Of a stretch of DNA of 37,299 nt, positions 1-37,299 are shown one piece after another. The position numbers were made by a program, and so were the translations under genes. The notes below the pieces were generated by a model. The model had not been told where the DNA came from, made no database searches, and saw only the letters and a list, made by a program, of their open reading frames with translations. Within the stretch, counting starts at the first letter, position 1. Every line of letters starts with the position of its first letter. The stretch is from a virus. The DNA lies in the IMG/VR virus record IMGVR_UViG_3300037882_000560, positions 1 through 37,299 of that record, one strand, 5' to 3'.

Positions 1-99
1 CAGAACCACGCAAAACGGTTGTTAAAACTGCGGTTTACAGCGCCAACCAACTAGCCACGGCTGAAGCAGCGGTCAAAGTTGTCTCAGAAATGACCGATA
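1..99. repeat. terminal direct repeat (copy 1)
   Basis: These 99 bases are identical to the last 99 bases of the window (37201-37299). An exact repeat at both ends of an assembled contig is what a graph assembler gives when it closes a circular or circularly permuted genome. The length of 99 equals a common assembly k-mer size. The reading frame of the gene crossing the join is preserved. I read it as a sign of circularity or completeness rather than as a biological terminal repeat. Confidence 0.95.
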
Positions 100-212
100 A
101 AGAAAAGTTGCGTGAACTGTGGACCAGCAGCGCAGAGATTCTTGATGCTCCAATCAACGGAACAACTCTTAAAGATGTCATTAACGCCCGCGTTGCGGAG
201 TTAAGTGCCTAA
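1..212 (+). CDS. single-strand annealing-type recombination protein, 3' part (begins at 36852)
   Basis: C-terminal portion of the gene that starts at 36852, in the frame whose codons begin at base 3. Because the unique length (37,200) is a multiple of three, the frame carries across the join with no stop. The tail is Lys/Ala/Glu-rich and probably a flexible or helical C-terminus. The stop TAA shares its last A with the ATG of the next gene, as expected in a translationally coupled phage operon. Confidence 0.6.
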   Translation, partial: EPRKTVVKTAVYSANQLATAEAAVKVVSEMTDKEKLRELWTSSAEILDAPINGTTLKDVINARVAELSA

Positions 213-583
213 TGGATGAGTTACAACTTCCGCTAACTCCTTACGCTGGAACATCGGGCTGGTCAGGATCACAAAGCAGCCACGATCGCGCAGTTGAAGA
301 GGACAATGATGGCTCTACCAAAGGCCGTCAAAATGTCACTCTACGGTTAATCAAAGCATCAGGAACTTACGGAATGACCTGGAAGGAACTGGCAGATAAT
401 ACTGGATGGCATCATGGCCAGGCTTCGGGCGTTCTTTCAGTCTTGCACAAAGAAGGATTGATTGAACGCCTGACGGAACGCCGAGGCAAGTGCGCCATTT
501 ACATCGGATTGAACTCGGTCCACGGCCGTAAAACCTCCGTTCGCAAAGTGAAATGTTGTAAGCATTGTGGAGGTGCAATATGA
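212..583 (+). CDS. winged helix-turn-helix DNA-binding protein
   Basis: A 123-residue protein. Residues about 40-100 read as a MarR/PadR-like winged helix: a helical start (NVTLRLIKASG), a recognition segment with WKELADNTGWHHGQASGVLSVLHKEGLIERL, then a short beta wing. The C-terminus ends in CCKHCGG, a half zinc-knuckle. Similar small wHTH proteins are frequent in actinophage early regions and are presumed to bind DNA as regulators or replication accessories. It overlaps both neighbours by one to four bases, so it is co-translated with the annealing protein. No target site can be assigned. Confidence 0.6.
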   Translation: MDELQLPLTPYAGTSGWSGSQSSHDRAVEEDNDGSTKGRQNVTLRLIKASGTYGMTWKELADNTGWHHGQASGVLSVLHKEGLIERLTERRGKCAIYIGLNSVHGRKTSVRKVKCCKHCGGAI

Positions 584-699
584 GTGAAAAAGAAGCAGCG
601 TTTTGGGATTGGTGGAACAAGATCGAAGCGTACAAAGACAACTACAACCTGCGCATGGCATTTGACGCGGGTTACGATGCTGGAAAAGGAGATGTTTGA
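580..699 (+). CDS. small hypothetical protein (39 aa)
   Basis: Short ORF with ATG overlapping the previous stop (ATGA) and its own TGA overlapping the next ATG (TGATG). SD-like GGAGG lies about five bases upstream. The product begins MSEKEAAFWDWWNK and is rich in Trp, Tyr and Asp. No known domain. The perfect packing between two coupled genes is the main evidence that it is real. Confidence 0.55.
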   Translation: MSEKEAAFWDWWNKIEAYKDNYNLRMAFDAGYDAGKGDV

Positions 700-1001
700 T
701 GAGCGATAAAACTAAGAAGTTTCAGCCCAGCGCTGGCTTTGTGGTATCAGTCCACATGAACAAGTTGGGGATCAGGGCCGTGGCCGCTGAGTTGGATGGG
801 ATGTTTGCTGAAACCTTGGCCGAGGCTATGGATAAGGCTGGGTTCCAGTTGGTTCCCGATCCATTCAACCTGACAAGCGATGCCAAAAAGGTAATTGAAA
901 TGGAAGAGCGGCAAAAGACCGCTGGATTAAAACTGGTACAAGAACCTGTACAAGATGAGGAGGCGGTCGATGAACCAAGTGGTGACTCCACAGCAGATTG
1001 A
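699..1001 (+). CDS. hypothetical protein (100 aa)
   Basis: Starts at the ATG overlapping the previous TGA; a TTG three bases earlier is less likely. The first 70 residues look like a compact alpha/beta domain (FVVSVHMNKLGIRAVAAELDG), and the last 30 are acidic and probably disordered. Not recognised. Its 3' end overlaps the next gene by about 30 bases, and the SD of that gene lies inside it. Confidence 0.6.
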   Translation: MSDKTKKFQPSAGFVVSVHMNKLGIRAVAAELDGMFAETLAEAMDKAGFQLVPDPFNLTSDAKKVIEMEERQKTAGLKLVQEPVQDEEAVDEPSGDSTAD

Positions 1002-1338
1002 GGCGCGGCTTTACGCTTTATCAAAAGAGGTCGATGAGGGCCATGAAAGCCTGGTGCAAGCCGAGCAAGCCTTCCATCAACAGACCGCTGAGTACGAAGT
1101 TGCTATGGCACGCAGCCGCATTTCTTGGGCCAGCAAGTCATCTCCAACGGGCAAGAATTACACGGTTGGCGAGCGCGAGGACATGGCAATTATAGAAAAC
1201 GCCGAACAGCACTTTATGATCGCCACCGTTGAAGCCCAGGTCAAAGCCGCCCGCGCAAATGTGCAAAGGTTAAAAACCCAGGTAGAGATTGCCCGCTCCA
1301 TGAGCGCTTCAGTCCGAAGCAGTATGGATCTAAGTTAA
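970..1338 (+). CDS. hypothetical coiled-coil protein of the early recombination region
   Basis: A 122-residue, mostly helical protein starting MNQVVTPQQIEARLYALSKE. I chose ATG 970 because GAGGAGG lies about six bases upstream; a start 15 bases earlier has no such site. Heptad-like Ala/Glu/Lys spacing runs nearly throughout, with a short loop at SSPTGKNYTV. The end (ARSMSASVRSSMDLS) resembles proteins that sit near annealing proteins and nucleases in other actinophages, but I know no function for that family. It is coupled to the next gene by a TAATG overlap. Confidence 0.6.
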   Translation: MNQVVTPQQIEARLYALSKEVDEGHESLVQAEQAFHQQTAEYEVAMARSRISWASKSSPTGKNYTVGEREDMAIIENAEQHFMIATVEAQVKAARANVQRLKTQVEIARSMSASVRSSMDLS

Positions 1339-1490
1339 TGGCTATCGACCCAAACGACTGGAAAATGGCCGAGCGTATTGCTGAAAACAGCAACACCTAT
1401 AAAACGCCACAGGATGTGTTAAATGCATTTGAAGCGTTTATGAAGCAAGTTGAATCTAACGAGGAAGAAGGCGAAAATGAGGAAGTTTAA
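1338..1490 (+). CDS. small hypothetical protein (50 aa)
   Basis: ATG shares a base with the preceding TAA, and the ORF runs to TAA at 1490, overlapping the start of the secreted-protein gene. The product (MAIDPNDWKMAERIAENS...) is acidic and helical with a glutamate-rich tail. The tail codons GAGGAAGAAGG double as the ribosome-binding site of the next gene. No known domain. Confidence 0.5.
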   Translation: MAIDPNDWKMAERIAENSNTYKTPQDVLNAFEAFMKQVESNEEEGENEEV

Positions 1491-2133
1491 AGTCACGGCA
1501 ACGGCGTTTTTACTCTTGGCGGTAATGCCCCAGGCAAGCGCTGATGTTTATGTAAAAGTGGATGCAAACGGTAATGCCGTGGGCCAAGCCATTATGTGCG
1601 ATGCAGGAACTTGCGCAGACGGATCAGCCTATTCAAAGGCAACTCTTTCACCAGGAGAACGCTATGTATTACAGAACCAAGGCCATGCAGGGATTGGAAA
1701 CAACAACCCTGGCACACAAGTTAAGGTCGATCTCAGCACCAACCAATGGACCGCAACAACAACAACGGTTAAAGAAGTGGCCCCAATACAGGTGACACCG
1801 CAAATCCAGGTCGCAAAGGTAGAAGTTGTTACACAAACAACCTGGAATCCAACGATTGAACCTGCGCCAAGACCAACTCCAAAGGCGACCGTGATTGCAC
1901 CAACCGTTTCACTATCTGAAACAAGCACCGTGACTATTGCGCCTTCTCCAGGACCTGTGGAAACATCTACGCCTACTGCTGAACCAACAAGCGTGCCGAC
2001 ACCAGTTGGCGCAACAATGACAACAACGCAGATCATCAAGCCTTGGTTTGAGTGGTTTGACTTTGATTGGGAGTCATTTTGGTTTGAGTTCAGCACTTGG
2101 CTCGAGGCATGGGATTGGAACTTGAATGATTGA
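1477..2133 (+). CDS. secreted Pro/Thr-rich protein with an aromatic C-terminal tail
   Basis: A 218-residue protein. Start ATG 1477 follows AAGAAGG at good spacing and gives a classic signal peptide: MRKFK basic start, hydrophobic core about 7-17, and a cleavage site after ASA at 22. Residues 23-95 form a small domain with Cys41 and Cys46 close enough for a disulphide. Residues 100-185 are Pro/Thr/Val-rich, an extended wall-spanning-type linker. Residues 190-214 hold seven Trp and six Phe spaced by Asp/Glu. I do not recognise the family. It lies among recombination genes yet must act outside the membrane. A role at the cell envelope, such as superinfection exclusion, is only a guess. Confidence 0.7.
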   Translation: MRKFKVTATAFLLLAVMPQASADVYVKVDANGNAVGQAIMCDAGTCADGSAYSKATLSPGERYVLQNQGHAGIGNNNPGTQVKVDLSTNQWTATTTTVKEVAPIQVTPQIQVAKVEVVTQTTWNPTIEPAPRPTPKATVIAPTVSLSETSTVTIAPSPGPVETSTPTAEPTSVPTPVGATMTTTQIIKPWFEWFDFDWESFWFEFSTWLEAWDWNLND

Positions 2134-2797
2134 TTTACAAGGAATGCTGGTTAAATCCCTGGAAGCCTACGACTCTCAGCGCGATCGCTCGCAACAAGTG
2201 GAAGTGGGGCCATCAAGTATTGGTGGATGCCGCCGACAGGTTTATCACATCCTAAAGCAAAGCCCAAAGGTCAATGCAGACACGGAATCTTTGGCTTCAA
2301 TCCTGGGAACCTTTATTCACTCAGGCATCTCGGAAGCAATCAAGCGCGAGGACCCTTTTGGCGATAACTTCATTATTGAACAAGAGGTGTCCTTTGGTGA
2401 CCTTAAGGGCCATGTGGATCTATTTATTAAGGACCAAGGCCTGGTTGTGGATTGGAAAACAACCAAACTTAAGTCGCTGCGATACTTTCCCAAGTTACAA
2501 CAGCGAATGCAGGTGCAAGTTTACGGTTATCTGCTGGCACAAAACGGACATGAAGTTAAGAATGTGTCGCTGGTTGCAATCCCACGCGATGGAGTGATGG
2601 CTGAAATCCGCGCCCATGTTGAACCCTACGATGAAGCCCTGGCCCTGGAAGGGCTGACTTGGCTTAATGACCTCAGAGCGCTTGTCGCTTTGAATGGAAC
2701 CCCACCCGCACCGACCGAGGGCATCGGCTTTTGCGCTAATTACTGCGACTACTACGACCCGACTGGAGAGGTGGGATGCCCAAGTACACGCAAATAA
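2126..2797 (+). CDS. PD-(D/E)XK nuclease, Cas4/RecB-like, with Fe-S cysteines
   Basis: A 223-residue protein. The nuclease core is visible: Glu87, Asp98 in GHVD, then Asp109-x-Lys111 in VVDWKTT, and Gln130 followed by VYGYLL, the order seen in the RecB/Cas4 family. Cys35 near the N-terminus with Cys203, Cys207 and Cys218 at the C-terminus matches the four-cysteine Fe-S clasp of Cas4 and AddB. Such phage enzymes resect DNA ends, giving single strands for an annealing protein like the one upstream. It overlaps the secreted-protein gene by eight bases and the whiB gene by 22. No CRISPR system is present, so a recombination role is more likely than spacer acquisition. Confidence 0.85.
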   Translation: MIDLQGMLVKSLEAYDSQRDRSQQVEVGPSSIGGCRRQVYHILKQSPKVNADTESLASILGTFIHSGISEAIKREDPFGDNFIIEQEVSFGDLKGHVDLFIKDQGLVVDWKTTKLKSLRYFPKLQQRMQVQVYGYLLAQNGHEVKNVSLVAIPRDGVMAEIRAHVEPYDEALALEGLTWLNDLRALVALNGTPPAPTEGIGFCANYCDYYDPTGEVGCPSTRK

Positions 2798-3189
2798 ACT
2801 GGGAGGAAGCAGAATGTCGTGGCACTTATACCGAGTTGTTTTATCGGGTGGAGGAGGAGAGAAACCAAACCGCCTACAAATACATCAACGCCGTTCGCAC
2901 CATTTGCGGCCGTTGCCCGATCCAACGAGAATGTTTGGCCTACGCCTTTGGCAACGAGGACTTTGGGGTGTGGGGCGGCTTGACCAGCCTAGAAAGGCGG
3001 TCAGTCGGCGACCCCGATAAGTACCCGATTCAGTTAGGCAGAGCGCTGAAAGCGCTGCAATTATTCGGCATTAGTTACAAGGAAGTGAGGGAGACTTATG
3101 AGCATTCGACTGATGTCGGAATGTTGGCGGACAGAATTGCCAACCGTAGAAAAGATGGTGCTGCTGGTAATAGCGGATCATGCTTCTGA
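2776..3189 (+). CDS. whiB: WhiB-family transcription regulator
   Basis: A 137-residue protein with the WhiB cluster-binding cysteines Cys14, Cys44, Cys47 and Cys53 (C-x29-C-x2-C-x5-C) followed by the turn GVWGG at 64-68. WhiB proteins bind a 4Fe-4S cluster, contact the primary sigma factor and alter host promoter use; in phages they can repress host whiB-dependent genes. The C-terminal part is longer than the minimal fold and basic (RIANRRK), suitable for DNA contact. SD GAGAGGT precedes the ATG. Its last 92 bases overlap the next gene in another frame. This is the strongest host marker in the window. Confidence 0.92.
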   Translation: MPKYTQINWEEAECRGTYTELFYRVEEERNQTAYKYINAVRTICGRCPIQRECLAYAFGNEDFGVWGGLTSLERRSVGDPDKYPIQLGRALKALQLFGISYKEVRETYEHSTDVGMLADRIANRRKDGAAGNSGSCF

Positions 3190-3907
3190 TGACGGAACCG
3201 AGGCCTGGCCTTCCCAGGCAACAATTGCGGCCAAGGCAAGCATCTCGATAAGGACCGTTCAAAGGGCCGTGAACAGCCTTGTGGCGGCTGGTTATCTTTG
3301 GATGGAGAAAGGTGCTGGGGGCAGCGCCAACTGCCGCGAGGACCGCAGACCCCACCGATACACGATTAATATTAAAAGATTACGAGGCGACATAGAGTCT
3401 ACCCGCGAGGAGCGGGGCGACATTGAAGCCGACAACGGGGCGACTTTGACGACACCAACGGGGCGACTTTCACGCCCCATGAACCACCCTAATAAACCAT
3501 CCAATGAAACACCCGAGTTTGATTTATTTTGGAAGAGTTATCCGATCAAGGTTGGCAAGGCCTCTGCGCAAAAAGCCTGGGTAAAAGCCATCAAGGTTGA
3601 AGCGCCCGATGTAATTATTCAAGGCGCTGTTCGGTACGCCGAGGACCCAAACCGACATCCATCTTTTACGGCACACGCCGCCACCTGGCTAAACGCTCAT
3701 CGCTGGAACGACTCTCCGCTGCCGCAGCGGGTTTTTACGGCTGACGAAAAGAAGGCTCGGGAGTTAGAAGAGTCAAAGGCAAAAACGGAAAGGGAGCGTT
3801 TGGAATACCAGAAATGGCAGCAAGAGATGCGCGAGGCAGAAAAACGAGCCGTTCCAGTACCCGCAGACATACGAGAATTACTCAAGAAAACTATGCCGAA
3901 AAGATGA
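3098..3907 (+). CDS. winged-helix replication initiation protein
   Basis: A 269-residue protein with two parts. Residues 1-75 are a winged helix of the HTH_36/replication-initiator type (WPSQATIAAKASISIRTVQRAVNSL). A polar linker follows at about 95-140. Residues 142-205 (FDLFWKSYPIKVGKASAQKAW... HPSFTAHAATWLNAHRW) match the C-terminal domain common in phage lambda-O-like and DnaD-like replication proteins. The tail is a highly charged helix. Start ATG has GAGGGAG upstream. Such proteins bind the phage origin and recruit host helicase. Tandem inverted repeats and an AT-rich block with a DnaA box lie downstream, which would suit an origin. Confidence 0.75.
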   Translation: MSIRLMSECWRTELPTVEKMVLLVIADHASDDGTEAWPSQATIAAKASISIRTVQRAVNSLVAAGYLWMEKGAGGSANCREDRRPHRYTINIKRLRGDIESTREERGDIEADNGATLTTPTGRLSRPMNHPNKPSNETPEFDLFWKSYPIKVGKASAQKAWVKAIKVEAPDVIIQGAVRYAEDPNRHPSFTAHAATWLNAHRWNDSPLPQRVFTADEKKARELEESKAKTERERLEYQKWQQEMREAEKRAVPVPADIRELLKKTMPKR

Positions 3908-3918
3908 CACAAATTACT

Positions 3919-3949
3919 TGTAACCCTTACACTTCTCGTAACCATTACA
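3919..3949. promoter_or_regulatory. two tandem inverted repeats (operator or iteron-like)
   Basis: The gap after the replication gene holds TGTAA-CCC-TTACA at 3919-3931, a perfect 5-bp inverted repeat, and CGTAA-CCA-TTACA at 3937-3949, imperfect at its outer pair. Their starts are 18 bp apart, nearly two helical turns, so two dimers could bind the same face. The block lies directly before the SD and start of the 3965 gene. It may be an operator for that operon or an iteron pair for the initiator; the sequence cannot decide between them. Confidence 0.55.
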
Positions 3950-3964
3950 ACTTTGGAGGTTGAA

Positions 3965-4153
3965 ATGAGTACACGGGTAATCATGCCCAGCCTGGTGCAG
4001 AGCGGTGACACAATCGTCATCGGCGATCATCGCTGGTTGGTTAAGTCCGTATCTGAACCTGACTACGCTGGCTTCATTGATGCATCGATGGTTGATGCAG
4101 CAGGTCGTGAGAAGTGGTCATGTTTCTATGATGCGGTTACAATCGAGGTGTGA
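3965..4153 (+). CDS. small hypothetical protein (62 aa)
   Basis: Starts at the ATG four bases behind a strong GGAGGT, giving MSTRVIMPSLVQSGDTIVIGDHRWLVKSV. The pattern looks like a small all-beta fold of the SH3-like or ASCH-like sort, but no family is recognised. It is the first gene after the tandem inverted repeats and overlaps rusA at GTGTGA, so it may be the leader gene of a short rusA operon. Confidence 0.65.
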   Translation: MSTRVIMPSLVQSGDTIVIGDHRWLVKSVSEPDYAGFIDASMVDAAGREKWSCFYDAVTIEV

Positions 4154-4521
4154 TCAGTTTCAGAGTAGACGGACTTCCTGTTCCGCAAGGTTCGATGAGA
4201 GTTTTCAACGGCCATGTAGTTCATAACAAGGGAGCAGAGTTAGCGGTGTGGCGATCGGCAATTGCGATTGAAGCACGCCGCGCTGGATGCACCCCTGAAC
4301 CTGGTGCGGTTAAATTAGATTTACTTTTCTCAATGCCAAAACCAAAAACAGTAAAACGAAATGCACCAACAGTTGCACCTGATCTAGACAAATTGATCCG
4401 CGCCGTTCTTGACTCGATGACTGCCATTGCTTATTTGGATGACGGCCAGGTCACGGAAATCAACGCCATAAAGGTCTACGGAACCGCGCCATTCCTGGAA
4501 GTGGGGCTTTGGAGGTCCTAA
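4150..4521 (+). CDS. rusA: RusA-family Holliday junction resolvase
   Basis: A 123-residue protein starting at a GTG overlapping the previous TGA. The N-terminus FRVDGLPVPQGSMRVF is the typical RusA opening. The conserved metal-binding block follows: Asp78, Asp80 and Lys81 in PDLDKLIRAVLDSM, then Asp97/Asp98 in YLDDGQV. RusA dimers cut four-way junctions and so resolve recombination intermediates or branched replicative DNA before packaging. Length is usual for the family. It completes the nuclease/annealing/resolvase set of this region. Confidence 0.9.
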   Translation: MISFRVDGLPVPQGSMRVFNGHVVHNKGAELAVWRSAIAIEARRAGCTPEPGAVKLDLLFSMPKPKTVKRNAPTVAPDLDKLIRAVLDSMTAIAYLDDGQVTEINAIKVYGTAPFLEVGLWRS

Positions 4522-4665
4522 TTGTCCGAATGTGGATAAAACTCACAGCAAAACACGCGTAAAAATAGTCAAAATAAGTGCCACAAATACTTCCATTTCT
4601 TTCTGATGTACGGGATATTAGTTACATAAGGGCGAAAGCCCCCCAAACAGAAAGAAGGCAAAAAC
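4522..4665. promoter_or_regulatory. intergenic regulatory block, candidate origin region
   Basis: A 144-base non-coding gap between rusA and the small-gene cluster. It contains TGTGGATAA at 4531-4539, the exact complement of the DnaA box TTATCCACA, then an A/T-rich stretch at about 4555-4627. A TATTAG hexamer at 4616-4621 could be a -10. The leader hairpin follows at 4630. Lying just downstream of the initiator and resolvase genes, it is the best candidate for an origin as well as a promoter region. Only one good DnaA box is seen, so the origin call is weak. Confidence 0.45.
4591..4660 (+). promoter_or_regulatory. shared promoter/leader element, copy A
   Basis: TTCCATTTCT begins at 4591. Exactly 39 bases later is the hairpin GGGC-GAAA-GCCC (4630-4641, GNRA loop), then a C-run, AAAC and GAAAGAAGG, which serves as the ribosome-binding site for ATG 4666. 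The same set, with the box at the same distance, occurs at 36780-36847 ahead of the annealing gene. If transcription starts just before GGGC, the TTCCA box sits near -35 and the hairpin caps the 5' end of the mRNA. Start sites are not visible from sequence alone. Confidence 0.55.
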
Positions 4666-4947
4666 ATGGCAACAGCCACAAAGATCCAAGCAGGAGATGC
4701 ACCAAACTTTGCAGAGCCAAAATCAAATGTCGGTGCAACAGAGGATTATTGCATTCAGTGCGGTCGCAAAGTTGGTGCGAACCCTTGGATGGTTGAAGTG
4801 ATCAATGGCGGTGACATCAGACTTCAAGATGGAACCGAAGCGATCCACGATGGCGGTTACATGGGTTGGTGGCCAATTGGAAACGAGTGCGCAAAATCAT
4901 TTGCACCGAACCTTCTTTTCAAGGCTCCAAAGAAGGAGGTGAAGTAA
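4666..4947 (+). CDS. hypothetical protein, first of the small-gene cluster (93 aa)
   Basis: Begins MATATKIQAGDAPNF after the leader hairpin, with GAAGG seven bases upstream. A CIQCGRKVG knuckle at 29-37 with Cys75 further on suggests metal binding. The middle is rich in Gly, Trp and Asp (GGYMGWWPIG). No family recognised. It heads an operon of about ten tiny genes joined by overlaps, and being first behind a strong leader it is probably expressed early and highly. Confidence 0.65.
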   Translation: MATATKIQAGDAPNFAEPKSNVGATEDYCIQCGRKVGANPWMVEVINGGDIRLQDGTEAIHDGGYMGWWPIGNECAKSFAPNLLFKAPKKEVK

Positions 4948-5117
4948 TGAATAAGTTGGCAAAAATAACTCTCAACGGAAAACCGCTCGGTGATTGCCCA
5001 GTATGCAAAAGCGAAGACTCGCTTTATGTCAGCAGCGTTTTGAAGTGGGGAAAGATTGCGAAATGGCAACACATCCCAATGTGTAGTGCTTGTAAATATG
5101 AAGGGAAGGCAAAATAA
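4947..5117 (+). CDS. small zinc-ribbon protein (56 aa)
   Basis: ATG overlaps the previous TAA and has AAGGAGGTG eight bases upstream. Two Cys pairs, CPVC at 17-20 and CSAC at 46-49, with about 25 residues between, form a classic zinc ribbon. Function unknown. Such ribbons commonly bind nucleic acid or RNA polymerase. Confidence 0.65.
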   Translation: MNKLAKITLNGKPLGDCPVCKSEDSLYVSSVLKWGKIAKWQHIPMCSACKYEGKAK

Positions 5118-5321
5118 ATGAAAAGATGTTGTGATCTTATTTATTGGAAGCACGAGGATGGCTGGGATGTTTACCATCGATCCGAATGCCAGCAGATCAA
5201 CGGAACCTGGGTCCCAAATTGGTTTGATAACTTTGTGATTGAGGATGCGCCAACTAAGGCGGCGGCCAAGGCGGAGATTGCCAGCCAACACATCCTTGGA
5301 TTGTGCCTGGTGAGCGCATGA
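5118..5321 (+). CDS. small hypothetical protein (67 aa)
   Basis: Starts at the base after the previous stop and begins MKRCCDLIYWKHEDGWDVYHRSEC. The N-terminal half is aromatic and Cys-rich; the C-terminal half is an Ala-rich helix (APTKAAAKAEIASQHI). GAAGGC lies eight bases upstream. No known domain. It overlaps the next ATG by four bases. Confidence 0.6.
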   Translation: MKRCCDLIYWKHEDGWDVYHRSECQQINGTWVPNWFDNFVIEDAPTKAAAKAEIASQHILGLCLVSA

Positions 5322-5455
5322 AAGATTGCCCGATGTGCGGCCGCGCAACCAAAACCCTGGTTGGGCGTTGGTATCAATACGACAATGGCGAGCGGTTTAT
5401 TACCTGGGTTTGCACGCCCTGCGCCGATCTACACGCAAACCTGGTGGGCAAATGA
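5318..5455 (+). CDS. small zinc-ribbon protein (45 aa)
   Basis: A 45-residue ORF in the same tight chain of overlaps (ATGA on both sides). CPMC at 4-7 and CTPC at 32-35 flank a beta-like segment with Trp and Tyr, which is a minimal zinc ribbon. Length is near the smallest that can fold around one zinc. Function unknown. Confidence 0.6.
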   Translation: MKDCPMCGRATKTLVGRWYQYDNGERFITWVCTPCADLHANLVGK

Positions 5456-5730
5456 GTGAGATCAAACTTCACATGATCGAGGAGGACTTCGAGAACCTGG
5501 TCCACACTTCGATGCCCTGGGGGGGACATTGGATTGAGCAAATTAACCGTTTTGAACCAGCCCCAATGTTGCAATGGCGCTACGCCTACTGGGTGGACAA
5601 CTTTATGGGAGTCCTTCTTTGCCGCGCTTATCTGACCACGCAAAACTGCGAAACGCAGACAGTTTGGGATCGGGCTTTCAATTGCTACTTGATTCTGTCC
5701 GATTACGAGACAAGAACCTGGAGAGCCTGA
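5452..5730 (+). CDS. hypothetical protein (92 aa)
   Basis: ATG overlaps the preceding TGA and begins MSEIKLHMIEEDFENLVHTSMPWGGHWIE. Rich in Trp, Tyr and Glu, mainly helical, with a pattern like FMGVLLCRAYL in the middle that is too short and polar-flanked to be a confident membrane span. No family recognised. Coupled to both neighbours. Confidence 0.6.
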   Translation: MSEIKLHMIEEDFENLVHTSMPWGGHWIEQINRFEPAPMLQWRYAYWVDNFMGVLLCRAYLTTQNCETQTVWDRAFNCYLILSDYETRTWRA

Positions 5731-5933
5731 TGCATAAGTTCAAAGTGGAGATTGAGATCGATTATGACGGCTTGATTGGCGAGGAGCGGGTCGACTTACC
5801 CATGTCGAAATCGCACAAAAATGCCCTGATGCGGCAAGCCGTGTGGCTACAAGTGGCCGATGCCATGGCAATGTATGGAGTAACAACGACCGTCAAATCG
5901 GTGGTCTTTGCAAGAGGGAAGGAAGGCAAATGA
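5730..5933 (+). CDS. small hypothetical protein (67 aa)
   Basis: TGATG overlap with the gene before. The product starts MHKFKVEIEIDYDG, a beta hairpin, then a helix with LMRQAVWLQVADAMAMYG, then a beta end (VKSVVFARG). The beta-alpha-beta order suggests a small ferredoxin-like fold, inferred only from the pattern. Function unknown. Confidence 0.6.
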   Translation: MHKFKVEIEIDYDGLIGEERVDLPMSKSHKNALMRQAVWLQVADAMAMYGVTTTVKSVVFARGKEGK

Positions 5934-6118
5934 ACAACGCACCCGTTTATCGCCGCAGAAGGTTTGTGGCCTTTGTGTTAACACCAGCGCTGGTTCTCGG
6001 CTTGTTGATTAGTTACGCGACTCGCGACCTTTGCTATGTGGGGTCCGAACACGGCAAAACCCTGGGCTACGGATCGTGCAGCGAGATGATTGACCGCGTG
6101 ATTGGCGAGGGCAAATAA
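5930..6118 (+). CDS. small single-pass membrane protein (62 aa)
   Basis: Begins MNNAPVYRRRRF, a basic cytoplasmic anchor, followed by one hydrophobic span at about 12-30 (FVAFVLTPALVLGLLISYA). The remaining 32 residues carry two Cys (CYVG and CSEM) and would face outward. This may be a small envelope protein involved in superinfection immunity or host takeover, but nothing specific is recognised. Overlaps both neighbours by 1-4 bases. Confidence 0.6.
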   Translation: MNNAPVYRRRRFVAFVLTPALVLGLLISYATRDLCYVGSEHGKTLGYGSCSEMIDRVIGEGK

Positions 6119-6330
6119 TGGGATTTTGGCATGGGTCAGGAACTTTGGGCCACACAATAACCCGAGAGATTGTCTGCGCCGAAAGGTGCGAAACCTGTCA
6201 GGATGAAAAGCAAACTTGCGCGGCTGTTTGGGAAGAGGACTTTGAGACAGACGATTGGGGCAATGTCGACCAAAGCGTGGAATGCAAACTTTGTAAGCAC
6301 TCGGTAACATTTAGGGAGGAATCAGCATGA
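6118..6330 (+). CDS. small cysteine-rich protein (70 aa)
   Basis: Has six Cys: CAERCETC at 20-27, Cys34 and CKLC at 56-59. This is enough for one or two zinc sites. The middle is very acidic (EEDFETDDWGN). The start ATG shares its A with the previous TAA, and its stop overlaps the next ATG. No known family. Confidence 0.6.
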   Translation: MGFWHGSGTLGHTITREIVCAERCETCQDEKQTCAAVWEEDFETDDWGNVDQSVECKLCKHSVTFREESA

Positions 6331-6539
6331 ACGAATACATGATTCAGGTGGTCGAGGATGGGGCTGTGTCCTTTTCTCAGCGTTACAACAACGCGGTTGA
6401 GGCGGTTCACGCTTATGATCGCTTTGTGGACTTGGGATTTGCCAAGTGGCAGCGCGAGATTGTGCTGGTTGAGCCAAGCGGAAAAGCGCACGCAAAGGTG
6501 TTTGAAGGACCTCTTTCCAGGGCGCTCAAGGTAAAATAA
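6327..6539 (+). CDS. small hypothetical protein (70 aa)
   Basis: Follows AGGGAGGAATC at good distance and begins MNEYMIQVVEDGAVSFSQRYNNAVEAV. Beta strand then helix then beta strands, a common small phage fold, with no Cys, unlike its neighbours. Ends in KVK. Function unknown. Confidence 0.6.
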   Translation: MNEYMIQVVEDGAVSFSQRYNNAVEAVHAYDRFVDLGFAKWQREIVLVEPSGKAHAKVFEGPLSRALKVK

Positions 6540-6572
6540 ACCGCTCCATTCCCGAACCGAGAGGAACTGAAA

Positions 6573-6662
6573 ATGGATGAAATGATTAACCGCTGCGCGT
6601 ATGGTGCGTGGCATTATGGCGAAAAACTCTGCGAAGCCTGTCGAAAGGGGCGGATCGAGTAA
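6573..6662 (+). CDS. very small Cys protein (29 aa)
   Basis: A 29-residue ORF behind GAGAGGAA with about six bases of spacing. It contains Cys8, His14, Cys20 and Cys23 (CEAC), enough to hold one zinc. Its stop is in the same frame as the lysozyme-like gene that follows, which has no ordinary start codon. Real by its SD and motif, but short. Confidence 0.45.
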   Translation: MDEMINRCAYGAWHYGEKLCEACRKGRIE

Positions 6663-6701
6663 GCCGTTAAGACACCTAAACAAGTCCTCTTAGCGACCGC
6701 T

Positions 6702-7103
6702 TTGGCGGTTGGGCTTGTTGCAGCAACCTCCGCAGAAGCGCAAGCGCCGCATTTAACTCAGGCACAAAAGGTAAAACAGATGTCGCCCAAGTCTTATGCG
6801 CTGATGAAAGTTGAGTCGAAGTGGCTCAATGCTAAGCGTGAGTTTGCGTGTTTGGATCGCCTGTGGCACAAAGAAAGCGGCTGGAATCACAAAGCCAGGA
6901 ACCCGCATTCATCAGCCTTTGGCATTCCACAGTTTCTCGACTCGACCTGGTTAAATTACAAGTATCCTTTGCGGCCTAAAGACCCGCAGGTGCAAATTGA
7001 CGCGGGGCTTCGATACATTTACAAGCGTTACAACACCCCATGCCAGGCGTGGGAGTTTTGGAAACGCAAAGCAGGACCCGATTTAAGAGGAGGTTGGTAT
7101 TGA
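6702..7103 (+). CDS. secreted lysozyme-like (transglycosylase) protein, APF type
   Basis: Residues 48-133 match the lysozyme-like domain of actinobacterial aggregation-promoting-factor proteins: CLDRLWHKESGWN with catalytic Glu58, then NPHSSAFGIPQ, then QIDAGLRYIYKRYNTPCQAW, with Cys50 and Cys114 likely bonded. These enzymes cleave peptidoglycan glycan strands. The annotated start is TTG 6702. The frame is open back to 6663 and would then give a textbook signal peptide (KTPKQVLLATALAVGLVAATSAEA), but only GTT at 6666 sits at the right place, so the true start is unclear. It lies in the early small-gene region, away from the lysis cassette, so it may act on the cell wall early or in exclusion rather than in final lysis. 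Confidence 0.75.
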   Translation: MAVGLVAATSAEAQAPHLTQAQKVKQMSPKSYALMKVESKWLNAKREFACLDRLWHKESGWNHKARNPHSSAFGIPQFLDSTWLNYKYPLRPKDPQVQIDAGLRYIYKRYNTPCQAWEFWKRKAGPDLRGGWY

Positions 7104-7192
7104 TGAGCATGGACTCGCCATTCGGCCTTCCTTTGCGAGTTGATCACCCAACCGTAGATCCCACCGAGTGGGATGACGAGGATGACGATTAA
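7103..7192 (+). CDS. very small acidic protein (29 aa)
   Basis: ATG overlaps the preceding TGA; the AGAGGAGG is 10 bases upstream. The product MSMDSPFGLPLRVDHPTVDP... ends in an Asp/Glu run. Overlaps the HNH gene by about 20 bases. Too short for family recognition; supported only by SD and packing. Confidence 0.4.
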   Translation: MSMDSPFGLPLRVDHPTVDPTEWDDEDDD

Positions 7193-7523
7193 GCAAAGCC
7201 TGGTCAATCTTGTTATTCAGAGAGCGGGCGGCTACTGCGAAACCTGTGGTCGACCCGCTTCTGAATCCATGGCCCTGCACCACCGCAAGTTAAAGTCTCG
7301 TGGGGGCAAGGACTCCGCCAGCAACTTGATTTATGTCCATCACGAATGCCACAACCTTGGAACCGAGTCGATCCATCTCCGCCCAGCCTATGCCGCAGAC
7401 AAAGGGTGGATGGTTGGCTCGTGGGCCGATCCTGAAAACACGCCGATGCATTTACCTGACGGCCGCATTGTTTTATTACAAAATGACGGTAAGATTACAG
7501 ACCTAGAGGAAGGAACATCATGA
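7173..7523 (+). CDS. HNH endonuclease
   Basis: A 116-residue protein. CETC at 22-25 opens a zinc-bound HNH fold, followed by His36-His37 (LHHRKLKSRGG), Asn51 (ASNLIYVHHECH) and His56/57 with Cys59. This is the full beta-beta-alpha metal nuclease signature. ATG 7182 is an alternative start. HNH proteins in phages act with terminase in packaging or as nicking or homing enzymes. Here it sits beside SSB rather than terminase, so a role in DNA processing is as likely as packaging. Confidence 0.85.
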   Translation: MTRMTIKQSLVNLVIQRAGGYCETCGRPASESMALHHRKLKSRGGKDSASNLIYVHHECHNLGTESIHLRPAYAADKGWMVGSWADPENTPMHLPDGRIVLLQNDGKITDLEEGTS

Positions 7524-7915
7524 GCATTCCAGTAACAATCAAAGGCAACCTCGGGTCTGATCCCGAACTTAAATATGTAAAAACAGCGCGTGGAGACGCA
7601 GCCCTTGTAACCTTTTCATTGGCACACACGCCAAGAGAACGCAAAGGCGATGAGTGGGTTGAAGGCGAGACCATTTGGTTCAGAATTACAACTTGGGGCG
7701 AAAAAGGCGAAGTTTATGTTGATGCGTTAAAGAAAGGTGACACCGTTCTTGTTCAGGGTGGCATGAAGCAATCTACATTTAAGGGGCGTGACGGTGTTGA
7801 TAAGACGGCTTTGGAAATCAACGCTACTGACATTGGTATCGTTCCCAAGATTGTGCGCACTTCTGCTTCTCGCGGTCAGGCTCAAGTTAGCAGAGCGGAA
7901 GCACCTGGATGGTAA
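7520..7915 (+). CDS. ssb: single-stranded DNA-binding protein
   Basis: A 131-residue OB-fold protein: MSIPVTIKGNLGSDPELKYV is the standard SSB opening, followed by VTFSLAHTPRE, the WFRITTWGEKGE core and KGDTVLVQGGM. The C-terminal tail is short and ends EAPGW rather than the acidic DxPF tip that recruits host partners, so it may not contact host SSB-binding proteins in the normal way. SD GAAGGA precedes ATG. It coats single strands during replication and annealing. Confidence 0.92.
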   Translation: MSIPVTIKGNLGSDPELKYVKTARGDAALVTFSLAHTPRERKGDEWVEGETIWFRITTWGEKGEVYVDALKKGDTVLVQGGMKQSTFKGRDGVDKTALEINATDIGIVPKIVRTSASRGQAQVSRAEAPGW

Positions 7916-8094
7916 ACGAAGGGTTGATCTCTGCCCTGGAGGTTGCCACGCGATTGAATATTACAATGAACAACCTCAGGCAGTTACAACATCGAAAGCA
8001 ACTCGTGTGGGTGCAGAAAGTAGGGCGCAATGTCTATTATCTTGAACAGGATGTGGTCGCGCTCGCGGAAAGACGAAAAAGGTCTATCGAATAG
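7909..8094 (+). CDS. excisionase/MerR-like HTH protein
   Basis: A 61-residue protein with the HTH_17 pattern: ISALEVATRLNITMNNLRQLQHRKQLVWVQKVGRNVYYLEQDVVAL. This is the layout of excisionases and other small winged MerR-like binders. No integrase or attachment site is seen, so it is more likely a transcription or replication accessory than a true excisionase. It overlaps the ssb stop. Confidence 0.7.
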   Translation: MVNEGLISALEVATRLNITMNNLRQLQHRKQLVWVQKVGRNVYYLEQDVVALAERRKRSIE

Positions 8095-8107
8095 TAGTAT
8101 CAAGACC

Positions 8108-8278
8108 ATGATTGTTATTGAAGGAGAAGTAACAGTTGCGGAGATTGATGAGGCGCTGCGCAACATTAGAGAGATGCTTGTAGATCGCTACGGCAATCGT
8201 TTATCACATCAAAAGAAAGAGTTATTGCTAAGCAGCATTGATGATTTATTAGATGCAAGGATCAATTTAACTAAGTAA
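8108..8278 (+). CDS. small hypothetical helical protein (56 aa)
   Basis: Begins MIVIEGEVTVAEIDEALRNIREMLVDRYG; mainly helical and acidic. ATG 8108 is chosen because it is the first ATG clear of the preceding gene; an in-frame start at 8030 would overlap it by 65 bases. The SD is poor. No family recognised. Confidence 0.5.
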   Translation: MIVIEGEVTVAEIDEALRNIREMLVDRYGNRLSHQKKELLLSSIDDLLDARINLTK

Positions 8279-8289
8279 GAAGGCGAGCA

Positions 8290-9480
8290 ATGGAAGTAAA
8301 GAGAAGGCTGATAGCAGATTTACAACTGGACCCTGGTAATGCACGCCTCCACTCACAAAAGAACCTGGATGCGATCAAAGCAAGCCTTACAAAGTTTGGC
8401 CAGCGCAAACCAATTGTGATCACAGGCGAAGGATTAGTGCTTGCGGGCAACGGCACGCTGGAAGCGGCCAAAAGCCTCGGCTGGGATCACATCGATGTAA
8501 CTGTCACACCTGCCGATTGGGATCTAAATACCGCTCGTGCTTATGCTTTGGCGGATAATCGCACCGCAGAGTTGGCTGAATGGGATGAGAATGTCCTGGC
8601 AAAGCAACTGTTGGAACTTATCGATGTGGACTTTGATATTGAAGCGCTTGGTTTTGAATTGCCCGAGCCTGAAATCCAACCCGAACCTGATGATGCGCCA
8701 ACAATCGAGGAAGTTGAACACCGAACCAAACTGGGTCAGTTGTGGAAGTTGGGCGATCACTTGCTTTATTGCGGTGACTCAACCGAAGAGGCAACCTTTA
8801 CCCGCTTGATGGGGGATGAGAAGGCGCACCTTATTTGGACAGACCCACCGTGGAATGTGAACTACGGCGCGGTAGATGAAGGCAACCAACAAGGTTACAA
8901 AGTCAGAACGATCATGAATGACCACATGAACGAGGGTCAGTGGGATGAGTTCGTGGGTCAGTTCTGCGCAACCTTAAAAGAACATAGCGAGCCTGGCGCA
9001 CCAATTTATCTTGTGATGAGCGCCCAGGAATGGCCAGTTATTGACCGCAATCTGCGTGAGGTTGGCTTTCATTGGAGTAGCACCGTGATTTGGGCCAAAG
9101 ATCGCTTGGTTTTATCCCGCAAGGATTACCACACGCAATATGAGCCGATTTGGTATGGCTGGAACGCTGATGCGGCACGCCTGGCCATCGTTGAGGATCG
9201 AAAGCAATCTGACCTTTGGGAGATCGAACGCCCCAGCCGATCAGAACTACACCCGACCATGAAGCCAATCGAACTGGTACAAAAGTCCGTGGTCAATTCA
9301 TCAAAGCCAGGCGACATTGTCTTGGACTCCTTTGGGGGATCAGGCAGCACGCTTATCGCTTGCGAACAGACCAACCGCAAGTGTCGAATGGTGGAGTTAG
9401 ACCCGCAATACTGTGATGTAATTATTGCAAGGTGGGAAAAGTTTACGGGTAAGACGGCAGAACTTTTGCCTGGAAGTTGA
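8290..9480 (+). CDS. ParB-domain/DNA methyltransferase fusion
   Basis: A 396-residue protein. Residues 1-120 form a ParB/sulfiredoxin-like domain (LQLDPGNARLHSQKNLDAIKASLTKFGQRKPIVI... LAGNGTLEAAKSLGW). An acidic linker at 124-142 follows. Residues 148-390 are an amino-methyltransferase: catalytic DPPW at 185-188 and the SAM-binding FGGSGST at 348-354, with HPTMKPIEL before it, so a beta-type N6-adenine or N4-cytosine enzyme. The fusion is common in phages and plasmids, where it guards DNA from restriction or marks it. No restriction partner is present. GAAGGCGAG gives the SD. The target site cannot be read from sequence. Confidence 0.9.
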   Translation: MEVKRRLIADLQLDPGNARLHSQKNLDAIKASLTKFGQRKPIVITGEGLVLAGNGTLEAAKSLGWDHIDVTVTPADWDLNTARAYALADNRTAELAEWDENVLAKQLLELIDVDFDIEALGFELPEPEIQPEPDDAPTIEEVEHRTKLGQLWKLGDHLLYCGDSTEEATFTRLMGDEKAHLIWTDPPWNVNYGAVDEGNQQGYKVRTIMNDHMNEGQWDEFVGQFCATLKEHSEPGAPIYLVMSAQEWPVIDRNLREVGFHWSSTVIWAKDRLVLSRKDYHTQYEPIWYGWNADAARLAIVEDRKQSDLWEIERPSRSELHPTMKPIELVQKSVVNSSKPGDIVLDSFGGSGSTLIACEQTNRKCRMVELDPQYCDVIIARWEKFTGKTAELLPGS

Positions 9481-9487
9481 GCAAAAG

Positions 9488-10135
9488 ATGGAGGAAGCCG
9501 AGCAAAACATTACGGAAGTAGTCGAACCCACCCCTGAGGAGAAGGCTGCGGAACTTGAGGCCAAAGAAGCAAAGGTCCTGGAACTGCGTAGAGCGGGTTT
9601 TACTTTTCAACGGATAGCCGAAGAGGTCGGGTACGCAACGCCTTCAGGAGCGCAGCGAGCGCTTGAACGAATTATGACGCGCAATGTTCCCCAAGCGCCC
9701 GAGGAGTTTCGCTGGCAAGAGTTGGACCGTTTAGATCGGATGCAGGTTGCTTTGTGGCCCAGGGCTATGAAAGGTGATGATCGTGCTATCGGTACGATTG
9801 TGCGTTTGATGGAAAGAAGGGCAAGATTGGTGGGGATAGATGCTCCACAGCGTATCCAAGCAGAGGTGGTGAATTATGACGGAAACCGAGACATCGATGG
9901 AGACATTGAACGCATCGTCAATATCCTCCGAGGAGTGGATAGCAGCGAGCCGCTGGAAGTGGAAAGTGGAACAAGCGAGAGCGGAACAACTGCCACCGCA
10001 GGGCGAGTGGAAGACCTGGCTATTGATGGCGGGTCGCGGAGCGGGCAAGACGAGGACAGCAGCGGAGTGGTTAGCGTGGGAAGCGATCCAAAACCCGATG
10101 ACGCGCTGGGCGATAGTAGCCCCAACATTCGGTGA
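9488..10135 (+). CDS. terS: terminase small subunit
   Basis: A 215-residue protein starting at ATG 9488 just after the methyltransferase. An acidic N-terminus is followed by a helix-turn-helix (KVLELRRAGFTFQRIAEEVGYATPSGAQRALERI) and a helical oligomerisation region ending near RARLVGIDAPQRIQAEV. This order is typical of small terminases, which recognise pac/cos DNA. The last 86 residues, rich in Ser, Gly, Glu and Asp, are encoded in the same DNA as the first 87 codons of the large subunit in another frame. Confidence 0.75.
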   Translation: MEEAEQNITEVVEPTPEEKAAELEAKEAKVLELRRAGFTFQRIAEEVGYATPSGAQRALERIMTRNVPQAPEEFRWQELDRLDRMQVALWPRAMKGDDRAIGTIVRLMERRARLVGIDAPQRIQAEVVNYDGNRDIDGDIERIVNILRGVDSSEPLEVESGTSESGTTATAGRVEDLAIDGGSRSGQDEDSSGVVSVGSDPKPDDALGDSSPNIR

Positions 10136-11264
10136 CGCTCGAGATACCTGCGCGGAGGGCCAATCAGGAATTCTAGGCGTTCTGCGTAGATACCGAATGC
10201 TCAAGACCTGGAACCGCAACAACGGTGAGATCATTCTCAATAACGGTTCCCGAATTAAACTTTTCTCGGCCGATGAACCCGAGCGCTTCCGTGGCCCACA
10301 ACACCACGGAGCCTGGTGCGATGAGTTGGCTTCTTACCGATATTCCGATTCTTGGGACCAGTTGCAGTTCGGGCTACGCCTGGGCGAACATCCCAGGGTT
10401 ATTGTTACCACCACCCCCAAGCCAACGCCCCTCATTCGGGCCTTAGCGGGCCGCACAGACGGCTCTGTCGTGGTCACACGCGGCTCAACCTTTGATAACG
10501 CAGCCAACCTTGCCCCAGCAGCCCTGTTGGAACTCCAGGCCCGATACAACGGCACACGCTTGGGCCGCCAGGAGTTGTACGGCGAAATCCTCGAGGATGT
10601 TGAAGGCGCTCTTTGGACCAAGGGCCTGATTGAACGCGCTCGCCTCCCCAAAGCCCCACCTTTATCCCGCATCATTGTTTCAATTGACCCTGCGGTCACA
10701 AACACAAATGAAAGCGATGAAACTGGAATTCTTGTGTGCGGATCGGATGCCAACGGCCACGGTTATGTCCTCGGCGACTACTCGTTCCGTGGATCACCGC
10801 TTGATTGGGCCAGCAAAGCCGTGGCGGTCTTTGATGAGTGGAAAGCCGACAGCATTTTGGTTGAAGTTAACCAAGGCGGCGACATGGTTAGCGCTGTTTT
10901 GAAGCAGGTGCGCTTAGGTTTACCAATCCGTGAAATCCGCGCCCATGTTGGAAAGCGTCTGCGGGCAGAACCAGTTGCTGCGATGTATGAGCAGGGCCGC
11001 ATTCACCACATTGGCGAGTTTCCACTTCTTGAGGATCAGATGACCATTTGGACACCGCAAGATGCAAAGTCACCTGACCGCATTGATGCAATGGTTCAGG
11101 CTTTCTCTGATTTACTTGGCAGAGCCAGCATCTCGTCTTACTTTGGTGCGCTTGCAAACTTCTGTCCAGGTTGCGGGTTGCCTATGCCAAAAGCAATGTC
11201 GCATTGTTCTAAGTGTGGAACCGCTATGATTGCACCTACTCAATCTGAAGTGGCCGAGGAGTGA
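9876..11264 (+). CDS. terL: terminase large subunit
   Basis: A 462-residue packaging motor. Walker A GRGAGKT at 53-59, Walker B with catalytic Glu in CDE at 148-150, coupling motif VTTTPK at 177-182. The RNase H-like nuclease has Asp271 (SIDPA), Glu330 (LVEVNQ) and Asp401/404 (SPDRID). Start ATG 9876 has GAGGTGG about seven bases upstream, inside the small-subunit gene. After the nuclease, residues 430-447 form CPGC...CSKC, a zinc ribbon not usual in large terminases. Together with the small subunit it cuts and pumps phage DNA into proheads. Confidence 0.93.
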   Translation: MTETETSMETLNASSISSEEWIAASRWKWKVEQARAEQLPPQGEWKTWLLMAGRGAGKTRTAAEWLAWEAIQNPMTRWAIVAPTFGDARDTCAEGQSGILGVLRRYRMLKTWNRNNGEIILNNGSRIKLFSADEPERFRGPQHHGAWCDELASYRYSDSWDQLQFGLRLGEHPRVIVTTTPKPTPLIRALAGRTDGSVVVTRGSTFDNAANLAPAALLELQARYNGTRLGRQELYGEILEDVEGALWTKGLIERARLPKAPPLSRIIVSIDPAVTNTNESDETGILVCGSDANGHGYVLGDYSFRGSPLDWASKAVAVFDEWKADSILVEVNQGGDMVSAVLKQVRLGLPIREIRAHVGKRLRAEPVAAMYEQGRIHHIGEFPLLEDQMTIWTPQDAKSPDRIDAMVQAFSDLLGRASISSYFGALANFCPGCGLPMPKAMSHCSKCGTAMIAPTQSEVAEE

Positions 11265-11265
11265 A

Positions 11266-11817
11266 ATGTCTGTCGTTTATAACACTGTAATCAACCAAGG
11301 CGCTAACTGGTTCATCAACTTTCAATACAAACAACCTGCAACGATCACAAACATCACAGGCAACGGAACAACTGTAACTTTCACGGCAACCAACGGTTTC
11401 TTTGGTGGGCAAACAGTCAACATCTCAGGCGTGCTTCCATCGCAATACAACTTTCAAGCAGCAACGATCGCAAGCGTCACGGCTTCCACCTTCACCGTAA
11501 CAAACCCAGCCACAGGCATTTATGTTTCAGGCGGTATTGCAACGGTTCCTATCAACCTCACGGGTTACACAGCGGCTTTGCAGATCCGTTCCCTTCCTGA
11601 AAGCCCAACTGCGGTTTTATCTTTGGCTACAGGCGGCAACGGCATCACAATTCCAACGCCAACCAACGGAACGGTCGAAGTCCAGGCCACGGCTGAGCAA
11701 ACCCGAGCAATTGTCCCTGGAACCTACTACTATGACATTGAGATAACTTCTACAGGCGGCATTGTTTATCGTTTAGCACAAGGCCAAGTTGTAGTATCAG
11801 CGGAGGTAACACGATGA
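11266..11817 (+). CDS. structural beta-rich protein (BppU-like N-domain type)
   Basis: A 183-residue Thr/Gly/Val-rich protein. Residues about 95-183 (LTGYTAALQIRSLPESPTAVLSL... PGTYYYDIEITSTGG... LAQGQVVVS) resemble the beta-sandwich that begins baseplate or fibre proteins such as BppU. An inserted beta segment lies at 27-95. Lacks Cys and signal peptide. It opens a set of three virion-like genes placed between terminase and portal, so it may decorate the head or attach fibres. Function by resemblance only. Confidence 0.5.
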   Translation: MSVVYNTVINQGANWFINFQYKQPATITNITGNGTTVTFTATNGFFGGQTVNISGVLPSQYNFQAATIASVTASTFTVTNPATGIYVSGGIATVPINLTGYTAALQIRSLPESPTAVLSLATGGNGITIPTPTNGTVEVQATAEQTRAIVPGTYYYDIEITSTGGIVYRLAQGQVVVSAEVTR

Positions 11818-12092
11818 GCGATGATGCAGTAATCATTCAACCAATTATTCCAACAGTTGTTATTTCAGCGCCAGGACCGCAAGGCCCAGGTGGTGGAGAG
11901 ATTTTCTATGTTCACACACAAGCAGTCGCAAGCGCGGTGTGGACTATTAACCACAATCTAAACGGTGAACCAACGGCGGTCGTTCTCGATTCTGCTGGAA
12001 CACAATGCGAAGGCACCTTTTCTTACCCGAGCAAGAGTCAAATGGTGATAACCTTTACCAGTGCTTTCACAGGCACTGCCTATGTGATCTAG
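11814..12092 (+). CDS. small fibre-like structural protein
   Basis: A 92-residue protein. A hydrophobic start is followed by a short collagen-like APGPQGPGGG at 19-28, then a beta domain (YVHTQAVASAVWTINHNLNGEPTAVVLDSAG... FTSAFTGTAYVI), a module often found at the ends of phage fibres. ATG overlaps the previous stop. Probably part of a trimeric appendage with its neighbours. Confidence 0.55.
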   Translation: MSDDAVIIQPIIPTVVISAPGPQGPGGGEIFYVHTQAVASAVWTINHNLNGEPTAVVLDSAGTQCEGTFSYPSKSQMVITFTSAFTGTAYVI

Positions 12093-12101
12093 GAGAAATA
12101 A

Positions 12102-13478
12102 ATGGCCCGTAAGTTTCTAGTTTCGATTGACCTTAACAAGAACGAATTACAGAATGCCGTAATTCAGAACCTTGCTACAGCGCCATCGACACCTTTAGCA
12201 GGACAGGTTTACTACAACACAACCGATAACCAACTCTACATCTACAACGGCACTCGTTGGGAAGTAGCGGGCAATGCAATCACATCAGGAACACTTGCTG
12301 CACGCCCTGCGGCCGCAACTGTTGACTCAGGAACCATTTACTACGCAACAGACAATTATCTTTTCTATTACTCCGATGGATCAACATGGCAACAAACTAA
12401 TCAATTTGGAACTGTCACAGCGCAGACTTCTTATGGTGCATCAAGCGGCAACGGTTCATCAACCGACTACGCACGCGCCGATCACACCCACGGAACTCCA
12501 GCGCTTGGAACTGCAACCCCTGCCAATGTTGCGAACGCAACTGGTTCTGCGGGTACTGCAACAACACCTTCTAAAGAGGATCACACACACGCCTTTGTTC
12601 CAACAGCCGACATTTCATTTGCTGGCTTTAAGATCACTTCTCTTGCTACTCCTACAGCAGATACAGATGCAGCCAACAAGGGCTATGTAGATTCAGTTGC
12701 ACAAGGCTTGGATACAAAGGCTTCTGTAGTTGCGGCAACAACAACTGACGGAACTTTGGCTACTGCTTTTGATAACGGCTCTGTCGTTGACGGCGTAACG
12801 CTTGTTACTGGCGACCGCATTCTTATCAAGAACCAAACAGATGCAACAGCCAACGGTATCTATGTAGTAGCGGCATCAGGCGCACCTGCTCGTTCCGCAG
12901 ACATGAACGATGGCTCAGAATTCCCAAGCGCTTATGTGTTCGTGGAACAAGGAACAGTCAACGCGGATACAGGCTGGGTTTGTACCAACAATGCACCAGT
13001 AACTCTTGGCGTAACTAACATTACTTGGACACAATTCTCAGGCGCAGGAACTTACACAGCCAACAACGGCGTTGTTCTTAACGGTTCTGTTTTCTCTTTT
13101 GCTCCTGAAAGCGGCAAGGGTCTGCAGACAAGTTCAAACGGTGCAGCGATCAAACTTGCTACCACTTCAGGACTTAATGTTTCATCTGATTTGGCTGTTG
13201 GTGCTGGCAACGGTATCTCGGTCCTTACAAACACAGTAGCAATCGATTCAAGCGTTGTTGTTTCCAAGTACGCGACAAATGTCGGTGATGGTTCAGCAAC
13301 TTCTTACACAATCACACACAACCTCGGAACAAGAGATGTGATCGTTAGCGTTTATGAAGGCAGCGGTTCTTACGCTGAGGTCATTTGCGATGTTAACCAC
13401 GCAACCACTAACACAATCACCCTGTTGTTCTCCGTGGCTCCAACCCTTGACCAATACAGAGTTGTAGTTCACGCTTAA
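12102..13478 (+). CDS. fibre-like structural protein (458 aa)
   Basis: Thr/Ala/Gly-rich protein with AGGAGAAATA before its ATG. The N-terminus contains the module GQVYYNTTDNQLYIYNGTRWE (about 34-54), repeated in looser form at 84-100 and related to the 28593 and 32806 proteins. Then two DHTH motifs (about 126 and 161), an ANKGYVD helix start near 195, and a C-terminal beta module (YTITHNLGTRDVIVSVYE... YRVVVHA) typical of fibre tips. Its location before the portal is unlike ordinary tail fibres, so a head fibre is possible. Confidence 0.65.
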   Translation: MARKFLVSIDLNKNELQNAVIQNLATAPSTPLAGQVYYNTTDNQLYIYNGTRWEVAGNAITSGTLAARPAAATVDSGTIYYATDNYLFYYSDGSTWQQTNQFGTVTAQTSYGASSGNGSSTDYARADHTHGTPALGTATPANVANATGSAGTATTPSKEDHTHAFVPTADISFAGFKITSLATPTADTDAANKGYVDSVAQGLDTKASVVAATTTDGTLATAFDNGSVVDGVTLVTGDRILIKNQTDATANGIYVVAASGAPARSADMNDGSEFPSAYVFVEQGTVNADTGWVCTNNAPVTLGVTNITWTQFSGAGTYTANNGVVLNGSVFSFAPESGKGLQTSSNGAAIKLATTSGLNVSSDLAVGAGNGISVLTNTVAIDSSVVVSKYATNVGDGSATSYTITHNLGTRDVIVSVYEGSGSYAEVICDVNHATTNTITLLFSVAPTLDQYRVVVHA

Positions 13479-13497
13479 GCAGTAAAAGGAGATACAC

Positions 13498-15354
13498 ATG
13501 GGTCTAAGAGACCGTATCGCAAAGGCACTACTGCAAGGTGAAGTTGAAAAGGCACTAAATCTGCCCGCAGGTTCGGTGACCATGACTGAACAAGAGATGC
13601 GTACTGCTGCGTTAAATCAGATCGCGCAGAACTACGGCAACTCTGTACCGCTTCCACGCAACCCTTGGCTTGCTGGCGTTCCGTTTGGCCCTGGCACACC
13701 AATCACCCCTGGCGCAATCAACCCAGTCCGTGAGGATGGCCGCCCCGATCCACGCCGTTATGAATTCCAAGTTGCTCAGAACATCAACATCACGGAAACC
13801 CGCCTGGTTCCATTCAAAACCCTGCGTGCTTCTGCTGATCAGATTGACATCTTGCGCCGTTGTATTGAAGTAATCAAGAACAAAGTTACAGGCCTTGATT
13901 GGGACATCACCCTTGGCACAGATGCGTCAGAAAAGATTGCGGCAAGTTCAGGTGGCGATCATGTGCGGGCTATGGCCAAAGCGCGTGAGAAATACACCGA
14001 TGAGATTGCTCGATTGCGCGAGTTTTGGGAAAACCCTGACCGTTCAAACGGACTGACCTTCTCCGATTGGTTGATGATTGCTCTTGAAGAGATACTTGTC
14101 ATTGATGCCTGGGCCGTTTGGCCACAGCGCTCAGTTGGTGGCGATCTTTACGGACTTCAAATTCTAGATGGCGGAACAATAAAGCCACTTCTTGATGATC
14201 GTGGAATGCGCCCTATGGCTCCAAACGCAGCCTTCCAACAGATTCTTTATGGTTTCCCACGCGCTGAGTTCACAGCCAACGATGATGACCCAACCGCCGA
14301 TGGCGAGTTCACATCTGATGATTTGCAGTACATGATTCGCAACCGCCGCACAACTTCGGCTTACGGTTTCAGCCCAACAGAGCGAGCGCTTCCTTTGGCA
14401 GACATTTACCTTCGCCGCCAGCAATGGATTAGAGCCGAATACACCGATGGCGTTATGCCTGAGTTGATGTTTACAACCGATGAAAACTGGGGAACCAACC
14501 CTGACCTCTTGCGTGCCTATGAAAACATATTCAACGATGATCTCTCAGGTCAAACAGAACAACGCAAGCGTCTGCGCCTTTTGCCAGCGGGTATGACCCC
14601 TGTTCAGTTTGATGCATACGGTGAGAAGTTTAAAGACACTCTTGACGACTATTTGATCACATCTATTTGTGGTCACTATGGCGTTCAACCAGCCGAGATC
14701 GGTTTTGCACCGAAGGGCGGGCTGGGAGGCGCTGGTTTCGAGGAGGGGCGGGCGGAAAGCGCTGAGGCAATCGGAACACAGCCTTTGGTTAACTGGATCA
14801 GCAAGATGCTCACAAACATCTCTTACACTTACCTTGGTATGCCACGCGAGTTGGAATTCCGCTTAATGACATCCAAGCGCCTGGACAACGAGTCAAACGC
14901 TCGCAAAAACCAAATTGAAATTACAAGCGGTGGAAAGACAATCAACGAGCGCCGCTCTGAACTTGGCCTTCCATTGCTAGATACGCCACAGGCCGACATG
15001 CCAATCCTTCAATCAGGTGCAAACACATTCTTGTTCAGCCCTGACGGAATTATTGATGCAGTCACAGCCTCGACTGCACCTGCTTTGGCTGGACCTAACG
15101 CCGAGGCCGTTGCCCCAGTTACTCAGATCGGTGAAAAGCCTGAAAAGGAACCAACAGTTCTTGAAGAGGAAGCCATCGATGAAGAGACAAAGACCGAAGT
15201 TAAAGCCTTTATGAAGTGGGCTAACAAAGGCAAACGCGCTCGCCTCTTTGAATTCAAATCACTAGATCCAATCGTGGCCGATGCACTGAACCGTTGCGCT
15301 TACGAAGGAGACCTCGACAGCGCTAGGGCGCTCGCTAAGGCTTACTTAACATGA
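13498..15354 (+). CDS. portal protein
   Basis: A 618-residue protein in the place expected for portal. Contains the portal-type core: ILRRCIEVIKNKVTGLDWDI, WLMIALEEILVIDAWAVWPQ, LYGLQILDGGTIKPLLDDRG, a long stem helix and DDYLITSICGHYGVQPAEIGFAP. The C-terminal 100 residues are acidic and probably disordered. SD AAGGAG. The dodecamer forms the DNA entry channel and docks the terminase. It overlaps the MuF gene by four bases. Longer than many HK97-type portals because of the tail extension. Confidence 0.9.
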   Translation: MGLRDRIAKALLQGEVEKALNLPAGSVTMTEQEMRTAALNQIAQNYGNSVPLPRNPWLAGVPFGPGTPITPGAINPVREDGRPDPRRYEFQVAQNINITETRLVPFKTLRASADQIDILRRCIEVIKNKVTGLDWDITLGTDASEKIAASSGGDHVRAMAKAREKYTDEIARLREFWENPDRSNGLTFSDWLMIALEEILVIDAWAVWPQRSVGGDLYGLQILDGGTIKPLLDDRGMRPMAPNAAFQQILYGFPRAEFTANDDDPTADGEFTSDDLQYMIRNRRTTSAYGFSPTERALPLADIYLRRQQWIRAEYTDGVMPELMFTTDENWGTNPDLLRAYENIFNDDLSGQTEQRKRLRLLPAGMTPVQFDAYGEKFKDTLDDYLITSICGHYGVQPAEIGFAPKGGLGGAGFEEGRAESAEAIGTQPLVNWISKMLTNISYTYLGMPRELEFRLMTSKRLDNESNARKNQIEITSGGKTINERRSELGLPLLDTPQADMPILQSGANTFLFSPDGIIDAVTASTAPALAGPNAEAVAPVTQIGEKPEKEPTVLEEEAIDEETKTEVKAFMKWANKGKRARLFEFKSLDPIVADALNRCAYEGDLDSARALAKAYLT

Positions 15355-16181
15355 CCTGGGGGCCTCTTAAAGCCGATGGGCGGATGGCGGCAAAGAGTGC
15401 CTTAAAGATACGGGCAGCGCTGGCACAAACCGCTGAATTCAAACGCGTGTTCGAGAGTTATCTTGAAACGCAACCAAACCAATCTGACAAACCTGCCCAA
15501 GATCGTGCGCGTGCGCGAGCCTGGGTGATGCTTAATGTTCGGGTAAATATGACGGCGTTGATGGGTGTGCTTGAGCGCGTTTATGCGGAAGGCTGGGTTA
15601 CAGGAGAGGCTGCTGCTGACGAAGCGATAGCCAAAGCCAAAGAAGCCCGCAAAGCCTTTGAGGATGATTTGATTGACTGGTCTTTATGGAACCCTGGCGA
15701 TGAGGCTGCGGCCCTTTTGCTTCGCCCAACTAAGGCCTTCCAAAGATTTCTTGAGTCTTTTGGTATCACCCTGAAAGAACTAACCAACACAACCATTAAC
15801 GACATTGGCAACTCAATTGCTGATGCTTTAGAGCAAGGCTTGTCGGCAAACCAGGCAGCCAAACTGATCAGGCGGAATGTGGCAACCTCGTCTCGGGCAT
15901 TGATGATTGCAATCACCGAACAGAACCGCGCCATGTCTGCTGCAACGATCAACCGCTACCGTGAAATGCAAATCGGTGAAATGGAATGGGAAGTTTCAGA
16001 CCCCTGCCCAAAGTGTGCGCAAAACGCTAACCAAATTGTGCCTATTGGTGGGACATTCAACTCGGGCGACACACAACCGCCAGCCCACCCAAATTGCCGC
16101 TGTGCTTTGCTTCCTGTCATTCCTGACTTTGGGGTAGACATCCCTGAAGGCGCTACGCTATTCCCAGTACCTACGAATTAA
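15351..16181 (+). CDS. MuF-like head morphogenesis protein
   Basis: A 276-residue protein directly after portal. N-terminal half helical; residues about 165-260 carry the MuF signature: NQAAKLIRRNVATSSRALMIAITEQNRAMS, then a metal-binding block CPKCAQNANQIVPIGG... PPAHPNCRCALLP. MuF proteins are minor capsid components bound to portal and packaged at a few copies. No toxin extension is present. ATGA overlap with portal. Confidence 0.85.
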   Translation: MTWGPLKADGRMAAKSALKIRAALAQTAEFKRVFESYLETQPNQSDKPAQDRARARAWVMLNVRVNMTALMGVLERVYAEGWVTGEAAADEAIAKAKEARKAFEDDLIDWSLWNPGDEAAALLLRPTKAFQRFLESFGITLKELTNTTINDIGNSIADALEQGLSANQAAKLIRRNVATSSRALMIAITEQNRAMSAATINRYREMQIGEMEWEVSDPCPKCAQNANQIVPIGGTFNSGDTQPPAHPNCRCALLPVIPDFGVDIPEGATLFPVPTN

Positions 16182-16228
16182 AACTGCTAAAGTAATACAC
16201 CTAGCCTTCCTAATAGATTGAGGACAAG

Positions 16229-16510
16229 ATGGCATTTAATACAATCAACGCAACTGCAACAACCGTTGCTACTCCGCTTGTAACACTACCTTTGACTATG
16301 GGCCAAGGCCGCGCAGTTCAAATTCAAAACAACGACACACAATCAATCTTTGTGGGCGCTTCAAATGTCACCACAACAGGTGCAACTAAAGGGCATGTGA
16401 TTCTTGCAGGACAGACTTATCAGGTGTGGATCAGCGGCGGAGATATTATCTACGGCATTTCAGCGGCGGGAACAACTACTGGCGCAGTTTGCATTCAATT
16501 TTCAGCGTAA
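16229..16510 (+). CDS. small beta-rich structural protein, possible decoration protein
   Basis: A 93-residue Thr/Gly/Val-rich protein (MAFNTINATATTVATPLVTL... GRAVQIQNNDTQSIFVGASNV). The pattern of a receptor-free beta sandwich, with no Cys pairs, and its place between MuF and protease suggest a capsid or neck accessory. It is preceded by a 47-base gap. No family assignment. Confidence 0.5.
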   Translation: MAFNTINATATTVATPLVTLPLTMGQGRAVQIQNNDTQSIFVGASNVTTTGATKGHVILAGQTYQVWISGGDIIYGISAAGTTTGAVCIQFSA

Positions 16511-16531
16511 CAAACCAACAAGGAGAAACCT

Positions 16532-17995
16532 ATGAACGATCTAACAACTTCGTATTTCAGTATTGAAAAAGCAGATCGCCAGGCTGATGGCACCTTGATG
16601 GTTTATGGCAAGGCAACTGATGACTCAATTGACATTGACCAACAGATCTGTGACGCTGCGTGGTTAGATCGCGCAATGCCTGATTGGTTTAAATCAGGTG
16701 GCAACATCCGAGAACAACACTCATCTATTGCAGCAGGAGTTGCGAAAGAATACGAAGTTAAGGCAGACGGACATTACATTCACGCCCTTGTTGTTGATCC
16801 AATCTCAGTCAAGAAGGTTGAAAACGGAGTCCTTAAAGGTTTCTCAATTGGCATCAAGTCTCCACGCGTTGTCCGCGATACAAAGGCTGTAAACGGCCGC
16901 ATCATTGACGGACAGATCGTAGAAGTTAGCCTTGTTGACCGCCCTGCTAATCCAAACGCAAAATTAATGCTTGCTAAGAGTGTTGATGGAGAGTCAAGCC
17001 TGGTTCAAGTTGAGGAATTAGTAGAAACAGATGCATTACAATCTAATGCAGTCGCAGAAACTAAGGAGACTCCTGTGGAAAAATCAGTAACAGTCGCTGT
17101 TCCAAAGTCAATCGTGGGCGACATTTTAAAGTTTGACAAGGCTCAGTACGAAGCCGCTAGAGAAGCCTTAGCCAACCTCATTGCTATTGAAGCGGGGGAA
17201 ATGCGCGAAGGACACAATGAAATCCAGTCAATTGGACACCTATTAGAAGCCGTTGCTCACCTCCATGCTTGGTATGAAGGCGAAGAAGCAGAAGGAGAAG
17301 TCGTGGAAGAAGAGACAATTATTGAACGCTCTGCTGATGCAGAAAAGAAAGACAAGATGTGCGCCGAGTGCAACAAGTCTTACAAGATGTGCAAGTGCGA
17401 GGGTGGCTTTAAGGCTGCTAAGGAAGAGGAAGCGGATGCTGAAAAGGGCGCAGAGCCTAACCCAGTCCCATCCCAAGAAACCTACGCGACACTTGCAGGA
17501 ACAGTAATCGTTCCACCAACTGAAACTCCTAAGTCAGCAGAAGCAGACGAAGCGGCAGTTGAGGAAGCCCCAGTTGAGGAAGCGGCAGTCGAAGAGACTC
17601 CTGCAGAAGCCCCAGTTGAAGAGGCAGTAACAGAAGATTCTGATGCAAAGACAGAAGTTGATGCAGCAGATGTTGAAGCCATCGTAGAGCAGGTGGTAAA
17701 GAGCGCGACTGAGTCACTTCGAGCAGAGATCGCTACTCTTGTTGCAGCAAAAGAGGCTGCACTTGAGAAGTCGGTAAGCCTTGAGTCTGAGTTAGCAATT
17801 GCCAAGTCTCTCGCCGTGGCTGGCGGCCCAAGCCGTACAGCGAAGCCATTGTCTACCAAGATTAATGACAACCTTACAAAGGCCGCCATTTACAAAGCGA
17901 AAGCAAATGCAACAACAGACCCTGTTCTTGCTAAAGGTTACAAAGTATTAGCCGAGGAGTTCTACTCCAAAGCAGCCGATAGCAATAACAACTAA
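16532..17995 (+). CDS. prohead protease fused to scaffold
   Basis: A 487-residue protein. Residues 1-150 are a HK97/S78-type prohead protease: His63 in REQHSS, Ser105 in GFSIGIKSP, and VEVSLVDRPANPNAKL at 130-144. Residues 150-487 are very acidic and helical with Ala/Glu/Val repeats at 315-365 and a coiled coil at 375-425, the usual make-up of an internal scaffold. A four-Cys knuckle (C277, C280, C287, C289) lies in the middle. GTG 17075 in frame has AAGGAG six bases upstream and could start a separate scaffold of 306 residues. The protease cuts scaffold and capsid protein during maturation. Confidence 0.88.
   Translation: MNDLTTSYFSIEKADRQADGTLMVYGKATDDSIDIDQQICDAAWLDRAMPDWFKSGGNIREQHSSIAAGVAKEYEVKADGHYIHALVVDPISVKKVENGVLKGFSIGIKSPRVVRDTKAVNGRIIDGQIVEVSLVDRPANPNAKLMLAKSVDGESSLVQVEELVETDALQSNAVAETKETPVEKSVTVAVPKSIVGDILKFDKAQYEAAREALANLIAIEAGEMREGHNEIQSIGHLLEAVAHLHAWYEGEEAEGEVVEEETIIERSADAEKKDKMCAECNKSYKMCKCEGGFKAAKEEEADAEKGAEPNPVPSQETYATLAGTVIVPPTETPKSAEADEAAVEEAPVEEAAVEETPAEAPVEEAVTEDSDAKTEVDAADVEAIVEQVVKSATESLRAEIATLVAAKEAALEKSVSLESELAIAKSLAVAGGPSRTAKPLSTKINDNLTKAAIYKAKANATTDPVLAKGYKVLAEEFYSKAADSNNN
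17061..17077 (+). promoter_or_regulatory. internal ribosome-binding site and GTG in protease/scaffold gene
   Basis: TAAGGAG followed after six bases by GTG, in frame with the long protein at residue 182, just past the protease domain. The position matches nested scaffold starts known from other phages (lambda C/Nu3 type). It would give scaffold in excess over protease. Translation here is inferred. Confidence 0.5.
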
Positions 17996-18016
17996 CTACT
18001 ACTCAAAGGATAAGCA

Positions 18017-19687
18017 ATGACATTTTCAGCACCCAAGGTCACAGACCTATTCGGTGATGCAAGTCCACGCGAAGCCGCAGAGCGCATGGAGGAATACACC
18101 TCTGAACTAGGCAAGTCACTTGCCAGCGCATCTACAGTTCCAGGACAAGCACCAGTCGCAGATCCAGCAGCGCAGATCGAAGCACTTGTAGCAAACAAGT
18201 CTCTATCTCCTGATGTTTCAGCGGGCCTTCAGAACGCACTTGCTGCACAGCGCCTTGCTATGCAGGATATGCAGAAGGACATCACCCTTACATCTCCACT
18301 TTCAACATCTTTTGCAGCCTTCGATCTTGAAGCACCTGCTAAGTTGCTCACACCACGCCCAACACCTCTCCGTAACCGTATCCCACGCAAGAAGGGCGTT
18401 GGCACAAGCCACCGTCAGAAGCAGATCCTTGGTTACACAGGTACAGGAACTGGCGGAGTTGGCAACACATGGCCTGGTATCACACAGTCCACAACAACAA
18501 CATTTGGTGCGATTAACTACGAGCGCGGACCTAAGATTTCTTATGCTGCTCAAGACTTGATCTTGCCTTACAACTCATACTCACTATCTGACAGCGTTAC
18601 ATTTGATGCTAACTTCTCAGGCCTTGGCTACCAGGACCTTCGTCAGTTGTCATCAACATCAACTCTTTACGCAACAATGTTGATGGAAGAGCGCATGATG
18701 CTTATGGCACGCGGAACAGCAAGCGGATACTCAGGCGCTCTATCAGCACCTACATTCACACTTGCATCACCAGTTGCAGCATCAGGACAGACAGCACTTG
18801 CTAACACTACTTACTATGTAAATGTGACCGCAGATGCTGGTATCTCAGGTAACGGCTTCGGTGAGTCTATTCTCGGAACAGAAGCAAACACAGCAGTTGC
18901 ATCAGGCGATGTTCTTACAATCACCGTTGCATCACCTGTAACAGGCGCACTTGGTTACAACATCTATGTTGGAACAACAACAGGCGCTGCAAACCTCACC
19001 TACCAGGGAACTCTAAAGGGAACTGGTACATTCACAATTCAAGGCGCTGGAACACAAGGCCTAGTTGGAAACAACGCTGCCTACACAACAACAGGAGCCG
19101 CAGCATCACGCGCATCAGCAGACACATCTGCTTACGCAACTGGTTATGACGGAATTCTTGCTACTGTTCTAGGACCTAACTCAGGTTACAACAACGCGAT
19201 CAACAGCGCGTTCTCAACTTCTAACCCAGGTGGAGAATTCCAGACTGCATTCGCTTCTATGTACCAAAATGTAAAGGCTGATCCTGATGTGGTTCTCCTT
19301 AACGGTAACGATCGTAAGCAACTCTCTGATGCAATCAAGAGCGGCTCAAACGCTAACTACCGTTTGGTTATCAACAACCCAGGCGAAGACGGCACAACAT
19401 ACGGCTCAGTAGTAACTGGCCTACAGAATGAAGTAACAGGCAAGGCTGTTGATCTTATGGTTCACCCATGGCTCAACCAGGGCGTTGCTCCAATCCTTTC
19501 ATTCACACTTCCAATCCCTGACACAGAGGTTTCAGATGTTTGGGCGAACTACCTAGTTCAGGACTACATGGGTATCCAGTGGCCTGTAACTCAGTTCTCT
19601 TATGACTTCTCAACATACTTCCGTGGCACATTCTTCTGCGCAGCACCTGCGTGGAACGGTGCAGTTTCAGGAATTGTTAACGCTTAA
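18017..19687 (+). CDS. major capsid protein (HK97 fold) with inserted beta domain
   Basis: A 556-residue protein after the scaffold. N-terminal 1-100 is helical and charged, a possible delta/scaffold domain. The HK97-like core is seen at 101-235 (PLRNRIPRKKGVGTSHRQKQI, ISYAAQDLILPYN, LMEERMMLMARGT) and 375-556 (DVVLLNGNDRKQLSDAI, VHPWLNQGVAPILSFTLPIP). Residues about 243-343 form a separate Thr/Gly-rich beta domain (APTFTLASPVAA... YYVNVTADAGISGNG... NIYVGTTTGAANLTYQG) inserted in the core, probably surface-exposed. A hairpin follows the stop. Confidence 0.88.
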   Translation: MTFSAPKVTDLFGDASPREAAERMEEYTSELGKSLASASTVPGQAPVADPAAQIEALVANKSLSPDVSAGLQNALAAQRLAMQDMQKDITLTSPLSTSFAAFDLEAPAKLLTPRPTPLRNRIPRKKGVGTSHRQKQILGYTGTGTGGVGNTWPGITQSTTTTFGAINYERGPKISYAAQDLILPYNSYSLSDSVTFDANFSGLGYQDLRQLSSTSTLYATMLMEERMMLMARGTASGYSGALSAPTFTLASPVAASGQTALANTTYYVNVTADAGISGNGFGESILGTEANTAVASGDVLTITVASPVTGALGYNIYVGTTTGAANLTYQGTLKGTGTFTIQGAGTQGLVGNNAAYTTTGAAASRASADTSAYATGYDGILATVLGPNSGYNNAINSAFSTSNPGGEFQTAFASMYQNVKADPDVVLLNGNDRKQLSDAIKSGSNANYRLVINNPGEDGTTYGSVVTGLQNEVTGKAVDLMVHPWLNQGVAPILSFTLPIPDTEVSDVWANYLVQDYMGIQWPVTQFSYDFSTYFRGTFFCAAPAWNGAVSGIVNA

Positions 19688-19694
19688 TACAACT

Positions 19695-19745
19695 GAATAA
19701 AGAAGGGAGGGGTGCGTTTCTTAAGGGCGCACCCTTCCTTTATTC
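19695..19745 (+). terminator. stem-loop after the capsid gene
   Basis: Outer arms GAATAAAG (19695-19702) and CTTTATTC (19738-19745) pair, and inside them GGGTGCG pairs with CGCACCC around a short loop, with a few unpaired bases between the two stems. There is no long T-run, so it may slow or partly terminate transcription, or protect the capsid mRNA 3' end. The next gene has its own AAGGAGG. Confidence 0.6.
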
Positions 19746-19759
19746 AATAAGGAGGCAGC

Positions 19760-20038
19760 ATGGCAAGATGGGTAGCACCTGATAAAGGTGTAAAAGAAAC
19801 AGTTATTGGAAACGCAACCTACCGCCCCGATCGCGGTGGCATTTACACGGTAGACAACGCGGCGCACGCAAAGGCAATGAAGGCAGAGGGTTATTTCGAG
19901 GCAGCATTAAATCCTTATGACAGTAAAGACGGCGAACGAGGATTTACTTGCGTAGAATGTGGCTTTGGGAGTTGGTTTGCATTGTGTTCACGGTGCGGGC
20001 ATAACAACTCCAGTATTCCAACGGATGGGAATTCATAA
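19760..20038 (+). CDS. hypothetical zinc-ribbon protein near connectors (92 aa)
   Basis: Begins MARWVAPDKGVKETVIGNATYRP and has CVEC at 64-67 and CSRC at 76-79, a zinc ribbon at the C-terminus. Sits where phages often place a small head-decoration or connector accessory protein. GGAGGCAGC precedes ATG. Function not recognised. Confidence 0.6.
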   Translation: MARWVAPDKGVKETVIGNATYRPDRGGIYTVDNAAHAKAMKAEGYFEAALNPYDSKDGERGFTCVECGFGSWFALCSRCGHNNSSIPTDGNS

Positions 20039-20926
20039 ATGGCAACGGGCGTAACAACAGACACTTTCTCTGAGCAGTCATACTTGACCGTTCAAGAATA
20101 CAAGAACGCGCCCACCTCGATTGACTATGACAACCTGGTAGTTGGCGGCAACGCAACGGCTCAAGATGCCGAACTCAAGAATGTAATCCTTCGGGCTTCG
20201 TCTTATATGGATGAATACCTGAACCAAAATGTGGTGGCCAACCGAGCCACAGAAACACAGCGAGTCCGCCTAAACAACATGGGCTACATCGCTTTGCACC
20301 CAAATCAAAGCCCGATCATCTCGCTGGAGAGTTTTTACTACGGCGGTTCTCCCACCAACTTAGTGGCGGTACCTGATCCTTCTCAATGCTGGTTTGAAGA
20401 GCAACAGATTCTCATTCCTTTATCGCAGATGGCAACCACTTATTCCTCTGCGGGGCCTTTGGCTTTTGGCCCTGGAATTGGTGGGTCTCAACAGATCTTT
20501 ACTAAGTACACCTATGTGGCTGGCTTTGCCAACACAACCGTTGTATCGGGAACTGCTGGGGCTTCCACGATCGTTGTGGCTGATCCAATCGGAATCATCC
20601 CTGGCGAAATGCTGCGCATCTCAGATGGCGCAAGCAGCGAAACCGTTTATGTGAGTTCGTCTTACACCTACGGCAACGCCACCCTTACTTTGGCCTCTCC
20701 GCTTCTTTTCACACACGCTGCGGGCGCTGCCATCGGCAATATGCCAAACGCAATTAAGCAAGCCTGTATTTTAATCACCACGGCTTTTATTAAGATCCGT
20801 GGCGACAATTCTTTAACCATGAACATCACCACCCAACCGCAGGGCAGCATTCCTGGCTCGACTCGTTACGGCGGAGAGATTTCCATGGCTCTGACTATGG
20901 TCGATAAGTACCGCAGGATCAGGTAA
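20039..20926 (+). CDS. head-tail connector (adaptor) protein
   Basis: A 295-residue protein at the adaptor position. N-terminal helices (YLTVQEYKNAPTSIDYDN... LKNVILRASSYMDEYLNQ) and C-terminal helix (NAIKQACILITTAFIKIR) match the HK97 gp6-like adaptor plan. A beta domain is inserted at about 175-235 (GTAGASTIVVADPIGIIPGEMLRIS... LTLASPLLF), making it longer than the family average of near 100-150. It likely binds below portal. Confidence 0.7.
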   Translation: MATGVTTDTFSEQSYLTVQEYKNAPTSIDYDNLVVGGNATAQDAELKNVILRASSYMDEYLNQNVVANRATETQRVRLNNMGYIALHPNQSPIISLESFYYGGSPTNLVAVPDPSQCWFEEQQILIPLSQMATTYSSAGPLAFGPGIGGSQQIFTKYTYVAGFANTTVVSGTAGASTIVVADPIGIIPGEMLRISDGASSETVYVSSSYTYGNATLTLASPLLFTHAAGAAIGNMPNAIKQACILITTAFIKIRGDNSLTMNITTQPQGSIPGSTRYGGEISMALTMVDKYRRIR

Positions 20927-21414
20927 TGGCGGGCCGCGTAGGGGTCAGAAACACGCTCGCTGCGTTTATTTCCAACCCGCAAATCACAAACTTAAACCAA
21001 GTTTTCACTTCTTTCCCAAAGCGCATTAACTATCAGATCAATTCACAGCCTGGTCAATTAACCCGCTCGGCTGTTGTGATATTTATTGCGGCTGAAACAG
21101 AAACACGCCTGGCAATCGGCGGCGCTCATAGCGGTTGGAAGCGCGTGGATTACACATTAGTTTTGCAGGTTTATACCCACTCGATGCATCGCAATGCCGA
21201 GGATGTAATGGATGACTTTGATGTGCTAATCGACAACATCAAAGAGCGGCTGCGTTCCGACCACAATTTTGGCGACCCAACGGGTAATCTAGTGTGGCAA
21301 GGAGCCGAACCGATCATCAACGCACGCTACGGAGAAGTGTCCACTACCAATGAGGGCGCTTCAGAAGTGTTTGCTGAGATAGAATTCGATGTTACTGAAA
21401 TGATCCAAGCATAA
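20926..21414 (+). CDS. tail terminator/completion-like protein
   Basis: A 162-residue protein overlapping the adaptor stop (TAATG). Alpha/beta pattern with RSAVVIFIAAETETRLAIGGAHSGWKRVDYTLVLQVYTHS and a long helix (AEDVMDDFDVLIDNIKERL), as in gpU-like tail terminators that cap the tail tube and join it to the head. Position just before the major tail protein agrees. Confidence 0.65.
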   Translation: MAGRVGVRNTLAAFISNPQITNLNQVFTSFPKRINYQINSQPGQLTRSAVVIFIAAETETRLAIGGAHSGWKRVDYTLVLQVYTHSMHRNAEDVMDDFDVLIDNIKERLRSDHNFGDPTGNLVWQGAEPIINARYGEVSTTNEGASEVFAEIEFDVTEMIQA

Positions 21415-21422
21415 GGAGCAAC

Positions 21423-21626
21423 ATGAAACTGAAATACAACGGAACAGACGAACGAGTGTTCCCATCGCTGGGGATCACAGTAAAACCAGGTGACGAGTTT
21501 GACGCACCCGAAGGCTTTACTCATCCTGATTGCTTAGCACCAGGAGCAGCGAAGCCAGCAGCAATTCCAACACCAGCCCCAACCAAGTCTGCCGCGTCAG
21601 ACACCGACTCTAAGGAGAGTGAATAA
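21423..21626 (+). CDS. small hypothetical protein before the tail tube gene (67 aa)
   Basis: Begins MKLKYNGTDERVFPSLGITVKPGDEFDAPEGF, a small beta barrel-like domain, followed by a Pro/Ala/Thr then acidic tail. Similar short proteins occur at this place in many actinophages. Function unknown. TAATG overlap with the next gene. Confidence 0.65.
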   Translation: MKLKYNGTDERVFPSLGITVKPGDEFDAPEGFTHPDCLAPGAAKPAAIPTPAPTKSAASDTDSKESE

Positions 21627-22612
21627 TGTCAGTACAGCAATCCGTACGCTCGTACCTGGGTATCGCTAAAGAAGTGACCAAGGGTACGATCGTTGCACCT
21701 ACAGATTTTATCCCAGTAGCGAAGGACAACATCAAGCCAGTTGATGTCGTTGATCCGCTCTACGACACAGGCCTTCGTGGGTCCAATGTTGTTAACTACA
21801 ACTACCTACAGGGTCGCACACGCTCTACTTTTGACTTTGGCGGCGCAGTATTTGCCGACACAGTTGGTTACGCTATCGCGGGCCTTCTTGGAAGCGTGGC
21901 AACAACAGGATCAACAGCACCTTTCACACACACCGTTTCTCTAAAGAACAGCCTCACATCAGGCGCAGACGATCAGCCAATTTCATACACATTGACTGAC
22001 TTTTACGCAGCAGATGTCCGTTCTTACCCAGGCTGCCAGTTCTCAGACTTCTCTTTGAAGTTCAACGCTGACGGAATGCTTGAATACGATGCAAAGACAA
22101 CAGGCTGGCAATCATCAGCGGTGTCAGATCCAACTCCTACCTTTTCAACCCTTTTGCCTACTCAGGTTTGGCGCGGCACAGTCTCTATTGGAGGCACAGC
22201 AGTATCAAACTCAATGACAGGCAACATCGACATGGCTCGCTCTGTCACCCCTGTTTACGGCATCAGCGCAACTCAAAACCCATACAACATATTCCTTGGG
22301 CCGCTTGAAGTCACAGGCAAGATCACTTTCATCATGGAAGATGACACAGAACTAACTCGTTACCTTAACAACTCCCAGCCAGCCATTGTTCTTAACTGGG
22401 CATACGGTTCAGGCGCTGCGGCAGTTCAACTCCAAGCCACAATCACTAAGGGCGCTTACACAGCAGCCGTTATTGAACGCGGCGAGGACTTTGTGCAAGT
22501 TTCCATTGATCTAAACGGCCAGGGAAATACAACTGACGCTGGATCAACAGGCGGCTTTGCACCAATCAAGTGGGTTCTACAGAACGCGAAAGCATCAGGG
22601 ACCTACGCTTAA
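21626..22612 (+). CDS. major tail (tube) protein
   Basis: A 328-residue beta-rich protein: IAKEVTKGTIVAPTDFIPVAKDN at the start, FDFGGAVFADTVGYAIAGLLG and ITFIMEDDTELTRYLNNSQPAIVL further on, the plan of actinophage tube proteins. A strong terminator directly follows and the chaperone gene comes next, the usual order. Forms the tube that carries DNA. Confidence 0.82.
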   Translation: MSVQQSVRSYLGIAKEVTKGTIVAPTDFIPVAKDNIKPVDVVDPLYDTGLRGSNVVNYNYLQGRTRSTFDFGGAVFADTVGYAIAGLLGSVATTGSTAPFTHTVSLKNSLTSGADDQPISYTLTDFYAADVRSYPGCQFSDFSLKFNADGMLEYDAKTTGWQSSAVSDPTPTFSTLLPTQVWRGTVSIGGTAVSNSMTGNIDMARSVTPVYGISATQNPYNIFLGPLEVTGKITFIMEDDTELTRYLNNSQPAIVLNWAYGSGAAAVQLQATITKGAYTAAVIERGEDFVQVSIDLNGQGNTTDAGSTGGFAPIKWVLQNAKASGTYA

Positions 22613-22618
22613 GTCCAA

Positions 22619-22680
22619 GAGCAGGTGGGATCGGTTGATGGCGACCGCCTTCCCGCCATCCCACCCACCTGCTCCCTTTT
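22619..22680 (+). terminator. terminator after the major tail protein
   Basis: Outer stem GAGCAGGTGGG (22619-22629) with CCCACCTGCTC (22664-22674), inner stem GATGGCG (22637-22643) with CGCCATC (22654-22660), followed by CCTTTT. GC-rich stem plus T-run is a typical intrinsic terminator. It would cap the abundant head and tube mRNA before the lower-copy tail genes. Confidence 0.85.
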
Positions 22681-22719
22681 AAGTTATCATCTGAGGAAGG
22701 CAAACAAACAGGAGGCAAA

Positions 22720-23073
22720 ATGGCAGAGAAACTAATACTACCTTCAGGTGTAACCGTAACAATGAAGGACCCTAAAACATTACGCGTTAAGGATCGTAAG
22801 CGCGTGCTTAAAACTGCAGATGTTGAAGGCGGAGATTTAACTCGCGCCATGGCATTGGGCGATGCATTGATTGCCATGCTTATTGAGGACTGGTCTTTGG
22901 ACCTGTTGATTCCATCGCTCAAGATTGATAACTTGGATGAATTAGAAATGGCCGACTACGACGCTTTGGTTGACGCGACAAAAGATGCGCAGAAATATCT
23001 GTTTCCATCTTTAAGCGAAACACCTGAAACCGAGAAAGACCCAAAAGCGGGTACCGACAACTCGAACGCTTAA
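22720..23073 (+). CDS. tail assembly chaperone (gpG-like)
   Basis: A 117-residue protein with the common opening MAEKLILPSGVTVTMKDPKTLRVKDRKRVL. Helical thereafter and ending in an acidic/Lys tail. It binds the tape measure during tail assembly. The reading frame holds C_CCA_AAA at 23040-23046 near its end, which lets a fraction of ribosomes slip into the extension ORF. GGAGGC precedes ATG. Confidence 0.82.
   Translation: MAEKLILPSGVTVTMKDPKTLRVKDRKRVLKTADVEGGDLTRAMALGDALIAMLIEDWSLDLLIPSLKIDNLDELEMADYDALVDATKDAQKYLFPSLSETPETEKDPKAGTDNSNA
23040..23046 (+). promoter_or_regulatory. -1 frameshift heptamer
   Basis: C CCA AAA is in the correct register for a -1 slip (CCA to CCC, AAA unchanged) in the chaperone gene. 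It lies in the narrow 45-base window where the two frames can be joined. No clear pseudoknot is obvious by eye just downstream. Confidence 0.65.
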
Positions 23074-23261
23074 GGTGGTGGCTTGAGGGTGGTGAAAGGC
23101 GATCTGATTTAGACTACCCCGATGAGGAGTGGGCTTACTTTCAGTTTGCTGATCGCTTTGGTTGGACACCGCAACAGGTGGATGATCTACCCGCAGGAAC
23201 AGCCGACTGGTTGTTGGGCATAGCGGCAATGATGAATAGGGTGCGAAACGAGGAGGAGTGA
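23046..23261 (+). CDS. tail chaperone extension (gpT-like), made by -1 frameshift
   Basis: In the -1 frame the ORF reads SGYRQLERLRWWLEGGERR, then DLDYPDEEWAYFQFADRFGW... LLGIAAMMNRVRNEEE to TGA 23261. It has no start of its own. The -1 frame is closed by TGA at 23025-23027 and the zero frame by TAA at 23071, so the shift must fall in between. C_CCA_AAA at 23040-23046 is the only X_XXY_YYZ heptamer there. The fusion would be about 180 residues. Confidence 0.75.
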   Translation, partial: SGYRQLERLRWWLEGGERRSDLDYPDEEWAYFQFADRFGWTPQQVDDLPAGTADWLLGIAAMMNRVRNEEE

Positions 23262-23696
23262 ATGTCAATTGAGTTCACAAACCTGTCTCAATTCTTAGCG
23301 GCATTTGGTAAAACAGAAGCCGACATGAATAATGCTGCACGCTTTGCAATCGGTATGGCTGCAGCAGAAGTTGAAAGGCAAGCGAAAAAGAACGCAAACA
23401 CAGGTACGCACCCACGAGGCCAAGGCCACATTCCTGGAACTGGACCAGGCCCAAATGTTATGACGGGAAATTTACGCCGTTCTATTTATTCTCAGACCAA
23501 GATCGGCTTTGGCAGTAGTTATGTTGCTGAGGTTGGTGCTTCCATGGTCTACGCACGCGCGGTCGAACTAGGTCTCCCTGAATGGAAATCAGGAGTAAAA
23601 TATCCGTACCTTGTCCCTGCCGCCGAAAGCCTGAAACAATCAGGTAAACTTAACAGGACATTCGTTGGCGCTTTTGCATCATATTTGAGGAGATAA
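23262..23696 (+). CDS. HK97 gp10-like tail component
   Basis: A 144-residue protein: an N-terminal helix (AARFAIGMAAAEVERQAKKNANTGTHPRGQ), MTGNLRRSI, then VGASMVYARAVELG and an ending PYLVPAAESL. This is the plan of HK97 gp10-like tail-completion proteins. GAGGAGGAG ends four bases before the ATG, inside the chaperone extension. Unusually it sits after the chaperone and before the tape measure, not among the connectors. Confidence 0.78.
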   Translation: MSIEFTNLSQFLAAFGKTEADMNNAARFAIGMAAAEVERQAKKNANTGTHPRGQGHIPGTGPGPNVMTGNLRRSIYSQTKIGFGSSYVAEVGASMVYARAVELGLPEWKSGVKYPYLVPAAESLKQSGKLNRTFVGAFASYLRR

Positions 23697-23699
23697 GAG

Positions 23700-26600
23700 A
23701 TGGCATCTACGCTTCCTCCGCTACTTATTCAACTTGTAGCCGATGTAAGTCAGTTAAAAACAGGCCTGGCTCAAGCCCAAAGCGCAATCAAAGGCGTAGA
23801 TGACAATGTAAAAAAGACAAGCGCGGGCATGACTAACTTTGTGGGCAACCTAAAAAAAGTCGGTGCGGCCCTTGGTACTACCTTTGCGGCTACACAAGTC
23901 GTGGCATTTGCCAAGCAGTCCGTTATGGCTGCATCAAATATGGAAGAGTCCTTATCAAAGGTCCGAGTTGTCTTTGGCGAGGGTGCGGCGGAAGTTGAGA
24001 AGTTTGGCGCAAGCGCTGCACAGAACCTTGGTATTTCTAACCAAGCAGCACTAGAAGCGGCTGGAACTTACGGTAACTTATTTCAGGCATTTGGTTTGGG
24101 CCAAGGCGAAGCCCAAAAGATGTCGACCAGTCTTGTTCAATTGGCTGCGGACATGGCTTCGTTTAACAACACATCAATCGATCAAGCCATCACCGCTTTG
24201 CGTTCAGGCTTGTCGGGTGAAACGGAACCTCTTAAGCGGTTCGGTGTTGCGTTATCAGAAGTGCGGTTGAAGGAAGAGGCCCTTCGCATGGGTCTGATTG
24301 AAACAACCAAGGGAACTTTGCCTGTTGCCATTAAATCTCAAGCCGCTTACTCATTGATTTTAAGAGACACGGCCTTGGCGCAAGGCGATTACGCTCGCAC
24401 TGCCGATGGAACTGCAAACACCATGAAAACTTTGCAAGCCAAAATTGAGGATGCCAAGGTTGCGTTAGGCCAGGCTTTGATGCCAGCCTTCAGAGCATTG
24501 CTGAAAATATTAGAATTGCTTATTCCTGTTCTTACTAAGATTGGTGAATTCTTTAAGAACAACCAAGCCGAAGTCAAAGCGTTTGCAGTCACTATTGGCG
24601 TTCTTTCTGCAGCCTGGGGTGTCTACACTTTGGTTACAAAGCGTGCCGCCATTCAGACAGCAATTTTAAATGCTGTCATGGCCATCAATCCATTTGTGGC
24701 AATAGCCATAGGCATTGGATTAGCCGTAGCCGCCCTTGTAAAACTTTACAACAACAGCGAAAGATTTAGAAAAGCCGTCATTCAAGTAGCCAAGGTTGCT
24801 CTCATGGCGTTTGCTTCCATCGTTCCGATGGTGGGCCAAGTTTACGAAGTGATCATGAAGGTTGTCACAGGTCCACTTCGGGCTTTGCTGACTGTCCTTT
24901 CTAAACTTCCAGGCATCGGTAAGTACGCCAAGGCTGGCTTAGACATCATGAATAAAGGCTTGGATGGAATCAGCGATTTTGCTAATGCCGCCTCCAAGAA
25001 AGCCAAAGACCTGGCTGCTGGCTTGGACAAGATGGGTGCTGCGGCAGACAAGAACGCTAAGAAAGTAACAAAGGCTACAAAGGGCGCAACTACAACTACC
25101 AAGGCGGTGGACACCGAAGCCCAAAAGAAAGCCGCTGACGAAGCAAAGAAACTGCTTGAGCAAAAACAAGAGATTGAGATGTCTTACCTTGACGCACAAA
25201 TAGATGCGCACAAGAAGTACCAAGAGAAGGTTGCCGACCTTCGTAAAGATTACAACGATGCCATGGCAGAAGCAGACGCTGCAGATCGCGAGCGCCGCGA
25301 GGATGCCATGAAAACCTACAACGCGGCTGTTGAGGATGCGCAAAAGTCGCACACCCGTGACATGGTTGACATTGCAAAAGATTACGCCAAGAAAACCGCC
25401 GAGATTGAAGAGTCACTTCAAAAGAAAATCATTGACCTTCGAGAAGCGGCTGCAACCAAGTCTGCGGATTTGCGCATTCGCGCTACTGAAAAAGAAACAT
25501 CCATTATTCAACAATCGATGGATCGCCTTCGCAGCGCTTTTGCTTCAGGAACAAGTTTCAGTTTGACCGAGTCTTTTAAGGGTAAAACTTCAGGCGGTCT
25601 TTTGGCTCAGATGAAAAAGGAACTTGAGGCGGCTAAGAAACTACAAGAAGGCGCTGCCTATCTTGCTGGCCAAGGCTATGCACAAACATTTATTGAGCAG
25701 GTTGTAAAGGCTGGACCTGAAGTTGGCAATCAGATGCTTGATGAGTTGAAGAAGTCCTCACCTGAGCAGCAGAAAGAAATCCAAAACACCTTTATGGATC
25801 TAGAAGGCATCCAAGAGACAGGCTTGGATCAGTTGGCTAAGTCAATGAGTAATGGAGCCAACCTTGCCACCTCTGAATTGCGCCAGGCTTATGATCAGGT
25901 AGCAATTGATCTAAAGAATTCTTTAGCCGAAGTTGATCGTGAACTCATGACTTCTTTGGCTGAGGCAAACGCGGAGTACGCCCGCGCTATGACCACCGCA
26001 AAGGTTGAGCGCGATGCTCGTATGCTTGAGGCCGCTACGCAACTTCAGGCTGCAATTGCAGAGGCTAAGACACGCCTTGATGCGGCCCTTGCTGAGTCTG
26101 CCGCACAACTCACAAAGGCACGCGAAGCAGCCCAGGCTCGATTGAACGAAGGATTAGCAGAAGCGCAAAGGGTTCTACAGCAATCACTTATTGAAGCACA
26201 GAAAGAATATGAGAAAGCCATCGATGAAATCGCTGCAAGCACAGCGCAGAAGTTGGCCAACCTTAAGAAGTTACTTGCCGAGATTGCTGCTGCAACTGCT
26301 GCGCTTAAAGCGGGTGGCGGCGGAGGCGGCGGAGGCGGAGGTGGCGGAACAACTCTTACGCCTAAAGAATTAGATGATCTGAAAAAGCAAGACCCTAAAT
26401 TAATTGCAGCCAATTACACCGTGGTTCCGCAAGGTGGTTCTAATGTTGTGACATCTAAAATGGGTGGAACACGCGACATTGGAAACTTAAGCCCCTTGAT
26501 GCAAGCATCTGTTTTAAGAAGCATTGAGTTACAGGCTGAAACGGAAAGAATGCGTCAGGAACGAGCCGCTAAAGCAGACGCTCGCTTAAACATCACTCAA

Positions 26601-26741
26601 AATTTCACCGCCACAAAGGTGGATGCACAAGATGTGGCCGTGGCAACGGTAAACGCTGTAAAATTTGGGGCGGCCGTGACCATTGGCGCTACATCGGCTG
26701 ACATCGTGGCCAGCCGCAAACAAATGTATGGAGAACTCTAA
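23700..26741 (+). CDS. tape measure protein
   Basis: A 1013-residue protein, the longest here. The N-terminal part (LPPLLIQLVADVSQLKTGLAQAQSAIKGV, then MEESLSKVRVVFG) is standard for tape measures. Hydrophobic segments lie at about 295-350, and extensive Ala/Glu/Lys coiled coils run through 470-600 and 730-860. A run of 12 Gly is encoded at 26313-26348. It sets tail length; at roughly 0.15 nm per residue, about 150 nm (general rule, not measured). It lacks an obvious muralytic domain. Confidence 0.93.
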   Translation: MASTLPPLLIQLVADVSQLKTGLAQAQSAIKGVDDNVKKTSAGMTNFVGNLKKVGAALGTTFAATQVVAFAKQSVMAASNMEESLSKVRVVFGEGAAEVEKFGASAAQNLGISNQAALEAAGTYGNLFQAFGLGQGEAQKMSTSLVQLAADMASFNNTSIDQAITALRSGLSGETEPLKRFGVALSEVRLKEEALRMGLIETTKGTLPVAIKSQAAYSLILRDTALAQGDYARTADGTANTMKTLQAKIEDAKVALGQALMPAFRALLKILELLIPVLTKIGEFFKNNQAEVKAFAVTIGVLSAAWGVYTLVTKRAAIQTAILNAVMAINPFVAIAIGIGLAVAALVKLYNNSERFRKAVIQVAKVALMAFASIVPMVGQVYEVIMKVVTGPLRALLTVLSKLPGIGKYAKAGLDIMNKGLDGISDFANAASKKAKDLAAGLDKMGAAADKNAKKVTKATKGATTTTKAVDTEAQKKAADEAKKLLEQKQEIEMSYLDAQIDAHKKYQEKVADLRKDYNDAMAEADAADRERREDAMKTYNAAVEDAQKSHTRDMVDIAKDYAKKTAEIEESLQKKIIDLREAAATKSADLRIRATEKETSIIQQSMDRLRSAFASGTSFSLTESFKGKTSGGLLAQMKKELEAAKKLQEGAAYLAGQGYAQTFIEQVVKAGPEVGNQMLDELKKSSPEQQKEIQNTFMDLEGIQETGLDQLAKSMSNGANLATSELRQAYDQVAIDLKNSLAEVDRELMTSLAEANAEYARAMTTAKVERDARMLEAATQLQAAIAEAKTRLDAALAESAAQLTKAREAAQARLNEGLAEAQRVLQQSLIEAQKEYEKAIDEIAASTAQKLANLKKLLAEIAAATAALKAGGGGGGGGGGGGTTLTPKELDDLKKQDPKLIAANYTVVPQGGSNVVTSKMGGTRDIGNLSPLMQASVLRSIELQAETERMRQERAAKADARLNITQNFTATKVDAQDVAVATVNAVKFGAAVTIGATSADIVASRKQMYGEL

Positions 26742-27604
26742 TGCCAGCAGTAATTGCTAATTATTCGTTCTCTTTTAATAACCAGGTCTTTGGCGGCACA
26801 GGATCGCCGTACCAAATCATGAGTGTCGATGGGCTTGAGGGTTTGCCTGGCATTCGCAACCAAGATGACAACCGAGGCTATGCGGATGGTATGTTCTCAG
26901 GCCGAGATTTTCTAAGCGGCCGTACAATCTCAATGATTGTTCAGGTGCTTGGAAACAACACAGGATCGGCCCAGGCTAATTTTAATACATTACAACAGGC
27001 CCTTTTACCCCAGGCAAGCGGCACTACGCCCCTTTACTTCATATTGTCGAATGCTGCTGGGGAACAAGTCATAAACGCCCGCGTACGAGGCTTGAGTGCC
27101 TCCGTAGACCCCAACTACACCTACGGATACATCTTGGCTCAGGTCAATTTCTTTTGCCCCGATCCTGCTTATTACGACTCCAACATTCAGACGGCAACCT
27201 TAAATTACACCCCGCCAGGCGGCCGTACTTATAACCGCATTTACAACCTTGTCTACGGCGGTGGCTCAGTTGTGATCACAACCAATATTGAAAACAACGG
27301 CTGGACCTCAACTTACCCAACAATTGTTTTAAACGGGCCAATTGATAACCCTATCCTTGGAAATGAAACCGAAGACTTGGCTTTAAATTTTAATTGTTCT
27401 TTAACCAACAGCGACTTTTTAACGGTGGACTTATACAATAGACTAATTACATTGAACGGAAACCCTGCACGAAACTTGCTGGCTTCAGGTCAATGGTTCT
27501 CCGCTCAACCAGGGACCAACTTGTTCTACCTCTCAGGCGATGGAGGTAGTACAGTTGTCGGTGTGACAGGTGCAACCGTGACTTGGCAATCGGCTTACAT
27601 TTAG
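26741..27604 (+). CDS. distal tail protein (Dit-like)
   Basis: A 287-residue protein after the tape measure (TAATG overlap). Beta-rich with SVDGLEGLPGIRNQDDNRGYADGMFSGRDFLSGRTISMIVQV, typical of siphophage tail-family proteins that form the hub ring at the tail end. The C-terminal half (YPTIVLNGPIDNPIL...) is the usual galectin-like part. Confidence 0.75.
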   Translation: MPAVIANYSFSFNNQVFGGTGSPYQIMSVDGLEGLPGIRNQDDNRGYADGMFSGRDFLSGRTISMIVQVLGNNTGSAQANFNTLQQALLPQASGTTPLYFILSNAAGEQVINARVRGLSASVDPNYTYGYILAQVNFFCPDPAYYDSNIQTATLNYTPPGGRTYNRIYNLVYGGGSVVITTNIENNGWTSTYPTIVLNGPIDNPILGNETEDLALNFNCSLTNSDFLTVDLYNRLITLNGNPARNLLASGQWFSAQPGTNLFYLSGDGGSTVVGVTGATVTWQSAYI

Positions 27605-27612
27605 GAGAATAA

Positions 27613-28596
27613 ATGACAGTTAGAACACCGCCCAGTTGGTTACAGAACGGATCGCACCCTGCCGAAAATGACCGTTTAACAACCCAGGCGCTTTGGGCTA
27701 CCACAGGTATCATTAAAAGCGACTCTTTGTTAGTCACGCAAAACACACCTGCTGGACTTTCAGTTGTTGTTGCTTCAGGGTGGGCTGCAATTGTGGGAAC
27801 AGTCCAATCAAACATGGGTACTTATGTTGCCTACAATGATGCAAGCGTTGTTCTTTCTCTTAACACAGCAAATCCAACCAACCCTCGTGTTGATCTTGTA
27901 TGCGTCACAGTCAATGATGCTTATTACACAGGTGCGTTAGACAATGTAACTATTCAAGTGATCGCTGGAACTCCTGCGGGATCGCCAGTTGCTCCAGCAC
28001 TTCCAGCAAACTCAATCTCTTTAGCAACTGTAGCGGTGGGTGCGGGCGCTACTGCAATTACAAACGCTAACATTACGGACACACGCGTATTGGTAACCAC
28101 CAACATTCCTGAGTCAGGTGACATCAGCGCAGTTAACGCTGGCACAGGTCTTTCAGGTGGCGGTTCAAGTGGTTCTGTAACTTTGGCTATTGATACAGCC
28201 GTAACAGCAGATCTTACAACCTCACAAACTTTAACAAATAAAACTTTAACAACGCCTGTAATTAATGGTGGGCAGATCAACATTGGTATCAACGCACAAA
28301 CTGGAACGACTTACACCACCGTTTTGGCTGATAACGGCAAACTTGTCACCCAAACAAATGCGGGCGCTATTATCACCACAATTGCTGCGGCAAGCAGCGT
28401 GGCCTACCCAGTTGGCGCTCAAATTACTTTAACTCAATTGGGCGTTGGGCAAGTAACAATTCAAGGCGACACAGGAGTTACTGTTGTTTCAACGGGTGCT
28501 ACTGCGGCAGCGCCTAAATTAAGAGCGCAATACTCAACAGCCACCGCTATTCAAACAGCAACTGATACATGGTTAATTGTGGGTGATATTGCATGA
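27613..28596 (+). CDS. tail fibre protein
   Basis: A 327-residue Thr/Ala-rich protein. N-terminal 170 residues look like a fibre attachment domain (TPPSWLQNGSHPAENDRLTTQALW). The last 155 residues (SAVNAGTGLSGGGSSG... LTNKTLTTPVINGG... APKLRAQYSTATAIQ... DTWLIVGDIA) are closely repeated at the end of the 28847 gene. ATG follows AGGAGAATAA. Probably binds the cell surface. Confidence 0.72.
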   Translation: MTVRTPPSWLQNGSHPAENDRLTTQALWATTGIIKSDSLLVTQNTPAGLSVVVASGWAAIVGTVQSNMGTYVAYNDASVVLSLNTANPTNPRVDLVCVTVNDAYYTGALDNVTIQVIAGTPAGSPVAPALPANSISLATVAVGAGATAITNANITDTRVLVTTNIPESGDISAVNAGTGLSGGGSSGSVTLAIDTAVTADLTTSQTLTNKTLTTPVINGGQINIGINAQTGTTYTTVLADNGKLVTQTNAGAIITTIAAASSVAYPVGAQITLTQLGVGQVTIQGDTGVTVVSTGATAAAPKLRAQYSTATAIQTATDTWLIVGDIA

Positions 28597-28847
28597 GTCG
28601 CCTGGCTTTAACACCTACAAATGTTCCTGCTTCGGCCACGGATATTTCAACGCCAACTCTTAGGGCTGGCGATCTTTACTACAACACCTCAACTGGTTTG
28701 ATGGTATACACAGGATCAGCCTGGACAGCCGTAGGCACAGGCGGTGTGACCGAGTTAGACGGCGGTGTATTTGATAGCATTGCTCCGTATCAGGGTGGGT
28801 CTCCAACAGATACCGCAACACAAACTTTTAATGGGGGTACTCCATAA
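28593..28847 (+). CDS. small fibre-associated protein (84 aa)
   Basis: Contains RAGDLYYNTSTGLMVYTGSAWTAVG at about 24-48, a small beta module also present near the start of the 12102 protein and in the 32806 protein. The remaining part is Gly/Thr-rich. Overlaps both neighbours, so it is made with the fibre proteins. Confidence 0.6.
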   Translation: MSRLALTPTNVPASATDISTPTLRAGDLYYNTSTGLMVYTGSAWTAVGTGGVTELDGGVFDSIAPYQGGSPTDTATQTFNGGTP

Positions 28848-29491
28848 TGGCAGTTGTAACGCAAATTCAAATCCGCAGAGGTACTGCCTCTCAATGGACC
28901 TCCACAAATCCAACTCTTGCTTCGGGCGAACAAGGCTACGAAACCGACACAGGCAAGATGAAAATTGGCGATGGAACCACCGCTTGGAACTCTCTTGCTT
29001 ATGCAATCACAGGCGCTACGGGAACCGTAACAAGCGTTACTGCTGGCACAGGATTATCAGGCGGCACAATTACTGGCACAGGAACTATTGCTATTGATAC
29101 AGCAACCACAGTCGATGTATCAACTGCTCAAACACTAACAAATAAAACTTTAACCGCACCTGTAATCAATCTCTCTCTTAATGCACAAACTGGAACAACC
29201 TACACTTTTGCTTTGACTGATAATGGCAAATTGGTGACTGCATCTAATGGTTCCGCACAGACTTATTCAATTCCTACAAATGCAACCACCGCTTTTCCAA
29301 CAGGTACTCAGATCAACATCATTCAAATTGAATCGGGTCAAGTAACAATTCAAGCCGCTTCAAGTGGCACAACAACCGTTGCTTCAACAGGTGCAACAGC
29401 AACAGCGCCTAAATTAAGAGCGCAGTATTCCTCTGCTACTTTAATAAAAGCATCAACCGATCTATGGTATGTGGTGGGAGATATTGCCTAA
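28847..29491 (+). CDS. tail fibre protein with tropism-type N-domain
   Basis: A 214-residue protein. Residues 4-52 (VTQIQIRRGTASQWTSTNP... EQGYETDTGKMKIGDGTTAWNSL) are the short domain found at the start of many fibre and tropism-determinant proteins. The rest repeats the C-terminal domain of the 27613 fibre, including LTNKTL, NAQTGTTYT, APKLRAQYS and VVGDIA. It ends in TAATG with the adhesin gene. Confidence 0.75.
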   Translation: MAVVTQIQIRRGTASQWTSTNPTLASGEQGYETDTGKMKIGDGTTAWNSLAYAITGATGTVTSVTAGTGLSGGTITGTGTIAIDTATTVDVSTAQTLTNKTLTAPVINLSLNAQTGTTYTFALTDNGKLVTASNGSAQTYSIPTNATTAFPTGTQINIIQIESGQVTIQAASSGTTTVASTGATATAPKLRAQYSSATLIKASTDLWYVVGDIA

Positions 29492-31134
29492 TGCCTATCA
29501 TCGGAGTTCTTGACTCAGCCAAAACTGGTCGCCTTGGGATTGTTGTTGATTATCTTTTAATTGCTGGCGGTGGTGGCGCAACTAACGCTGGTGCTGGTGC
29601 TGGTCCTGATGGCGGTGGCGGTGGCGGAGGTGTTGTAAATGCAAGTGGCGTAACTGTAGGCACTTCAACAGTTACAGTTGGTGCAGGTGGCGCTTCTGTT
29701 CAAGGTTCAAACACATCCATTGCTGCGTTCACGGCAGCAGTTGGTGGCGGTTATGGTGGCGCTACCGACAATCAAGGTGGTACTGGTGGTTCGGGTGGTG
29801 GATCAGGCGGTCGTTTTACTTCCGCTGGCGGCGCAGCAACATCAGGTCAAGGTAATGCTGGCGGTGTTGGTTACATACAAGCAGGTCTTGCTGCTGGTGG
29901 CGGCGGAGGTGCTGGCGCGGCTGGTGCAAATGCAACTTCAGGAACTGGTGGAAATGGAGGCGCTGGTACAACCACTTATTCTGCTTGGGGTGCAGCAACA
30001 TCAAGCGGAGAAAATGTCGGAGGAACTTATTACTTTTCAGGCGGTGGCGCTGGACAATCTTGGTACGGCGGAGCCAATGGCACACCTGGTAGTGGCGGCG
30101 GCGGAACTGCTGGTAATAGTTCTAGTGGCGGCGCTGGAGGTAATGGAACTGCTAATACAGGCGGCGGCGGAGGTGGCGGCAACTTAGGAAGTAATGGCGG
30201 ATCAGGTTTAGCAATCATTCGTTATTCATCAGCAAGTCAATTAGCGACAGGTGGAAAAATCTCAGTTTCAGGAGGCTACTACTACCATACTTTTACTTCG
30301 TCAGGAACTTTCACTGTTGGAGTAAATGCAAAAGCAACAGGCGGTGCAATTTATACTGACGGTACATATTGGTATCATGTATTTAATTCATCAGGCACAT
30401 TTACACCAACACAATCACTTAGCGTTGACTACTTAGTTGTTGCTGGTGGCGGTGGCGGTTTCTCAGGTGGTGCAGGTGCTGGTGGTTACCGCACAGCGAC
30501 ATCTCAATCTGTAACCGCTACTGGTTACACAATTACTGTAGGTGCTGGTGCGGCTTATGGAGTTAGAGGTTCAAGCAGTAGTTTTGCATCTTTTGCCGCA
30601 ACAGGTGGCGGTTCAGGCGGAAATACAGCACCGCAAAAGAACGGTGGCTCAGGCGGTGGTGGTGAGCGTGATGGTGGTTCATCTCCTGGCTCAGGTAACC
30701 TTGGAGGTTATTCACCTTCAGAAGGTAACAACGGTGCTGGTAATAACAATACTGGTTGGTGTGGCGGCGGCGGAGGCGGTGGTATTGGCGCTGCTGGTAG
30801 TCCAGGATCAGGTAATGGTGCACCAAGCGGTGAAGTAGGCGGTAACGGCGGTGCTGGCTCTGCTACCTCAATTTCAGGCGGAGCAACTACGGGTGCTGGC
30901 GAATTATCGGGCGGTAATTATTACTTTGCAGGTGGCGGTGGTGGCGCTGTTGGCTCAAGTAGCGGAACTGCCTCAACAGGAGGCGTTGGCGGCGGCGGTC
31001 GCGGCGGAAACCAAGCAAGCATTACAGCAGCGAATGGAATTGCTAACACAGGAGGAGGCGGTGGCGGAGGCGCATCAGGCTCTAACTCAGGTTCGGGTGG
31101 TAGCGGTATAGTTATCGTTCGCTACGCGGTATAA
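29491..31134 (+). CDS. glycine-rich adhesin (polyglycine-type tail tip)
   Basis: A 547-residue protein that is extremely Gly-rich. Two copies of one unit: VDYLLIAGGGGA... ending in NLGSNGGSGLAIIRYSS at about 20-247, and VDYLVVAGGGGG... ending in SGSNSGSGGSGIVIVRYAV at about 315-547. Between them is a beta linker (YYYHTFTSSGTFTVG, twice). This matches Gly-rich phage adhesins that pack polyglycine-II helices and use variable loops to bind receptors. ATG 29491 overlaps the previous TAA; the frame upstream belongs to the fibre gene. Likely the host-range determinant. Confidence 0.8.
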   Translation: MPIIGVLDSAKTGRLGIVVDYLLIAGGGGATNAGAGAGPDGGGGGGGVVNASGVTVGTSTVTVGAGGASVQGSNTSIAAFTAAVGGGYGGATDNQGGTGGSGGGSGGRFTSAGGAATSGQGNAGGVGYIQAGLAAGGGGGAGAAGANATSGTGGNGGAGTTTYSAWGAATSSGENVGGTYYFSGGGAGQSWYGGANGTPGSGGGGTAGNSSSGGAGGNGTANTGGGGGGGNLGSNGGSGLAIIRYSSASQLATGGKISVSGGYYYHTFTSSGTFTVGVNAKATGGAIYTDGTYWYHVFNSSGTFTPTQSLSVDYLVVAGGGGGFSGGAGAGGYRTATSQSVTATGYTITVGAGAAYGVRGSSSSFASFAATGGGSGGNTAPQKNGGSGGGGERDGGSSPGSGNLGGYSPSEGNNGAGNNNTGWCGGGGGGGIGAAGSPGSGNGAPSGEVGGNGGAGSATSISGGATTGAGELSGGNYYFAGGGGGAVGSSSGTASTGGVGGGGRGGNQASITAANGIANTGGGGGGGASGSNSGSGGSGIVIVRYAV

Positions 31135-31145
31135 GGAGAAGGCAC

Positions 31146-31337
31146 ATGAAAATAGTAAAAAACAAAGAAAAAGTAACACAATGCTTTACTTTTGAAGTTG
31201 TTATGTTGGTTCACATTATTGCTGATGATGAAGCAACAGCCAAAACACAACTTGATGAAAAAGGCGGAATTGTTACAAAGCGAGAAGTAGAATTGCGCAA
31301 CGCAGTTAAACTTTACGGCGAACAGGAGACAGAATAA
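31146..31337 (+). CDS. small hypothetical protein after the adhesin (63 aa)
   Basis: Begins MKIVKNKEKVTQCFTFEVVM behind AAGGAGAAGG. Beta then helix; Lys/Glu-rich. Position after an adhesin and before the next fibre-associated protein suggests an assembly helper, but the sequence does not show this. TAATG with the next gene. Confidence 0.55.
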   Translation: MKIVKNKEKVTQCFTFEVVMLVHIIADDEATAKTQLDEKGGIVTKREVELRNAVKLYGEQETE

Positions 31338-31684
31338 TGGCCCATTTTGCAGAAGTTGTAGACGGTGTTGTGACACGCGTGCTTGTGGCAGACAGCGCTG
31401 ATTGGTGCGAGGCAAACCTTGGTGGTGCTTGGGTTCAAACTTCCTACAACACTATCGGCGGAGTCAACATTCGTGAAGGCGGAGAAGCCTTGCATAAGAA
31501 CTTTGCGGGAATAGGTTACACCTGGGATGGCATTGGTTTTGCCGCTCCTCAGCCTTACGCATCATGGATTATGAACGAGGATACATATTTGTGGGAAGCA
31601 CCAACACCTATGCCTACAGACGGCAAGCCTTATGCTTGGAACGAAGCCGATCTAGAATGGGTCGAAATCTCCGTTAGTGAGTAG
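31337..31684 (+). CDS. conserved phage protein, fibre-associated (115 aa)
   Basis: Begins MAHFAEVVDGVVTRVLVADS and contains GGAWVQTSYNT, KNFAGIGYTWDG, PQPYASWIMNEDTYLWEAP, and a closing WNEADLEWVE. This layout (short beta units with PxPYxSW and W-E-A-P) is well known in aquatic phage genomes next to fibres; function is not settled. Not an enzyme as far as can be seen. Confidence 0.65.
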   Translation: MAHFAEVVDGVVTRVLVADSADWCEANLGGAWVQTSYNTIGGVNIREGGEALHKNFAGIGYTWDGIGFAAPQPYASWIMNEDTYLWEAPTPMPTDGKPYAWNEADLEWVEISVSE

Positions 31685-31690
31685 GGCAAT

Positions 31691-32806
31691 ATGCCAACTA
31701 CCACTTATCGGTACCTGTTTGTAGAACTTTCTACCAACACCATCATCGCGGAGTTGCCCTTAACAGGGGTGGCTTTCACTCAGCAGTTAAATCAGGCTGG
31801 AACTTTCACGGGACACCTTCTCCTTTCAGGTGTTGACGCATCGGCTTTTAATATTGACGCATCAACTATCCCTGGTAGATGTGGTGTGTATGTCGACCGC
31901 AACGGCATCTTGGTGTGGGGCGGAGTCATTTGGGGCCGCACTTACAACAGCGCGGAGCAAACCTTGTCTTTTAACGCCCGCGAGTGGATCTCTTACTTTG
32001 AACGCCGCCGCATCACCACAACACAAGATTTTGATGGCATTGACCAATTAGTTATTGCAAAGACCCTGATTGAGGATGCACAAACTGTGCCTTACGGGGA
32101 CCTTGGGATTTTATACAACACCGCAGGTCAGACTTCATCAGGCGTTTTAATTGATCGTGTTTACTACGATTATGAATTGAAAACCGTGTTTAACGCCATC
32201 CAGGATTTATCGCGCCAAGATGATGGCTTTGATTTTGACATTTACATTGAGTACGACATTGTGACAGGGCTTCCTAGTAAAGCCTTCAACACTTATTTCC
32301 CTCGTAGCGGAACGCCCTATGATGTAAACGATCCTGAGGCTATTGTGTTTCAGTTCCCTGCTGGCAATGTGGTTGAGTATGAGTACCCCGAGGATGGTTC
32401 AATCGCCGCTAACACAATCTACGCTTTAGGCGCTGGTTCCAATGAAGGCAAGTTAGTGTCAACGGCGCAAAACACCGCTTTTCTAACAGACGGCTGGGCG
32501 CTACTTGAGGACCAGGCAAATTACTCCGACATCACGGATCAAACGGTGCTTGATGAGTTGGCCGCAGCGCAGGTTATTGCTGTGTCTTATCCGCCAACAA
32601 CTCTTAAGATGGTAGTGCCGCCGTATGTGATTCCCGAGTACGGCTCCTACCAAGTTGGTGATGATGCGCGAGTTTTAATTCAAGACAACCGTTTCCCTGA
32701 TGGGCTAGATGAAATTTACCGAATTGTGGGTCTTTCAGTACAGCCTGGTGAGGATGGCCCTGAACGCGCTACCCTTACATTGACCCAGGGTTCAGGAGAA
32801 GCGTAA
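31691..32806 (+). CDS. baseplate/minor tail protein (Gp37-like)
   Basis: A 371-residue protein with the plan of actinophage Gp37-like minor tail proteins: YRYLFVELSTNTIIAELPLTGVAFTQQLNQAGTF, GRCGVYVDRNGILVWGGVIWGRTY, then ELKTVFNAIQDLSRQDDGFDFDIYIEY. Likely part of the tail hub (Tal-like) that contacts the fibres. Ends with a TAATG overlap. Confidence 0.75.
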   Translation: MPTTTYRYLFVELSTNTIIAELPLTGVAFTQQLNQAGTFTGHLLLSGVDASAFNIDASTIPGRCGVYVDRNGILVWGGVIWGRTYNSAEQTLSFNAREWISYFERRRITTTQDFDGIDQLVIAKTLIEDAQTVPYGDLGILYNTAGQTSSGVLIDRVYYDYELKTVFNAIQDLSRQDDGFDFDIYIEYDIVTGLPSKAFNTYFPRSGTPYDVNDPEAIVFQFPAGNVVEYEYPEDGSIAANTIYALGAGSNEGKLVSTAQNTAFLTDGWALLEDQANYSDITDQTVLDELAAAQVIAVSYPPTTLKMVVPPYVIPEYGSYQVGDDARVLIQDNRFPDGLDEIYRIVGLSVQPGEDGPERATLTLTQGSGEA

Positions 32807-33426
32807 TGGCATACATTAACCAACCACCAGCCTTGCAGCAGATGTTTGCCGATCTAGACAGCCGCTTGCGCAAATTGGAAACCGCGCAGCGCTTTACGGC
32901 TCCCGATGTTTCAACCGAGCCAACCTACCCACGCGTGGGCGACATAATCTTTGATAACTCAGATGACCTGATGAAGTATTGGAACGGCACAACCTGGGTT
33001 GAGTTTGCCGACAATAACCTCGGCACATCCATAGTTGTGACCACAAATGCAACGCTGAAAACGCTCAACAACAACATTGTTTTCACTGGTCAACCTTTAA
33101 CCGTGGAGTCTCAACGGATCGGCAAAATGATTACAGCCTACGCAGAGATAGTAGGAACAACAGTTAGCAACTGGGGAACAGGGCAGATCTACTTTCAGTT
33201 GCCAGCGGGCTTTCCAACCTTTGCGCACCAAGTTATTGCGGGCGGGGCAATCATCGATAACAGCACAACTTACACGATATTTGGTGTTATAGCCCAGGGT
33301 GATAACAAGATGTATTTGTTCTCACCAACATCTAACGGTGGTTCAGACATTGTAGATTACAACTCCCCAGCGGTCTTGGATTCAACTTCTACGATCGTCA
33401 TAAACGGCGTTGCTTTGATTGCATAA
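32806..33426 (+). CDS. minor tail protein with short coiled-coil start (206 aa)
   Basis: Residues 10-30 (LQQMFADLDSRLRKLETAQRF) form a trimer-type coiled coil common in actinophage tail proteins. Then PRVGDIIFDNSDDLMKYWNGTTWVEF, a variant of the small module seen in the 12102 and 28593 proteins, followed by a beta-sandwich domain. Last gene of the tail operon. Confidence 0.65.
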   Translation: MAYINQPPALQQMFADLDSRLRKLETAQRFTAPDVSTEPTYPRVGDIIFDNSDDLMKYWNGTTWVEFADNNLGTSIVVTTNATLKTLNNNIVFTGQPLTVESQRIGKMITAYAEIVGTTVSNWGTGQIYFQLPAGFPTFAHQVIAGGAIIDNSTTYTIFGVIAQGDNKMYLFSPTSNGGSDIVDYNSPAVLDSTSTIVINGVALIA

Positions 33427-33436
33427 TTGTTACAAT
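33410..33436 (+). promoter_or_regulatory. possible promoter for the lysis cassette
   Basis: TTGCTT and TACAAT separated by 15 bp lie just ahead of the first lysis gene. The spacing is short and the first box overlaps the tail gene end. Given as a weak candidate. Confidence 0.25.
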
Positions 33437-33442
33437 TTCGAC

Positions 33443-33661
33443 ATGACACCTAATGAATGGCTTGGCATTGCAGTTGCCGTTAGCACCCTTTTGGGATCGT
33501 TGGCAATTGCGGTGCGCTTCCTTGTGAAGCATTATCTATCGGAATTAAAACCCAACGGTGGCGCAAGCCTTCGAGATGAGCAAAACAGACAAGGTGACAC
33601 AATCAAACGGCTGGAGAACCGTGTTGACGAAATTTATCGCTTGCTGCTTAATCGCGGTTAG
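33443..33661 (+). CDS. membrane protein with coiled coil, lysis cassette (72 aa)
   Basis: Starts at ATG 33443. One transmembrane segment at about 6-28 (WLGIAVAVSTLLGSLAIAVRFLV), then KHYLSELKPNGG and a coiled coil (LRDEQNRQGDTIKRLENRVDEIYRLLL). This TM-plus-coiled-coil form is frequent beside endolysins in actinophages, where it is called a holin or membrane protein. It also recalls i-spanins in form. Its end overlaps a lipoprotein gene in another frame. Confidence 0.65.
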   Translation: MTPNEWLGIAVAVSTLLGSLAIAVRFLVKHYLSELKPNGGASLRDEQNRQGDTIKRLENRVDEIYRLLLNRG

Positions 33662-33809
33662 TTTAACTGGCTGTGGGTACCAAGGATGGACCAGGTATCC
33701 TTGCCAAGAATATGAAAACTGGACCAAAGCAGAATGCAATACGCCGCAATGTGAAGCGATCGGTCAATGCACTAAGGACCTACTACCAAATGTGGAGACA
33801 GATGGCTAG
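33621..33809 (+). CDS. small lipoprotein, lysis cassette
   Basis: From GTG 33621, with GGAG five bases upstream, the product is 62 residues: MLTKFIACCLIAVSLTG then Cys18, a clear lipobox (SLTGC). The mature part has five more Cys and Trp/Tyr-rich sequence (YPCQEYENWTKAEC). An earlier in-frame ATG at 33576 would put 15 residues before the signal and is less likely. It overlaps the coiled-coil gene in another frame. Could be a spanin-like or exclusion lipoprotein. Confidence 0.65.
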   Translation: MLTKFIACCLIAVSLTGCGYQGWTRYPCQEYENWTKAECNTPQCEAIGQCTKDLLPNVETDG

Positions 33810-34086
33810 AGAACGACTCACACCCGAGGAACTGCACGCTCGACTTATAGTCACTATTGGCATTTTGCTTGCATTGGTATTTTCAGGATCGGTCTTTGCA
33901 ATGCTTTATGCGCTGGTATTTGTGACGCAACCCATGGCTCAAGCACCTAACGATGCGGCTTTCATTGATCTAGTCTCGACTCTTTGCGTGTTTCTGACTG
34001 GCACGCTTTCAGGCATCTTGAGTGCCAATGGGCTAAAATCTAAACCTAAACCAAAGGAAGGTGAAATCGATGAGCCAACGCGATGA
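33802..34086 (+). CDS. holin candidate with two transmembrane segments (94 aa)
   Basis: ATG 33802 follows GGAG by five bases. Two hydrophobic spans, about 15-42 (LIVTIGILLALVFSGSVFAMLYALVFV) and 53-77 (FIDLVSTLCVFLTGTLSGILSANGL), and a charged C-tail (KSKPKPKEGE) give class II holin form. Directly before the CHAP endolysin. It would form membrane holes letting the enzyme reach the wall. Confidence 0.65.
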   Translation: MARERLTPEELHARLIVTIGILLALVFSGSVFAMLYALVFVTQPMAQAPNDAAFIDLVSTLCVFLTGTLSGILSANGLKSKPKPKEGEIDEPTR

Positions 34087-34585
34087 GTTTGTACAGGTTG
34101 CGAAAGCCGAATTAGGAACGATTGAAGGCCCTAAAGATAACGAAACAAAGTATGGCAAATTCACAAAAGCCAACTTCCTACCTTGGTGCGGTTCCTTTGT
34201 TAACTGGTGCGCAAACGAAGTTGAGTTAAAAATCCCAAATTGTGTTTCAACCCTTGCAGGTGCAACAGCCTTCAAAAAGGCTGGAAGATGGCAAGATGCT
34301 GAAACCGCCACACCTGAACCTGGCGACATAGTTTTCTTTGACTTTCCAGGTGACGGAGTTGATCGCATCAGCCATGTTGGAATTGTGGTCAAAGATAGAG
34401 GTGACGGAACGGTCGTCTGTATTGAGGGAAATACCAGCCCCGATAAAAAGGGAGATCAGAGAAATGGTGGCGAGGTTTGCAGAAAAATACGCGCCTACAA
34501 AAAGAAAAACGGAAGTAAAGTGCTTCCTTCAAAAGCCGTGGCTATTGTTGGCTTCGGCAAACCAAAGTTCAAGGAGACCAAATGA
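34070..34585 (+). CDS. CHAP-domain endolysin
   Basis: A 171-residue enzyme. ATG 34070 has AAGGAAGG eight bases upstream; a GTG nine bases earlier is possible. Catalytic Cys40 in LPWCGSFVNWC, His102 in RISHVGIVV, and Glu119/Asn121 in IEGNT make a full CHAP triad. It cuts peptide bonds in peptidoglycan. After the domain only a short basic tail (YKKKNGSKVLPSK) remains, so a separate wall-binding domain is absent. No signal peptide, so release depends on holin. Confidence 0.85.
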   Translation: MSQRDEFVQVAKAELGTIEGPKDNETKYGKFTKANFLPWCGSFVNWCANEVELKIPNCVSTLAGATAFKKAGRWQDAETATPEPGDIVFFDFPGDGVDRISHVGIVVKDRGDGTVVCIEGNTSPDKKGDQRNGGEVCRKIRAYKKKNGSKVLPSKAVAIVGFGKPKFKETK

Positions 34586-34824
34586 ACGCACAGTTAAAAG
34601 CAGCAGTTGAGTCATACGCACGATCCTTTGTGGTAGCGGCCATCGCCGTTTACTCCGCAGGAGAAACCGACCTGAAAGCCATCTTGATTGCGGGATTGGC
34701 CGCAGTTGCTGGCCCTGCCATTCGCGCAATCAATCCAAAAGACCCTTCATTTGGCTTTATTGCTGACGCAGTCGATGCTGAGATTAAGGCGCTCGCAAAG
34801 AAGTCTGCCAAGAAAACTAAGTAA
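34582..34824 (+). CDS. membrane protein, second holin candidate (80 aa)
   Basis: ATGA overlap with endolysin. Two short hydrophobic stretches (SFVVAAIAVYSAG at 15-27 and ILIAGLAAVAGPAIRAI at 34-50), then PKDPSFG and a Lys-rich tail (KKSAKKTK). Similar to small r1t-holin-like proteins beside endolysins of actinophages. May be holin or antiholin with the 33802 gene. Confidence 0.6.
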   Translation: MNAQLKAAVESYARSFVVAAIAVYSAGETDLKAILIAGLAAVAGPAIRAINPKDPSFGFIADAVDAEIKALAKKSAKKTK

Positions 34825-34836
34825 CCGCAGTGAATT

Positions 34837-34874
34837 GCACCCGACTTTCTCTCGAGGTCGGGTGCTTTCTCTTT
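34837..34874 (+). terminator. intrinsic terminator after the lysis cassette
   Basis: GCACCCGAC (34837-34845) pairs perfectly with GTCGGGTGC (34857-34865) over an 11-base loop and is followed by TTTCTCTTT. A clear rho-independent terminator ending the late transcript. Confidence 0.9.
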
Positions 34875-34913
34875 CATAACTGTTAAGGTATCCTTTAGGC
34901 TCGAGGAGGCATC

Positions 34914-35159
34914 ATGCTTAATGACAAATTTATTGAAATCTTGTCGAAGCGACAAATTCGGCGCGGCTCAGAATATTGTGCGTACCAAGACTTGTATAAC
35001 AAACTGAGCAAAGAGGATCAAAAGGCTCTCGATCATGCATGGGCAAAGAACTACCCAACTAATCTAATTGTTCAAGCCTTGCGTGCAGATGGCCATAAGT
35101 GCAGTTCGGATACGATCCGACTTCATAGAAACGGCACTTGCAGATGTCCGAAGGAATAG
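34914..35159 (+). CDS. small HTH DNA-binding protein (81 aa)
   Basis: Starts behind GAGGAGG. Residues about 35-70 (DHAWAKNYPTNLIVQALRADGHKCSSDTIRLHRNG) form a helix-turn-helix like that of small actinophage proteins with the ALRxDGHxxSxxTIRxHR pattern. C-terminal CRC. Two earlier Cys may join it in binding metal. First gene after the terminator, so probably has its own promoter and may regulate transcription. Confidence 0.65.
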   Translation: MLNDKFIEILSKRQIRRGSEYCAYQDLYNKLSKEDQKALDHAWAKNYPTNLIVQALRADGHKCSSDTIRLHRNGTCRCPKE

Positions 35160-35398
35160 ATGCGCTGTTAAAAGAACGCGGCAGAATGTATGGCGAGGCT
35201 GTTGATAACTTCACAGCCGTTGGCCGAGGCTGGGGCGCAATTCTAAACATTGAGGACATTCCACCGTATCAAGTAGCCCTGATGATGGACTTTCTTAAAA
35301 CCATCCGTTGCGCAATTAATCCAACACACGAGGACTCTTGGCAGGACAAAGCGGGCTATTCGGAACTAGGGAAACGGATTGCTCTCGATGAGTCTTAA
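35144..35398 (+). CDS. DUF6378-like protein (84 aa)
   Basis: Contains LLKERGRMYGEAVDNFTAVGRGWGAIL, VALMMDFLKTIRC, and HEDSWQDKAGYSELGKRI, which I recognise as the phage family of the form ERGxxYG... LMMxLLKxAR... HxDSWxDxAGYxxLG (DUF6378). Its helical plan with conserved charged residues recalls nucleotide pyrophosphohydrolases, but no activity is established to my knowledge. Overlaps both neighbours by 11-16 bases. Confidence 0.75.
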   Translation: MSEGIDALLKERGRMYGEAVDNFTAVGRGWGAILNIEDIPPYQVALMMDFLKTIRCAINPTHEDSWQDKAGYSELGKRIALDES

Positions 35399-36422
35399 AG
35401 ATCAATTTGATGAGATGCCTGAGGGCGTTGAGTCCAACGATGTGAAAGAACTGCGCCAGGCGATGCTTCGCTTGCAGAAGCAACTGAAACAATCCAAAGA
35501 ACGCAATGAAGACTTGGTATTTGCTACTCGCCAAGCAGCCTATGATGCCATGCTTACTTTTGGCAAAATCACGCCAGTTCCAGCGGTTACTATTGATAAA
35601 CGCAAAGCCAAAGGTGAAGTGGCCCTGTGGCACATGACGGATTGGCAAGGGGCAAAACGAACCTCTAGTTACAACTCGCAGGTCATGCGCAGACGAGTGA
35701 TGGAATTCGCTGAAAAAGCAGTAAGAATCACGGACATTCAACGCGCTGATCACCCTGTGAAAGAAGTAACTATTGCCTTTGGTGGCGACATGGTTGAAGG
35801 CTTGTTCAACTTTCCAAGCCAAGCATTCGAGATCGACAGCACCTTGTTTGAGCAATATGTAAATGTTTCACGCCTTTGTGTTGATGTTGTTCGCTTTGCC
35901 CTGGCCAACTATGAAAAGGTCACGGTGGTTCCTGAGTGGGGAAATCACGGTCGCATCGGATCAAAACGCGACAATGTTCCACGATCGGATAACTTCGACC
36001 GAATGTGCTACGAGTTGGCCCATCAATTACTGCAAGGCGAGAAGCGCCTGGTGTGGCAGGACTGCCCCGAGGATATTCAACGCATCGAGATTGGCAACTA
36101 CCGAGCGCTATTGATTCACGGAGATGAAGTAGGCCGCAACGGTTTTGCTTCCCCAGGCGCGATTGTTCAGCACGCAAATAAATGGCGATCGGGTTCTTAC
36201 CCTTGGGAGTTCCGTGATGTTTACATTGGCCACTATCACACGCACGCCGAGTGGTCTATGGCCAACGGACTAGGAGCGGTTTATCAGACAGGCTCAACAG
36301 AGTCCGACAATCGTTATGCAGGTGTGATGCTTGCGGCAAGCGCAACTCCATCGCAACGCCTTCACTTTATTGATCCAGTAAAGGGTCGCGTTACAGCCGC
36401 TTACAAAGTTTGGCTAGATTGA
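35388..36422 (+). CDS. metallophosphoesterase family protein
   Basis: A 344-residue protein. A helical N-terminus (to about 55) is followed by a calcineurin-like core: Asp85/Gln87 in TDWQ, Asp134 in GGDMVEG, Asn186-His187 in GNHGR, His244 in LIHGDE, and His282/284 in GHYHT. All main metal-binding motifs are present. Phage members are often placed near replication genes and are presumed nucleases like SbcD/Mre11. No SbcC-like partner is seen. It ends nine bases into the minus-strand ORF on the other strand. Confidence 0.85.
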   Translation: MSLKDQFDEMPEGVESNDVKELRQAMLRLQKQLKQSKERNEDLVFATRQAAYDAMLTFGKITPVPAVTIDKRKAKGEVALWHMTDWQGAKRTSSYNSQVMRRRVMEFAEKAVRITDIQRADHPVKEVTIAFGGDMVEGLFNFPSQAFEIDSTLFEQYVNVSRLCVDVVRFALANYEKVTVVPEWGNHGRIGSKRDNVPRSDNFDRMCYELAHQLLQGEKRLVWQDCPEDIQRIEIGNYRALLIHGDEVGRNGFASPGAIVQHANKWRSGSYPWEFRDVYIGHYHTHAEWSMANGLGAVYQTGSTESDNRYAGVMLAASATPSQRLHFIDPVKGRVTAAYKVWLD

Positions 36423-36497
36423 GGCTTCGGTCGTATCCACAGCGTCATCAACAGAATAGGAATGTTCTTTATAACATTGTCCACATTCTTTGCACAT
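36414..36497 (-). CDS. very small Cys-knuckle protein on the minus strand (27 aa)
   Basis: On the minus strand ATG 36497 shares its A with the TAA of the 36497-36706 gene. The product begins MCKECGQCYKEH, with three Cys and a His close together, and runs to TAG at 36414. Overlaps the end of the phosphoesterase gene by nine bases. Supported by the stop-start overlap and Cys motif only. Confidence 0.4.
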   Translation of the reverse strand: MCKECGQCYKEHSYSVDDAVDTTEASI

Positions 36498-36706
36498 TAA
36501 TCATCCTCATAATCGTCACCATAATCGCTGGTGATTAACCTCATGTCGGCAATGTCCACGCCGTTTTCTTTTGCCTTATCCATTGCTTCTTTGAATGTGG
36601 AAAGGCAACGGTTGGTGAGATCGGAAACCATGTCGGGATACTGGGCATCGGTTCCCAATTCCACGGCAAGGCCACCTAGTCGGATCGAGATTTGTGAATA
36701 AGCCAT
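36497..36706 (-). CDS. hypothetical protein, the main minus-strand gene (69 aa)
   Basis: Start ATG at 36706 with AAGGAGGT at six-base spacing on the minus strand. The product begins MAYSQISIRLGGLAVELGTD, has a long helix (LTNRCLSTFKEAMDKAKENG) and an acidic end (DYGDDYEDD). No HTH, so not an evident repressor. It is transcribed away from the early operon, which suggests separate control. Confidence 0.7.
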   Translation of the reverse strand: MAYSQISIRLGGLAVELGTDAQYPDMVSDLTNRCLSTFKEAMDKAKENGVDIADMRLITSDYGDDYEDD

Positions 36707-36851
36707 GGGAGACCTCCTTGCTGAAATTATGCCTGTAATGCCGCCTGTAATGAATCCGCCGCGCCCGACCGAGGGGTCCTTCCAATTCCTGGGCCTTTGT
36801 GCCAACCTTGGCTTACCAGGGCGAAAGCCCCCAAACTGAAAGGAAGGCCCC
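36707..36851. promoter_or_regulatory. divergent intergenic region with direct repeats and promoters
   Basis: A 145-base gap between the minus gene and the annealing gene. Contains GCCTGTAATG twice (36731-36740 and 36743-36752, 12-base period). On the minus strand TTCATT, 17 bp, CATAAT makes a reasonable promoter for the minus gene, and the repeats lie in its spacer, where a repressor could block it. The plus-strand promoter/leader copy B occupies the other end. No gene is seen within it. Confidence 0.5.
36780..36847 (+). promoter_or_regulatory. shared promoter/leader element, copy B
   Basis: TTCCAATTCC begins at 36780, and 39 bases later comes GGGC-GAAA-GCCC (36819-36830), then CC, AAAC and GAAAGGAAGG, followed four bases on by the ATG of the annealing gene. 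Same arrangement as copy A at 4591-4660, with matching box-to-hairpin distance, although the DNA between is unalike. Confidence 0.55.
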
Positions 36852-37299
36852 ATGGCAGAGAAATACAGCCTTGAGGATTACGAAACGGTCGAATCGCGTC
36901 TGCGCCGACTATATGAAAAGTACCCAGCCGCTCGATTGCTTACAGACCTGGTTTATCAGGATGAGCGCCGCTTTATATGCAAGTCGTTCTTGTACCTAGA
37001 TCCCAAAGACCCAACACCGCACTCAACAGGTTTTGCCGAGGAGATTGTTGGCGCTGGCTTTGTAAATAAAACCTCGGCCCTCGAAAACTGCGAAACTTCC
37101 AGCATTGGCCGTTGTTTAAGTAACTCGGTCCTTTGCCTTGGCGCACCAGTTGGCAAGCGCCCATCGCAAGAAGAGATGCAAAAGGTCGAGCGCTACAAAT
37201 CAGAACCACGCAAAACGGTTGTTAAAACTGCGGTTTACAGCGCCAACCAACTAGCCACGGCTGAAGCAGCGGTCAAAGTTGTCTCAGAAATGACCGATA
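36852..37299 (+). CDS. single-strand annealing-type recombination protein, 5' part (continues at base 1)
   Basis: This is the N-terminal part of a 186-residue protein; the rest is at 1-212 after joining the circle at 37200. Start ATG has the SD GGAAGG four bases upstream. Residues 75-90 carry the block ALENCETSSIGRCLS, a variant of the AxENxETSAIGRAL signature seen in many actinophage proteins annotated as Erf/Sak-like single-strand annealing proteins or left hypothetical. That assignment is from remembered family resemblance. The context supports it: a RecB/Cas4-like nuclease, RusA and SSB follow, forming a plausible annealing-based recombination and replication module. It is the first gene of the early operon, directly behind a leader hairpin shared with the 4666 operon. 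It could also be another ssDNA-binding accessory protein. Confidence 0.6.
   Translation, partial: MAEKYSLEDYETVESRLRRLYEKYPAARLLTDLVYQDERRFICKSFLYLDPKDPTPHSTGFAEEIVGAGFVNKTSALENCETSSIGRCLSNSVLCLGAPVGKRPSQEEMQKVERYKSEPRKTVVKTAVYSANQLATAEAAVKVVSEMTD
37201..37299. repeat. terminal direct repeat (copy 2)
   Basis: Exact copy of bases 1-99. Removing one copy gives a unique circle of 37,200 bp. Both copies lie in the same reading frame of the putative annealing protein gene, so they are the same piece of DNA seen twice. Confidence 0.95.

What the first reader, a model, noticed from the sequence alone, without database searches (positions are those of the whole stretch)
4591..4660. A two-part promoter/leader element shared by two early operons
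At 4591 and at 36780 the phage has the same set: TTCCA(T/A)TTC-type box, exactly 39 bases to an identical hairpin GGGC-GAAA-GCCC, then a C-run, AAAC, GAAAG(G)AAGG and the ATG. The 29 bases between box and hairpin are mostly different, so this is not just a recent copy. Constant spacing suggests a box near -35 and an mRNA starting at the hairpin. It may be a phage-specific promoter, perhaps read by WhiB-modified host polymerase, with a 5' cap hairpin that stabilises mRNA or controls translation. Start-associated repeats in some mycobacteriophages (cluster K) are a partial parallel.
Basis: partly seen in the sequence, partly recalled or inferred. Interest (0 to 1): 0.8.

Follow-up and report, generated by a model that had tools for sequence, protein, structure and literature searches.

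The report
Phage promoter with covarying leader hairpin
A freshwater virus of bacteria, and many of its relatives, start their early gene transcripts with the same module: a promoter followed at a fixed distance by a tiny RNA hairpin whose letters change in matched pairs between viruses, so the folded shape at the front of the message is what evolution preserves, probably to protect or tag viral messages.

Summary
Both copies are at the stated positions, and box-to-hairpin spacing is 39 in each. The element is not limited to this phage. Searches by protein, by exact pattern and by flank recovered the same module in dozens of metagenomic, mostly WhiB-encoding, presumed actinophage contigs, often 2-4 copies per phage and always just upstream of a start codon. 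The region between box and hairpin is not featureless. It carries a sigma70-type -10 (NANNNT) ending 10-11 nt before the stem in 47 of 57 nonredundant copies (9.5 expected), with a TTG/TTC -35 at 16-18 nt spacing in 36 (8.3 expected). Some relatives have perfect TTGACA-18-TAxxxT. The hairpin covaries: stems include GGGC/GCCC, GGTTCC/GGAACC, GGAGGTC/GATCTCC, GGGAAGC/GCTTCCC and GCCC/GGGC, and differ between copies within one phage. G-U pairs occur but no A-C mismatches, so RNA pairing is the conserved thing. Best reading: host-sigma-type promoters whose transcripts start about 4 nt before a hairpin, giving 5'-proximal hairpin leaders that likely protect phage mRNA. Transcript starts and function are inferred. 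A WhiB-modified polymerase is not specifically supported. Distinct from cluster K SAS repeats and absent from Rfam: an undescribed, widespread version of a known kind of leader.

The parts
4591..4596 (+). -35-like box of copy 1 (TTCCAT; CTTCCA if read from 4590), 17/18 nt from the -10
   Evidence: Position and register shared with TTGACA in relatives
4614..4619 (+). -10-like hexamer GATATT of copy 1, ending 10 nt before the stem
   Evidence: NANNNT at this register in 47/57 nonredundant copies
4626..4629 (+). predicted transcript 5' end and unpaired tail (ATAA), start inferred near 4626
   Evidence: inference from -10 distance and conserved A at -4 and -1 from the stem
4630..4641 (+). hairpin GGGC-GAAA-GCCC, copy 1
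   Evidence: covariation in relatives
4642..4658 (+). linker (CCCAAACA) and Shine-Dalgarno GAAAGAAGG (4650-4658), ATG at 4666
   Evidence: hairpin end to start codon 18-25 nt in all copies
4666..4947 (+). first gene of the copy-1 operon (93 aa, no family match)
36731..36751 (+). two GCCTGTAAT repeats (12-nt period) upstream of the copy-2 promoter, candidate regulator site
36780..36785 (+). -35-like box of copy 2 (TTCCAA; CTTCCA from 36779)
36800..36808 (+). extended -10-like TGC + CAACCT of copy 2, ending 10 nt before the stem
36815..36818 (+). predicted transcript 5' end and unpaired tail (ACCA), start inferred near 36815
   Evidence: inference
36819..36830 (+). hairpin GGGC-GAAA-GCCC, copy 2
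   Evidence: covariation in relatives
36831..36847 (+). linker and Shine-Dalgarno GAAAGGAAGG (36838-36847), ATG at 36852
36852..37298 (+). first gene of the copy-2 operon (PHROG 11717, unknown function; continues across the 99-bp end repeat into 3-212)

Best explanation
Each copy is a transcription and translation start cassette. A promoter of the ordinary -35/-10 kind, weak in the window (TTCCAN-17-NANNNT, with a TGN extension in copy 2), is read by host RNA polymerase, possibly helped by a phage regulator. It starts an mRNA about 4 nt before a short GC-rich stem-loop. The mRNA therefore begins 5'-A(C/A)CA-hairpin-CCAAAC-SD-AUG. The hairpin at the 5' end works mainly through its shape. It most likely shields the 5' end from host 5'-end-dependent decay (pyrophosphohydrolase/RNase E or RNase J) and keeps the nearby ribosome site open. 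Shown: element, register, spread, covariation. Inferred: transcript start, stabilising role, and which polymerase form reads it.
For: Two exact copies with constant spacing. Same module in relatives found by exact pattern and upstream of protein homologues down to about 53% identity. 2-4 copies per phage in most, all on the strand of and 18-25 nt before a start codon. -10 register 47/57 against 9.5 expected (most seen in 2000 shuffles 21); -35 at 16-18 nt 36/57 against 8.3 (most seen 15). Perfect TTGACA-18-TAxxxT-10-stem in L061, L111 and L115. 17 of 18 sites chosen with the stem interior free form a perfect stem and precede an ORF. Covariation score 0.525 against 0.104 shuffled and at most 0.116 slid. 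G-U 13, A-C 0 among interior pairs. Stems and loops differ between copies within one phage, e.g. L062, L061, L107, L189, which favours shape over a sequence-specific binding site. 5'-terminal stem-loops are known to stabilise bacterial mRNA (PMC3997798), and a 5' hairpin stabilises T4 gene 32 mRNA (PMC8948821).
Against: No transcript data. A 4-nt unpaired tail may still admit RppH-type enzymes: the B. subtilis enzyme needs at least 2 unpaired nt and prefers 3 or more. In the window's own subgroup the hairpin is nearly invariant (GGGC-GNAA-GCCC), which would also fit a sequence-specific binder. The -35/-10 of the window copies are poor matches to the sigma70 consensus, and the simple promoter scan missed copy 1. 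Single-sequence folding is not exceptional.
Confidence: 0.62

Rival explanations
1. The hairpin is the binding site of a phage (or host) RNA-binding protein that acts on these transcripts, e.g. an antiterminator of the lambda N/nut type or a translational regulator; position at the 5' end is secondary.
For: Two early operons with the same hairpin and a GNRA loop in the window's group (44 of 44 window-type rows GAAA or GGAA) recall lambda boxB. Flanks AACA/ACCA and CCAAAC are conserved even where stems differ.
Against: Stem and loop sequences differ between copies in one phage. Loops range from 3 to 6 nt and are not GNRA across the family. No boxA-like motif was seen by eye; not scanned systematically.
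Confidence: 0.2
2. The inverted repeat is a DNA operator (or an extruded DNA hairpin promoter as in phage N4) at the transcription start, not an RNA structure.
For: It sits at the predicted start site, where repressor operators lie. GCGAAAGC is, from general knowledge, an unusually stable DNA hairpin. N4 promoters tolerate stem changes that keep the hairpin (PMC4496689).
Against: G-U pairs on the mRNA-sense strand (13) but no A-C (0) among interior pairs; a DNA palindrome would show both. Odd and even loop lengths 3-6. Stem sequence changes freely between copies in one phage. N4 promoters need the virion polymerase; no such gene was found, the largest protein being the 1013-aa tape measure. 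N4 hairpins lie upstream of the start, whereas here they lie downstream of -35/-10.
Confidence: 0.08
3. A phage-specific promoter class: phage WhiB or another regulator changes host polymerase so that it reads CTTCCA...TGNNANNNT and the CGTAATCT spacer element; the hairpin is an accessory.
For: Window-group -10s depart from TANNNT in the same way (C/G first, TGN extension in many copies). GTAAT at fixed -29 to -31 from the stem in 22 of 57 copies and repeated upstream of copy 2. WhiB in 14 of 15 element-bearing records.
Against: Relatives with the same leader have consensus TTGACA/TANNNT promoters. WhiB is also usual in relatives without a detected element (8 of 11). No sigma factor over cut-off in 9 records.
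Confidence: 0.1

Closest known systems
5'-terminal mRNA-stabilising stem-loops (E. coli ompA/papA leaders; T4 gene 32 5' leader; T7 gene 10 leader from general knowledge)
   Same: Short stem-loop at or next to the mRNA 5' end, shortly before the Shine-Dalgarno; shape matters more than sequence
   Different: Here a repeated, promoter-coupled cassette with a fixed -10-to-stem distance across many phages; stabilisation not shown
Start-associated sequences (SAS/ESAS) of cluster K mycobacteriophages (PMC3203893)
   Same: Repeated element before start codons of non-structural genes in actinophages, outer GGG...CCC, one orientation
   Different: SAS is one non-palindromic 13-mer 3-7 nt from the start and contains the SD; ESAS inverted repeats lack pairing support. 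Here the hairpin is 18-25 nt upstream, covaries, and no SAS consensus beyond chance is in the window
lambda nutL/nutR boxB hairpins
   Same: Small hairpin in leaders of two early operons, GNRA-like loop in the window group
   Different: No boxA recognised; stems and loops vary within one phage
Phage N4 vRNAP hairpin promoters (PMC4496689)
   Same: Repeated early promoters with short hairpins tolerant of stem changes
   Different: DNA hairpin centred at -11 read by a virion polymerase; here downstream of a -35/-10 promoter and no such polymerase
CUUCGG hairpins in phage intergenic regions (Tuerk et al. 1988, cited in PMC8948821)
   Same: Stable small hairpins recurring between phage genes, one stabilising T4 gene 32 mRNA
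   Different: Defined by the loop; here the loop is free and the place in the leader is fixed

Membership tests
sigma70-type promoter | -10 (NANNNT) and -35 at 16-18 nt spacing in constant register | tested here: met
   47/57 and 36/57 copies against 9.5 and 8.3 expected; consensus TTGACA/TAxxxT in L061, L111, L115; window copies only weak matches
5'-terminal mRNA-stabilising stem-loop | RNA stem-loop conserved by compensatory change | tested here: met
5'-terminal mRNA-stabilising stem-loop | Stem within a few nt of the transcript 5' end | tested here: inconclusive
   predicted 4 nt from -10 position; no 5'-end data
5'-terminal mRNA-stabilising stem-loop | Longer mRNA half-life with the stem intact | not testable with these tools
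   needs an experiment
Cluster K SAS/ESAS | GGGATAGGAGCCC 3-7 nt from the start codon | tested here: not met
   only 2 matches with 2-3 mismatches, fewer than chance; hairpin 18-25 nt from start
lambda nut site | boxB identical or nearly so within a phage, with boxA | tested here: not met
   stems and loops differ within one phage; boxA looked for by eye only
N4 vRNAP promoter | Virion RNA polymerase gene and hairpin upstream of the start | tested here: not met
   no such gene found; hairpin downstream of -35/-10
Intrinsic terminator or attenuator | Stem followed by a T-run | tested here: not met
   stem followed by C-run and AAAC; copy 1 not in the terminator list
Known RNA family (Rfam 15) | Match at gathering score | tested here: not met
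   none in window or six relatives; best local hit E 3.4
WhiB-dependent promoter | Activity dependent on WhiB bound to sigmaA | not testable with these tools
   co-occurrence not specific

The most novel reading that the evidence does not exclude
A whole group of freshwater actinophages marks its own early mRNAs with a structural 5' tag: a hairpin of free sequence at a fixed place after a dedicated promoter class (CGTAATCT spacer element, shifted -10). Phage messages are thereby spared, or preferentially translated, while host mRNA is decayed.
Probability: 0.2. Interest if true: 0.75.

Novelty: new variant of a known kind. Interest (0 to 1): 0.52.

Why it matters
Promoters and leaders of the abundant phages of freshwater actinobacteria are hardly known, and few of these phages are in culture. 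A covarying leader hairpin at a fixed register gives a way to find their transcription units from sequence alone, a predicted transcript start to test, and a set of natural variants for asking whether a 5' stem alone protects mRNA in actinobacteria, where mRNA decay is much less worked out than in E. coli.

Tried and rejected
MAFFT on unpadded sequences misaligned stems of different length (A1), and the model R1 alignment forced GGGC into the pair columns, so it showed no covariation. Padded rows (A4) were used instead. A very loose flank pattern was uninformative (1974 sites). Single-sequence folding z-scores do not single the hairpin out. The exact pattern in 84,980 bacterial and archaeal genomes gave 8 hits, none in Actinobacteria, taken as chance, so the leader does not look borrowed from the host. 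Blast of the element against isolated phages gave nothing convincing. Rfam: nothing. Terminator, SAS, N4 promoter and nut site considered and rejected as above. A sigma factor of the phage's own was not found.

Full report
WHAT IS THERE. The window is a phage genome with a 99-bp terminal direct repeat (1-99 = 37201-37299), so it is very likely complete and circularly permuted. The 12-mer GGGCGAAAGCCC is present twice, and no other site has up to two mismatches. The box plus hairpin pattern at 37-41 nt spacing is present twice, against 0.07 expected. Between box and hairpin, 9 of 30 bases agree. Copy 2 heads an operon with a PHROG-11717 protein, a weak HTH protein, an exonuclease, WhiB, a replication initiator and RusA. 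Copy 1 heads small genes followed by HNH, SSB, a methyltransferase and terminase. 'Early' is inferred from these functions.

RELATIVES. An exact scan of IMG/VR for hairpin + AAAC + GAAAG gave 28 loci, nearly all with the full module and some with three copies. Homologues of the first gene of copy 2, found by protein alone, have the module upstream down to about 53% identity, often with a different stem. Homologues of the copy-1 gene led to further copies nearby. A covariance model found 96 matches in 92 sources. Complete-size relatives carry 1-4 copies (one match pair in G002 lies close to its two ends and may be one copy of a circular genome). Every accepted copy is on the strand of its gene with 18-25 nt from hairpin end to start codon.

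UNBIASED TESTS OF THE HAIRPIN. To avoid choosing sites because they pair, sites were chosen on flanks with the stem interior left free. Pattern CGTAATCT..AACAGG..CCCCAA gave 18 unique sites, of which 17 form a perfect stem directly after AACA and precede an ORF with a ribosome site; the one failure has no ORF. A broader flank pattern over all loci gave 60 nonredundant sites, 46 with perfect stems; most of the others look unrelated upstream. Interior pairs: 136 Watson-Crick, 13 G-U, 0 A-C, 5 other mismatches. Perfect stems were scored with G-U allowed; A-C was admitted only in stems of at least 5 bp with one mismatch, so the comparison is indicative rather than exact. On a hand-padded alignment of 40 distinct elements, 6 of 7 pairs change on both sides. 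The covariation score is 0.525 against 0.104 for shuffled 3' letters and at most 0.116 for slid registers. Rows of that alignment were partly collected because they pair, so and 18/83 are the cleaner evidence. Copies within one phage differ: L062 has GGTTCC-gactg-GGAACC, GAGACC-agcaa-GGTCTC and GGGAGC-aaag-GTTCCC; L189 has GGATTC-ataa-GAATCC and GGGAAGC-acgaa-GCTTCCC.

PROMOTER. Anchored on the stem, 57 elements nonredundant at 75% identity have NANNNT ending 10 or 11 nt before it in 47 cases (shuffled mean 9.5, maximum 21 in 2000), and TTG/TTC 16-18 nt further upstream in 36 (shuffled mean 8.3, maximum 15). Box and hexamer shift together by one base relative to the stem, as a promoter would. 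L061 and L111/L115 have TTGACA-18-TAxxxT-10-stem. The window copies read TTCCAT-17-GATATT-10-stem and TTCCAA-17-CAACCT-10-stem, the latter with TGC before the hexamer. With usual start distances (general knowledge), transcription begins near the conserved A four bases before the stem. A GTAAT core at -29 to -31 from the stem in 22 of 57, and two GCCTGTAAT repeats upstream of copy 2, suggest a regulator site that is not explained here.

FUNCTION. Because sequence is free and shape is kept, at a place next to the predicted 5' end and clear of the SD (fold), the most likely role is protection of the 5' end. Reviews state that RNase E and RppH need single-stranded 5' ends and that 5' structures stabilise mRNA (PMC3997798). 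T4 gene 32 has a stabilising 5' hairpin (PMC8948821). This step is inference. A 4-nt tail is borderline for blocking RppH-type enzymes. The near-invariance of GGGC-GNAA-GCCC in the window's own subgroup leaves a binding protein possible.

WHIB AND POLYMERASE. WhiB is in 14 of 15 element-bearing records and 8 of 11 relatives without a detected element (some records are fragments and the element-less status rests on locus pieces). No sigma region 4 over cut-off was found in nine records. So the WhiB idea is neither needed nor excluded.

KNOWN KINDS. Not SAS (PMC3203893), not an Rfam family, not a terminator, not an N4-type promoter. It works like a 5'-terminal stabilising leader; membership in that kind depends on experiments. 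I found no description of this element in the papers searched, which cover open-licence papers only.

Noticed in passing
window 36731-36751: Two GCCTGTAAT repeats with 12-nt period between the divergent 69-aa gene and the copy-2 promoter, conserved in close relatives; the same GTAAT core recurs inside many family promoters as CGTAATCT.
   Followed up: partly
window 36497-36706 (-): Divergent 69-aa gene (MAYSQISIRLGG...) facing the copy-2 promoter, no Pfam match; its region is conserved in relatives.
   Followed up: partly
window 212-583: Second gene of the copy-2 operon has a weak MarR-type helix-turn-helix match (below cut-off); candidate regulator of the GTAAT sites.
   Followed up: no
window 1-99 and 37201-37299: 99-bp exact terminal direct repeat: the record is very likely a complete, circularly permuted genome of 37.2 kb.
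   Followed up: partly
L060 just upstream of 5501: Intrinsic-terminator-like hairpin with T-run directly before the module, fitting a new transcription unit starting there.
   Followed up: no
window 9425-10132: ORF matching a PHROG named 'RNase E' overlaps the terminase ORF; no Pfam match, so the name is doubtful.
   Followed up: partly
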